Assembly: GCA_022072255.1 (NCBI GenBank)
Contig: JAJVHZ010000013.1
Coordinates: 1 to 44,179 of the forward strand
DNA from: Gammaproteobacteria bacterium
Lineage (GTDB): Bacteria; Pseudomonadota; Gammaproteobacteria; JAJPIJ01
Direction: 5' to 3'
Length of the DNA stretch: 44,179 nt
Positions 1 to 44,179 of this stretch are shown one piece after another. The first letter of the stretch is position 1. Every line of letters starts with the position of its first letter. The position numbers were made by a program, and so were the translations under genes. The notes under the pieces are model-generated. The model was not told where the DNA came from and ran no database searches. It was given only the letters and a program-made list of their open reading frames with translations.

Positions 1-170
1 CCGGTCACGACCTCGCCGGTCACGACCTCGCCGGTCACGACCTCGCCGGTCACGACCTCGCCGGTCTCGGCCTCGCCGGTCACGACCTCGCCGGTCACGA
101 CCTCGCCGGTCTCGGCCTCGCCGGTCACGACCTCGCCGGTCTCGGCCTCGCCGGTCTCGGCCTCGCCGGT
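1..170. repeat. 15-bp tandem repeat, two unit types
   Basis: Eleven full units and one 5-base partial unit. Type A is CCGGTCACGACCTCG and type B is CCGGTCTCGGCCTCG, in the order AAAABAABABB on the plus strand. The unit length is a multiple of three, so it stays in frame in the leftward gene and encodes EVVTG (A) or EAETG (B). The array continues beyond the window edge. Units are identical within each type, which suggests recent slippage or recombination. Confidence 0.97.
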
Positions 171-344
171 GGCGGCGGCGAGCGAGATGCCGGCGCCGCT
201 GAGCCCGATGAGGCCGAGCGCGGCAGCCGGGACCGCCGACAGCCCGTGACCCTCCTGGGCACCAGCGGCGGCCGGGATCGCCAACAGGCCGGTGGCCAGC
301 CATGCGCCGATGCGACGCCCGGTGTGACCCGATCGCGAAGACAT
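1..344 (-). CDS. Secreted pentapeptide-repeat-like protein with EVVTG/EAETG tandem repeats (partial, C-terminus outside window)
   Basis: This leftward reading frame starts at the ATG at 344-342, behind a GGGTGAGG ribosome-binding site, and runs off the left edge; about 114 residues are visible. Residues 1-29 look like a Sec signal peptide (basic start, hydrophobic core from residue 13, AAAGA before Gln30). A second small-residue-rich hydrophobic stretch covers about 36-58 and contains a G-x-x-G-x-S-G-x-G pattern. From residue 61 the protein is a run of five-residue repeats, EAETG or EVVTG, acidic and Thr/Gly-rich. I do not recognise the family. The signal peptide implies export; the second hydrophobic stretch could be a membrane anchor or assembly segment. 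The function is unknown. The frame is open throughout and the start and RBS are good. Confidence 0.7.
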   Translation of the reverse strand, partial: MSSRSGHTGRRIGAWLATGLLAIPAAAGAQEGHGLSAVPAAALGLIGLSGAGISLAAATGEAETGEAETGEVVTGEAETGEVVTGEVVTGEAETGEVVTGEVVTGEVVTGEVVT

Positions 345-639
345 GAACCTCACCCTCTCTTACGCCGCGGTTGCGCAATCGCCGGCTGCGCCTGCGGATC
401 AGGCGTCGGACGGTGACCGTTCCGGGCATCTCCCGAATTTCGGGATATCGTACGAAAAGGCAGGGTGGCGCGGTAGGGAAAAATTCCTAAATTCAGCCAT
501 ATTTTTTATGTAGTTATATCGATAAAATGAATTTTTTATTTAGATAAAAAACTTTAGGAAAGGCTTTCAACTGGCTGCAATCGCTGAGAGTTGAGCGAAC
601 AAATTCTAACTCACTGATTATATGAAAAGAATTGAGGAA

Positions 640-832
640 TGGCCGCGGTCACGCGACCCATCACGCCCTCCCCGTTGCCCGGGCTCCTCTGTCGAAACAG
701 TTGCGCCATCCGCTACCGCGGACTGTCCTCGCGCTCGAGCCGCCAGCGGAAGTCCGACATCCACGGCAGCAGCACCCGCACGGGTCGGCCGAGCGCACCG
801 GCGAGGTGTGCCGCGGCTGCCCCCACAGGCGC
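640..832 (-). pseudogene. C-terminal remnant of a TPR-type (O-GlcNAc-transferase-like) glycosyltransferase
   Basis: Read leftward, the frame from about 820 gives HLAGALGRPVRVLLPW, MSDFRWRLEREDSPR, a TAG at 715-713, then RMAQLFRQRSPGNGEGV and MGRVTAAI in the same frame. This follows the C-terminal pattern of bacterial TPR/glycosyltransferase proteins (HLAGALGRPVW.LLP, DWRWL..R.DSPWYP, LFRQ..PGDW..V..RV), with the stop falling where the family usually has Tyr. Upstream homology fades and the frame soon enters a REP element, so only about the last 60 codons survive. No start or RBS is present. This was recognised from memory of the family; a search would settle it. Confidence 0.6.
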
Positions 833-854
833 TCGCAACGGGTACACAAGGTTC

Positions 855-922
855 GTGGAAGCGGCTTCAGCCGCGAATGGGACTGGGCGCGGGGTCAATC
901 GCGGCTGAAGCCGCTCCTACGG
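855..922. repeat. Pair of inverted REP-type palindromes
   Basis: GGAAGCGGCTTCAGCCGCGA occurs at 857-876, and the reverse complement of the near-identical GGAGCGGCTTCAGCCGCGA at 899-917, extended by CTAC to 921. The two copies are head to head with 22 bases between them. Each core, GCGGCTTCAGCCGC, is itself almost palindromic. GTAGGAGCGGCTTCAGCCGC is the consensus-like form of a REP family widespread in gammaproteobacteria. I saw no other copy in the window. Confidence 0.8.
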
Positions 923-1003
923 CCGGTCTTACGGTCTGTCCCACGACGCGGAGGGTGGGCGGAAGGCCTGGGCGTGGGTATTGAATAAAAAAATTATTTA
1001 TAT

Positions 1004-1024
1004 CAATTAAATATGGTTTAATTG
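1004..1024. promoter_or_regulatory. Perfect 8-bp inverted repeat upstream of gspD (candidate operator)
   Basis: CAATTAAA (1004-1011) and TTTAATTG (1017-1024) flank TATGG. The element sits at the end of an AT-rich block and only 4 bases before the GTG start of the secretin frame. If an operator, it would overlap the promoter or leader. Its position makes translation from the GTG at 1029 less likely than from the ATG at 1065. Confidence 0.45.
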
Positions 1025-1028
1025 TCGT

Positions 1029-3041
1029 GTGAACTCTCATGCCGAACGGACAGTTGTCCCGGTTATGCGTCCCGTATCTCGGGAGATCCATCGGGCGGGC
1101 ATCGGCCGCACGATCGCGCGGACATTGCTGGCGGTCGGCCTGGTCGCGCTGGGCGTCTGGGCCCGGGCGGCCGAGCCGGACCTGCGCGGAATCGACATCC
1201 GCCAGTACATCGAGTGGGTGGCGGCGCGCACGGGGCGCAGTTTCGTCGTCGACCCGCGGGTGCAGGGGAAGGTGGACATCGTCGGCGAGATGCCGGCGGA
1301 GCCGGGCGCGTTCTACCGCGTCTTCGAGTCGGTGATGCGCGTGCAAGGCTATGCGCTGATCGAGAGCGGCCGGGTCGTGAAGATCGTGCCGCAGATCGTC
1401 GGCCGCACGCTCGGACAGAACGACTCGAGCGGACGATTCGGCGGCGAGGCGCTCGTAACCAAGGTCATCCACCTGCGCTATCTCACGGTCGCGGAGCTCG
1501 TGCCGGTGTTGCAGCCGCTGGTGCCGCCCGAGGCGTACATGAATCGCGACGTCGGCAGCAACACGCTCGTGATCGCCGACACGCGCGCCAACGTCGAGCG
1601 CATCGCCTTCATCATCGATGCGATTGACCAGCCGCCGGATCGCGTGGTCGAGATCGCGCCGCTGCAGCACGCGCGCGCCGACGACCTGGCCCGGCAGCTA
1701 AACGAGGTCGTGTCTCGCGACATGGCGACGATGTTCAAGCCCGCCGTGCCCGCCATCGCCGATGCACGCAGCAACAGCGTGCTCATCAACGGCAGCCGCG
1801 GGGAGATCGCATTCATGCGCCGGTTGATCGCCGACCTCGACGCTGCCGCGCCGGCGGCCGGCGGCGCCGCCGTCGTGTATCTCCGGCATGCGAGCGCCGG
1901 GGATCTCGTCGAGACGCTGCAGGGCGTTGAAGAACGCCTGATCGGCGCGCAAGAGGATGCCCCCTCCGGCAGCGCCGCGCTGGTGGCCGCCGCCGTCGCG
2001 AGCCTGGAGAGTGGCGGCGAGCCGCCGCCGCCGACGGCCCCTGCCGCCAGTGCCGGGAGCAGGGCCCAGTCGCTGTCGATTGCAGCCGATGCGCGCACCA
2101 ACGCGATCGTCATGCATGGCCCGCCGTCACGCATCGAGGCGATGCGCGCGGTGATCGCCGCGCTGGACGTCGCGCGCGCCCAGGTGCATGTCGAGGCGCT
2201 CGTGGCCGAAGTCAGCGCCACGCGCGCGGCGGAATTCGGCATCCAGTGGCGTACGGACACGCCGGGCACGGGCGCGCTTGCCGGCATCATCCTGCCCGGC
2301 ACCGAGGCGGGCGACATCCAGGATCTGACGGGCGAGGCCGCGCAGCTCGGCACCGGCCTGAGCCTGGGGTTCCTCGATGCGGGCGCGGCGCGTGGACTGC
2401 TGCGGGCGCTCGCCACCGACGGCTCTTCGAACGTACTCGCCACGCCGTCGCTGGCGACGCTCGACAACGAGGAGGCCGAGATCCTGGTCGGCCAGAACGT
2501 GCCCATATTGATCGGGCAGTACACGACCACGGGTAGCGGAGACGGCGTGAATAACCCGTTTCAGACCGTGGAACGCCGGGATGTGGGCGTGCGGCTCAAG
2601 GTGAAGCCGCAGATCACCCGGGGCGAGCTGGTGCGCCTCACGGTGGAGCAGGAACTCTCTGCGGTGGCGCCGGGCAGCGTTGCCGCGGATCTCATCCTCG
2701 ACAAGCGCGCGATCAGGACCGATGTGGTCGTGCAGGACGGCCAGACCATCGTCATCGGTGGACTGGTGAGCGAGGATGTGCGACAGGGCACGCAGAAGGT
2801 CCCGGTGCTGGGCGGCCTGCCGGTACTCGGCGATGCCGCGCGCGACCGCCGCAGCGACGTCACCTATGCCAACGTGCTCGTGTTCCTGCGCCCGACGATC
2901 ATTCGCGACGCCGCACGGGCCGCGGCGGTCACCGATGAGGCGATCATCGACCTGCGAAGCGGGCACAGAACCTCGAGCTCGCCCGTGACACTGCTGCCCG
3001 GCGTCTCCACGCCCGCGCTTCCGTCAATGCCATCACGTTAG
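1029..3041 (+). CDS. gspD: Type II secretion system secretin GspD
   Basis: The protein forms the outer-membrane channel of a type II secretion system. The frame gives 670 residues, normal for GspD. A signal sequence ends near ARAAEP (about residue 49). An N0 domain follows (LRGIDIRQYIEWVAARTG), then N1-N3 ring domains with recurring patterns such as SNTLVIADTRANVERI and RSNSVLINGSRGEI, and a Ser/Pro-rich loop around residues 310-350. The secretin barrel begins near residue 375 and ends with VPVLGGLPVLGDA and LVFLRPTIIRD, the classic C-terminal signature. The start is GTG at 1029 or ATG at 1065; neither has a strong RBS and the signal peptide works with both. No other gsp gene lies beside it, so it is an orphan here. 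Confidence 0.9.
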   Translation: MNSHAERTVVPVMRPVSREIHRAGIGRTIARTLLAVGLVALGVWARAAEPDLRGIDIRQYIEWVAARTGRSFVVDPRVQGKVDIVGEMPAEPGAFYRVFESVMRVQGYALIESGRVVKIVPQIVGRTLGQNDSSGRFGGEALVTKVIHLRYLTVAELVPVLQPLVPPEAYMNRDVGSNTLVIADTRANVERIAFIIDAIDQPPDRVVEIAPLQHARADDLARQLNEVVSRDMATMFKPAVPAIADARSNSVLINGSRGEIAFMRRLIADLDAAAPAAGGAAVVYLRHASAGDLVETLQGVEERLIGAQEDAPSGSAALVAAAVASLESGGEPPPPTAPAASAGSRAQSLSIAADARTNAIVMHGPPSRIEAMRAVIAALDVARAQVHVEALVAEVSATRAAEFGIQWRTDTPGTGALAGIILPGTEAGDIQDLTGEAAQLGTGLSLGFLDAGAARGLLRALATDGSSNVLATPSLATLDNEEAEILVGQNVPILIGQYTTTGSGDGVNNPFQTVERRDVGVRLKVKPQITRGELVRLTVEQELSAVAPGSVAADLILDKRAIRTDVVVQDGQTIVIGGLVSEDVRQGTQKVPVLGGLPVLGDAARDRRSDVTYANVLVFLRPTIIRDAARAAAVTDEAIIDLRSGHRTSSSPVTLLPGVSTPALPSMPSR

Positions 3042-3241
3042 CCAGCAGGTCACCCAGGAGCGCGCAAGGTGGAGCCCGGGATCGAGGGCGGCATCGAGGC
3101 AGTGCGGACGCGCGCCCCTGTGGATGTCCTCACCGGCGGCCGCGGCGGACAAGGTTCTACACAAAAGGGTACCGCGAATCTTGAGCACGGCGTCGCAGCC
3201 TTCAAAAGGCGTGGGATCCGAATGGCGGGATGACCTGTGGT

Positions 3242-3904
3242 TCAGATCTTTATCACGCCGTGACGGATGGCGATGCGCGCGAGTTCGGCCGCGGTGCTCA
3301 CGTCCAGCTTGTTCTTGATCTGCGTGCTGTAATTGGCGACCGTCTTGTAGCTGAGCGACAGCCGCTTGGATATGTCGTTCACGTTCAGTCCCTCCGCGAG
3401 CAGGCAGAAGATCTCGAACTCGCGCGTCGAAAGGGTCTCGAAGGGCGTGTTGCGGCCGCGCGTCTTCTGGAATGCCAGCCGCTGCGCAATATCCGCGTCC
3501 AGGAAGATGTCGCCGCTGGCAATCTTGCGCACTGCTTCGACCAGCACCTCCGGCGCGCTGCTCTTGGTGATGTAGCCGCGCGCGCCGGCCTGCAGCGCCT
3601 GTTCGACGAAGACGGTGTCCTCGTGCATGCTGAAGACGAGGATCTTCGCATCCGGGTCGCGGGCGATGATGCGCCGTATCGCCTCCAGCCCGCCGATACC
3701 GGGCAGCGACAGGTCCATGATGACGATGTCCGGCTTCTTGTCGATGAACTCCCGCAAGGCGGACTGGCCATTGTCGGCCTCGGCGATTACCTCGATGTTG
3801 GCGGTGTGCTGCAGCAGGGTGCTGTACCCGGCCCGCACCACGGCATGATCGTCCACCAGCAGGATGCTGATCTTGCGACTGCGTTCTTCCGGCCTCTCAG
3901 ACAT
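3242..3904 (-). CDS. NarL/FixJ-family response regulator (MoxX-like)
   Basis: A 220-residue two-component regulator. The receiver domain (about 11-130) has the acidic pair in LLVDDH, the phospho-acceptor Asp64 in VIMDLSLPG and Lys114. A LuxR-type helix-turn-helix spans about 154-215 (LSTREFEIFCLLAEG, NVNDISKRLSLSYKTV). It starts at ATG 3904; its first 8 bases overlap the end of the kinase gene, so the two are translationally coupled. The partner kinase resembles MoxY of methanol-oxidation control, which makes MoxX-type regulation a reasonable inference given the pqq locus in the same window. Its targets cannot be read from sequence; neighbouring gspD or the divergent TonB2 operon are also candidates. 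Confidence 0.9.
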   Translation of the reverse strand: MSERPEERSRKISILLVDDHAVVRAGYSTLLQHTANIEVIAEADNGQSALREFIDKKPDIVIMDLSLPGIGGLEAIRRIIARDPDAKILVFSMHEDTVFVEQALQAGARGYITKSSAPEVLVEAVRKIASGDIFLDADIAQRLAFQKTRGRNTPFETLSTREFEIFCLLAEGLNVNDISKRLSLSYKTVANYSTQIKNKLDVSTAAELARIAIRHGVIKI

Positions 3905-5252
3905 TGGGGATCTCTCCATCCATCGGCAAAGTGATACGTAGGTGTACGCCCGCACCCGGCGCGGTGCGCAGCTCGAATTGACCGTTGAGCGCCTCGGTGC
4001 GCTCGCGCATGCCGAGCAGCCCGAGTCCGTCGGTGGTGTGCTGTGCGTCGAATCCGATGCCGTTGTCGGCCATCGATATCTCGACAACCTCGCGCATGCC
4101 GCCGATGTCGCGGACCGTGCGTCTGACGGACACCTCCACTTCGGTCGCCCTGGCATGCTTGGCGATGTTCGTGAGGGCCTCCTGCACGATACGGAAGACG
4201 TTGATCTTCGCCTCGTCCGTGAGCCTGCCGAACTCGCCATCGACGCTGAGCCGGCAGAAGCTCTCCTCGTGACGATCGTTCCATTCGTCGATCACGTTCT
4301 GCAGCGCCGGGACCAGGCCGAGCTCGTCGAGAATGACGGGGCGCAGCCGTCGCATCATGCCGCGCACGACGTCGTAGATCCGTTGCGAGGTTTCCACGAT
4401 CGTCTGGGTGCTCTGCGCGATACCCGGCTGATTCCCCGCGCGCTGGCCGATGGAGACGGCCAGCGCCTTGATGGCGCTCACCGACTGCCCGAGCTCGTCG
4501 TGCAGCTCGTGCGCCAGGTACCGGCGTTCCTGCTCCTGGATGGCGAGCGACTTCTGCGCGAGCAGGCGGTTCTGCGCGCGGCTGCGCTCCAGCACCTCGG
4601 CCATCTGGTTGAACTTCTCGACGATGACGTCGAGCTCGGGCAGTCCGATGGACGGCAGGCGTGAGTTGTAGTCGCCACGCTCGATGTTGTCGAGGGCCTT
4701 GAGGATGGAGACGATCGGCTGCAGCGAGCGGCCGAGAGTGAAAAAGATGAGCCCGTTGGCGAGCACGGAGAAGACCACCAGCAGGCCCAGCAGCGCGCGC
4801 GCCTCCTTCCAGGCCTCGGTGATCTCGTCCGCGGGGTCCGCCTCGATCACCACCTGCAGGCCATAGGAGCCCGCCGGGGCGATGTTGCGCATGAGTCGCA
4901 GGGTTGGCGGCGTGACCAGCCGCACGAACCAGTCCGGCGCCTCGGCGGCGCGGGAGATCGAAAGCGACGGGTAGCCGGTCTCGCGGGTTCCGTCCGGCCG
5001 CAGCAGGTCGATGTGCAGGTGCCGGGTCTCCTCGAAGCGGGCGAGGTGCCCGAAGATCGTCTCGAGCGGGTTGGCCGCGGGCGTCGTGCGCGCAAGCGCG
5101 ACCTCCAGCAGATTGAGGGTAAGGTTGGCCGTCGAGCGTGTTTCCTCCTCCACCGCCCGGCGCGCGTAATGGATGACCAGCATGGCGCCCGCGGACAGTA
5201 CCAGCAGGAAAATCACGGTGATAAGGACATTGAGCCGGACGCGGAGGCTCAT
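3897..5252 (-). CDS. Membrane sensor histidine kinase, MoxY/NarX-like (HisKA_3)
   Basis: A 451-residue inner-membrane kinase. TM1 is about 8-28, the periplasmic region 29-152 and TM2 153-173, followed by a HAMP-like linker to about 225 and a HisKA_3 dimerisation domain with the phospho-acceptor in HELHDELGQ (His251). The HATPase_c domain has an N box (EALTNIAKHA, 358-367), DNGIGF (396-401) and GLGLLGM (409-415). The sensor region, with PDWFVRLVTPP around 107-116, resembles the LapD_MoxY_N domain of MoxY, which in methylotrophs takes part in control of methanol oxidation. That family assignment is from recognition only. It is transcribed away from the TonB2 operon, sharing a 145-base divergent intergenic region, and is coupled to the regulator gene downstream. 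Confidence 0.88.
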   Translation of the reverse strand: MSLRVRLNVLITVIFLLVLSAGAMLVIHYARRAVEEETRSTANLTLNLLEVALARTTPAANPLETIFGHLARFEETRHLHIDLLRPDGTRETGYPSLSISRAAEAPDWFVRLVTPPTLRLMRNIAPAGSYGLQVVIEADPADEITEAWKEARALLGLLVVFSVLANGLIFFTLGRSLQPIVSILKALDNIERGDYNSRLPSIGLPELDVIVEKFNQMAEVLERSRAQNRLLAQKSLAIQEQERRYLAHELHDELGQSVSAIKALAVSIGQRAGNQPGIAQSTQTIVETSQRIYDVVRGMMRRLRPVILDELGLVPALQNVIDEWNDRHEESFCRLSVDGEFGRLTDEAKINVFRIVQEALTNIAKHARATEVEVSVRRTVRDIGGMREVVEISMADNGIGFDAQHTTDGLGLLGMRERTEALNGQFELRTAPGAGVHLRITLPMDGEIPNV

Positions 5253-5397
5253 GCCGGGTGCCTGGATGCCGGTGCTTGAAAGGCGGACGCGCTATGCATA
5301 CCATGCACCGTTCCAAATCCCAGGAAAGCGGGTTATGTGGTTCATTCTAAATGGTATTTTGCGCCGTTGTATCCGGGCAATTGTTCCTCCAGGAATC

Positions 5398-6168
5398 ATG
5401 AAAATTTCCCTGCTTTGCGGGTTGCTCCTCGGGACGGCCATGGCGGCATCGGCCCAGGAGCCGGTCAAGGCGGCCATCGATGCCGCCGCCGCCGCGAATG
5501 CCGCGGCCGCGGAATCGCAGCAGCAAATCGACGCCATGGCCACGGACACGCAGTCCATGATCGAAGAGTACCGCAAGGTCGTGGCGCAGACCGAGGACCT
5601 GAAGGCCTACAACGATGAGGTCGAGCGCATGCTCGGCACGCAGAACAACGAGTTGGCCGCCCTGGCGCAGCAGACCCGCCCGAATGCCGTGACGCCGGAG
5701 CGGCTGTTGCCGCTGCTGCGCAAGATGGTCGATACCCTCGCGCAGTTCGTCAAGCTGGATTCGCCGTTTCTCGCCGAGGAGCGTGCCAACCGGGTCAAGG
5801 ACCTCGAGCAGCTCGTCGACCTCCCGGACGTAAGTCTCACCGAGAAATACCGCCGCATCATGGAGGCTTATCAGGTCGAGGCCGAATACGGCCGCACGAT
5901 CGAGGCCTACACGGGCGAATTGCCGGCCGGCGACGGGCCGGATGCCAGGGGCCGCACGGTGAACTTCCTGCGCGTCGGTCGCATGGCCCTGCTGTACGCC
6001 ACGCTCGACGGCGGCGAGTCGGGTTACTGGGACGCCGCAAGCAGGTCCTACAAGAGCCTGCCCTCGGAATTCAACCGCGAGATCGAGCACGGCCTGCAGA
6101 TCGCGCGCAAGGAGGCGGCACCGGATCTGCTGAAGATACCCCTGCCGGCGCCGGAGGTGGCGAAATGA
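5398..6168 (+). CDS. DUF3450 periplasmic coiled-coil protein of a TonB2 operon
   Basis: The ATG at 5398 has AGGA a few bases upstream and opens a clean signal peptide (MKISLLCGLLLGTAMAASAQ). The mature protein begins with an Ala-rich, heptad-like helical region (about 20-100) and continues with conserved blocks such as LLPLLRKMVDTLAQFVKLDSPF and GRTVNFLRVGRMALLY, features of DUF3450. It is 256 residues long. In marine gammaproteobacteria DUF3450 genes open operons encoding TtpC, ExbB2, ExbD2 and TonB2, the same order as here. The protein probably acts in the periplasm alongside TtpC; its molecular role is not established. The gene overlaps the next one by 4 bases (ATGA). A TG-n-TATTTT extended -10 at 5352-5360 is a possible promoter. 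Confidence 0.88.
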   Translation: MKISLLCGLLLGTAMAASAQEPVKAAIDAAAAANAAAAESQQQIDAMATDTQSMIEEYRKVVAQTEDLKAYNDEVERMLGTQNNELAALAQQTRPNAVTPERLLPLLRKMVDTLAQFVKLDSPFLAEERANRVKDLEQLVDLPDVSLTEKYRRIMEAYQVEAEYGRTIEAYTGELPAGDGPDARGRTVNFLRVGRMALLYATLDGGESGYWDAASRSYKSLPSEFNREIEHGLQIARKEAAPDLLKIPLPAPEVAK

Positions 6169-7631
6169 CGGCGCCATCCAGCGTCAGCGCGCAGGGCGCG
6201 GTCCCTGGCGCTCGCCCGTCGCACCGTCCGCCGGCCGCCGTATTCCGGGCGGCGTGCGCGGCGCTGCTGCTGGCGGCGGCGTCGGCCGGCGCCGTGGCGG
6301 CGCCGCAGTCGCTGGACGATCTGCTCGGCAACATCGTCCGCGAGCAGGAGGCCGCCCGGCAGCGCAATGCCGAGCGCGAGAAGAAATTCGCCGAGGCACG
6401 TGACCAGCAGGCGGCCCTGCTGGCGCAGGCCAAGGCCGCGCTGGCGGCCGAGCAGGCCCGGGCCGAGCAGCTCAAGACGAGGTTTTCGAGCAACGAAACG
6501 ACCATCGCCGAGCAGATGCGCGAGAGCGAGGCCGGCGACGGCGAGCTGCGCGACTTCGATGCGGTGGTGCGGCAACTGGCCACCGATCTGAAGGGCATGC
6601 TGGATGCCTCGCTGGTGTCGGCGCAGATGCCGCAGCGGCTGGCGTTCGTCGAGTCGCTGGCCGAGGCCGAGGACAAGCCGACCATGGACGATATCGAGCG
6701 CCTCTGGCAGGTGGTGCTGGAGGAGATCATCGAGTCGGGCAAGATCGTGCAGTTCCGGACCAACGTCATCTCCGCGCAGGGCAAGGACGAGCCCCGGACC
6801 GTCACGCGGCTGGGCGTCTTCAGCGCCACCTCCGACGGGGATTTCCTGCGCTACGCCCCCGAGGTGCATCAGCTCGTGGAGCAGGCGCGGCAGCCGCCCG
6901 GTGTCTATCGCCGCATGGCCAAGGCGCATGCGCAGTCCAGGGAAGGCCTGACCACGGTCGCCTTCGACCCCACCCGCGGCTCCATGCTGGCGATCCTCTC
7001 GCAGGAACCGACGCTGTGGGAACGCATCAAACAGGCCAGGCTCATCGGTTTCATCACGCTGGGCCTGGGCGGCTTCGCCGTCCTGATCGCGATCTGGCGC
7101 TTTTTCTCCCTGTCGGCCATCGCCCGCGCGGTGGGGCGTCAGCAGCGCAGCAAGGAGGTGGACACGGGCAATCCGCTCGGGCGCGTGCTCGCGGCGTACA
7201 CGGAGAACCGCCATGTCGATGCGGAAACGCTCGAGCGCAAGCTCGACGAGGCGATCATCCGCGAGCTTCCGCCAATACAGCGTGGCCTGGGGGCGCTGCT
7301 GGTGATCGCCGAGGCCGCGCCGCTGCTCGGCCTGCTCGGCACCGTGAGCGGTATGGTGGCCACCTTCCAGGCGCTCAGCATGTTCGGCGCCGGCGACGCC
7401 AAGGTGGTGGCGGGCGGCATCTCCGAGGCGCTGGTGGCGACGATCATCGGCCTGTGCGTGGCCATTCCCTGCCTGGTCATGCACAGCTTCCTGAAGAGCA
7501 AGAGCGACGGCATCGTGCAGGTGCTCGACGAGCAGGCCGCCGGCATGGTGGCCAAGCTCGCCGAGGCGCACCTGCGCCAGCGCGCGGCGGTGCGGGCGGC
7601 CGCTCCGGCCCCGCACCTGGCGAAGAACTGA
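6165..7631 (+). CDS. TtpC-like MotA/TolQ/ExbB proton-channel protein with long periplasmic domain
   Basis: A 488-residue protein, about twice the length of ordinary ExbB. It has a signal peptide ending near AGAVAAP, a charged coiled-coil region (about 50-130, QEAARQRNAEREKKFAEARD) and a further periplasmic domain to about 285. A transmembrane segment follows (IGFITLGLGGFAVLIAIW), and then the MotA/TolQ/ExbB domain, with the hallmark APLLGLLGTVSGMVATFQ and GGISEALVATIIGLCVAIP. This layout matches TtpC, the fourth component of TonB2 systems in Vibrio and relatives, which helps transmit energy to TonB2. The gene is coupled to DUF3450 upstream (ATGA overlap) and followed after 28 bases by a second exbB. 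Confidence 0.9.
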   Translation: MTAPSSVSAQGAVPGARPSHRPPAAVFRAACAALLLAAASAGAVAAPQSLDDLLGNIVREQEAARQRNAEREKKFAEARDQQAALLAQAKAALAAEQARAEQLKTRFSSNETTIAEQMRESEAGDGELRDFDAVVRQLATDLKGMLDASLVSAQMPQRLAFVESLAEAEDKPTMDDIERLWQVVLEEIIESGKIVQFRTNVISAQGKDEPRTVTRLGVFSATSDGDFLRYAPEVHQLVEQARQPPGVYRRMAKAHAQSREGLTTVAFDPTRGSMLAILSQEPTLWERIKQARLIGFITLGLGGFAVLIAIWRFFSLSAIARAVGRQQRSKEVDTGNPLGRVLAAYTENRHVDAETLERKLDEAIIRELPPIQRGLGALLVIAEAAPLLGLLGTVSGMVATFQALSMFGAGDAKVVAGGISEALVATIIGLCVAIPCLVMHSFLKSKSDGIVQVLDEQAAGMVAKLAEAHLRQRAAVRAAAPAPHLAKN

Positions 7632-7659
7632 CCCGCACCCGGCGGCCCGAGGCAAGAGC

Positions 7660-8232
7660 GTGAGCCTGGTCTACGACTACTACGAGCACTTCCTGACGTT
7701 CCTGTACCGCGGCGGGCCGGTGATCATCGTCATCTGCTGCACCTCGGTGCTGATGTGGACGCTCATCGTCGAACGCTACTGGTTCCTCTTCCGGGTGCTT
7801 CCGGGCAGGGAGGAGCAGGCGCGCCAGGAGTGGTCGGGCCGCAGCGAGCGCTCCTCGTGGTACGCCCGGCGCATCCGCGAGCAGCTGGTGAGTGAGATAA
7901 ACGAGGCCATGCGCCAGAACCTGCCGCTCATCAAGGCGCTGGTGACCGTGCTGCCGTTCCTGGGCCTGCTCGGCACGGTCAACGGCATGATCCACTCCTT
8001 CGAGGTGCTGCGCGTGTTCGGAACCGACAACGCGCGCGGGCTCACCGCCGGCATCGCCGAGGCGCTGTTCACGACGCTCACCGGCCTGCTGACGGCGCTC
8101 TCGGGCCTGTATTTCAGCGTGAACCTGCACCGGCGCGCGGACCAGGAACGCGAACGCCTGTTCGATGCGCTCCAGCTCGACAACGCCCCCGTCGGCGCGG
8201 CGACGCCCGACCTGCCCCACGGAGGACGCTGA
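7660..8232 (+). CDS. exbB: ExbB proton-channel subunit (ExbB2-like)
   Basis: A short, 190-residue ExbB with three membrane segments: an N-terminal helix (GGPVIIVICCTSVLMWTLIV) and two C-terminal helices containing LPFLGLLGTVNGMIHSFEV and GIAEALFTTLTGLLTALSG. It forms the proton channel that powers TonB together with ExbD. The start is GTG at 7660. It lies between the TtpC-like gene and exbD, 2 bases from the latter, so it is clearly in the same operon. Confidence 0.93.
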   Translation: MSLVYDYYEHFLTFLYRGGPVIIVICCTSVLMWTLIVERYWFLFRVLPGREEQARQEWSGRSERSSWYARRIREQLVSEINEAMRQNLPLIKALVTVLPFLGLLGTVNGMIHSFEVLRVFGTDNARGLTAGIAEALFTTLTGLLTALSGLYFSVNLHRRADQERERLFDALQLDNAPVGAATPDLPHGGR

Positions 8233-8234
8233 CC

Positions 8235-8654
8235 ATGCGTCGCAGACATTCATCCGGCAGCGAATCGATGGCCCGCATCAACGTCGTGCCGCTGGTCGAC
8301 GTCATGGTGTTCCTGCTGATCTTCTTCGTATCCACCGCGTCTTTCCTCAAGGAGGCCGGCATCGAGGTCAACCGCCCCACGGCGCAGACCGTGGCCAAGC
8401 AGGAGAAGGGCAACATCATCATCGCCATCAGCAAGGACGGGGAGGTCTGGCTGGAGAAGCGCCAGCTCGACATGCGCATGGTGCGACCGACGGTGGAGCG
8501 TCTGCACGCGGCGAATCCGGAGGGCGCCGTCATCATCGTGGCCGACCGCGAGGCGATGACCGGCGTCACCGTGCAGGTCATGGACCAGGTGCGGCTGGCC
8601 GGCATCGCCAACGTCTCGATCGCCGCCAGTCGTGAGGCCGGGGGTGCCCGGTAG
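8235..8654 (+). CDS. exbD: ExbD/TolR-family energy-coupling protein
   Basis: 139 residues with one N-terminal transmembrane helix carrying the proton-conducting Asp in VPLVDVMVFLLIFF, preceded by the usual INVVP. A periplasmic TolR-like domain follows (GNIIIAISKDGEVWL, VIIVADREA). It works with ExbB to convert the proton gradient into movement of TonB. It starts at ATG 8235 and ends directly at the tonB start (TAG then ATG), so the two genes are adjacent without overlap. Confidence 0.94.
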   Translation: MRRRHSSGSESMARINVVPLVDVMVFLLIFFVSTASFLKEAGIEVNRPTAQTVAKQEKGNIIIAISKDGEVWLEKRQLDMRMVRPTVERLHAANPEGAVIIVADREAMTGVTVQVMDQVRLAGIANVSIAASREAGGAR

Positions 8655-9428
8655 ATGGGCCAGGCGCTGCGTCTGCTGCGTTACCCGGCGAGCCTGGCCC
8701 TGGCCGTAGGTGTCAACGTCCTGCTGCTCATGTTCGTGATACGGCTGGTCACCGGCGAGCGCGAGCGCCTGCCGGCGGCGCCGGAGGACGTCACGGTTGT
8801 CGACTTCGTCCGGCTCATCAGGAACATCGAGCCGCTGCAGCGCCAGCGTCGGCAGGAGTTGCCCGAACTGGTGAAGATCACGGAACCGCCGCCGCCGGAG
8901 CCGCAGCCCAGGGAGATCGAGCCGCCCCCGGAGCCGCAGATGCGCATGATCACCCCGGAACTGGCCCCGCCCCTGAATCTCACCGAGGCACCCGAACTGC
9001 CGGCGGTCACACCGCCGAAGGAGGCGCCACCGAAGGCGGCGGACGCGCCGCTGGTGGTGCAGCAGACGCCGGCACCGCCGGCGAAGCCCGCGCCCGCGCC
9101 GGCGGCCGCGGGCAAGCCCGGACCCGCGAGCGACACCGGCGAACCGGTCTTCGATCGTGACCTGGTGGCGATCTCCAAACCCGATCCGAGATACCCGCCG
9201 CGCGCGCTGCGCGCCGGCATACAAGGTGTCGTGACCATCGAGTTCATCGTCACTCCCGAGGGCACGGTGCGCGATCCGAAGGTGATCAGGGCGGAACCGC
9301 CCGGGGTCTTCGATGACGCCGCGCGCGAGGGTGTGCTGCGCTGGAAGTTCAAGCCGAAGGTCGTCGACGGCAGGGCGATCACGAGGCGCGCGCGCCTCGA
9401 CATCAACTTCAAGCTGAAGCAGCGCTAG
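8655..9428 (+). CDS. tonB: Energy transducer TonB (TonB2-type)
   Basis: 257 residues: a short cytoplasmic start, one membrane anchor (about 13-31, LALAVGVNVLLLMFVIRLV), a long Pro/Glu/Ala-rich periplasmic spacer (about 70-165) and a C-terminal TonB domain (YPPRALRAGIQGVVTIEFIV, GVLRWKFKPKV). TonB contacts outer-membrane receptors and drives uptake of ligands such as siderophores, heme or cobalamin. No TonB-dependent receptor gene lies nearby, so the ligand is unknown. HugZ, encoded downstream, hints at heme, but that gene has its own promoter. Confidence 0.94.
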   Translation: MGQALRLLRYPASLALAVGVNVLLLMFVIRLVTGERERLPAAPEDVTVVDFVRLIRNIEPLQRQRRQELPELVKITEPPPPEPQPREIEPPPEPQMRMITPELAPPLNLTEAPELPAVTPPKEAPPKAADAPLVVQQTPAPPAKPAPAPAAAGKPGPASDTGEPVFDRDLVAISKPDPRYPPRALRAGIQGVVTIEFIVTPEGTVRDPKVIRAEPPGVFDDAAREGVLRWKFKPKVVDGRAITRRARLDINFKLKQR

Positions 9429-9429
9429 C

Positions 9430-10653
9430 ATGCCGGCCCTTCGCCTCGTCCTGCTTTGCCTGGCGCTCGCCTCGGCGGCATGGACGGCGCATGCCGCCGA
9501 GGCGATCTCGAAGCCCACCTACGAGGCACTCGCGGCCGCGCGCAAGGCGATCGACGCCGGCAGACCTGCCGATGCGGTCGGCCGACTGAAGGCGTTGCTC
9601 GCCAGGATCGGGGACAACGCCTACGAGCAGGCCCTGGCCACGCAGATGCTGGGCTACGCGCAGGCCGCCGCCAAGGACCTCGATGCCGCGGCCGCGTCCT
9701 TCCGCCAGGCGCTCGACAGCGGCAGACTGCCCGCCGCCGATGCGCGCAACCTGCGCTACAACCTGGCGCAGATACTCATCAACCGCGGCCAGGACAAGGA
9801 GGGTCTCGTCTATCTCGAGGCGTGGATGCAGGGCGGCAAGGCCACGCGCGACGCGCATGCACTGGCGGCGGTGGCCTACCAGCGCACCGGCAACTGCAAG
9901 GCGGCGGTGCCGCACCTGAAGGTGCTGGCCGAGGGCAAGGCCGCGGACACCGCGAAATGGGAGCAGGCGCTGCTCGCCTGCCAGGCGCAGTCCGGCCAGT
10001 ACGCGCAGGTGGCCAGCGAGCTTGAGGAGCGCGTGCGTGCCAACCCCGGGGACAGGGAGGCGTGGCTGCAACTGGCGGCCGCCTATCAGCGCGCCAGGCA
10101 GGTCAATCGCGCGATCGCCGCCATGGAGGTGATGCAGGCGCGCGGCATGCTGGATGCGGATCAGATCGTGAATCTCGCCAGGCTCTACGCCACCGCGAAG
10201 GTGCCGCTCAAGGCCGCGGAGCTGCTCGAGCGGACGATGGCCGAGGGCAGCCTGCCGCGGGATCGCGCCAACCAGCAGCTGCTGGTCGACAGCCTGCTGC
10301 TCGCCCAGGAGCGCGAACGGGCCGCCACCGTCCTGGAGAGGATGCTGAGCAACGGCGAGGATGGCGAATTGCAGTATCAGCTCGGTCGGACCTATTTCGA
10401 GCTGCAGCGCTGGGCGGATGCCACCGCCGTCCTGCAGAAGGCCGTGCAGTCGCGCTCGCTCAGGGACGCGACCGGCGCCTATCTGCTGCTCGGCATCGCG
10501 GCCATGCAGTCGCGGCAGACCGCCATCGCGGAGCAGTCCCTGCGCATCGCCGCCGGCGATGACGGCACGCGCGCGCAGGCCGAATGGTGGCTCGCGCGCC
10601 TGCGCCGCCTGCAACAGCCGTCCGCGGCGGAGCCGCCGCCGCCCCCGACCTGA
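9430..10653 (+). CDS. Exported TPR protein, last gene of the TonB2 operon
   Basis: 407 residues with a signal peptide (MPALRLVLLCLALASAAWTAHAA). The rest is a series of helical repeats of TPR character, for example DADQIVNLARLYATAKVPLKAAELLERTM and GELQYQLGRTYFELQRWADATAVLQKAV. A Pro-rich tail closes it. TPR proteins commonly end TonB2/TtpC operons; they are presumed to scaffold the complex in the periplasm. It starts one base after the tonB stop codon. There is no enzymatic motif. Confidence 0.85.
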   Translation: MPALRLVLLCLALASAAWTAHAAEAISKPTYEALAAARKAIDAGRPADAVGRLKALLARIGDNAYEQALATQMLGYAQAAAKDLDAAAASFRQALDSGRLPAADARNLRYNLAQILINRGQDKEGLVYLEAWMQGGKATRDAHALAAVAYQRTGNCKAAVPHLKVLAEGKAADTAKWEQALLACQAQSGQYAQVASELEERVRANPGDREAWLQLAAAYQRARQVNRAIAAMEVMQARGMLDADQIVNLARLYATAKVPLKAAELLERTMAEGSLPRDRANQQLLVDSLLLAQERERAATVLERMLSNGEDGELQYQLGRTYFELQRWADATAVLQKAVQSRSLRDATGAYLLLGIAAMQSRQTAIAEQSLRIAAGDDGTRAQAEWWLARLRRLQQPSAAEPPPPPT

Positions 10654-10679
10654 GATCTCGCGCGCCGGGGCCGCGGTTC

Positions 10680-10708
10680 TTGTCCGCTTCCGGCGGCGCT
10701 CCTAGAAT
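10680..10708 (+). promoter_or_regulatory. Sigma-70-like promoter for the HugZ gene
   Basis: TTGTCC (10680-10685), a 17-base spacer and TAGAAT (10703-10708) end 28 bases before the GTG start at 10737. This separates HugZ transcription from the TonB2 operon. Confidence 0.6.
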
Positions 10709-10736
10709 CGCCTGGGTGTGAAAGTGGAGTGAATCC

Positions 10737-11462
10737 GTGAACGATCGCGTTGCAGTGCCGGCCGAGGCGCGCGCGTTGCTCAACAGCGAGAGCGACGGCG
10801 TGCTGTCCACGCTGTCCGTGGACGTGGCGGGATATCCGTTCGGGTCGGTGGTGCCCTACTGCCTGGATCGCCAGGGGCGGCCGATCATCCTCATCAGTCG
10901 CATCGCCCAGCACCACAAGAACCTGCTGGCCGATCCGCGCGCGTCGCTGATCGTCCTCGACCGCGGAGGCGACGACGTGCAGGTGAACGGCCGGCTCACC
11001 TGTGTGGCCGATGCGCGCCAGGTGGCGGCCGCGGAGATCGACTCGGCCGCGGATCGCTACTATCGCTTCTTCCCGAAATCCACCGAATTCCACAAGATCC
11101 ACGATTTCGAGTTCTTCGTGCTGCAGCCGGTGAAGTTTCGCTACATCGGCGGATTCGGCCGCATCCACTGGATCGACCCCGCGAGGGTGCTGCTCGCGAA
11201 CCCGTTTTCGATCGAGGACGAACGCGGCATGGCTGCGCACATGAATGCCGATCATGCCGGGACCATGCGCGAGTACTGCCGCTACGCGGCCGTGACCGTT
11301 GCGGAGGACGAGCAGCCGGCGTTCGCGGGCGCCGACGCCGAGGGTTTCCATCTGCGCATCGGCGCACGCATCGTGCGTTTCGCCTTCGAGCGGCCGGTGG
11401 CGACCGGCGAGGAGGTCCGGCGGGAACTCCTCGCCCTGGCCCGCCGCGCACGCGCGCCCTGA
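10737..11462 (+). CDS. HugZ-family heme-utilisation / pyridoxamine-phosphate-oxidase-fold protein
   Basis: 241 residues. The N-terminal half has a split-barrel flavin-binding-like fold (DGVLSTLSVDVAGYPFGSVV, ILISRIAQHHKNLLADPRAS). The C-terminal half is a DUF2470 domain (ANPFSIEDERGMAAHMNADH). HugZ proteins bind and in some cases degrade heme, releasing iron. The catalytic C-terminal residues cannot be judged from motif memory. The start is GTG at 10737, placed just after a good promoter; the next gene is convergent. The location after a TonB system suggests a part in heme-iron use. Confidence 0.8.
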   Translation: MNDRVAVPAEARALLNSESDGVLSTLSVDVAGYPFGSVVPYCLDRQGRPIILISRIAQHHKNLLADPRASLIVLDRGGDDVQVNGRLTCVADARQVAAAEIDSAADRYYRFFPKSTEFHKIHDFEFFVLQPVKFRYIGGFGRIHWIDPARVLLANPFSIEDERGMAAHMNADHAGTMREYCRYAAVTVAEDEQPAFAGADAEGFHLRIGARIVRFAFERPVATGEEVRRELLALARRARAP

Positions 11463-11521
11463 GGCCTGCACGATGGCGATTGCGGGGGCGGCGCGTGCCG
11501 TCCGGCACGAGCGCACGCCGT

Positions 11522-12280
11522 TCAGAGGCCCGGTGCGGACTGCAACGCCCGCTTCATCTCCGCGCAGGCGAAGGTCTCCACGTAGTGCACGCCGCGCACG
11601 GCGAGCGCGCGCGCAAGCTCCGGATCGTCGACCTCGTAGACCACCAGCGTCGCCTCGTGCGGCGCGACCAGCGCGCCGCCTGGCGGCAGGCCCTGAAGGT
11701 CACAGAACACGTACTCGGCGCGCAGCGCCTGTGCGGCCGGATGATCCAGCTCCTGCCATCGGTCGACCACCAGCGCGATCGGCAGATCCGGCTGGCGCGC
11801 GCGCGCGTGCGCGAGGAACTCGCGCGCGAAGGAGATCACCACGCACTGCCGGCGTTGCGTCCGGATCCTCTCCCAGACCGCGCTGTACACCGCGTCGGTG
11901 CCGTAGAGGTCGATGGCGCCGCGCTTGACCTCGATGAATGCGGTCACCTCGGGGTGCCGGGCGAGCACGTCCACGAATCCGGCCAGTGTGGCGATCGGTT
12001 CCGCCGGGCCGCGCTCGCCGGGGCGCTCGCGATCCCGGACGCGCAGCGACTGCAGCTCGCGCGCAGTGAGCTCGTGGACGTGGCGGCGCACGCCGCAGAG
12101 CCGCTCGAGTCGCCGATCGTGAAACAGCACCGGGACCCGGTCGGCGCTCAGTTGCACGTCGATCTCGACGTGATGAACGCCGGATTCGATGGCTGCGCGC
12201 ACGGCGGCCAGGGTGTTCTCGGGATATTTCAGGCTGTGGCCGCGATGAGCGACGATGCCGGGGACGATCGCAGCGGACAT
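11522..12280 (-). CDS. Glycerophosphodiester phosphodiesterase family protein
   Basis: 252 residues, cytoplasmic, no signal peptide. The GDPD signature is clear: AHRGHSLKYPENTLAA (catalytic His and PENT), EIDVQL metal ligands, and LFHDRRLERLC with the second catalytic His. IEVKRGAI supplies another metal-binding Glu. It hydrolyses glycerophosphodiesters from phospholipid turnover into glycerol-3-phosphate and an alcohol. It starts at ATG 12280 and is divergent from the proline iminopeptidase gene, about 110 bases apart. Confidence 0.9.
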   Translation of the reverse strand: MSAAIVPGIVAHRGHSLKYPENTLAAVRAAIESGVHHVEIDVQLSADRVPVLFHDRRLERLCGVRRHVHELTARELQSLRVRDRERPGERGPAEPIATLAGFVDVLARHPEVTAFIEVKRGAIDLYGTDAVYSAVWERIRTQRRQCVVISFAREFLAHARARQPDLPIALVVDRWQELDHPAAQALRAEYVFCDLQGLPPGGALVAPHEATLVVYEVDDPELARALAVRGVHYVETFACAEMKRALQSAPGL

Positions 12281-12350
12281 GCGCGCATGTTAATACGTAA
12301 CGGGACGGCGGGCAGCAGGTCCCGCGCCGTGCCGCGCGGTGGAATGCCGG

Positions 12351-12356
12351 TATAAT
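12351..12356 (+). promoter_or_regulatory. -10 element TATAAT upstream of the iminopeptidase gene
   Basis: A perfect TATAAT flanked by GCCGG and CCGGC arms. No good -35 lies 17 bases upstream. The predicted transcript start is near 12363, which argues against the TTG at 12364 as the translation start and for the ATG at 12391. Confidence 0.45.
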
Positions 12357-12390
12357 CGCCGGCTTGCGAATCGACGAGGTCGAGTCATCG

Positions 12391-13347
12391 ATGCGTGTGC
12401 TGTTTCCTCCGCTGGAGCCGGTGTCGAGCTGGTATCTGGAGACCGGCGGCGTCCACCGCGTCCATGTCGAGGACTGCGGCCGCCGTGACGGCATCCCGAT
12501 CGTATTTCTGCACGGCGGACCGGGCTCCGGCTGCAAGCCCTATCACCGGCAGTTCTTCGACCCGGCGCGCTACCGCATCGTCCTATTCGATCAGCGCGGC
12601 TGCGGCCGCTCCACGCCGGCCGGGGCGACGGAGCAGAACACCACCGCGGAGCTGATTGCCGACATCGAGGCCATCCGTGAGCGCCTGGGGATAGGGCGCT
12701 GGGTGCTGTTCGGCGGATCCTGGGGTGCGACGCTGGCGCTGCTCTACGCGCAACGCCACCCGCAGCGGGTGCGCGCGATGATCCTGCGCGGCACCTTCCT
12801 CGCGCGGCGGCAGGACATCGACTGGTTCTTTCGCGACGGCGTCAGCCGCATCTTCCCGGACGCCTGGGAGGCGTTCACCGCCGCCTTCCCGTCGGTCGTC
12901 GACGGCGACTACGTCGCGGCCGCTTACGAGGAGATGCGCGCCGGGGACCCGGCGCGGCGAACGGCATGCGCACGCGCATGGTCGGGCTGGACCGGCAAGG
13001 TGGTCACCTGTCTGCTCTCCGAGACACCGGCGGCGGAACTGACGCCCGAGCAGTTGGAACGAATGCGCAACGAGGTGGCCGTCGAGACGCATTATGCGCG
13101 GCATCGCTACTTCATCGAGGAGAACCAGGTCCTGCGCGACGTGCCGCGGCTGCCGCAGGTGCCGACCGTGATCGTCCACGGCAGGCGCGATCTCACCTGC
13201 ACGCTCGAGGCGTCGTGGATGCTGCACCGGGCGCTGCCGCACTCCAGGCTCGTCATCCTGCGCGAGGCCGGCCACCTCGCCAGCGAGCCGGCCATGATCG
13301 ATGCGCTGGTGTCGGCCACCGAGCAATTGCACGAGAGCCTGCCATGA
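12391..13347 (+). CDS. pip: Proline iminopeptidase
   Basis: An alpha/beta-hydrolase of 318 residues that removes N-terminal proline from peptides. HGGPGSGCKPYH forms the oxyanion region, FDQRGCGRSTP follows, the nucleophile is in GGSWGATL, and the acid and base lie in HGRRDLTC and EAGHLAS. The start was set at ATG 12391, where MRVLFPPLEPVSSWYLETG matches the family N-terminus, rather than the upstream TTG. The stop overlaps the folP start by 4 bases (ATGA). Confidence 0.92.
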   Translation: MRVLFPPLEPVSSWYLETGGVHRVHVEDCGRRDGIPIVFLHGGPGSGCKPYHRQFFDPARYRIVLFDQRGCGRSTPAGATEQNTTAELIADIEAIRERLGIGRWVLFGGSWGATLALLYAQRHPQRVRAMILRGTFLARRQDIDWFFRDGVSRIFPDAWEAFTAAFPSVVDGDYVAAAYEEMRAGDPARRTACARAWSGWTGKVVTCLLSETPAAELTPEQLERMRNEVAVETHYARHRYFIEENQVLRDVPRLPQVPTVIVHGRRDLTCTLEASWMLHRALPHSRLVILREAGHLASEPAMIDALVSATEQLHESLP

Positions 13348-14174
13348 CCCTGGTACCGAGACTGCGCGGTCCCGCGCCGCTCATCATGGGGGTCCTCAAC
13401 GTCACGCCCGACAGCTTCTCCGACGGCGGACTGTTCGTCCGCCCGGAGGACGCGGTGGCGCATGCGCTGCGGATGGTGGAGGAGGGCGCGGACATCCTGG
13501 ACATCGGCGGCGAGTCGACACGCCCCGGGTCCAGGCGCGTCGACGCGGAGGAGCAGATCCGGCGCACCTGCGGCGTCATACGCGCGCTGCGCGCCCACGT
13601 TCCGGCTCAGATCGCCATCAGCATCGACACGACGCTGCCTGCGGTTGCGGGTGAGGCGCTGAATGCCGGCGCCGATCTCATCAACGACATACACGGCGGC
13701 GGCGAGCCCGGAATGCTCGAGCTGGCGGCGCGGCAGCGGGCACCGATCGTCATCATGCACATGCAGGGCACGCCGGAGACCATGCAGGTCAATCCCGCCT
13801 ACAAGGACGTGGTTGCCGAGGTGCACGAGTTCCTGATGCGGCGCGCCGCGCAGGCGGAAAGGCTCGGTCTGCCGCGCGATCACGTCGTCATCGACCCCGG
13901 TATCGGTTTCGGCAAGACGCGCGAGCACAATCTTGCTCTCATCCGGGCCCTGCCGCGCTTCGCGGCGAGCGGTTACGCGGTGCTGCTGGGGACCAGCCGC
14001 AAGCGCTTCATGGGCTCGATCTGCAACGAGACGGACCCGCGCGAGCTGATCGGCGCCACCTGCGCGACCACCGCGCTGGGCGTGGCCGCCGGCGCGCGTA
14101 TCTTCCGTGTGCACGACGTCAGGCCCAATCGCCAGGCTGCGGACGTCGCCTTCGCCCTGCGGGGCGGTGGTTGA
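13344..14174 (+). CDS. folP: Dihydropteroate synthase
   Basis: 276 residues. It joins 4-aminobenzoate to the pterin diphosphate in folate synthesis. Key motifs are MGVLNVTPDSFSDGG, DIGGESTRPG, SIDTT, DPGIGFGKTREHN and LLGTSRKRFMG, covering both substrate sites. It is translationally coupled to pip (ATGA). A separate DHPS-related protein at 22354-23775 belongs to a different pterin pathway. Confidence 0.96.
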   Translation: MTLVPRLRGPAPLIMGVLNVTPDSFSDGGLFVRPEDAVAHALRMVEEGADILDIGGESTRPGSRRVDAEEQIRRTCGVIRALRAHVPAQIAISIDTTLPAVAGEALNAGADLINDIHGGGEPGMLELAARQRAPIVIMHMQGTPETMQVNPAYKDVVAEVHEFLMRRAAQAERLGLPRDHVVIDPGIGFGKTREHNLALIRALPRFAASGYAVLLGTSRKRFMGSICNETDPRELIGATCATTALGVAAGARIFRVHDVRPNRQAADVAFALRGGG

Positions 14175-14272
14175 CGGCCGGCCGCGGGCAATGTCAGGCT
14201 CTCGTTCAGGGCCGTTTCACCGGCCTGGCATGATCATGAACAATAATCGCGAATGAGAGTCCCGACGTTGCC

Positions 14273-14725
14273 ATGATGAAGATCCGCGTTTCCCGACTGC
14301 TCCTGGCCGCGGCAGCGTTTGCCGTTGCCCCGAACGCGCCGGCCGACGTCTCGCCGGCCGGGCGCTGGAAGGTGGTGAGCGACCAGACCAACAGGCCCGT
14401 GGCGATCATGCACGTCTTCGAACAGGACGGTGAGTACCGCGGCTACATCGAGCAACTCCTGGAGCGGCCCGGGGACGCCGCGGTGTCGATCTGCGAGAGA
14501 TGCCCGGGCGAACTCAAGGGGCAGCCGATCGAGGGGCTGGTGATCCTGCACGGACTGACGGGCAGCGGCGGGGAGTTCAGCGGCGGCCACATACTCGATC
14601 CGGACTCCGGTCACTATTACCGGGTGAAGATGACGGTCGGGCCCGAGGGCCAGACGCTGAAGGTGCGCGGCTATCTCGGCATCTCGCTGCTGGGGCGCAC
14701 GCAGACCTGGTACCGCGCGGACTGA
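14273..14725 (+). CDS. DUF2147 exported protein
   Basis: 150 residues with a signal peptide ending near NAPADVSPAG. The rest is a small domain with the DUF2147 pattern: GRWKVVSD at the start, IYGY-like GEYRGYIEQ, a Cys pair in CERCPGELKG, LVILHGL and a C-terminal LGISLLGRTQTWYR. The family is periplasmic and of unknown function. The gene stands alone after folP, with about 100 bases between. Confidence 0.8.
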   Translation: MMKIRVSRLLLAAAAFAVAPNAPADVSPAGRWKVVSDQTNRPVAIMHVFEQDGEYRGYIEQLLERPGDAAVSICERCPGELKGQPIEGLVILHGLTGSGGEFSGGHILDPDSGHYYRVKMTVGPEGQTLKVRGYLGISLLGRTQTWYRAD

Positions 14726-14896
14726 AGGCGGTCCGGCGCGGGCCTGCAAGATCGGCGGGCACCTGTCGCGGCCGCACGCACCGCGGGGAGATCCCCGCAT
14801 CACCGTGTCGGTAGCGCACGACAATCTCTGTATCCGAGCCTGGACGCGCACGATTCCAGGGTGCGACGGACGATGAGTTCATAGATATAACTCGCT

Positions 14897-14915
14897 GAAA
14901 AGTGAATTCATTTTC
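14897..14915. promoter_or_regulatory. Palindromic site GAAAA-g-TGAATTCA-TTTTC
   Basis: A near-perfect inverted repeat of 19 bases with one unpaired base, lying in an AT-rich pocket of the intergenic region. It may be a regulator site for a transcript that starts to its right. No protein can be assigned. Confidence 0.3.
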
Positions 14916-15052
14916 GTTGTACTTCAGGAAGTTTCTGAAGCCTGCCCGGCGCCCCTGACGTGGCAGGCGGATTGCTAAACACACACTTGCGTATACGCCA
15001 GCAGCGGGGGCATGCAAGGAACCCGGGTCACGCGGTCAGGGGTTGAGCAGTC

Positions 15053-15170
15053 CAGCCGCTGGCTGAAGCAGACGGGGCGGAACCGGACAGGGAGACCCGG
15101 TTCGGCCCGGCCGTCTCCGCCGCCACTCCGGAAGGTGGCAAACGCCCGCGGTCCGCGGGCGTTTTCTTGT
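15053..15170 (+). ncRNA. Candidate structured small RNA ending in an intrinsic terminator
   Basis: Four successive stem-loops: CAGCC/GGCTG (15053-15065); a long one closed by AGACGG/CCGTCT (15070-15116) with inner stem GAACCGG/CCGGTTC; GCCAC/GTGGC (15122-15139); and a terminator stem (15141-15163) followed by TTTCTT. No coding frame explains them, and the T-tract is on the plus strand. The 5' end and promoter are not identified. The alternative is a 3' untranslated region or bidirectional terminator for pqqE. Confidence 0.4.
15141..15170 (+). terminator. Intrinsic terminator (possibly bidirectional)
   Basis: AACGCCCGCGG, one T, CCGCGGGCGTT, then TTTCTTGT. The 11-base perfect arms make a very stable stem. 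It ends about 24 bases from the pqqE stop and could also stop the leftward pqq transcript, though the T-tract on that strand is short. Confidence 0.8.
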
Positions 15171-15186
15171 CAGTGCCGTGCGCCGC

Positions 15187-16365
15187 CTAGGCCGGCTGCG
15201 GCGTCTCCGGCTGCTTCGCCTCGGCCTCGAGCAGCGCCCTGGAGTTCTTGGGATTGCGGAACAGGATCGGCCTGGCGACCGACTCCCTGCCCGCGGCGAT
15301 CCGTGCGGCACGATCGATCACATCCGTGATCACGTGGTGGTGCGGGGACTTGTCGCAGACCGGGTCGGCATTGGCGGCATCGCCGGTCAGCATGTAGGCC
15401 TGGCAGCGGCAGCCGCCGAAGTCCTTCTCCTTTTCCGGGCACGAACGGCAGGGTTCCTTCATCCACTCGAAGCCGCGGAAGCGGTTGAAGTCCGGCGACT
15501 GGTTCCAGATCCACTCCACGCTGTGCTGGCGGACGTTCGGGAACTCCATGCCGGGCAGTTGGCGCGCCGCATGGCAGGGCAGGGCCGTGCCGTCGGGCGC
15601 GATCGTCAGGAACACCGCGCCCCAGCCGTTCATGCACGCCTTCGGTCTCACTTCGTAGTAGTCGGGCACGACGTAGAAGATCCGCATCTTGCCCTTCAGG
15701 CGCTCCTGGAACTCGTGGGCGACCGGCTCGGCGCGCTGCAGCTGCTCGCGCGTGGGCAGCAGGTGCTCGCGGTTGTGATACGCCCACCCGTAGTACTGGG
15801 TGGTCGCCAGCTCGACGTAGTCGGCCTGGAGCTTTACGGTCAGGTCCAGGACGTCGCGGATCTGATCGATGTTCTGACGGTGCAGGACGAAGCAGAGCAC
15901 CATCTCGTAATCGTATTTCTTGACCAGGCGCGCCATCTCCAGCTTGTGCTGGAAGGCGTCGGTGCCGGCGATGAGATTGTTCATCTCCTCGTTGGAGGCC
16001 TGGAAGCTCACCTGGATGTGATCCAGCCCGGCGTCCTTGAAGGCCTTGATGCGCTTCTCGTCCATGCCCAGCCCCGAGGTGATGAGGTTGGTGTAGAAGC
16101 CGAGCTGGCGGGCCTCGGCGATCAGCTCCTCGAGATCCTGGCGCACCAGCGGCTCCCCGCCCGAGAAGCCGAGCTGGGCGGCGCCCATCTTGCGCGCCTC
16201 GCGCAGCACGCGCTTCCAGTCATCCGTGGACAGCTCGTTCTTGTACTTGGCGAACTCCAGCGGATTCGAGCAGTACGGGCACTGCAGCGGGCAGGCGTAG
16301 GTCAGCTCGGCGAGCAGCCAGAGCGGCTTATTGGGCAGGTTTGGGACGTATCCACTGTTGCTCAT
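15187..16365 (-). CDS. pqqE: PqqE, radical SAM peptide cyclase for PQQ synthesis
   Basis: 392 residues. It makes the first carbon-carbon bond between Glu and Tyr of PqqA. The radical SAM cluster motif is in [14 protein letters not shown] (CxxxCxxC), with GFSGGEP for SAM. The C-terminal SPASM region carries the remaining Cys ligands ([30 protein letters not shown]). The start was set at ATG 16365, which has GGAGG 6-7 bases upstream, instead of the TTG 6 bases earlier. It overlaps pqqD by 38 bases, so translation is likely coupled. Confidence 0.96.
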
Positions 16366-16642
16366 GGGCAACCTCCATAAAGGCGTACACGTCGTTGTCG
16401 AGCTCGACGCCGGGGAACGCCCGTTTCAGGTCGGAAATGATCTCGGCGACGCTGCGCGTGCCGTCGATGCGCCTCATGATCTCCGCCGAACTGTTGTTCA
16501 GCTTGATCATGCCCTCCGGGTAGAGGATGACCCAGCAGTTCTGCGCCTCTTCCCACTGCAGACGCTTGCCGCGCACGATCTGCGGCACGCTGTCCGCGCC
16601 GTACACCTTGCCGGTGGGTTTGATCTCTTTCGCTTCAGCCAT
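16328..16642 (-). CDS. pqqD: PqqD, peptide chaperone for PQQ synthesis
   Basis: 104 residues, normal for the family. It binds the PqqA peptide and presents it to PqqE. Recognisable blocks include [39 protein letters not shown] and a winged-helix pattern ending [11 protein letters not shown]. It lies 21 bases after pqqC and overlaps pqqE by 38 bases. Confidence 0.95.
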
Positions 16643-16663
16643 GTCGGTCCGCCTGTGCCGGTT

Positions 16664-17434
16664 TCACTCCGGGATGTTGTGGTAGGGCGGCTTCCGGTCG
16701 ATGTAGGCCACCCACATGCAGTCGAGCATGGTCCACAGGATATCCAGTTTCAACTGCAGGATGTTGAGCGCGCGCTCCTGCAGTTCGCGGGTATCGAAGT
16801 GATCCAGCGTGATCTGCAGCCCGTGCTCCACGTCGCGGCGCGCCTCCGAGAGGCGCTTGCGGAAGTAGGCGTAGCCCTTCGGTTCGATCCATGGGTAGTA
16901 CTCCGGCCACTTGTCCAGGCGCTTCTGGTGAATCTTCGGGGCGAACATCTCGGTGAGCGAGGAACAGGCCGCCTCCTGCCAGGAGGCGCTGCGCGCGAAG
17001 TTGATGTAGGCGTCGATGGCGAAGCGCACGCCGGGCAGCACCATCTCCTGGGAGTACATCTGCTCGCGCGTGAGGCCCACGGCCTCGGCGAGCTGCAGCC
17101 ACGCCTCGATGCCGCCCTCGTCGCCCTGCGTGCCGTCGTGATCGATGATGCGCTGGATCCAGTGCCGGCGCACCTCGCGGTGCGGGCAGTTGGCCATGAT
17201 CGCCGCGTCCTTGACCGGGATGATCACCTGGTAATAGAAGCGATTCGCCACCCAGCCCTGGATCGCGGGCTTGTCGAGCTTGCCCGAGTTCATCAGCAGA
17301 TGGAACTCGTGGTTGATGTGGTAGAACTTCTCCTTCTCGCGCAGCCTGGCCTCGAACTCCGCGCGCGACCACGCAGGCTGCGGCGCGGGCCTGGGAAGGT
17401 CCAGGGGCAGCTCGAAAAGTCTGTGGGTTCTCAT
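16664..17434 (-). CDS. pqqC: PqqC, pyrroloquinoline-quinone synthase
   Basis: 256 residues. It carries out the final cofactor-free ring closure and oxidation to PQQ. Family blocks present are [50 protein letters not shown] and [15 protein letters not shown]. The start ATG at 17434 overlaps the pqqB stop (ATGA). Confidence 0.96.
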
Positions 17435-18369
17435 ATCGTTATCTCCATGCCGTCAACGGAAACCTCCCAGCCCGCCGCCTTGCAGGCCGCGCGCTCCGGG
17501 CTGTCCTCCAGCAGGATGGGATTCGTGGTGTTGATGTGGATGAAGACCTTGCGCTTCACGCCGAGATCGCGGAACGCGGCGATCGTTCCGACGGCGGCGT
17601 CGGGCTCGTTGACGCTCATGTGGCCCATGCGCTGGCCGGTCTTCACGCCCACGCCGTCCTTGATCATCTCGTCATCGGTCCACAGCGTGCCGTCGAAGAG
17701 CACCAGCGGCGCGTTGCGCAGGCGCGCCCGGAGATCCAAGGGCATCGAGGCGCAGCCCGGGATGTAGAAGAAGCGCGTCCTGCCTTCCCCGTCGCGCACC
17801 TCCAGCGCCACCGTGTCCTCCTCCACCGAGCCGAAGTTCGCGCCCTTGGTCGCGTCTTCCAGCCACAGCGCCACCTTGCCGGGCACCGGGAAGGGGATCA
17901 CGACGATGCCGGAGGCGCTGCCGTCGACGTGGCGGAGCTCGGTCGGCTGATTCAGCGTCAGTACCTCGCGCCTCACGAACTGCGGGTTCAGTACGTTGAA
18001 GACCCTGTTGTCCGCGAGCACGCCCTGCACGCGGCGCGTGCCGTAGACGGTCAGCGGCTGCGACTCGCGCAGGGTGAGCAGACCGGTGATGTGATCGACG
18101 TCGGCGTTGGTGAGCACCGCGCCCTGGATCGGGCTGTGGCGCAGCCCGTGCTTCGGATGCAGGATGACGTTGTCGTTGATCTGCTGGCGCAGGTCGGGCG
18201 AGGCGTTGAACAGGAACCAGCGCTCGCCGTCGTTGCTTACGGCAATCGAGGACTGCGTGCGCGGGCGCGCGTTGGCGGCCTTCTCGCGCGCGCGGCGGCT
18301 GTTCGGATGATTGCAGTTCCACTGCGGGAAACCGCCCCCGGCAGCGGAGCCCAGTACGTGTATCCTCAT
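17431..18369 (-). CDS. pqqB: PqqB, metallo-beta-lactamase-fold PQQ biosynthesis protein
   Basis: 312 residues with the family N-terminus [19 protein letters not shown] and the [16 protein letters not shown] block. PqqB is thought to hydroxylate or process the cross-linked peptide intermediate. The zinc-knuckle region, usually CNCPNC, reads CNHPNS here, so two of the three Cys are replaced. GGGAG precedes the ATG at 18369. The gene begins 165 bases after pqqA, past a strong hairpin. Confidence 0.95.
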
Positions 18370-18494
18370 CGGCTCCCTTTGAGCGCTTGCCTGCGGATCT
18401 GGATCGAGTCCACATCCTTCAGATACGACTCAGCCCTGTATCGATGGCCTGGAGAGCATCGCCATCCGCACAGGGCTGTGCCGGTGAAACACCA

Positions 18495-18516
18495 GGGGGA
18501 ACCTCGCGGTTCCCCC
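18495..18516 (-). promoter_or_regulatory. Hairpin between pqqA and pqqB (candidate attenuator / mRNA stabiliser)
   Basis: In the leftward transcript GGGGGAACC and GGTTCCCCC pair around a GCGA tetraloop. No U-tract follows, so it is not a standard terminator. A hairpin here would let pqqA, needed as a consumed substrate, be expressed above pqqB-E, as reported for other pqq operons. Confidence 0.55.
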
Positions 18517-18533
18517 CGTACCGCACCGTCAGA

Positions 18534-18608
18534 TTAACGGTTGCTGATGTACATCGTCACTTCGAAGCCGAAGCGGACATCGGCAAAGGCAGGGGTTTCC
18601 CAGCTCAT
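18534..18608 (-). CDS. pqqA: PqqA, ribosomally made precursor peptide of PQQ
   Basis: A 24-residue peptide: MSWETPAFADVRFGFEVTMY then ISNR. It contains the conserved E-V-T-M-Y core, with Glu16 and Tyr20 the residues fused into PQQ. The ATG at 18608 has GGAGG 7 bases upstream and the stop is TAA. The peptide lies upstream of pqqB in the same direction. Confidence 0.97.
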   Translation of the reverse strand: MSWETPAFADVRFGFEVTMYISNR

Positions 18609-18947
18609 GACATTTCCTCCAAGTCATTGTTGAAATTCCGGTGGTCAATCTTGTATCGACCTCCACCCTTGGCCTGCATCTCGAGCTCGAGGACTCGGCG
18701 CGTGGCCAACCACACCTGAGCACCCGGCGTGCCAGCGTTAGACGTTATCTAATTCGCGTTGGGGTTCCTCCAAAAATCACTTTGAAAACAGACAGATCTG
18801 ATCTCCGGCGGTACATGGACCCGCAGCCAGCCGGGTGCGCCGGAGGGAGCGGCTTGCGCGATTCTGGTTGATGGCAAACAGCGGGGTGGTTCATTTTCTG
18901 CAGCAGCCTGCAGCGGGCCGGCCCGGCCGACTCCTGCCCCGCCACAC
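18609..18947. other. Intergenic region between pqqA and metE
   Basis: Leader and promoter region of pqqA and the 3' end of metE. Apart from the candidate pqqA promoter at 18746-18773 I see no gene or clear terminator. The leader would be about 130 bases, unusually long, but I could not find a convincing known riboswitch fold. Confidence 0.6.
18746..18773 (-). promoter_or_regulatory. Candidate promoter for pqqA
   Basis: On the leftward strand TTGGAG (18773-18768), a 16-base spacer and TAGATA (18751-18746). The transcript would start near 18739, about 130 bases before pqqA. The -35 element is only a moderate match. Confidence 0.35.
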
Positions 18948-21254
18948 TCAAGCCCCGGCGGCGCGACGCCGCCCCGGGACATGACAGGTCGCGCGCAGCC
19001 GCCGCGCGCAGTTCACCAGCCGGCGCAGTGGCGCCTCGATCTCCTCCCAGCGGCGGGTCTTCAGGCCGCAGTCCGGGTTCAGCCACAATTGCCCGACCGG
19101 CAAGATCTCGAGCAGCCGCCGTGCGCGTTGCATGATCTCCTCCTCCGAGGGCTGTCGCGGCGTATGAATGTCGTAGACGCCGGGACCGATGCCGTTCGCA
19201 AGGCCGGCCTCGCGCAATCCCGGCAGCAGTCCATCGCCCGAGCGCGCCGCCTCGATGGTGACCACGTCGGCATCCATCTCCCGTATGGTCGCGAGGATGT
19301 CCTGGAACTCGCTGTAGCACATGTGCGTGTGGATCTGCGTGCCGGCGCCGACACCGCCGGCGCACAGGCCGAACGCGCGCGCCGCGAGCCGCAGATACGG
19401 GGCCCGGTCACGCCGGCGCAAGGGCAGCCCCTCGCGCAGCGCCGGCTCGTCGATCTGGATGACCGGCGTGCCGGCGGCCTCCAGGTCCATGACCTCGTCG
19501 CGCACGGCGAGCGCGAGCTGCATGCAGATCTCCTCCGCCGGCGCATCGTCGCGGGCGTAGGACCACTGCAGCAGCGTCACCGGCCCCGTCAGCATGCCCT
19601 TCACGGGCCTCAGGGTCAGCGACTGCGCGTAGCGCGTCCACTCGACGGTGATGGAACGGGGGCGGCGCACGTCGCCGTAGATTATCGGCGGTCGCACGCA
19701 GCGCGAACCGTAGCTCTGCACCCAGCCGTTGGCCGTGACGGCGACGCCCTGCAGATGCTCGCCGAAGTACTCCACCATGTCGCCGCGCTCCGGCTCGCCG
19801 TGCACCAGCACGTCCAGGCCGAAGTCCTCCTGCGCGCGGATGACCTGCGCAATCTCCGCGCGCAGCCGCTCGCGGTAGCTCGCCGCGTCGATGCGGCCCT
19901 CGCGGTGATCACGGCGCGCCCGGCGCAGCGCCGCGGTCTGCGGGAAGGATCCGATGGTCGTGGTCGGCAGCAGCGGCAGCCGCAGGCGCGCCTGCTGGAG
20001 CTGGCTGCGTACCCGGTGCGGCTGGCTGCGCGCGCACATTGCCGGCGTGATGGCGCGTTCGCGCGCCCGCACCTCGGCGTCGAAGATGGCGCGGGAGGTG
20101 AGGCGCTGCCGGCGCAGGGTGCGGGCTTCCGCGAGCAGGCCGCCGACGCGTGCTTCGCCCTCGGTGAGCGCGGTCCTGAGGATCGCGATCTCGTGGAGCT
20201 TCTGCGTGGCGAATGCGAGCCACGCGCGCAGTTCCGGATCCAGCGCCTGCTCGGCGGCAACGTCGACCGGCACGTGCAGCAGCGAGCAGCTCGGTGCGAT
20301 CCATACCCGGTCGCCCAGGCGCGCGCGGGCCCGCCGGGCGAGAATCAATGCCTGGTCGAGGTCGGTGCGCCAGACGTTGCGGCCGTCGATGAGGCCGAGG
20401 GAGAGCACCTTGGTGTCGTTGATGCGGTCGAGCACCACGTCGAGCTGCGCGGGCGCGCGCACCAGGTCCACGTGCACGCCGTCGACCGGCAGCGTCAGCG
20501 CGGCGCTGGTGTTCTCGGCCAGCGCCCCGAAGTAGGTGGCGACCAGCACCTTCAGCGGATACGGCCGCAGCCGATGGTAGGCGCTCTCGAAGGCATCGAG
20601 CCACGCGGGTGGCAGCTCCAGCGCCAGGATGGGCTCGTCGAGCTGCACCCACTCGGCGCCGGCGGCGGCCAGTCCCTGCAGGATCTCACGGTATGCGCGG
20701 ACCAGCTCCGGCAGCAGATCAAGCTTCCTGCCGTCCCGCACCCGGCTCAGCCACAGGTAGGTGAGTGGACCGACCAGCGCCGCCTTCGCACGGTGCCCCT
20801 GGCTCACGGCATCCGCGACCTCGCCGAAGATCTCCCTGCGCGCCAGCCGGAAGCGCTGCCCTGCGTGCAGCTCCGGGACGATGTAGTGGTAGTTGGTGTC
20901 GAACCACTTGGTCATGGCGCAGGCCGCGGCATCGCCGCCGCGCGGCGCGCGGCCGCGCGCCATGCGGAAATAGGTGTCCAGGTCGACCTCGCCGTCGCCG
21001 GCGCCCAGGCGCGCCGGCACGGCGCCGAGCAGGGCGCTCATGTCCAGCACGTGGTCGTACAGCGAGAAGTCGCCGGCAGTGATCAGGTCCAGGCCGGCGT
21101 GCCGCTGCAGATCCCAGTGCCGGCGGCGCAGCTCGCGCGCCGCCGCCTGCAGCGCCGCCGCGTCGATGCTGCCCGACCAATACTCCTCCAGCGCCCACTT
21201 CAGCTCGCGCCGGGCGCCGATGCGCGGGAAACCCAGGGTATGTGCGATGACCAT
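18948..21254 (-). CDS. metE: Cobalamin-independent methionine synthase MetE
   Basis: 768 residues. It transfers the methyl group of 5-methyl-tetrahydropteroyl-triglutamate to homocysteine. The N-terminus HTLGFPRIGARRELKWALEEYW is diagnostic. The C-terminal catalytic barrel has zinc ligands in HMCYSEF and NPDCGLKTR, plus IQIDEPALREG for homocysteine binding. AGGAG lies 7 bases before the ATG at 21254. It is divergent from metR, which probably activates it. Confidence 0.97.
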   Translation of the reverse strand: MVIAHTLGFPRIGARRELKWALEEYWSGSIDAAALQAAARELRRRHWDLQRHAGLDLITAGDFSLYDHVLDMSALLGAVPARLGAGDGEVDLDTYFRMARGRAPRGGDAAACAMTKWFDTNYHYIVPELHAGQRFRLARREIFGEVADAVSQGHRAKAALVGPLTYLWLSRVRDGRKLDLLPELVRAYREILQGLAAAGAEWVQLDEPILALELPPAWLDAFESAYHRLRPYPLKVLVATYFGALAENTSAALTLPVDGVHVDLVRAPAQLDVVLDRINDTKVLSLGLIDGRNVWRTDLDQALILARRARARLGDRVWIAPSCSLLHVPVDVAAEQALDPELRAWLAFATQKLHEIAILRTALTEGEARVGGLLAEARTLRRQRLTSRAIFDAEVRARERAITPAMCARSQPHRVRSQLQQARLRLPLLPTTTIGSFPQTAALRRARRDHREGRIDAASYRERLRAEIAQVIRAQEDFGLDVLVHGEPERGDMVEYFGEHLQGVAVTANGWVQSYGSRCVRPPIIYGDVRRPRSITVEWTRYAQSLTLRPVKGMLTGPVTLLQWSYARDDAPAEEICMQLALAVRDEVMDLEAAGTPVIQIDEPALREGLPLRRRDRAPYLRLAARAFGLCAGGVGAGTQIHTHMCYSEFQDILATIREMDADVVTIEAARSGDGLLPGLREAGLANGIGPGVYDIHTPRQPSEEEIMQRARRLLEILPVGQLWLNPDCGLKTRRWEEIEAPLRRLVNCARRLRATCHVPGRRRAAGA

Positions 21255-21338
21255 GTGCGTGCTCCTTTCCGGGGATGGCGGGCGCCAGTGTCGGATCGCG
21301 GCATGTATGAATCAAACGATATTAATTCAGCTTCAACA

Positions 21339-21351
21339 TGAATCATTTTCA
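21339..21351. promoter_or_regulatory. MetR-binding site between metE and metR
   Basis: TGAA (21339-21342), five bases, TTCA (21348-21351): an exact match to the TGAA-N5-TTCA MetR box known from enteric bacteria. A further TGAA half-site is at 21308-21311. It lies 85 bases upstream of the metE start. Confidence 0.7.
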
Positions 21352-21364
21352 TGCAGACGGCGGC

Positions 21365-21370
21365 TATAAT
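21365..21370 (+). promoter_or_regulatory. -10 element TATAAT for metR, inside a GC-rich inverted repeat
   Basis: TATAAT is flanked by GGCGGC (21359-21364) and GCCGCC (21372-21377). Transcription would start near 21377, immediately before the metR ATG at 21378, implying a leaderless or nearly leaderless message. No good -35 is seen. Confidence 0.45.
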
Positions 21371-21377
21371 CGCCGCC

Positions 21378-22301
21378 ATGTTCCTGGACCTGAGACATCT
21401 GCGGACCCTGGTGATGCTGCGCGATTGCGAGGGCGTGGCGGCCGCCGCGCAGCGCCTGCACCTGACGCAGTCGGCGCTGTCGCACCAGCTCAAGGCCCTG
21501 GAGGATCGATGCGGCGGCGAGCTGTTCCTGCGCAAGTCCAGGCCGGTGACGTTCACGCCGCTCGGGCGCCATCTGCTGGCGCTGGCCGAGCGCATCCTGC
21601 CGCAGATCGAGAGCGCGGAGCGCGAATGCAGCCGGCTGGCGCGCGGGCAGACCGGCCGCCTGTACCTGGCGATCGACTGCCACAGCTGTGTCGACTGGAT
21701 CATGCCGTCGCTCGACGCCTACCGGGAGAGATGGCCGCACGTGGAACTCGATCTCTCGCTCGGCCACAGCTTCGATCCGGTTCCGGCGCTGCTCGCCGGC
21801 GCCGTCGATGCGGTGGTCACCTCGGATCGCGAGCAGGAGGGCCGCGTGGCCTTCGCGCCACTGTTCCGCTACGAGTCGGTGCTGATAGCCGCCAACGGGC
21901 ATGCGCTCGGCGCGCGCCGGCGCGTCCTGCCGGCGGACCTGCGCGAGCAGTGCCTGATCACCTACCCGGTGTCGGAGCGCCGGCTCGACGTCTACCGCGC
22001 CTTCCTGGATCCGGCGCAGATCCGGCCGGCGTCGCGGCGCACCGCCGAGCTGACCTCGATCATCGTGCAACTGGTGGCGAGCGGACGCGGCGTGGCCGTG
22101 CTGCCGAGCTGGGCCGTGGCCAAGTATGTCGAGCATGGTCACGTGCAGGCGCGCCGGCTGGGTCGGACCGGCCTGTGGGCGACGCTCTACGCCGGCGTGC
22201 GCCGCGAGGAGGCGCGGCTGCCCTATCTGCAGGCGTTCGTCGCCACGGCGCGTGAGGTCTCGGCCCGGAATCTCGCGGGAATACGCCCGCTCACGCGGTG
22301 A
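21378..22301 (+). CDS. metR: MetR, LysR-type regulator of methionine genes
   Basis: 307 residues. The N-terminal winged helix-turn-helix is in LRHLRTLVMLRDCEGVAAAA and LTQSALSHQLKALEDR. The effector domain has the MetR hallmarks DCHSCVDWIMPSLDAYRERW, VTSDRE and ITYPVSERRLDVYRAF, close to the E. coli protein. It responds to homocysteine in enteric bacteria. The start was placed at ATG 21378, matching the family N-terminus; the upstream ATG at 21351 would overlap the MetR box and the -10 element. Confidence 0.95.
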   Translation: MFLDLRHLRTLVMLRDCEGVAAAAQRLHLTQSALSHQLKALEDRCGGELFLRKSRPVTFTPLGRHLLALAERILPQIESAERECSRLARGQTGRLYLAIDCHSCVDWIMPSLDAYRERWPHVELDLSLGHSFDPVPALLAGAVDAVVTSDREQEGRVAFAPLFRYESVLIAANGHALGARRRVLPADLREQCLITYPVSERRLDVYRAFLDPAQIRPASRRTAELTSIIVQLVASGRGVAVLPSWAVAKYVEHGHVQARRLGRTGLWATLYAGVRREEARLPYLQAFVATAREVSARNLAGIRPLTR

Positions 22302-22353
22302 TCCCGCGATGCAGCCCCCTCGGGCCGGGCTGTGGTAACGTGTGCGAACTGCC

Positions 22354-23775
22354 ATGGCCGATCACATTCTGCTGCTGACGGGCAAGCTCGCCGAGAAGAG
22401 TCTGCGGCGGGTGATGGAGTCCATTGCGGCGCGCGAATTCACCTACGAGATCGCCAACATCGGCGTCTCGGTGGCGGCATTGATGACCACCGACATGATC
22501 GCGCGCCGGCTCACCGATACGCGCGGCGCCGCCCGCATCCTGGTTCCGGGGCTGTGCACCGGAGACTTCGAGGCCGCCGGCGAGCGCCTGGGCGTGCCGC
22601 TGGAGCGCGGGCCGGTCGACCTGAAGGACCTGCCGGCGTATTTCGGACGCGGCGCGCGCCAGCGCGACCTCAGCCAGTACGACATGCAGATCTTCGCGGA
22701 GATCACCGACGCGCCGCGGATCGGCGTGCAGGAGATCCTGGCGCGCGCCGCCGAGCATCGGCGTGACGGCGCCGACGTGATCGACCTGGGCTGCCTGCCG
22801 AGCACGCCGTTTCCGCATCTGGAGGAGGCGGTGCAGGCGCTGATCGCCGCCGGCCACACCGTGAGCGTGGATTCCGTCGAGCCGGAGGAACTGCGCCGCG
22901 GCGGCAGGGCCGGCGCGCACTACCTGCTGAGCCTGAAGGAGAGCACGCTCGCGATCGCCGAGGAGCTCGCCGCCACGCCCATCCTCATCCCGGAGTCCGC
23001 GGGCGACATCGAATCGCTGCACCGCGCGATGGATCGCCTGGCGGCACAGGGGCGGCGCTTCATCGCCGACAGCATCCTCGACCCGATCCACTTCGGCTTC
23101 ACGGAATCCATCGTCCGCTACCACGCGCTGCGGCAGCGCTATCCGCACGCCGAGATCATGATGGGCGTCGGCAATCTCACCGAGCTCACCGAGGCGGACA
23201 CCACGGGGCTGAACATGCTGCTGCTCGGCGTGATGTCGGAGCTGCGCATCACGCATCTGCTGACCACGCAGGTCAGTCCGCACGCGGCGGCCTGCGTGCG
23301 CGAGATCGACCGCGCGCGCCGCATCATGCATGCCGCGCGCGAGGACAGCAGCCTGCCCAAGGGCTACGACTCCGGTCTCATCATCGGGCACGAACGCAAG
23401 CCGTTTCCGTACACGACCGAGGAGATCCGCGAGATGGCCGCGCTGGTGCGCGATCCGAGTTACCGGGTGCAGGTCAGCGCCGACGGGATACACGTCTACA
23501 ATCGCGAGGAGCGCGTGCTGGGCGGCGATCCCTTCAGACTCTTTTCCGAGCTCGGCCTGCTGCAGAACGACGCCCCGCACGCCTTCTACATGGGTGTGGA
23601 ACTGGCGCGCGCCCAGATCGCCTGGCAGCTGGGCAAGCGCTACGTGCAGGACGGGGAACTGAACTGGGGCGTGGCCGTGCCGCCGGAGCGGCAGGGCGAG
23701 AAGGCCGACATGCACGCCTACAAGGGCGAGGGCCCGACACTGCAGGCGCGCCGACGCAGGGAATCTGACAAATGA
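22354..23775 (+). CDS. DUF6513, dihydropteroate-synthase-related protein (tetrahydromethanopterin pathway)
   Basis: 473 residues. An N-terminal region of about 120 residues (HILLLTGKLAEKSLRRVMES, LVPGLCTGDFEAAGERLGVP) precedes a pterin-binding barrel related to DHPS (DVIDLGCLPSTPFPHLEEAV, FIADSILDPIHFGF). Proteins of this layout are encoded with methanopterin genes in methylotrophs and archaea and are thought to join a pterin to an aminobenzoyl-type partner; that role is not proven. The start is ATG 22354 with no clear Shine-Dalgarno sequence. It overlaps the next gene by 4 bases. Confidence 0.8.
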   Translation: MADHILLLTGKLAEKSLRRVMESIAAREFTYEIANIGVSVAALMTTDMIARRLTDTRGAARILVPGLCTGDFEAAGERLGVPLERGPVDLKDLPAYFGRGARQRDLSQYDMQIFAEITDAPRIGVQEILARAAEHRRDGADVIDLGCLPSTPFPHLEEAVQALIAAGHTVSVDSVEPEELRRGGRAGAHYLLSLKESTLAIAEELAATPILIPESAGDIESLHRAMDRLAAQGRRFIADSILDPIHFGFTESIVRYHALRQRYPHAEIMMGVGNLTELTEADTTGLNMLLLGVMSELRITHLLTTQVSPHAAACVREIDRARRIMHAAREDSSLPKGYDSGLIIGHERKPFPYTTEEIREMAALVRDPSYRVQVSADGIHVYNREERVLGGDPFRLFSELGLLQNDAPHAFYMGVELARAQIAWQLGKRYVQDGELNWGVAVPPERQGEKADMHAYKGEGPTLQARRRRESDK

Positions 23776-24353
23776 TCTACGAGACCGTGGTCGTGACACA
23801 CGATCGCGACGGCAATCCCAACGTCGCGCCGCTCGGCATCCGCGAGCAGGACGGCATGCTCGTGCTGGCGCCGTTCCGGCCGTCCATCACCCTGCAGAAT
23901 CTCGCCATCACCGGCGAGGCGGTGGTGAACATGACCGACGACGTCGCCGTGATCGCCGGCTGCCTGACGGGGCGCAAGGACTGGCCGCTGGTGCCGGTCG
24001 CGCACGTGCGCGGGGCCCGGCTCGCGCAGGCGCTCGCGCACGTGGAGTGCCGGGTCGAACGGGTCGAGGAAGACGCGCGCCGGCCGCGGTTCTTCTGCCG
24101 TCGCGTGCACGAGCAGACGCACGCGCCGTTCAGGGGCTTCAATCGCGCCCAGGCCGCGGTGCTCGAGCTGGCGATCCTGGTCAGCCGCCTGCACATGCTG
24201 CCGATGGAGAAGATCGACCGGGAGATCGAGTACCTGAAGATCGCGGTGGAGAAGACCGCCGGGGAACGAGAGCGCCTGGGCTGGGACTGGCTGATGGAGC
24301 GGGTCGAGGCGCATCGGCGCGCCACGCACGCCGGCGAGGGGAGCATCGCATGA
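23772..24353 (+). CDS. DUF447 family protein
   Basis: 193 residues. The protein has a flavin-reductase-like split-barrel start (ETVVVTHDRDGNPNVAPLGI) and a helical C-terminus (AAVLELAILVSRLHMLP, EIDREIEYLKIAVEKTAG). DUF447 occurs in methanogens and H4MPT-using methylotrophs and travels with cofactor genes; its reaction is unknown. It is coupled at both ends by ATGA overlaps. Confidence 0.8.
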   Translation: MIYETVVVTHDRDGNPNVAPLGIREQDGMLVLAPFRPSITLQNLAITGEAVVNMTDDVAVIAGCLTGRKDWPLVPVAHVRGARLAQALAHVECRVERVEEDARRPRFFCRRVHEQTHAPFRGFNRAQAAVLELAILVSRLHMLPMEKIDREIEYLKIAVEKTAGERERLGWDWLMERVEAHRRATHAGEGSIA

Positions 24354-25111
24354 GCGTCGTGACGAACGTGCGCGCGGCGCCGGGTCTGCTCGCGAGCGTG
24401 CGCTCGCCGGCGGAGGCGGAGATCGCGCTCGCCGCCGGCGTGGACATCATCGATCTGAAGGAACCCGCGCGCGGTGCGCTGGGGGCAGTTCCGCACGCGG
24501 TCGCGCGCGACGTGCTCGCCATGGTCAACGGCGTCACGCGCGTGAGCGCGACCATCGGCGATCTGCACGGCGACGCGGCGCGCGTGAGCGCAGCGGCGCG
24601 GGCCATGGCGGCAACCGGCGTGGACATCATCAAGGTGGGCCTGTTCGACGACGGCGAGCGCGCCGAGGTGCTGGCGGCGCTGGCGCCACTCGCGGCCGAG
24701 GGCATGCGCATCGTCGTCGTGCTGCTGGTGGACCGCGGTCTGCGTCTCGAGGTCGAGGACGTGGCCGCGGCCGGGCTGTACGGCGCGATGCTCGACACCG
24801 CGAGCAAGACATCGGGCCCACTGACGCAGTTGCTGGAGGCGGATCGGATCCATGCCTTCCCCGAGGCCTGCCGGCGCGCGAGTCGGCCGCTGCTGTGCGG
24901 GCTGGCCGGCAGCCTGCGAGTAGAGGACATCGCCGCGGTCAGCCGCGGCGGACCGGATTATCTCGGTTTCCGCGGCGCGCTGTGTCACGACGGCGCGCGC
25001 GTCGGGCGCCTGAGCGGGCAGCGGGTCGCGGCGGTGCGCGCCGCGCTGCGCGAACATGCCGTGTCGAACGACAGAGCGTGGCCGCCGCTGAAGGCGGCAG
25101 GAGGGGTGTGA
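24350..25111 (+). CDS. MfnB-like (5-formylfuran-3-yl)methyl phosphate synthase (UPF0264/DUF556)
   Basis: 253 residues, TIM-barrel. In archaea MfnB condenses two glyceraldehyde-3-phosphates to the furan precursor of methanofuran. Recognisable blocks are LLASVRSPAEAEIALAAGVD, IIDLKEPARGALGAVP, VSATIGDLHG and KVGLFD, with Lys residues that would form the Schiff base and catalytic pair. It starts at ATG 24350 inside the DUF447 stop (ATGA). Its presence suggests a methanofuran-type cofactor made in this bacterium, consistent with formaldehyde oxidation by the H4MPT route. Confidence 0.85.
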   Translation: MSVVTNVRAAPGLLASVRSPAEAEIALAAGVDIIDLKEPARGALGAVPHAVARDVLAMVNGVTRVSATIGDLHGDAARVSAAARAMAATGVDIIKVGLFDDGERAEVLAALAPLAAEGMRIVVVLLVDRGLRLEVEDVAAAGLYGAMLDTASKTSGPLTQLLEADRIHAFPEACRRASRPLLCGLAGSLRVEDIAAVSRGGPDYLGFRGALCHDGARVGRLSGQRVAAVRAALREHAVSNDRAWPPLKAAGGV

Positions 25112-25112
25112 G

Positions 25113-25502
25113 ATGGCACAGTGGCGCAAGAAGACCAGCAGCGAAGTCTACACACAGGAGGAGATCGAGGCGCGGCTGAAGGACGAGCTGCCGAAGTGGT
25201 ACTACGAGGACGGCTGGATCCGCCGCAAGTACAAGACCGGCGGCTGGAAGGGCACGCTGATGGTGGTGAACACCGTCGGCCATCTCGCCGAGGCCGCGTG
25301 GCATCATCCGGACCTCACGGTGTCCTACGCGTTCGTGATCGTGAAGCTCGTCAATCACGAGGCCAAGGGCGTCACCGACAAGGACTTCCAGCTTGCGAAG
25401 AAGATCGAGGAAGTGATCATGTGGCAGCCGGGCAGGGAGGACGGCAGCGTGCTGCCCGGCACGCCCGATGATCCGCGCTTCAAGTACGTGAAGTACGACT
25501 GA
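25113..25502 (+). CDS. Pterin-4a-carbinolamine dehydratase family protein
   Basis: 129 residues. The family signature is intact: E-x3-H-H-P-x5-Y-x9-H-x8-D in EAAWHHPDLTVSYAF, VIVKLVNHEAKGV, TDKD. It dehydrates 4a-hydroxytetrahydrobiopterin in phenylalanine hydroxylase systems, but no hydroxylase is here. The gene follows the MfnB-like gene after 1 base, so a role in the methanopterin cluster is more likely. The N-terminal and C-terminal extensions (WRKKTSSEVYT, DDPRFKYVKYD) are longer than in the minimal enzyme. Confidence 0.88.
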   Translation: MAQWRKKTSSEVYTQEEIEARLKDELPKWYYEDGWIRRKYKTGGWKGTLMVVNTVGHLAEAAWHHPDLTVSYAFVIVKLVNHEAKGVTDKDFQLAKKIEEVIMWQPGREDGSVLPGTPDDPRFKYVKYD

Positions 25503-25628
25503 ACAACTGCCCGCCGCGGCAAGTCAGCTCGGGCGGCGAGTCCCGTGCGGCCTGAGCCGCCACGATGTGGAGCGGTGTGCCGGGACCTTGCCCGGCGCGC
25601 CTCGGCGATAGGGACGTGGGCGGTATTT

Positions 25629-26252
25629 TCATTCTGCCATTTGGTACCGGATGGCGAAGGCGGCCAGCGCGATGCCGGAGATCGCCAGCTCCATCGCGCG
25701 GCCCTCGATTCCGGCCTCGGCCGGCATGCGTTCCATGGCCTCCGCGGTGATCAGGATCTCGCCCGCCTCGGCGACGTCCTCGCCCAGCTTCGAGGCGCGG
25801 TTGACCGCATGGCCGTAGAGATCGTCCGTGCCCAGCAACAGAACGCGCCCGTGGTCGATGCCGCAGGCGACGCGAATGTCGAGTTCGTCCTCCGTCAGTA
25901 TGTTCGACGCGGTGAAGGCGAGATTCAGCGCGATGGCCGCCCGCGCCGCCTGCACCGGGTCGGGGAACACGGCATAGCAATTGTCGGCCTCGAATTTCAC
26001 GACGCGTCCCTGGTGGCTCTCCACGATCGGCAGCGCGGTGAGCTGCATGCGCCTGATCATCGACAGGTAGTGCACTATGCCGTGCCGCTGCGCCAGCATC
26101 GAGAACCCGGACATGTCCACCACCAGCACGCTCAGCTCGGCGCCGAACCGCTGCCAGATCTCCGTTTCGATCCGTAGCCTCGGCCCGGGCTCGGTCTGGC
26201 GCGAGTAGGCGATGAGCAACTCCTCGAACCGTTTGTCGATGCCGGCCTTCAT
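25629..26252 (-). CDS. Class III adenylate/guanylate cyclase-domain protein
   Basis: 207 residues. A short N-terminal helical part precedes a cyclase homology domain: VLVVDMSGFSMLAQRHG (first metal Asp), KFEADNCYAVFPDP (second Asp) and YGHAVNRASKLGEDVAEAGE. In active class III cyclases an Asn and an Arg four residues later stabilise the transition state; here the pattern is N-R-A-S-K, so the usual Arg is Lys. Nucleotide specificity and activity are therefore uncertain. Start chosen at ATG 26252 with GGAGA upstream; the longer frame to 26375 lacks family similarity. Confidence 0.78.
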   Translation of the reverse strand: MKAGIDKRFEELLIAYSRQTEPGPRLRIETEIWQRFGAELSVLVVDMSGFSMLAQRHGIVHYLSMIRRMQLTALPIVESHQGRVVKFEADNCYAVFPDPVQAARAAIALNLAFTASNILTEDELDIRVACGIDHGRVLLLGTDDLYGHAVNRASKLGEDVAEAGEILITAEAMERMPAEAGIEGRAMELAISGIALAAFAIRYQMAE

Positions 26253-26432
26253 GATCGTCTCCGCGGTGGATCGGTGCGGGAAAATTCCGCTGCCGCGTCC
26301 GCTGCGGCGCGGCGGGACGGATCCTCGCACGCGAACCGCGTCCGCAACTGCCTGCCATCCTTCTTGCCGGTGCACATCTTGTCAAGCCGGCGGGAACTTC
26401 CAACGCCGGGGGTTTTGCCGTAAGGTCTGGCG

Positions 26433-27275
26433 ATGCGCCTGTACGAGAAGCTGACCAGCACGATCGCCCGCGATCTCGAGCGGTTCGTCGACACCGTCAT
26501 GGCCTTCGTGCCGGGATTCTTCACCGCGCTGCTGCTGCTCGCGGTCGGCTGGGTGCTGGCGCGTTTCCTCAGGTTCATCATCAGGCGCCTGGGGACCGGG
26601 CTCGATCACCTGGCCACGACGCTTGGCATTGCCGATCGGATGCCGTGGCTGCGGACGAAATGGTCGATATCGCGCGTCCTGAGCGGCATAGTCTACTGGC
26701 TCACACTGCTGTTCTTCATCGTTGCGGCCGCCGAAAGCATCGGTCTGCCGGGCGTGGCGCACTGGATCACGCAGGGCATCGGATACACGCCGCGGCTGTT
26801 CGCGGCGGCCCTGATCATGCTGGTGGGTTACGCGCTGTCGGCCGTGATGCGCGACATGCTGGTGAGCAGCGCGCTGCGGCTGCGGCGCGAGCAGTCGCTG
26901 CTGCTCGCGCGCATCTTCCATCCGCTCATCCTGGTCGTCGCCGGCCTCGTCGCCGCCGATCAGCTCGGCCTGGACGTCGGCCTGCTTGCCAGCCTGGTCA
27001 CGATCGTCGCCGCCGCCGCCTTCGGCGGCCTGGCGTTCGCGTTCGGAATGGGCGCCGGCAGTACGGTGGAGAACATCTTCGCGATACGCGAGCTGCGGCG
27101 CATGTACCGGCCCGGCGAGCGGGTGAGAGTGGGAGAGGTTGAAGGCGTGATCGTCGAGTTCAGCAGCACCGCGGTGATCGTCGACAGCCAGTCGGGGCGC
27201 GTGATGGTCCCCGGCCAGGTGTTCGGCAGGCAGGCCTCCATCCTGCTCGATCGCGGCGAGGCGGCACATGGTTGA
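26433..27275 (+). CDS. MscS-like mechanosensitive ion channel family protein
   Basis: 280 residues with about five membrane helices (for example FFTALLLLAVGWVLARFL and LFAAALIMLVGYALSAV). The pore-lining helix AAAFGGLAFAFGMGAGSTVENI and a beta domain (MYRPGERVRVGEVEGVIVEF) follow, as in MscS. It releases solutes under osmotic stress. Its last 8 bases overlap the next gene, so it is co-translated with the MgtE-type genes. Confidence 0.85.
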   Translation: MRLYEKLTSTIARDLERFVDTVMAFVPGFFTALLLLAVGWVLARFLRFIIRRLGTGLDHLATTLGIADRMPWLRTKWSISRVLSGIVYWLTLLFFIVAAAESIGLPGVAHWITQGIGYTPRLFAAALIMLVGYALSAVMRDMLVSSALRLRREQSLLLARIFHPLILVVAGLVAADQLGLDVGLLASLVTIVAAAAFGGLAFAFGMGAGSTVENIFAIRELRRMYRPGERVRVGEVEGVIVEFSSTAVIVDSQSGRVMVPGQVFGRQASILLDRGEAAHG

Positions 27276-28086
27276 CCCGCTGGCGCGGCAGTTGCTCGTG
27301 CACCACCCGCCTGCGGCCGCGCGCTTGCTGGAGCGCCATCCGGCCGAGGAGGCGGCGTCGATGTTCGAAGAGCTGCCCGTGGATGCGGCCGCCGACCTGC
27401 TCGCGCACCTCTCGCCGCAGGCCGCGGCGCGCATCCTCCCGCGTCTGCCCGAGCGGCAGCGGGCCGACATCTTCCGCCGGATCCAGCCGGGACTGGCGGC
27501 GCAGATCGCCGCACGCATGCCGCCGCCGGAGGCCGATACGATCCTGCACACCATCCCGCTCGTGCACTCGACCTCCATACGCAACGCCATGCGGCAGCCG
27601 GCCGGCACGGCCGGTTCGATCATGCACACCGACGTGCTCACGCTGGGTGTGGCGCTGAGCGTCGCAGATGCGAGGGATCTCGCACGCGCATCGGCGCCCG
27701 CACTGCAGCCGGTCCTGTTCGTGGTCGACGGGATGCGGCATCCCGTCGGCGTGGTCGAGGTGGCCGATCTCTGGGTCGCCGAGGATGCGACGCCGCTTGC
27801 GCGACTGACTCGACCCTGTCCGCGGCCGGTGGCCGCGCGCATGAAGCTGACCCTGGTGCTGCGCGAATCGGCATGGACGACGGCGATCTGCCTGCCGGTG
27901 ATCGACGGCGACGGCAGGATGCTCGGCGTCATCGCGCAGGCCGATCTCCTGCGCATGGCCTTCGATCGCCGCGGTACCGCCGCCTCCGGCAGCGCGACGC
28001 TGACGGACGCGGCCATGGCGTTCGGCGAGCTGGTGTGGAGCGTGGGCGCTGCGGCCATCGAGCAGGCCGGTGGCGATCGGCGATGA
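27268..28086 (+). CDS. Soluble MgtE-N / CBS-domain protein, partner of MgtE
   Basis: 272 residues without membrane segments. The N-terminal part has MgtE-N helical repeats (AARLLERHPAEEAASMFEEL, AADLLAHLSPQAAARIL), and two CBS-like stretches follow (SIMHTDVLTLGVALSVAD, LPVIDGDGRMLGVIAQADLL). In MgtE this part closes the channel when magnesium is abundant. Here it is a separate protein encoded directly before a full-length MgtE (ATGA overlap). It may be a second regulatory subunit. Confidence 0.82.
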   Translation: MVDPLARQLLVHHPPAAARLLERHPAEEAASMFEELPVDAAADLLAHLSPQAAARILPRLPERQRADIFRRIQPGLAAQIAARMPPPEADTILHTIPLVHSTSIRNAMRQPAGTAGSIMHTDVLTLGVALSVADARDLARASAPALQPVLFVVDGMRHPVGVVEVADLWVAEDATPLARLTRPCPRPVAARMKLTLVLRESAWTTAICLPVIDGDGRMLGVIAQADLLRMAFDRRGTAASGSATLTDAAMAFGELVWSVGAAAIEQAGGDRR

Positions 28087-29387
28087 GCGCGATGCCGGAT
28101 CTCGCCACGGCGCTGCGGGAGAAGCTGTGCACCGATTTCCCGGGCGAGGCGGCCGACGTGCTGGAGCGGCTGCCGATCGAGGCGGCAGCCGCGGCCCTGG
28201 TCGCGATGCCGGTTGCGGTTGCCCGGCCGGTCTGGGAACGCCTGTCACCGGAGGTGGCCGTGCTGATGATGCGCGCCGCGGCGGCCGAGGACCGGGTGTC
28301 GATACTCTCGGCGATGGACGTCACCCGCGCTGCGCCGCTGTTCGCGCAGATCGACGCGCAGACCCGGGCCGAGTGGCTCGCGCATCTGCCGACCGCGGCG
28401 CAGGTCAACCTGCGGCAGGTGCTGAGCTACCCGGAGGACAGCGCCGGACGGCTGATGAATCCGCGCTTCACCAGCATCAGCCGCGACTGCACAGTGCGCG
28501 AAGCGCTGGATCGGCTGCGTCGTTTCGGCGGCGCGGGCACCCGCACCGTGTACCTGGTGGACGTGGAAGGCCGCCTGGAGAGCTGCGCGGAGCTGCAGGA
28601 TCTCGCGCTCGCCGAGCCGCACGAGCCGATCGCGCGTTACGCGCACCCGGTGAAGGCGGTGGTCGAGCCGGTCGCCGACAGCGAGGAGATCCTGCAGCTC
28701 ATCGAGCAGCAGCGCGTGGACTCCGTGGCCGTCGCGGACATCAACCGCAAGCTCATCGGGATCGTCCGCCAGGACGCGATCATCGACGCAGCGCGCGAGG
28801 ACGCCGCGGACGACATGCTCTCCATGGTCGGCGCCAGTCCCGACGAACGGGTGTTGTCCTCGCCGCTCGCCGCGGTGGGCAAGCGGCTGCCCTGGCTGCA
28901 GATCAATCTCCTCACCGCCTTTCTCGCCGCGGCGGTGGTAGGCGTCTTCGAGCCGATCATCGCGAAGTTCACGGCGCTGGCCGTGCTGTTGCCGGTGGTC
29001 GCCGGCCAGTCCGGCAACACCGGCGCGCAGGCGATGGCCGTGACCATACGCGGGCTGTCGCTGCACGAGGTGAACCTGAGGCACTGGCCGCGGATCATGG
29101 TCAAGGAGTTCTGGACCGGCGGCTGCAACGGGCTCGCGGTCGCGCTGACGACGGCGGTCGGCGTGTATCTGTGGAGCCAGTCGGTCGGCCTGGTGCTGAT
29201 CGTAGCCATCTCCATGGTCGTGTCCATGGTCATCGCCGGCATCGCCGGGGCCGGCGTGCCGCTGATCCTGACGCGCCTGGGGCAGGATCCGGCCACCGCC
29301 TCCTCGATCATCCTGACGACGATCACCGACGTGATGGGCTTCTTCAGCTTCCTCGGCACCGCCACCCTGCTGTCGCGACTGTTGTGA
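28083..29387 (+). CDS. mgtE: MgtE magnesium channel/transporter
   Basis: 434 residues with the full MgtE architecture. A helical N domain is at about 15-120 (FPGEAADVLERLPIEAAAAAL) and CBS domains at about 120-250 (EDSAGRLMNPRFTSISRDCT, VAVADINRKLIGIVRQDAII). Five membrane helices follow from about 275, with the pore signature GQSGNTGAQAMAVTIRGL and the final ITDVMGFFSFLGTATLL carrying the magnesium-coordinating Asp. Coupled to the soluble MgtE-N/CBS gene upstream. Mg2+ uptake gated by cytosolic magnesium is the family function. Confidence 0.94.
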   Translation: MSAMPDLATALREKLCTDFPGEAADVLERLPIEAAAAALVAMPVAVARPVWERLSPEVAVLMMRAAAAEDRVSILSAMDVTRAAPLFAQIDAQTRAEWLAHLPTAAQVNLRQVLSYPEDSAGRLMNPRFTSISRDCTVREALDRLRRFGGAGTRTVYLVDVEGRLESCAELQDLALAEPHEPIARYAHPVKAVVEPVADSEEILQLIEQQRVDSVAVADINRKLIGIVRQDAIIDAAREDAADDMLSMVGASPDERVLSSPLAAVGKRLPWLQINLLTAFLAAAVVGVFEPIIAKFTALAVLLPVVAGQSGNTGAQAMAVTIRGLSLHEVNLRHWPRIMVKEFWTGGCNGLAVALTTAVGVYLWSQSVGLVLIVAISMVVSMVIAGIAGAGVPLILTRLGQDPATASSIILTTITDVMGFFSFLGTATLLSRLL

Positions 29388-29430
29388 GGCAGCGGATTCC
29401 TGGCGGCGATGCCTGGCGTGCGCGTGTGCG

Positions 29431-29943
29431 CTAGCGATCGCCGCGCTTTGCCCGCGCCCCCGCCCGCCGCCACTCCCCGGAGCGCCCGCCCGACTTCGCG
29501 AGCAGCCGCACGCCATCGATGCGCATCCCGCGATCGACGGCCTTGCACATGTCGTAGACGGTCAGCAGCGCGGCCTGCACGGCGGTCAGCGCCTCCATCT
29601 CCACACCGGTCCTGCCGTCGGTCTCCGCGGTCGCCGTGCAGAGCACGGATCGCCGGGGCGGCTCGGGCGTGAGCTCCACCGCCACGCGCGTGAGAGCGAT
29701 GGGATGGCACAGCGGGATGAGCTCGGCGGTCCTCTTGGCGGCCATGATGCCGGCCACGCGCGCGACGGCGAGCACGTCGCCCTTGCTGTGACCGCCGGCG
29801 AGTAGCAGGCGCAGCGTCTCGGCCCGCATGGTGATGCGACCCTCGGCCACGGCCACCCGATGGGTGATCTCCTTGCCCGCGACGTCGACCATGTGGGCCT
29901 CGCCGCGGGCGTCGAGGTGGGTGAGTTTCTTTCCCGATTTCAT
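29431..29943 (-). CDS. moaC: Cyclic pyranopterin monophosphate synthase MoaC
   Basis: 170 residues. With MoaA it makes cyclic pyranopterin monophosphate for molybdenum cofactor. Hallmarks are [26 protein letters not shown] and [20 protein letters not shown]. The start at ATG 29943 gives the family N-terminus; an upstream extension to 29988 is not conserved. Divergent from moaD and moaE, 86 bases apart. Confidence 0.96.
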
Positions 29944-29994
29944 GCGGTTGTCTTCCCGGCGTGCGGGGCAGGGGCCAGTCGCCGGCATTGTCCG

Positions 29995-30000
29995 TATAAT
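29995..30000 (+). promoter_or_regulatory. -10 element TATAAT upstream of moaD
   Basis: A perfect TATAAT 30 bases before the moaD ATG. No good -35 is visible 16-18 bases upstream, so promoter strength is uncertain. The moaD start has no clear Shine-Dalgarno sequence. Confidence 0.4.
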
Positions 30001-30029
30001 TGCTGTCCCTGTAAATTTCGGTTTTCCCC

Positions 30030-30263
30030 ATGAGCGTGAAAGTCAAACTGCTGGCCAGCCTGGCCGATCGCTTCGGCAGCAGCGAAGTGGAGCTCCGGTA
30101 TGTCGACGGCATGACCGTCAAGGACGCCTGGGACGGCGCCACCCAAGGGGCGCCGCTGGTCCTCAACACCCTCTCGGCGGTGAACTTCGAGTACTGTGCG
30201 CTGCCGACCGTCCTGAAACCCGGCGACGAGGTGGCCTTCTTCCCGCCGGTCACCGGCGGGTGA
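30030..30263 (+). CDS. moaD: MoaD, sulfur-carrier subunit of molybdopterin synthase
   Basis: 77 residues, ubiquitin-like, ending in the required Gly-Gly (FFPPVTGG) that becomes the thiocarboxylate. [13 protein letters not shown] is the typical first strand and helix. It donates sulfur to precursor Z in a complex with MoaE, whose gene follows 6 bases downstream. Confidence 0.94.
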
Positions 30264-30269
30264 GCGCGG

Positions 30270-30707
30270 ATGAAGATCCTCCTCACCGATCGGCCCTTCG
30301 ATCCCTGGCGGGAGATCCAGGCGCGCCAGCAGGAGCGTTTCGCGCGCCCCGGGGAATATGGCGCCACCGCGGTCTTCGTCGGCACCATGCGCGATTTCAA
30401 CGAAGGCGACGCGGTGCGGGCGATGTCGCTCACCCATTACGAGGGGATGACGGAACGTCACCTGCAGCGCATCGCGTCGGAGGCGGCGGGGCGCTGGCCG
30501 ATCGACGATGTACTCGTCGTCCATCGAACCGGCGCGCTCGCCCCCGGCGATCCGATCGTGGCGGTGGCCGTCTGGTCGGCGCATCGCGCCGCGGCGTTCG
30601 ACGCCTGCCGCTACATCATGGAGGATCTGAAGTCCCGCGCGCCGTTCTGGAAGAAGGAGACGCTGCCGGAGGGGGAGCGATGGGTGGAGCGCAACACCCC
30701 GGGCTGA
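30270..30707 (+). CDS. moaE: MoaE, catalytic subunit of molybdopterin synthase
   Basis: 145 residues. Motifs include GATAVFVGTMRDFNEGD, LTHYEGMTERHL, VVHRTGALAPGD, VAVWSAHRAAAFDAC and PFWKKE, with the catalytic Lys pair. It forms the heterotetramer with MoaD. The gene ends the operon. Confidence 0.95.
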   Translation: MKILLTDRPFDPWREIQARQQERFARPGEYGATAVFVGTMRDFNEGDAVRAMSLTHYEGMTERHLQRIASEAAGRWPIDDVLVVHRTGALAPGDPIVAVAVWSAHRAAAFDACRYIMEDLKSRAPFWKKETLPEGERWVERNTPG

Positions 30708-30999
30708 ATCCCTGACCGCAATCGGTAATAAACTTCGCTCCGGCCGGATGGCCGCGGGCGCAACCTGAGGCATCCGCCTCGCCGGGTCGATCATTCCGCG
30801 ATCCGGGCCCGGCCTCGCCGTTCACTCCTCGATCCTGCTCTCCCCGGTGCGGGCGCCTCCGCCGCGGCTCGCCGTGCCAACTTCCCGGACCCGCGTTCAT
30901 GGACGGAAAACCGTCGCGGCGAGATGCGACCCGATAGGCATTTTTGCCTGGTTCATGAGCGAATGCTAAGGGGGTTACGTCCCAACGAGGAGCACGACC

Positions 31000-32604
31000 A
31001 TGAAAACCAGAATGCTTCGATTCGTGCCGCTGCTGCTGATGACCATCTCCTGCCAGCAGGCGTTCGCCGATACCGTCAACGCCCGCTTCCCGAAGCGAGC
31101 GCGCAGTCCGGACGATGTCTTCACGCGCATGTTTCCCGACCTGCCGCCGTTCGCGGCCCAGACCGACAGCGTGCGCAACGTTGTCAAGGAACTCGGCGCC
31201 AAGGACGGGCTGCTCGATGCCGGCGACGACCTTTCCGATCCCGTCCAGTCGCTCGCCAATCAGCCCGTCTTCAGCCCGAACAACCGGGACAATCCGAGAA
31301 TGACCGCAGGCATGACCTTTCTCGGCCAGTTCCTGGACCACGACATCACGCTCGACCTGAAATCGCAGTTGATGGCCAACGCCGATCCCGCGCGTACGAC
31401 CAACTTCCGCACGGCGGCCTTCGATCTCGATTCGGTCTACGGCGACGGCCCCGACAAGTCCCCCGAGCTCTACGACACCAGCACCGGCGACATCAGGCTG
31501 CTGGTGCAGCCGATCCGCGGCTCGGAGGCCGTCTCGCGCAAGGGCGCGCTGCGCTACGATCTGCCGCGCTACGTCAACGGGGACGCGATCGTGGGCGACA
31601 GCCGCAACGACGAGAACGTCATCCTGTCGCAGTTGCACGTGGCGATGCTGCGTTTCCACAACACGGTCACGGATGAGCTGCGCGCCGACCCGCGCAATCG
31701 CTGGAAGTCTCCGCGGCAGATCTTCGAGGAGGCGCGCCGGCTCGTCCGTTGGCACTACCAGTGGTGCATCGTGCACGAGTTTCTGCCGCTGACCATCGGT
31801 CAGGACCGCATCGAGCGGATCATGCGGGAGGGCCTGAAGTACTATCCGATCAACGACACCCGGGGGTCCCGACGGTTTCGCAACCGGCACGACGCACCGC
31901 TCATCCCGGTGGAGTTCTCGGTGGCCGCCTACCGCTTCGGTCACTCGCAGGTGCGTCCGAGCTACCGGCTGAACTTCGGTCCGGACGGCGGACAGGCGTT
32001 CTTCGCCTTCGTGTTCGACGACAACCAGGATCCGGCCTCGAGCGATCCGGACGATCTGCGCGGCGGCAAGCGCGCGCCGAGGCGGTTCGTCGACTGGCAG
32101 ACGTTCTTCGATTTCGGCGACGGCAACTCGCGGCCGAACAAGCGCATCGACACCCACATCTCCAGCCCGCTCATGCACCTGCTCGGATCGCGCGGACCCG
32201 CGCCCGGCATGCCGACCGACGGGGTGCAGTCGCTTGCCGCGCGCAACCTGATCCGGCACGTGAACTTCGGTCTGCCCTCCGGTCAGGCGATCGCGGCGAG
32301 GATGGGCGTGCCGGCTTTGACGCCGGCGCAACTGAGCGAGCTCGCGCCCTACGACATGGATGAGAGCACGCCGCTGTGGTACTACGTGCTGAAGGAGGCA
32401 GAGGTGATGGAAGACGGTCTGCGCCTCGGGCCGGTCGGCGCCCGCATCGTCGGCGAGGTGTTCATCGGCCTGCTGCTGGCCGACCGATCCTCGTACCTCT
32501 CGACACGGCCGCGCTGGCGGCCGACCCTCGCCTCGGCGTACGGTCGCGGCCAGTACAGAATCGCCGACATACTGCGGACGGCCGGCGTGGTTCCGCCGCT
32601 TTAG
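31000..32604 (+). CDS. Exported animal-type heme peroxidase family protein
   Basis: 534 residues with a signal peptide (MKTRMLRFVPLLLMTISCQQ, then AFAD). The distal heme site is in TFLGQFLDHDITLDL (His114, with an adjacent Asp calcium ligand), SQLHVAMLRFHN lies in the central helix and the proximal His315 is in AAYRFGHSQVRPSY. This is the peroxidase-cyclooxygenase superfamily, most members of which are eukaryotic. It would oxidise halides or phenols with H2O2 in the periplasm or outside. RBS GAGGAG precedes ATG 31000. The substrate is unknown, and the 292 bases upstream hold only short hairpins. Confidence 0.88.
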   Translation: MKTRMLRFVPLLLMTISCQQAFADTVNARFPKRARSPDDVFTRMFPDLPPFAAQTDSVRNVVKELGAKDGLLDAGDDLSDPVQSLANQPVFSPNNRDNPRMTAGMTFLGQFLDHDITLDLKSQLMANADPARTTNFRTAAFDLDSVYGDGPDKSPELYDTSTGDIRLLVQPIRGSEAVSRKGALRYDLPRYVNGDAIVGDSRNDENVILSQLHVAMLRFHNTVTDELRADPRNRWKSPRQIFEEARRLVRWHYQWCIVHEFLPLTIGQDRIERIMREGLKYYPINDTRGSRRFRNRHDAPLIPVEFSVAAYRFGHSQVRPSYRLNFGPDGGQAFFAFVFDDNQDPASSDPDDLRGGKRAPRRFVDWQTFFDFGDGNSRPNKRIDTHISSPLMHLLGSRGPAPGMPTDGVQSLAARNLIRHVNFGLPSGQAIAARMGVPALTPAQLSELAPYDMDESTPLWYYVLKEAEVMEDGLRLGPVGARIVGEVFIGLLLADRSSYLSTRPRWRPTLASAYGRGQYRIADILRTAGVVPPL

Positions 32605-32609
32605 AATTT

Positions 32610-32626
32610 ACCGGCGCGGCGCCGGT
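32610..32626. terminator. Hairpin after the peroxidase gene (no T-tract)
   Basis: ACCGGCG, CGG, CGCCGGT: a perfect 7-base stem 5 bases after the stop codon. Without a T-tract it may act as a 3' stabiliser or a weak terminator. Confidence 0.35.
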
Positions 32627-32753
32627 CCCGCCGTACCTCGAGGATCGTTGCCGCGCCGGGCGGTGATCGGGCTCCGGGCCCACGCCGCGCATTGAATGCG
32701 CGACCGCCCCGTGAGGCGAGCTGCCCGGGCTATACTTGGCCGCCGGAGGGCGC

Positions 32754-34691
32754 ATGCGCATGAGGCGAGCGGCCGCAGTGCTGTTGCTGGCGTACCTGTT
32801 CGCGCTGCCGGGCTGCGCGCGGGTGGTCTTCGTCTCCGAACGGGACGGGCGCCCGCAGATCTACAGGATGACCACCACCGGCGCCTGGCAGACGAACATT
32901 TCGCACAACGGCAACGCCGATCACTTTCCCGACGTCTCGCCCGATGCCACGCGGATCGTCTTCTCCTCGCTGCGCGACGGTCCGGGCGAGAACATATACG
33001 TGATGGCGACCGACGGCACCGGCGTGACGGCCCTGACCAGCGGCACGGGCCAGCGCGTGATGCCACGCTGGGGCGCGAACGATCGGATCGCGTTTCAGTA
33101 TCCAGCCTTCCACGGCAACGCCCGGATCTGGTCGATGAACAGCGATGGCACCGACCTGCAGCAGATGACCAGCCCGGGGGCCAACGAATCCGACGACGGC
33201 GGGCACGACTATTACCAGGCCGGCGCCATGCTGGTGTTCTCGCGCTACGACAAGGGCACCCAGCGCCGGGTGTTGTACACGCTGCCCGCCGACGGCAGCG
33301 CCACCCCCGCGCGCATCACCACGACGCAGAACGTGAGCGAGACGCTGCCGGTCATCTCGCACGACGGCGCACGACTCGCGTATCGGGAGTTCGATCACGT
33401 CGACCAGACGGATCGCATCCGGGTGCTGAAGGTGGCGGACTGGTCCCCGGTTGGCGAGATCAGCCTGCCGGTGCCCGCCGATCGCAACATCTCCGGACTG
33501 GATTTCGCCGCCGGCGACCAGCGCCTGTATGTCTCGGTGCAGACCGCCGACGTCACCGCCAATCCGGTGAACATCCGGCAGGAGGTGTTCTCCGTCGCGC
33601 TCGACGGCAGCGATCTGCGCCGCCTGACCAGCAACACCGCCGGCGATACATGGCCGGTGGCGATCTCCGCGCTCACCCGGCAGCCCGCCGTCGCCGCGCG
33701 TGTGCCCGTATTGTTCGTGCATGGACACAGCGGCGATGCGGTCGAGGCGTGGCAGCAGCCGGCCGGCACCGGCACGACGTCGTTCGCGGCGGCGCTGCAG
33801 GCGAACCCGTCACTCGCGATCGATCCGTTCTTCCTCGAGTTGCCCGTGCACGGCGAGGAGCACCCCGAGAGCGTGGCGCGCAGCATTGCCGAGGATGCAG
33901 CCGATATCCTCGCGGCCATCGAGGGTGGAGCGGATTCTTCCGGCAATGCTCAGACCGGCATCCTCGACATGCCGGCCTATCAGGGCGTGGAGCGGGTCGC
34001 CATCGTCGGCTACAGCCAGGGCGCGATCAGCAGTCGTTACTACCTGAGGAACCTCATGGGCACGCGGCGCAATGGCGCGGTTACCGTCTCGGAATTCATC
34101 GCCCTGGCCGCACCGAATCACGGCGCGGGCGGCACCTTCACCTGCGGCACCGCGGATCAGCCGGACCGCTCCGCCCGCGAGCTCTGCGCCGGCCGGACCG
34201 CGACGATTGCCAGTCAGCTCGCGGGCTGCGGCAATTGCGGCTTCGTGGAGCCGGATGAGTTCAGCACCAACGTGAGCGGTGACACTACGTTTCTCACGGC
34301 GCTGAACGGGCACGGCAACTTCCAGACCACGCCGGACGGCGACGGCTTCGAGGAGAACTGCGGCAGCGGCGGCGTCTCGGTTCCCGCGGCCGAGGCGCCG
34401 CACAGCCGGCCGACCCGGGCCGATGGCGTGCTCTACTTCAATCTCTATGCCGCCGGCAATGCCGACCTCATCGTCGGCGGTCAAACCTCATCGGCCGACT
34501 GTCTCGGTCGGCGGATGGCGCGCAATCACGCGCCGGACGTGGCGAACGTCGAGATCACCGGCGTGCCCGCCGAGGTGCACTCGAATTTCCCGCATCACTG
34601 GCCGGCCATCTGCACGACCCTGTACGCGCTCGTCAATCACGCGGCGCCCGCGACCCAGGCAGCCGCCTGCAGCGAATTCACTGCGCCCTGA
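32754..34691 (+). CDS. Lipoprotein joining a TolB-like beta-propeller and an alpha/beta-hydrolase domain
   Basis: About 645 residues. The lipobox LPGC gives Cys21 as the lipidated residue. Residues about 25-300 are WD40/TolB-like blades (RVVFVSERDGRPQIYRMTTT, FPDVSPDATRIVFSSLRDGP, IWSMNSDGTDLQQMTS). From about 315 a hydrolase domain begins, with VPVLFVHGHSGDA as the oxyanion region and GYSQGAISSRYYLR as the nucleophile elbow (Ser421); a His in SNFPHHWPA is a candidate base. The C-terminal half is Cys-rich. It may be a lipase or esterase on the cell surface. The start was set at ATG 32754, with GGAGG 5 bases upstream, rather than the TTG at 32736. Confidence 0.78.
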   Translation: MRMRRAAAVLLLAYLFALPGCARVVFVSERDGRPQIYRMTTTGAWQTNISHNGNADHFPDVSPDATRIVFSSLRDGPGENIYVMATDGTGVTALTSGTGQRVMPRWGANDRIAFQYPAFHGNARIWSMNSDGTDLQQMTSPGANESDDGGHDYYQAGAMLVFSRYDKGTQRRVLYTLPADGSATPARITTTQNVSETLPVISHDGARLAYREFDHVDQTDRIRVLKVADWSPVGEISLPVPADRNISGLDFAAGDQRLYVSVQTADVTANPVNIRQEVFSVALDGSDLRRLTSNTAGDTWPVAISALTRQPAVAARVPVLFVHGHSGDAVEAWQQPAGTGTTSFAAALQANPSLAIDPFFLELPVHGEEHPESVARSIAEDAADILAAIEGGADSSGNAQTGILDMPAYQGVERVAIVGYSQGAISSRYYLRNLMGTRRNGAVTVSEFIALAAPNHGAGGTFTCGTADQPDRSARELCAGRTATIASQLAGCGNCGFVEPDEFSTNVSGDTTFLTALNGHGNFQTTPDGDGFEENCGSGGVSVPAAEAPHSRPTRADGVLYFNLYAAGNADLIVGGQTSSADCLGRRMARNHAPDVANVEITGVPAEVHSNFPHHWPAICTTLYALVNHAAPATQAAACSEFTAP

Positions 34692-34750
34692 TCGCCACGA
34701 ACCACCGGAGCAGTCGCCTCCGGGACCACATGGACATCTCTCGGGGACGC

Positions 34751-36127
34751 TCAGTGCGCCGCCCGGTGATGGCGATCGACCTCGGCGATGGCCGCCTCGA
34801 GGATGTCCAGCCCCTGAACGAACAGATCGCGCGGGATGTTGAGCGGCGGCTGTATGCGCACGAACCACGAGATCTGATCGTGGATGTAGTAGAGGCCGTT
34901 GCGGATGGCCAGCGCGTGAACGTCGGCGGCGGCCCTGTGGTTCTTGCCGCGGGTGGCCCGATCGGTCACGAACTCCACCGCCAGCCAGAGCCCCTTGCCG
35001 CGCACGTCGCCGATGATCCCGTACTTCTCCTTCATCGCGCGCAGCCGATCGAGCGCATAGGCGCCGAGCTCGTTGGCGTAGTCGAAGAGGCGGTCGCGCT
35101 GCAGGATCTCGATGGTCCGGATGGCCGCGGCGCAGGCCGCGGGCTGGCCGGAGTAGGTGCTGCTCACGAACGCGTCGGCCTTCTCGGTGATGTCGGCGCG
35201 CGCGACCACGGCGGCGATCGGCATCACCCCGCCGGAGATGCCCTTGCCGACGACGATGAGGTCGGGCTCGACGTTCCAGTTCTCGAAGGCCCACATCCTG
35301 CCGCAGCGTCCGAAGCCGGAGAGGACCTCGTCGATGCACAGGTACCAGCCGTGCCGGTCGCAGAGCTCCCGCAGGCCGGGCAGGAAGTCATCCGGCGGCA
35401 CCGCGATGCCGGCCTCGCCGATCACCGGCTCGACCATCACACCGGCCACCAGCTCCGCCGGCACCTCGTGCGCGAGCAGCACCTGCTCGATGTACTCGAT
35501 GGTCGCGCGGCCCGCGCTGCCGCCGCTGCGCGACTTCAGCGGCGAGCGGTAGGGATTGGGGTAAGGCGCGTAGACGTAGCCGCCCACCAGCGGCATGACG
35601 TCGGCGCGCATCTTCGACTCCAGCGTGCCCACCGCCTGGCCGGTGTAGGAAAGTCCGTGGTACTGGCCGTAGAAGGTGAGCACGATCGGCCGCCCGGAGG
35701 CGCGGCGCATGATGCGCAGGGCCGCCTCGTCGGCCTCGGTGCCGGTGGTGAGGAACACCACCCGGTCCGTGCGCCTCGGGCAGACGGACAACAGCTTCTC
35801 GGCCGCGGCGATACGCTGCGGGCTGTTGCCCGCGGCGGTCCAGCAGACCACCCCCTGATCCTTCAAGGCCGCATTGACGACCTCGAGGATCTCGGCATTG
35901 CAGTTGCCGATGTTGTTGGTGCCCCAGCCGGCGCCGAAATCGATGTAACGGTTGCCGTCCACATCCTCGATGAGCGAGCCCTCGGTGCGGGCGGCAATGA
36001 AGTAGCGGTCCTCCGGATCGCCATAGGCGCCGTGCGCGAGTACCTTCGTTTCCAGCTCCGCCAGGCGCCTGCTCTCGGGCCCGGGCGGGGTGGTGCGGAT
36101 GAGATCGACGGTGTTGCCGGATGCCAT
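34751..36127 (-). CDS. Class III pyridoxal-phosphate aminotransferase
   Basis: 458 residues. PLP-binding features: TTGTEADEAALRIMR, FYGQYHGLSY, IDEVLSGFGRCGRMW with the conserved Asp, and the Schiff-base Lys in IVVGKGISGG. It resembles 4-aminobutyrate/ornithine-type transaminases, but the substrate cannot be assigned. Start at ATG 36127; a TATACT -10 element lies at 36169-36164 on the same strand. Convergent with the propeller-hydrolase gene and divergent from the CarS-like gene. Confidence 0.9.
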   Translation of the reverse strand: MASGNTVDLIRTTPPGPESRRLAELETKVLAHGAYGDPEDRYFIAARTEGSLIEDVDGNRYIDFGAGWGTNNIGNCNAEILEVVNAALKDQGVVCWTAAGNSPQRIAAAEKLLSVCPRRTDRVVFLTTGTEADEAALRIMRRASGRPIVLTFYGQYHGLSYTGQAVGTLESKMRADVMPLVGGYVYAPYPNPYRSPLKSRSGGSAGRATIEYIEQVLLAHEVPAELVAGVMVEPVIGEAGIAVPPDDFLPGLRELCDRHGWYLCIDEVLSGFGRCGRMWAFENWNVEPDLIVVGKGISGGVMPIAAVVARADITEKADAFVSSTYSGQPAACAAAIRTIEILQRDRLFDYANELGAYALDRLRAMKEKYGIIGDVRGKGLWLAVEFVTDRATRGKNHRAAADVHALAIRNGLYYIHDQISWFVRIQPPLNIPRDLFVQGLDILEAAIAEVDRHHRAAH

Positions 36128-36345
36128 GATGCGAGTTCCCTGATCGTTATGATTGGAGCGGCCAGTATACCCTGCGATCGGCGGCAGACCGGGATCGAGG
36201 CCGCTGGCGCGCCGGCTGTCACCATTACAATTGGTGCGGACATCCAATAAGCTCGTGGGGTGATGGCCATACAGGTGCCCGCATGCCGGGCAAGGAGCGG
36301 CGCGGATGCGCGCCAGGAACGCATGAGCCCGGAGTTTCGAGATAC

Positions 36346-36819
36346 ATGCTGGAACTGCTGCTGCTGATCTTCGTGGCCAACAGCGCACCCGTCGTTGCCG
36401 GGGATCTCCTGGGCAGACGCTGGGAGCGGCCCATCGACGCCGGGCTGCGCCTGCGCGACGGGCGGCCGCTGCTGGGACGCTCGAAGACCTGGAGGGGCCT
36501 CGCGGCGGCGTTGATCGCGACCACGGCGGCGGCGCTGCTACTCGGTTCGCATTGGCGCACCGGCATGGCCGCCGGCGCGCTGTCGATGTCCGGGGATCTG
36601 ATCGCCAGCTTCAGCAAGCGGCGGCTCGGTTATGCGCCGAGCGACCGCGCGCCGCTCCTCGACAGTGTCCCGGAATCGCTGCTGCCCGCCGTGGGGCTGC
36701 GCGCGGCGTTCGCGCTCGACTGGCTGGAGGTGGCGGCCGTCGTCACCCTGTTCGCGTTCGTGGTGCGGCTGATCTCCCCGTTGTTGTACCGGCTGCACAT
36801 CCGCCGCCGCCCCTGGTAG
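36346..36819 (+). CDS. CarS-like CDP-archaeol synthase family (DUF46) membrane protein
   Basis: 157 residues with about four hydrophobic segments. It carries the family blocks RSKTWRGLAAALIATT, GDLIASFSKRRLGY and DSVPESLLP, which in archaeal CarS and the related CdsA bind CTP and metal. CarS activates unsaturated archaetidic acid with CTP. Archaeal lipids are not expected here, so the bacterial substrate is likely another phospholipid or isoprenoid phosphate. The start was placed at ATG 36346, after GGAG; a longer frame to 36283 lacks similarity. It precedes an EEP and a CDP-alcohol transferase gene. Confidence 0.82.
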   Translation: MLELLLLIFVANSAPVVAGDLLGRRWERPIDAGLRLRDGRPLLGRSKTWRGLAAALIATTAAALLLGSHWRTGMAAGALSMSGDLIASFSKRRLGYAPSDRAPLLDSVPESLLPAVGLRAAFALDWLEVAAVVTLFAFVVRLISPLLYRLHIRRRPW

Positions 36820-36859
36820 CGATCATCCCGGCGCCGTATCGCCTCATTTGTCAGCGCGC

Positions 36860-37618
36860 ATGACCACGATCGACTTCAGCATCATCACCTACAACATGCA
36901 CAAGGGATTCAGCGGCGACGGACGGCGGCTGTTCGTGCTGCGCCACATGCGCGAGGCGCTCGCCGCCGCCGGCGCCGACGTCGTCTTTCTGCAGGAGGCT
37001 CAGGGCGAGCATCGCCAGCACGCCGAGCGCGTGCAGCATTGGCCGGGGAACTCGCAGTTCGAGTACATCGCCGACACCCTCTGGCCGCACTACGCGTACG
37101 GCAAGAACGCGATCTACGATCACGGCCATCACGGCAATGCCATCCTGAGCAAGTATCCGCTGCTCGCCTGGGAGAACATCGACGTCTCGCCGTACCCGTT
37201 TGCCGCCAGTCGCAGCCTGTTGCACGGCCGCATACAGATCCCGGAGACGGGCGTGAACCTGCACCTGGTGTGCATCCACTTCGGATTCATCGGCCTGGAG
37301 CGGCGCCCGCAGATCCGCCGGCTCTGCCGCCACGTCGAGGAGCACATCCCGCACGCGGAGCCGCTCATCCTGGCCGGCGACTTCAACGACTGGTCGGCCC
37401 GCGCCGAGCGCGAGATCAACGCCGAACTGGGTCTCGTCGAGGTCTTCCGCCTGCTGCGCGGCCGCTATGCCCTGACCTACCCGGCTTGGGCGCCGGCGCT
37501 GCCGATGGATCGGGTATATTGTCGCGGCGTCACGCCCGTGGCCGCGGAATGCCTGTCGGCGGAGCCCTGGCACGTGCTCTCGGACCATACGCCGCTGCAG
37601 GCGTGGTTCCGCCTGTGA
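36860..37618 (+). CDS. YbhP-like endonuclease/exonuclease/phosphatase (EEP) family protein
   Basis: 252 residues, no signal peptide. Metal-dependent EEP fold with the Asn site in ITYNMHKGF, the Glu in FLQEAQGEH, LAGDFNDW for the catalytic Asp/Asn and SDHTP for the catalytic His. YbhP, of this type, sits beside cardiolipin synthase ClsB in E. coli, and this protein is beside a CDP-alcohol phosphatidyltransferase, so a lipid substrate is plausible. Start ATG 36860; the TTG at 36848 is the alternative. Coupled to the next gene by a GTGA overlap. Confidence 0.85.
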   Translation: MTTIDFSIITYNMHKGFSGDGRRLFVLRHMREALAAAGADVVFLQEAQGEHRQHAERVQHWPGNSQFEYIADTLWPHYAYGKNAIYDHGHHGNAILSKYPLLAWENIDVSPYPFAASRSLLHGRIQIPETGVNLHLVCIHFGFIGLERRPQIRRLCRHVEEHIPHAEPLILAGDFNDWSARAEREINAELGLVEVFRLLRGRYALTYPAWAPALPMDRVYCRGVTPVAAECLSAEPWHVLSDHTPLQAWFRL

Positions 37619-38226
37619 AACGCGCCGCGAACGACGACACGCCGCGCTGGTCGCTGGCCAATGCGCTGACCGCGTTCCGCCTGGTGATCGCCGCGCCGCT
37701 CATGCTCGTGTTCGCGATCGCCGGCCAGCGCGAGTTCTTCCTGTGGATGCTCGTGGCCTCGTTCTTCACCGATTTCATCGACGGCACGGTCGCACGGCTG
37801 AGCGGACCACCGAGCCGCTTCGGCGCCGTACTCGATTCCTGGGCCGACGTCACGGCGTACGTCGCGATCGCGATCTCGGTCTGGCTGTTGTGGCCGGAGG
37901 CGGTGCGGCGCGAGTGGATACCGTTCACGGCGATCGTGGCGAGCTTCGTCGCGCCGAGTCTCGTCGGGCTTGCGAAATTCGGGCTCTTCACGAGCTATCA
38001 CACGCTGCTGGTCAAGGCGGCCGTGGCCGCGACCGCGGTCGGCCTGCTGCTCCTGCTGTGGGGCGGCCCGGCCTGGCCGTTCCGGTTGGCCGCGGCGCTG
38101 GCCGGGTTCGCGGCGCTGGAGGAGATTGCCATCACCTCGGTGCTCGAGGAGCCGCGCTCCGACGTGCGCGGGATATTCGCGGTATGGCGCGCGCGGCGCC
38201 GGGGAGGTGGCGCCGGGAACGCCTGA
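37615..38226 (+). CDS. CDP-alcohol phosphatidyltransferase family protein
   Basis: 203 residues with about six membrane helices. The active-site motif is complete: D53-x2-D56-G-x2-A-R-x8-G-x3-D74-x3-D78. It transfers a phosphatidyl group from CDP-diacylglycerol to an alcohol, as in PgsA or cardiolipin and phosphatidylinositol synthases. The acceptor is unknown. GTG start at 37615 overlaps the stop of the EEP gene. With the CarS-like protein it could form a lipid pathway from activation to head-group transfer. Confidence 0.88.
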   Translation: MKRAANDDTPRWSLANALTAFRLVIAAPLMLVFAIAGQREFFLWMLVASFFTDFIDGTVARLSGPPSRFGAVLDSWADVTAYVAIAISVWLLWPEAVRREWIPFTAIVASFVAPSLVGLAKFGLFTSYHTLLVKAAVAATAVGLLLLLWGGPAWPFRLAAALAGFAALEEIAITSVLEEPRSDVRGIFAVWRARRRGGGAGNA

Positions 38227-38245
38227 GTGCGGCGGCGTGCGCGCG

Positions 38246-38274
38246 TTCAAACAGATGCGGTTACGCGTTATGCT
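38246..38274 (+). promoter_or_regulatory. Sigma-70-like promoter for the TIR gene
   Basis: TTCAAA (38246-38251), a 17-base spacer and TATGCT (38269-38274). It is 35 bases before the GTG start and separates the TIR gene from the lipid operon. Confidence 0.5.
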
Positions 38275-38308
38275 GTGAGCGTCACCGCGTCCTCCCGGGG
38301 AGCGTGTC

Positions 38309-39490
38309 GTGGCCGAACCCGGCACATTCCGTTATCGCGCGTTCCTGAGCTACAGCCATCGCGATCGCGAGCTGGGAGACCGGCTGCACAGGGAGCTCGA
38401 GAGCTATCGCGTTCCGCGCGCTCTCATCGGCAGGGGCACGGCCTTCGGCCACGTGCCACGCACGCTGCGGCCCATCTTCCGGGACCGCTACGATCTCGAG
38501 GCAGGCCATTCGTTGCGCGAGCAGCTCATCGAAGCGCTGGCGGCCTCCGAGGCCCTGATCGTCATGTGCTCGCCCGCCGCGGCCGCCAGTCCGTACGTCA
38601 ACGAGGAGATCCGGCTGTTCAAGTCGACGGGACGGGGGCAGCGGGTCTACCCGGTCATCGTCGCGGGTGAGCCGGGTGACCCGCAGCGGGAGTGCTTCCC
38701 GCCGGATCTCCTGCGGCGGGTCGGCGGCGATGGTCACGTCACGGGGGAGCGTGAGGAGCCGATTGCCGCCGACCTGCGCGATCACGGCGACGGCGCGGAG
38801 CTGGCGCGCCTGAAGCTGATCGCAGGGCTGCTCGGCGTCGATCTCGACGAGTTGCGGCAGCGCGAGGAGATCGAACGCCGTCGCCGGCAGCGCCGAGTCC
38901 TGGCGTTCGCCGGTGCGATGGCCCTGCTTGCCGTTCTCGCCGCCGGCTTCGCCGTCTATTCGCGGGTTCTCAATCGACGCCTCGAAGCGGCCCTGGCGAG
39001 CGAAACGGCGGCGAGGAATGAGGCGCAGCGCCGCTACGAGCAGGCCGTGGATTCCACGTTGCGCCTGGTGACGATCGCAGCGACGTATCGCAGCCTGAGC
39101 GATGGCACGCCGTTCCAGACCTCGCAGGTCGCCGAGAAGGGCGCCAGCGACGAGTTCCAGGCGTTCCTGGCGACCACCGATCGTCCCGAGGAGATCTGGT
39201 TGCAGCTGGTGCGCGTCCTCATGAATTTCCACGATCAGCCGCCTCCGGAACTGCGACGCTACCGTCGGCAGCTGGAGGAGCAGAGCATGAGACTGCAGTG
39301 GGCCGAACACGCCGGGGTGATCATGGGCAATCTGCTCCGGCGCGACCCGGATCGGGCCGAGTACCGCAGTCAGTACGAGATCGTGCGACGCGAGATCGAG
39401 CGGCTGGGCGGGCGGCCACGGGCAGCGGACTCGTCGAACGGCGACGGAGTCGACCTGCATCGCGCTCCGAACTCGGCCACGGAGCCCTGA
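38309..39490 (+). CDS. Membrane-anchored TIR-domain protein
   Basis: 393 residues. The TIR domain (about 8-130) begins with RAFLSYSHRDRELGDRLHRE and contains SPYVNEEIRLFK, with the Glu (99/100) that would be catalytic in NAD-hydrolysing TIRs. A basic linker leads to a transmembrane helix (about 197-217, VLAFAGAMALLAVLAAGFAV); the remaining 175 residues are helical and unassigned. Bacterial TIR proteins serve in NAD depletion, phage defence or protein-protein signalling. No defence genes surround it. Start GTG 38309, after GGGGAG. Function beyond the domain is unknown. Confidence 0.85.
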   Translation: MAEPGTFRYRAFLSYSHRDRELGDRLHRELESYRVPRALIGRGTAFGHVPRTLRPIFRDRYDLEAGHSLREQLIEALAASEALIVMCSPAAAASPYVNEEIRLFKSTGRGQRVYPVIVAGEPGDPQRECFPPDLLRRVGGDGHVTGEREEPIAADLRDHGDGAELARLKLIAGLLGVDLDELRQREEIERRRRQRRVLAFAGAMALLAVLAAGFAVYSRVLNRRLEAALASETAARNEAQRRYEQAVDSTLRLVTIAATYRSLSDGTPFQTSQVAEKGASDEFQAFLATTDRPEEIWLQLVRVLMNFHDQPPPELRRYRRQLEEQSMRLQWAEHAGVIMGNLLRRDPDRAEYRSQYEIVRREIERLGGRPRAADSSNGDGVDLHRAPNSATEP

Positions 39491-39622
39491 ACGTGGGTGC
39501 CGGCGCGCGGCGCTGCCATGCTGCCTGCTACCGCATGACGCGACCACGTCGATCCGCTCCACCGCCGTACGCAGCGGCGGATTGTCGACCCGCGACCGGG
39601 CAAGAATGCGGCACGGGCGCGC

Positions 39623-40282
39623 TCAGCAGGCGGAGCGCGATGCCGGCATCCGAAGCGCGCGCCACCGGCAGATCGCGATCTCGATCGCCGCGAACAGGAT
39701 CAGCAGATACCCCAGCCACTCGCCGGGCTCCTCGACGTAGCGCTTGACGGCGTGAACGTGTTGTTCCGGCAGAAAAAGGCGGAGAAACGGCCGGTGGCCG
39801 GTCAGCTGTGCGAACGGGCCGGCGACCACCGCGGCGGCCCAGAGCAGGATCGACACGTAGTGGCCGAGCAGCCAGTCCACGCCGCGCCTGAAGCTGCCGC
39901 GGTAGCGCACCGCCAGCACGACGCCGAGCAGCAATACCGGCAGCGTGACCGCCTGCCAGCCGCCGTGCGGCAGGAGATCGTCGAGCAAGCCATCCAGCTC
40001 GCGCGCGCCGGCCCCCGCCGTGAGGGCGCACAGGACGATGTGCAGACCCCGCATCTCCGCATCGGCATAGCTGAGCGCGAGAAAGACCAGGGTGCTCAGC
40101 ATCAACTCGAGGAATTGACACCATTCGACGAGGCCGCCCTCGCCGAGCACCGTAAAACCGCCGCGCTCGATCAGCAATCCCAGTGAGCCGACGCCGATCC
40201 ACACCACGCCAAGATACAGGCACAGGCGTACGAGGAGCCAGCGCTTGCCGGATCCGGGCATCGTTACCGAATCTGCCCTCAT
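39623..40282 (-). CDS. Conserved-looking multi-pass membrane protein of unknown function
   Basis: 219 residues with about six hydrophobic segments, for example LVRLCLYLGVVWIGVGSLGL, LPVLLLGVVLAVRYR and ILLWAAAVVAGPFAQL. Charged residues in and near the membrane (ARELDGLLDDLLPHGG, HAVKRYVEEPGEWLGYL) could form a polar site. I do not recognise the family. It is encoded downstream of a PAP2 phosphatase in the same direction with 65 bases between, so a lipid-related role is possible. Start ATG 40282, or 40261. Confidence 0.7.
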   Translation of the reverse strand: MRADSVTMPGSGKRWLLVRLCLYLGVVWIGVGSLGLLIERGGFTVLGEGGLVEWCQFLELMLSTLVFLALSYADAEMRGLHIVLCALTAGAGARELDGLLDDLLPHGGWQAVTLPVLLLGVVLAVRYRGSFRRGVDWLLGHYVSILLWAAAVVAGPFAQLTGHRPFLRLFLPEQHVHAVKRYVEEPGEWLGYLLILFAAIEIAICRWRALRMPASRSAC

Positions 40283-40347
40283 CGTTCTCGTTCTCTGGTC
40301 CTCAAGGGGGATCCTTGCCGGGGTGATACGCTGGTGCGGCGTCGCCA

Positions 40348-41037
40348 TCACGGCGTCGCCGGCGCCGGCGGCTCCGGAAGCCAGCCCATGCGGCGGAACG
40401 CCGCGTCCACGAGCAGCGCCGTGGCGTAGACGGCGAAGAAGGCGAAGATCACGTCGCTGAGGAAGTGCGCGCCCTGCACCATGCGCATCAACCCGGCATA
40501 GCTGCCGGCCAGCAGGCCTGCTGCCATCCACCAGCGCCGTCGGCGGGGATCGACGAAGCCGAAACTCAGCAGAAAAAAGCCCATGGAGGCATGGCCGCTG
40601 ACGAACGAGCAGTTCGAGTCGCAGGCCTGGGAGATGACGAAAGGCGGCGTGAACGGCGAGCTGCCGCCGAACTCGGTGACCTTGTCGGGGCGGGCGCGGC
40701 CGAACTGATCCTTGAAGAGGCCGTTGACGACCAGGCCGGGTCCGAGCGCCAGCACGAGCATCAGGAACGCGGCCCGCGGCAGCAGGGGGGCCAGGCCGCG
40801 GCGGAAAAGGACCAGGCTGAGCACGATCAGGAGGCACAGCGCACCGATGATCACGTCGCGCATTACCTTGACGCCCTCGTACGACCAGAGCGCCGGCGCC
40901 GCCTTTTTCCAGAAGAAACCGCCGGCCGGATCGAAGAACAGGCCGCTGACGGCCAGATCGATGCCGGGGAACAGGAGAAACAGCGCGGCCAGGAGCAGGC
41001 AGGCCGGAATCCAGGGGTGTCGACGCAGAAAACGCAT
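40348..41037 (-). CDS. PAP2-family membrane phosphatase
   Basis: 229 residues. The three-part phosphatase signature is present: K109-x6-R116-P117, S147-G148-H149 and R185-x5-H191-x3-D195. Around six membrane helices. PAP2 enzymes dephosphorylate phosphatidic acid, undecaprenyl or lipid A phosphates (LpxE-like). The substrate is unknown. Starts at ATG 41037. Confidence 0.88.
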   Translation of the reverse strand: MRFLRRHPWIPACLLLAALFLLFPGIDLAVSGLFFDPAGGFFWKKAAPALWSYEGVKVMRDVIIGALCLLIVLSLVLFRRGLAPLLPRAAFLMLVLALGPGLVVNGLFKDQFGRARPDKVTEFGGSSPFTPPFVISQACDSNCSFVSGHASMGFFLLSFGFVDPRRRRWWMAAGLLAGSYAGLMRMVQGAHFLSDVIFAFFAVYATALLVDAAFRRMGWLPEPPAPATP

Positions 41038-41234
41038 GAAATCTCGCGGCCTTGCCGTGGTCGGGAGGAGCGGCCGGCGTAGTGTATGCGGCCTTGGCGG
41101 GGTACTTCAAATCCCGGGCCCAGTCGGCCCGTTGCGTGCGCCGAGCCGCACCGGGCGGCAAATCCCGGAGCGGATGCGAAATGCCGACGCCCGTGTGGGC
41201 GGGGCGCCGCGGCAAGCGCTATTGCGGCGACGCG

Positions 41235-41687
41235 CTAGAGGTGGGAGGTGGTATCGACGATGGCGGTCGCCCGATCCTGCTGCAACAGCCGCCCGACCGC
41301 CTGCGCGGCCTGATCACAGCCGGCTATGGTGCGGGCGAGCTCGCGCTTGAGCGCGAGACCGGGGTCGCGATCCTCGGCGCGTGCAATGACGACGGCATTG
41401 AGGGCGTGACAACTGCGCACCATATGCTCCTCGGCCTCCGCGAGCGCTGGCGGCATCTCCTCGGAGGACACGCTGCGTGCGATGAGATCGTTGCCGACCA
41501 GATTCTGGTAACGGAACACCTGCTCGACGTAGCGCTCGAACTCCTCGCGCGTCCTGACCGTGCGCTCGCCCTGTGGCGTGGTTGTCGCGACCGTGCTGCA
41601 TGCCGCCATCAGTCCGAGCCCCGCCGCCGCCAGCAGCCTGCCGATGCCCGCGTTTGGAGAGGTGAACGGTCCGACCCGTATGTCCAT
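41235..41687 (-). CDS. Small predicted lipoprotein of unknown function
   Basis: 150 residues. A hydrophobic stretch ends in a lipobox-like GLMAACS, so Cys30 would be lipidated. The rest is charged and helical (EEFERYVEQVFRYQNLVGND, AEEHMVRSCHALNAVVIARAE, CDQAAQAVGRLLQQD). I do not recognise it. The start at ATG 41687 is the first in frame. Confidence 0.65.
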   Translation of the reverse strand: MDIRVGPFTSPNAGIGRLLAAAGLGLMAACSTVATTTPQGERTVRTREEFERYVEQVFRYQNLVGNDLIARSVSSEEMPPALAEAEEHMVRSCHALNAVVIARAEDRDPGLALKRELARTIAGCDQAAQAVGRLLQQDRATAIVDTTSHL

Positions 41688-41837
41688 TTGGGCGTATCAA
41701 TCCAACAAGCGTGCCAATGACACCGTTCCATGGAATGTAGCAATCGCCGCCCGCGGCGTTTGCGACGGTGTGTTCAGTCCTGGAATCCGCGGGGGCGATC
41801 GGCCGTAGACGCATCAGAGAGCCCGAGCATGTGTACC

Positions 41838-41873
41838 GGATCGGTGGCGGAAGCAATTCTCCGTCACCGATCC
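41838..41873. terminator. Long hairpin just after the thioredoxin-like gene
   Basis: GGATCGGTGGCGGA (41838-41851) pairs with TCCGTCACCGATCC (41860-41873), a 14-base stem with one G-T mismatch and an 8-base loop. It lies 13 bases beyond the stop of the leftward thioredoxin-like gene. There is no T-tract, so it is a candidate terminator or 3' stabiliser. Confidence 0.45.
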
Positions 41874-41885
41874 TGTTCACGATGT

Positions 41886-42335
41886 TCAATGGTCGACCTC
41901 GTCGTGCAGCAGCTCGTAGAGGCCGTTGTCGCCTTCCTCGACGGCGTTGATCAGATCGTCGGCCTCGGCGGTGTAGATGGCCTTGTCGTCGGCGTCGAGT
42001 ATGGCCGCGCCCGGCAGGCCTTCGCGCAGCGGGTTGCCGTAGGCCTTGACGAGGTCCATGTTCCTGTCGAACTGACCGACATCAACCTTCACCACGACAA
42101 AGCCCTCGTCCAGCCGCCTGCCCGGCTCCGCGGCGAGTGCCTTGGCCAGCGAGCGGCAGTACGGGCACCAGTTGGCGCCGAATATCACCAGCACGTGCCT
42201 GCCGGTTCCGCGCGCGAGCTCCTGCGCCTGCTTCAGCTCCACGACGGCGTTGGCCGTCTCGTCGTATGCCTGTTCGGCGACTGCCGGCTGCACGAACAAC
42301 AGGACGCCGATCAGCCCGGCTGCGTATCTCTTCAT
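41886..42335 (-). CDS. Exported thioredoxin-like protein (WCPYC)
   Basis: 149 residues with a signal peptide (MKRYAAGLIGVLLFVQPAVA). The thioredoxin active site is WCPYC (Cys57, Cys60), followed by VVVKVDVGQFDRN and GLPGAAILDADDKAIY with the cis-Pro loop. It would act on periplasmic disulfides, possibly in cytochrome c maturation or reductive repair. A divergent gene for a di-heme c-type protein lies 292 bases away. Confidence 0.82.
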   Translation of the reverse strand: MKRYAAGLIGVLLFVQPAVAEQAYDETANAVVELKQAQELARGTGRHVLVIFGANWCPYCRSLAKALAAEPGRRLDEGFVVVKVDVGQFDRNMDLVKAYGNPLREGLPGAAILDADDKAIYTAEADDLINAVEEGDNGLYELLHDEVDH

Positions 42336-42627
42336 GTCCGTGCTCTCGATGGGACAATCATCGCAATGATTCTGATGCCCGGCGCCTGAGAACAGTTGCC
42401 GGGAAACCGGATTTTTGTGATGTACCCATCGCTTTCCTCAGCCCTGCCGGGTCGAGCATCAGACGTGAGCGCTGCGGTGCCACCGTCATATTGCTGACGC
42501 CGCCTGGTGTCGAGCCCGTCACGGCCTGGACCGGCACAGGGCTCAAGACTGAATCGAGTGATCGCGGATTGCCGCAATCCAAGAGCGCACAGACCTCCAA
42601 GAACGCGCAGACCAACGAGGAGGTGAC

Positions 42628-44013
42628 ATGGCATACACAAGCCGACTTGTGTGGGTGCCGGCTGTCGCCGTGCTGCTGGTATCGATCAACGCATCCCATG
42701 CGGCGCAAGGGCGTGCCCGCGACCCCGGGGTTCGCGGCGGGCCGCCGGCCGCCGGCGGCCCGTTGCCCGGCCTCACTGCCGCAGAGCTTGCCGCCTTCGA
42801 GGCGGGCCGCGAGGACTTCGAAGCGGTGGAGGGCGTCGGAGACGGTCTCGGGCCCCGCTTCAACCTCGACAGTTGCCTCGGCTGCCACGCACAACCCGCC
42901 GTCGGCGGCACCAGCCCGGCCGTCAATCCGCAGTTCACCCTGGCGAATGCCCACGGCGCGCGCAATCGCGTGCCGTACTTCGTCACGCCTGACGGACCCG
43001 TGCGGGAGGCGCGCTACAAGTACAAGGCGGATGGAACCAGGGACGGGGGCGTGCGTGCCGTCTTCGTCATCAGCGGTCGCAACGACGGCACCGGCAACGC
43101 AGCCGGTTGCAGCATTCAGCAGGAGGACTTCGAAGTCCAGAGGCGGCGCGGCAATGTCATCTTCCGGGTCCCTACGCCGACATTCGGGGCGGGACTCATC
43201 GAGCAGATTCCTGATGAGACCATCCTCGCGAACGTGACCGCCAACGGCTTACGCAAGTCGGTGCTGGGCATACGCGGACGCCCGCACCGCGTGCGCATCG
43301 ACGAGGGCACCACCAACATCAACGGCAACGACGGCACGATCGCACGCTTCGGCTGGAAGGCCCAGAACAAGTCGCTGCTGCTGTTTTCCGGAGAGGCCTA
43401 CAACGTCGAGATGGGCATCAGCAACGAGCTGTTTCAGACCGAGCGTGACGAGACGCAACTCTGCCAGTACGCCCCGACACCCAACGATGTGACGAACCAC
43501 GGCGGCCTGACCGGCGTCGACTATCTGAGCGCCATCGAGAAATTCGCCTTCTTCATGCGCTTCCTGGCGCCGCCGGCGCCCTCCGGGGATACGCCCGGCG
43601 GCGCAGATTCCATCGCCAGGGGCAAGGCGCTGTTCCAGAGCGTGGGCTGTTCGGTGTGCCACACACCCGCGCTGGTCACGGGCAACACCGCGGTCGCAGC
43701 CCTGCGGAACCAGACCGTGAACCTCTACTCGGATCTTCTGCTCCACAACATGGGGCCGGCATTGGCCGATGACGTCGCCCAGGCCCAGGCCGGGCCGGAC
43801 GAGTTCAGGACCGCGCCGCTCTGGGGATTGGGGCAGCGCATCTTTTTCCTGCACGACGGACGCACCAGGGATTTGCTCCAGGCCGTTCATGCGCATCGCG
43901 GTGGGGCCGATCGGCGCTTCCCGCCTTCGGAGGCAAACGGCGTCGTTGCCAATTTTCAGCGCCTGAGCGAGGCGCAGAAGCAGGATGTGCTGAACTTCCT
44001 GCGCTCGCTGTGA
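42628..44013 (+). CDS. Di-heme c-type cytochrome of the DUF1111 (thiol oxidoreductase-like) family
   Basis: 461 residues with a signal peptide ending near ASHAA. Two heme c attachment sites: CLGCH (Cys83, Cys86, His87) and CSVCH (Cys341, Cys344, His345). Other family blocks are DGLGPRFNLDSCLGCHAQP, GAGLIEQIPDE, RTAPLWGLGQRIFFLHDGR and a C-terminal QKQDVLNFLRSL. Such proteins are periplasmic or outer-surface oxidoreductases; the substrate is unknown. ATG 42628 follows GAGGAGG. Upstream bases 42336-42627 show no gene. Confidence 0.9.
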   Translation: MAYTSRLVWVPAVAVLLVSINASHAAQGRARDPGVRGGPPAAGGPLPGLTAAELAAFEAGREDFEAVEGVGDGLGPRFNLDSCLGCHAQPAVGGTSPAVNPQFTLANAHGARNRVPYFVTPDGPVREARYKYKADGTRDGGVRAVFVISGRNDGTGNAAGCSIQQEDFEVQRRRGNVIFRVPTPTFGAGLIEQIPDETILANVTANGLRKSVLGIRGRPHRVRIDEGTTNINGNDGTIARFGWKAQNKSLLLFSGEAYNVEMGISNELFQTERDETQLCQYAPTPNDVTNHGGLTGVDYLSAIEKFAFFMRFLAPPAPSGDTPGGADSIARGKALFQSVGCSVCHTPALVTGNTAVAALRNQTVNLYSDLLLHNMGPALADDVAQAQAGPDEFRTAPLWGLGQRIFFLHDGRTRDLLQAVHAHRGGADRRFPPSEANGVVANFQRLSEAQKQDVLNFLRSL

Positions 44014-44152
44014 CCGCAGCGCGCAGGCTGCGCCGCGCCGCGCCGCACCGTGGCGAGGCCTGGCGTCATACTGATTCGGGGACCTATGCTTGTGATACGC
44101 CACCCGTCAGGAGACGTGCACTCGCTCGCGCGGGACGGGGAGGGAGGCCATC

Positions 44153-44179
44153 ATGTGGAAACCGGCTTCGATGCTCGTC
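44153..44179 (+). CDS. Start of an unidentified gene (partial)
   Basis: ATG at 44153 preceded by the strong GGGAGGGAGG purine tract at about 44138-44147. Only MWKPASMLV is visible before the window ends. It may be co-oriented with the DUF1111 gene, 139 bases away. No function can be suggested. Confidence 0.4.

Follow-up and report, generated by a model that had tools for sequence, protein, structure and literature searches.

A four-gene operon in an uncultured gammaproteobacterium

The window, a stretch of 44,179 nucleotides from an uncultured gammaproteobacterium, holds four consecutive plus-strand genes, and a profile search of the four ORFs gave family matches far above cut-off for all of them. 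The first (22354..23775) encodes a 473 aa DUF6513/dihydropteroate-synthase-like protein (PF20123, 2.1e-35). It is followed by genes for a 193 aa protein of the DUF447 FMN-binding split-barrel family (23772..24353; PF04289, 1.2e-26, and PF20766, 2.7e-18), a 253 aa (5-formylfuran-3-yl)methyl phosphate synthase, MfnB (24350..25111; PF04476 4HFCP_synth, 3e-58), and a 129 aa pterin-4a-carbinolamine dehydratase (Pcd) of a subtype that we call M-type (25113..25502; PF01329 Pterin_4a, 2.3e-25). A reading of this DNA made from the sequence alone had described the four genes as overlapping or abutting, and we confirmed their coordinates and strand. ATGA start/stop overlaps, read from the sequence, link DUF6513 to DUF447 (23772..23775, plus strand) and DUF447 to MfnB (24350..24353, plus strand), and one nucleotide (base 25112) separates the MfnB stop from the Pcd ATG. 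Upstream of DUF6513, a MetR-like LysR gene (21351-22301) is divergent from metE and pairs with that gene, not with the DUF6513 operon. A consensus scan of positions 22200-25700 for promoters and terminators found nothing.

The sequence-only reading had treated the DUF6513 and DUF447 proteins as being of unknown reaction, which overstates the case for both. The DUF6513 protein matches TIGR00284 (DHPS-like) at 5e-54 and 183.6 bits, under the curated cut-off of 256.65, so that “DHPS-like” is a statement about fold and distant homology only. The best PDB matches of its AlphaFold model (mean pLDDT 80; 90+ in the barrel region) are DHPS structures (E 3e-9, TM ~0.65 by DHPS length), and by this model the protein has the DHPS TIM-barrel fold. 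It thus has the pterin-binding barrel in common with TIGR00284 proteins and bacterial FolP, but differs from them in its extra N-terminal DUF6513 domain and in a C-terminal region that matches PterinBD-DUF4346 weakly. Because the window encodes a separate FolP-like ORF of the ordinary type (13344-14174), DUF6513 is best read as an enzyme of the methanopterin branch; it is likely the condensing enzyme of tetrahydromethanopterin (H4MPT) synthesis, acting on a pterin and beta-RFA-P.

For DUF447, the structures closest to the model (pLDDT 94) are 3b5m and the FMN-bound 2nr4, 2ptf, and 2iml, followed by flavin reductases. The fold is alike over the full length of MM1853 (2nr4), MTH_863 (2ptf), 2iml, and the Rhodopirellula protein 3b5m, although identities are 18-34%, and likeness to the FMN-bound relatives predicts an FMN-binding split barrel. 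The earlier identification of MfnB was borne out by its PF04476 match and by an alignment to the MJ1099 structure 4rc1, in which the lysines of IIDLKEP, IIKVGL, and MLDTASK are kept; the cut-offs of the NCBIfam MfnB equivalog models were not reached.

The rest of the pathway lies on another contig

The genome containing the window (95.5% complete) carries fae, mch, mtdB, mptG, fhcBADC, mfnE, mfnF, and pabB. Fae is encoded twice, and the surroundings of one copy, on contig C3, contain genes for an MfnE-like kinase, PabB, MfnF (TIGR03123 over cut-off), an MfnD-related ligase of the ATP-grasp type, HisA-like and CitG-like proteins, and a RimK/MptN-like ligase. Also on this contig are genes for Mch and beta-RFAP synthase, which exceed the cut-offs of TIGR03120 and TIGR00144, respectively, for an MtdB that has an Mpt_N domain, and for another ATP-grasp protein. 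Four more genes follow the order fhcBADC; the names of these Fhc subunits, and of some other island members, come from gene calling and from homology with islands already annotated. The sequence-only reading had placed the operon in H4MPT/methylofuran metabolism and had proposed a search of the genome for fae, mtdB, mch, and fhc; all were found, and the contig supplies the remaining pathway genes, so the lack of H4MPT genes that would have told against the reading was not observed. The four-gene operon almost certainly belongs to the H4MPT/methylofuran pathway, as one of two loci for these cofactors in a host that is probably methylotrophic.

A known core with a Pcd in one clade

A scan of species genomes recovered 80 loci, mostly from methylotrophic Gamma- and Betaproteobacteria (81 with the window). 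Among these DUF6513-holding loci, some of them on contigs that end early, the DUF447 family is present at 75/81 and the MfnB family at 70/81, so the gene order is not due to chance. The window has the DUF6513-DUF447-MfnB synteny of the methylotroph islands, with the same families and overlapping order. In Methylosinus trichosporium the island reads orf19-orf20-afpA-orf21-orf22 (PMC3615186), and MfnB, MfnE, and MfnF correspond to Orf22, Orf21, and Orf9, respectively (PMC8141765). By position, DUF447 should be Orf19 and DUF6513 should be Orf20. The cluster had been singled out as a candidate for a poorly described pathway, but it is an island of the long-known orf19-orf22 type (PMC3615186; PMC8141765). 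Methylotrophic Proteobacteria carry the three-gene core as a rule, so the window operon is not a new pathway; both pathway and core operon are already known. Where the window differs from the Methylosinus island is in the Pcd that closes the DUF6513-DUF447-MfnB operon, the lack of AfpA/DmrB in both operon and genome, and the position of MfnE on another contig.

The AfpA/DmrB flavoprotein is encoded upstream of DUF6513, with no Pcd, at 54 loci. Pcd follows MfnB without AfpA at 14 loci including the window (12 of them in the exact four-gene order), both genes occur near DUF6513 at one locus, and 13 loci have neither. In the DUF6513 tree, the 12 four-gene loci, the window among them, group in a single branch (98% SH-aLRT, by a quick method), which also takes in one locus whose contig stops inside DUF6513. 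Since this layout is confined to a single clade, the mutual exclusion of AfpA and Pcd in the operon counts as one event, and the layout probably arose in one event. Both the Pcd-containing, DmrB-less layout and the M-type subfamily as delimited here extend a known system. The literature searched, which lacked most subscription papers, gave no account of either, and an earlier description is possible.

M-type Pcd is a separate subfamily that tracks the pathway

The window Pcd scores 89 bits against PF01329 (cut-off 26). Its active-site motif, EAAWHHPDLTVSYAFVIVKLVNHEAKGVTDKD (25290..25385, plus strand), fits [EDKH]x3H[HN][PCS]x5-6[YWF]x9[HW]x8-15D, the form reportedly set out by Naponelli in 2008, and this motif is complete in 37/37 distinct M-type sequences. 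The protein thus shares both fold family and complete active-site motif with PhhB (PF01329, COG2154), but M-type proteins form a subfamily of their own, with GWIRRKYKTSGWK, HLAEAAxHHPDLTVSYAFV, and a conserved C-terminal tail of 25-30 aa like WQPGxExxSALxGTPDDPRFKYIKYD. In the window the tail is MWQPGREDGSVLPGTPDDPRFKYVKYD (25422..25499, plus strand); it is not found in PhhB-type proteins, and its pattern occurs in 37/37 distinct M-type sequences. Profile scores separate the two types clearly: M-type members reach 160-190 bits with the M-type profile versus 60-70 with the PhhB-type profile (191 versus 64 bits for the window Pcd). The M-type branch stands apart from the PhhB-type with 87% support alone, and with 100% when one intermediate sequence is included.

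M-type Pcd was found in 37/41 DUF6513-positive genomes versus 1/80 DUF6513-negative relatives, so the coupling of a pterin dehydratase to the pathway, proposed earlier for the window, extends well beyond it. The single DUF6513-negative genome with an M-type Pcd (G073) carries MCH; counting it with the pathway genomes gives 38/42 versus 0/79 (Fisher p ~3e-27, a value that ignores kinship among genomes that are not phylogenetically independent). Four DUF6513-positive genomes (G042, G087, G107, and G119) have no M-type Pcd, which is therefore not strictly needed, and one genome with neither MCH nor DUF6513 (G065) has an intermediate form. The PF01329 matches of the control genomes were classified from the fetched sequence, apart from some low-scoring second copies (<=26 bits). 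Generic Pcd was rejected as a marker of H4MPT because it occurs in 61/80 relatives without DUF6513; it is the subtype, not the family, that is informative.

That abundance in relatives, together with the complete and canonical active-site motif, would suit an ordinary PhhB-like enzyme that serves aromatic hydroxylase recycling and sits in the operon by accident. Phenylalanine hydroxylase is the usual reason for a Pcd. It was not found in the window genome, however, and only one of the 41 DUF6513-positive genomes encodes it; M-type Pcd is linked to H4MPT genes instead. The separate branching of the M-type and the occurrence of both Pcd subtypes in several genomes of the comparison also speak against an accidental PhhB, which we consider very improbable.

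Neighbors of M-type Pcd in other lineages

The Methylophilaceae loci L192, L196, L197, and L199 have M-type Pcd immediately after mfnE in a Fae-HisA-MyfB-MfnF-PabB-MfnE island. On plasmids of Phyllobacterium and Azospirillum its neighbors are mptG on one side and fhcB on the other, and on a Paraburkholderia plasmid it adjoins mptG; the annotation of these plasmid copies reads 4a-hydroxytetrahydrobiopterin dehydratase. Of 28 plasmid records that match M-type Pcd strongly, no fewer than 24 also encode DUF447. A Thiodictyon plasmid has a lone M-type Pcd copy beside mobA. A pcbD-mptG island is reported among the H4MPT genes of Methylosinus trichosporium (PMC3615186), so the link between Pcd and H4MPT is not wholly new.

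These neighborhoods bear on whether M-type Pcd serves molybdenum cofactor (Moco) metabolism, with the downstream moa genes as its real partners. In the window, moaC (29431-29943) and moaD/moaE (30030-30707) lie 4-5 kb from the operon, ~10 related loci likewise have MoaC/MoaE-like genes in its vicinity, and COG2154 has a predicted role in Moco metabolism (PMC3223725). Yet the H4MPT islands with M-type Pcd in Alpha-, Beta-, and other Gammaproteobacteria show no moa genes, the neighbors there being mfnE, mptG, or fhc. M-type Pcd also follows the H4MPT genes, whereas relatives without them have the other Pcd subtype alone or none. We therefore think a Moco role improbable.

No assignable dihydromethanopterin reductase in the window clade

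The last step expected of the pathway is the one attributed to DmrA, AfpA/DmrB, and DmrX (PMC6193120). AfpA/DmrB is encoded in 14/41 DUF6513-positive genomes and absent from 27/41; none was found in the window's family (four genomes) or in any genome tested that has the Pcd operon. Afp was likewise not recognized in some Proteobacteria by Chistoserdova 2016 (PMC5020050). DmrA belongs to the DHFR family and is 34-42% identical to DfrB (PMC6193120), but the window genome has exactly one DHFR, and a second DHFR-type (DmrA) gene was not found there. Three close relatives agree with it in missing a known dihydromethanopterin reductase. With AfpA/DmrB absent and a single DHFR, no dihydromethanopterin (H2MPT) reductase can be assigned in the window clade.

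Two candidates for this gap were rejected. Replacement of AfpA/DmrB by Pcd was discarded because most AfpA-bearing genomes have an M-type Pcd as well, elsewhere in the genome. A RibD_C-like protein is encoded beside H4MPT genes in L046, Azospirillum L251, and G105 (in the last near mtdB), and occurs in 10/27 AfpA-less versus 2/14 AfpA-bearing genomes (Fisher p 0.17) and in 2/37 genomes without the pathway. It is absent from the window genome and so cannot account for the window clade.

DUF447, perhaps with Pcd, might instead stand in for DmrA/DmrB at the reductive end of H4MPT synthesis in this clade. The FMN-reductase fold would allow this, AfpA/DmrB is missing from all Pcd-operon genomes, and the window genome offers one DHFR and no RibD-like candidate. 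However, DUF447 is equally conserved where DmrB is present and is thus not a simple substitute; moreover, the one DHFR might act on both pterins, or an unrelated protein might be the reductase. Such a replacement seems to us a long shot. A wider reading, in which M-type Pcd is an enzyme specialized for methanopterin, with a substrate of its own, and the clade finishes H4MPT without DmrA/DmrB because DUF447 and Pcd provide the missing step, be it reductive or one of recycling, is also doubtful, if slightly less so.

A possible role in recycling or repair of H4MPT

Pcd enzymes dehydrate 4a-hydroxy-tetrahydropterins to the quinonoid dihydro form and prevent the formation of 7-isomers (PMC9737128). 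Applied to an H4MPT pool that is exposed to oxygen, this chemistry suggests recycling or repair. From gene content, families, folds, co-occurrence, and genomic context, we infer the following reactions, of which the Pcd substrate is the most conjectural. DUF6513 would take the place of FolP and condense pterin pyrophosphate with beta-RFA-P, and MfnB would make the furan phosphate, to be activated by MfnE from the other contig. DUF447 may serve the pathway as an FMN redox partner. M-type Pcd would dehydrate 4a-hydroxy-H4MPT born of oxidation, giving a dihydro form that could be reduced again. Taken as a whole, an H4MPT/methylofuran locus with Pcd in recycling or repair is the best explanation, and one that we moderately favor; for the narrower proposal that M-type Pcd acts on a methanopterin carbinolamine, the likeliest of its roles, we see the chances as even.

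The sequence-only reading had instead suggested a pterin step in methanopterin synthesis, in which M-type Pcd would act on a precursor, at or after the condensation by DUF6513, for instance. A biosynthetic enzyme could be expected to show the close linkage that M-type Pcd has with DUF6513, DUF447, and MfnB in the clade of the window, with MfnE in Methylophilaceae, and with mptG elsewhere. Against this, M-type Pcd is missing from 4/41 DUF6513-positive genomes, and we know of no carbinolamine dehydration step in the H4MPT route. Recycling or repair fits the Pcd at least as well, and we regard a biosynthetic step as unlikely, although it ranks first among the rivals, ahead of a Moco role and of plain PhhB function.

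Formaldehyde oxidation via H4MPT is the basis of most aerobic methylotrophy, and several genes of H4MPT biosynthesis are still without an assigned reaction. A Pcd subfamily that tracks H4MPT across three classes of Proteobacteria, and that its present annotation as a biopterin dehydratase masks, is a concrete and testable missing part of this system. In the clade that lacks DmrA and DmrB, the small gene set makes H2MPT reduction directly testable.

Several gene groups lie around the DUF6513-DUF447-MfnB-Pcd operon in the window. A PqqA-like peptide (MSWETPAFADVRFGFEVTMYISNR) is encoded on the minus strand at and around 18592-18608, 5' of pqqB, pqqC, pqqD and pqqE (15187-18369), and Pqq genes again adjoin this operon in several related loci. 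Two successive, overlapping MgtE-like ORFs follow at 27268-28086 (MgtE_N and CBS domains) and 28083-29387 (resembling the full MgtE transporter). Located 4-5 kb 3' of the operon, within 29431-30707, are moaC (minus strand) and moaD/moaE (plus strand); about ten related loci also carry MoaC/MoaE-like genes close to the operon.

On a Paraburkholderia plasmid (L253:28745-29686), DUF6513 is followed by an IS5 transposase at the position expected for DUF447, and no DUF447 is annotated at that site. One Pcd, in locus L229 (G065:C106:2240-2700), falls between the M-type and PhhB-type profiles (112 vs. 67 bits); its host genome encodes neither DUF6513 nor MCH.

Some genomes or islands without AfpA, the usual dihydromethanopterin reductase, encode a RibD_C/DHFR-family protein adjoining H4MPT genes (L046:7698-8573, minus strand; Azospirillum L251:1082-1942, plus strand; L278 at about 5372, minus strand). 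The gammaproteobacterial MAG and Azospirillum plasmid copies share 52% identity. This protein is a candidate alternative dihydromethanopterin reductase.

What the first reader, a model, noticed from the sequence alone, without database searches (positions are those of the whole stretch)
36346..38226. CarS-like, YbhP-like and CDP-alcohol transferase operon: possible unusual phospholipid route
A CTP-activating lipid enzyme of the archaeal CarS family is encoded with a lipid-linked EEP protein and a head-group transferase with a full active site. The order suggests activation and then head-group transfer, with the EEP protein editing or hydrolysing an intermediate. A PAP2 phosphatase is nearby.
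Basis: inference. Interest (0 to 1): 0.6.

Follow-up and report, generated by a model that had tools for sequence, protein, structure and literature searches.

The report
Bacterial CarS-like lipid activation gene module
Three neighbouring genes look like a small extra assembly line for a membrane lipid, built around a bacterial cousin of an archaeal lipid enzyme, and the same cousin keeps a phosphoesterase beside it in many other bacteria, which makes an overlooked lipid pathway testable.

Summary
At 36346-38226 (+) lie a CarS-family CTP transferase (PF01864; model matches the CDP-archaeol synthase structure 5GUF, Z 18.0), a YbhP-family EEP hydrolase (43% identical to E. coli YbhP over 247 residues) and a CDP-alcohol phosphotransferase with a complete active-site motif. 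The last two genes overlap by 4 bases. Ordinary CdsA-type, PgsA and PssA genes lie elsewhere and no GGGPS was found, so this is neither the essential phospholipid route nor, on present evidence, an archaeal-lipid route. CarS-like genes of this bacterial branch have recurrent partners: a YaeI/LpxG-like metallophosphoesterase within 1.5 kb in 45 of 80 loci (fused in four other genomes), or a CDP-alcohol transferase like the window's in 12 of 80, 8 of these with the EEP gene. EEP and metallophosphoesterase are never both beside CarS (0 of 80). Six YbhP-family genes in genomes without that transferase all lie beside ClsB, a cardiolipin synthase, as in E. coli. Best reading: an accessory CDP-lipid branch with its own phosphoesterase. 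Substrate, head group and hydrolysed bond remain unknown; no chemistry was tested. The nearby PAP2 gene is not part of it.

The parts
36346..36819 (+). CarS-like CTP transferase (bacterial branch), 157 aa, five helices
   Evidence: PF01864 53.5 bits; 5GUF by sequence 2.6e-13; model pLDDT 93.9, Z 18.0, rmsd 1.8 over 140 residues to 5GUF; only PF01864 gene found in the genome
36860..37618 (+). YbhP-family EEP hydrolase, 252 aa
   Evidence: PF03372 82.1 bits; 43% identity over 247 residues to E. coli YbhP; EEP fold by Foldseek
37615..38226 (+). CDP-alcohol phosphotransferase, 203 aa, GTG start overlapping the EEP stop by 4 nt
   Evidence: PF01066 63.2 bits; motif DFIDGTVAR-x8-G-x3-D-x3-D complete in the sequence; its D, G, A and R positions are invariant in 13 of 13 aligned relatives; below every NCBIfam equivalog cut-off

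Best explanation
The three genes encode an accessory membrane-lipid branch. Step 1 (inferred from family and fold): the CarS-like protein transfers CMP from CTP to a lipid phosphate, most likely phosphatidic acid since no archaeal-lipid precursor enzyme was found, giving a dedicated CDP-lipid pool separate from CdsA's. Step 2 (inferred from family and complete motif): the CDP-alcohol transferase replaces CMP by an alcohol head group. Step 3 (inferred from association): the YbhP-family EEP enzyme hydrolyses a phosphate bond of the product or of the CDP-lipid itself; in most relatives of this CarS branch a YaeI/LpxG-like metallophosphoesterase is the partner instead, so a phosphoesterase seems part of the unit whichever fold supplies it. 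Shown here: gene identity, predicted fold of CarS, recurrent linkage, fusion with the metallophosphoesterase, and ordinary phospholipid genes elsewhere. Not shown: any activity, substrate or head group.
For: Families and fold. Linkage: within 1.5 kb of the CarS-like gene in 80 loci, metallophosphoesterase 45, CDP-alcohol transferase 12 (13 printed; L061 rests on a 38-bit shadow frame), EEP 8, none of the three 24. Class draw of 369 genomes: CarS-like 65, metallophosphoesterase 53, both 46, Fisher p 1e-35; 38 of the 46 within 1 kb or fused. Fusion: a 466-aa ORF with CarS 7-153 and Metallophos 240-400; four genomes show both hits in one frame. Over 70 CarS-positive genomes: EEP 19, metallophosphoesterase 44, both 3, neither 10, p 1.2e-6. 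Ordinary PgsA (TIGR00560 187.3, cut-off 109.1), PssA (TIGR00473 126.6, cut-off 107) and CdsA-type genes elsewhere; no PF01884. All 18 metallophosphoesterases scanned match the models of LpxG, an enzyme that cleaves a nucleotide-diphospho-lipid, and YaeI; the member printed is below both cut-offs.
Against: No activity of any member of this branch turned up in the papers searched. CarS-like scores 71.4 against a cut-off of 148 for CDP-archaeol synthase and has Glu where 5GUF has Asp in an aligned motif. 24 of 80 loci have none of the three partners nearby (a few of these end soon after the gene); 10 of 70 genomes have neither phosphoesterase. On the CarS tree the sign test for EEP against metallophosphoesterase had too few independent pairs (median p 1), so the genome-level p values are inflated by kinship. 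The triad in one order on one strand was seen only in the window, L041 and L042.
Confidence: 0.55

Rival explanations
1. Hydrolysis is the point: the CarS-like enzyme makes CDP-lipid and the partner phosphoesterase (EEP or metallophosphoesterase) splits it to CMP and lipid phosphate, a control or turnover cycle; the CDP-alcohol transferase is an optional extra.
For: The commonest unit is CarS-like plus metallophosphoesterase without a dedicated transferase (43 of 80 loci, 44 with the spurious L061 call set aside) and the two are fused in four genomes. The metallophosphoesterase resembles LpxG. A calcineurin-superfamily enzyme that hydrolyses CDP-alcohols is known (PMC3407115, start of abstract in the search listing).
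Against: A cycle that only returns the starting lipid phosphate wastes CTP. The window and 12 of 80 loci keep a transferase next to CarS. LpxG likeness is far below the model cut-off (66.2 against 350 for the member shown).
Confidence: 0.25
2. The CarS-like protein serves archaeal-type (isoprenoid, glycerol-1-phosphate) lipids.
For: Family and fold of archaeal CarS.
Against: No GGGPS family (PF01884) match in the host genome, which is 95.5% complete; the bacterial branch differs from 5GUF in the DQxD motif; ordinary CdsA-type, PgsA and PssA genes present.
Confidence: 0.04
3. The three genes are neighbours without a common pathway; EEP is a nuclease or general hydrolase.
For: Foldseek's nearest solved folds include the DNA-acting TDP2; 24 of 80 loci have CarS-like without any of the partners nearby.
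Against: Recurrence in distant loci in different gene orders and a 4-nt gene overlap; EEP is a close YbhP relative, and YbhP sits beside the cardiolipin synthase gene clsB in E. coli and beside a ClsB homologue in 6 of 10 further loci looked at.
Confidence: 0.1

Closest known systems
Archaeal CDP-archaeol synthase CarS (5GUF, Aeropyrum pernix)
   Same: Pfam family, five-helix fold (Z 18.0, 33% identity over 140 aligned residues); the KT, GD and KRR regions align
   Different: Glu after an inserted Pro (DQxPE) where 5GUF has Asp (DQLD); below the NCBIfam cut-off; bacterial host with CdsA-type genes and without GGGPS
E. coli ybhP-clsB-ybhN operon
   Same: YbhP-family EEP gene beside an enzyme that makes a phospholipid
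   Different: ClsB is a PLD-type enzyme (family label recalled); the window has a CDP-alcohol transferase plus a CTP transferase instead
E. coli ynbABCD
   Same: Second CTP transferase, CDP-alcohol transferase and a phosphatase-type gene together
   Different: YnbB is CdsA-type. The host has its own YnbAB-like pair at C16 (42% and 46% identity to YnbA and YnbB), so the window module is separate
LpxG / YaeI metallophosphoesterases
   Same: Closest NCBIfam models of the partner gene in most relatives (18 of 18 scanned)
   Different: The member printed is below both cut-offs; no such gene was found in the window genome

Membership tests
CarS family PF01864 | Profile match over curated cut-off | tested here: met
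   53.5 bits against 22
CarS family PF01864 | CarS fold | tested here: met
   Predicted model: Z 18.0 to 5GUF, next best 6.9
CDP-archaeol synthase (NF003114 equivalog) | Score over equivalog cut-off | tested here: not met
   71.4 against 148
CDP-archaeol synthase (NF003114 equivalog) | Asp pair holding Mg and K, as in the CDS superfamily | tested here: inconclusive
   D84 invariant in 44 of 44; Glu110 aligns with the Asp of DQLD in 5GUF. That this Asp is the second dyad residue is my inference from CdsA (PMC7018664, passages)
CDP-archaeol synthase (NF003114 equivalog) | Host makes GGGP-derived lipids | tested here: not met
   No PF01884 in G000; the same search rings in 7 of 14 control genomes
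CDP-archaeol synthase (NF003114 equivalog) | CTP-dependent CMP transfer to lipid phosphate | not testable with these tools
   No assay
CdsA | CDS signature KDx5PGHGGx2DRxD (PMC7018664 passage) | tested here: not met
   Absent from the window protein; PGHGGVLDR(V/L)D present in L008 and L007
YbhP family | Full-length similarity to E. coli YbhP | tested here: met
   43% over 247 residues; YafD only over 86 residues
YbhP family | Gene beside clsB, as in E. coli | tested here: not met
   No ClsB match in the 44-kb window
CDP-alcohol phosphotransferases PF01066 | DxxDGxxARx8Gx3Dx3D motif (recalled) and profile | tested here: met
   Sequence; 63.2 bits against 22
PgsA, PssA, Cls-type and PIP-synthase equivalogs | Score over any equivalog cut-off, which would name the head group | tested here: not met
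   All below cut-off for the window protein, best 44.5 against 180

The most novel reading that the evidence does not exclude
The bacterial CarS branch is a widespread, undescribed CDP-lipid system with a dedicated phosphoesterase, in which the window's CarS plus CDP-alcohol transferase plays the part that the PLD-type ClsB plays beside YbhP elsewhere: a second, CTP-driven way of making a cardiolipin-like or related phospholipid, finished or edited by YbhP. The Asp-to-Glu change in the motif may mark a changed substrate or reaction.
Probability: 0.2. Interest if true: 0.7.

Novelty: new variant of a known kind. Interest (0 to 1): 0.5.

Why it matters
In the class sampled, 65 of 369 genomes carry this CarS-like gene. 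I found no work on the bacterial branch: the listings show CarS papers on archaea and archaeal-lipid engineering only, and the search for 'CDP-archaeol synthase' with 'metallophosphoesterase' gave 0 papers. If it makes its own CDP-lipid pool, bacteria have a lipid branch parallel to CdsA that annotation hides behind an archaeal name. The CarS-phosphoesterase fusion and the YbhP-ClsB versus YbhP-CarS-transferase alternation give direct, testable leads to the function of YbhP.

Tried and rejected
PAP2 and the TIR gene as parts: their homologues appear in only 1 of the 80 related loci, the same-genus L041, together with the whole surrounding stretch. Archaeal-lipid reading: no PF01884. Head group from NCBIfam: no model over cut-off for the window transferase or for the four relatives scanned singly; the group of 13 matches the Cls, archaetidylinositol-phosphate, PgsA, PssA and PIP-synthase models alike. 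Solved structures: no phmmer match for EEP alone; its profile gives only weak EEP and sphingomyelinase-type matches; no match for the metallophosphoesterase profile. EEP Foldseek hits are generic. PADLOC: nothing for EEP, a weak 20.7-bit match for the TIR protein.

Results against me: the tree-based sign test is uninformative (6 independent pairs on starred branches, median p 1). EEP against metallophosphoesterase needs 3 changes on the CarS tree, so independent events are few. The exclusivity has three exceptions at genome level, G394, G400 and G402; in G394 and G402 the EEP is beside ClsB, in G400 (L125) it is not. G400 and G415 have a transferase of the window's type as well as the metallophosphoesterase, and so has L115/G379, there next to CarS. 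G376 and G378 have CarS and transferase without either phosphoesterase. 7 of 53 metallophosphoesterase genomes have no CarS-like match and 19 of 65 CarS genomes no metallophosphoesterase.

Counting notes. The 80 loci were picked by the pattern [LI]D[QS][IVL]PE[SAT]L[LFV]P, so the D, P and E invariance is partly built in; in the 29 rows, which were not picked by it, D and E are in 29 and P in 27 (L018 and L019 lack P). Two of 30 PF01864 loci (L028, L039) were dropped there for lack of a phmmer match to the window protein. Of 98 PF01864-positive genomes I set aside 33 as CdsA cross-hits (frame of about 265-375 aa, partial cover), by eye; 0 of these 33 have the metallophosphoesterase. Whole-genome tests covered 68 of the 80 loci; the 12 left out (L102, L103, L104, L107, L108, L109, L111, L112, L113, L114, L119, L120) are all metallophosphoesterase-adjacent. 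Thresholds: 1e-40 (A2, A3) and 1e-30 (A4); about 180 bits by my reading, where G385 (196 bits, cut by a contig end) counts as positive and G384 (fragment) as negative. G387 and G342 give the same coordinates and were counted once.

Full report
What is there. The window (G000:C15:1-44179 of a 4.27-Mb, 95.5% complete assembly) holds three + strand genes at 36346-38226: CarS-like, EEP, CDP-alcohol transferase. The gap between the first two is 40 nt and the last two overlap by 4 nt.

CarS-like protein. PF01864 at 53.5 bits, 5GUF at E 2.6e-13 by phmmer and 1.8e-19 by profile. AlphaFold gives five helices at pLDDT 93.9 that superpose on 5GUF with Z 18.0 and rmsd 1.8 over 140 residues; the next best, the CdsA of 4Q2E, has Z 6.9. 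The bacterial branch has DQxPE where 5GUF has DQLD; Glu aligns with Asp and Pro is an insertion. In 29 rows not selected by this motif the Glu is in all and the Pro in 27. The window reads DSVPE; Ser for Gln is seen in 3 of 81. By the review PMC7018664 (passages) CdsA uses an Asp dyad for Mg and K; that the exchanged residue is the second of the dyad is my inference.

EEP protein. It is 43% identical to E. coli YbhP over 247 residues and only locally similar to YafD. The E. coli gene lies in ybhP-clsB-ybhN; a Salmonella study cloned these three as the clsB operon (PMC9241728, passages). The model (pLDDT 83.1) has the EEP fold with generic nearest structures.

CDP-alcohol transferase. Complete motif, PF01066 63.2 bits; nearest solved relative by profile is PgsA 7DRJ at 1.8e-9; all NCBIfam equivalogs are below cut-off for the window protein, and as a group the 13 relatives match several head-group models alike. 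The head group cannot be named.

Host background. Six PF01066 genes: PgsA (TIGR00560 187.3, cut-off 109.1), PssA (TIGR00473 126.6, cut-off 107), the window gene, a YnbA-like gene (42% to YnbA) next to a YnbB-like CdsA paralogue (46% to YnbB), and two at C7 without assignment. The other CdsA-type gene, at C40, carries PGHGGVLDRVD (163 bits to the NCBIfam CdsA model whose cut-off is 385). No PF01884. So ordinary phospholipid synthesis does not need the module.

Who lives next to CarS-like genes. A scan of the genome collection with the motif pattern confirmed 445 relatives; the best 80 are, by record title, in Gamma-, Beta- and Alphaproteobacteria, Nitrospirota and Acidobacteria. Clustering of neighbours showed one dominant partner, a calcineurin-like metallophosphoesterase (PF00149) closest to the YaeI and LpxG models (18 of 18 scanned). 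Within 1.5 kb: metallophosphoesterase 45 of 80, 44 of them converging on CarS; transferase 12 of 80 (13 printed, one a shadow frame); EEP 8 of 80, always with a transferase; EEP with metallophosphoesterase 0 of 80; none of the three 24 of 80. The order of the window recurs in L041 and L042; L083, L096, L105, L106 and L118 have EEP divergent from CarS-transferase; L086 has transferase and EEP together on the strand opposite to CarS; L115 has transferase and metallophosphoesterase on either side of CarS.

Whole-genome profiles. In a draw of 369 genomes of the class, CarS-like is in 65, the metallophosphoesterase in 53, both in 46 (about 9 expected from these numbers), p 1e-35; 38 of 46 are within 1 kb or fused, and in G134, G232, G247 and G343 the two hits share one frame of 475-530 aa, one of which (G343, L018) was checked by Pfam. 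Kinship is not removed from this p value. In 70 CarS-positive genomes: EEP 19, metallophosphoesterase 44, both 3, neither 10. Transferases of the window's type are in 17 of 70.

The YbhP alternation. Of the 19 EEP-positive genomes, 13 have a transferase of the window's type and 6 do not. In all 6 without it (G394, G402, G421, G422, G423, G432) the EEP gene is beside a ClsB homologue; in the 13 with it no ClsB was found beside the EEP gene in the stretch at hand, which for L040, L105 and L125 was short. Thus YbhP goes with a phospholipid-making enzyme of either kind. This is the basis of the novel case, a ClsB-like role for CarS plus transferase, and it is an inference from gene order.

Evolution. 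A CarS tree of 81 rows puts the window with L041 and L042 (starred) among metallophosphoesterase genomes, apart from the other EEP clade around Nitrosomonas; 3 changes of partner are needed among EEP-only and metallophosphoesterase-only rows. Partner exchange in the window's lineage is therefore likely, but the independent-pairs sign test has no power (6 pairs).

Mechanism and confidence. I commit to a CDP-lipid branch: CTP activation by the CarS-like enzyme, head-group transfer by the CDP-alcohol transferase, and a phosphoesterase step by EEP. Whether EEP removes a phosphate from the product or splits the CDP-lipid is open; I hold these about equally likely. Nothing here shows activity. The module is a new variant of known parts, worth testing because partner and fusion evidence is strong while no function of this bacterial branch was found in the papers searched.

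Noticed in passing
window 38309-39490 +: TIR-domain protein directly downstream of the transferase (TIR_2 48.1 bits); a homologue among the 80 loci only in the same-genus L041 (79%); weak SAVED_TIR match in PADLOC.
   Followed up: partly
window 40348-41037 -: PAP2 protein nearest to lipid A 4'-phosphatase LpxF (135 bits, cut-off 400), next to another - strand frame at about 39623-40300, both conserved in L041.
   Followed up: partly
G000:C16 53528-57984 (L006, L007): YnbA-like and YnbB-like pair with an acyltransferase-looking frame after it (by eye): a second accessory CTP-transferase/CDP-alcohol-transferase unit in the same genome.
   Followed up: partly
L018:562-1959 (-); also G134, G232, G247: Single proteins joining CarS-like and calcineurin-type phosphoesterase domains.
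   Followed up: partly
L043, L053, L079, L095, L099: CarS-like gene next to archease and RtcB RNA-ligase genes (Methylothermaceae, Methylohalobius and Methylococcus records); reason unknown.
   Followed up: no
G000:C7 37663-44487 (L004, L005): Two further CDP-alcohol transferases about 3.6 kb apart without equivalog assignment.
   Followed up: no
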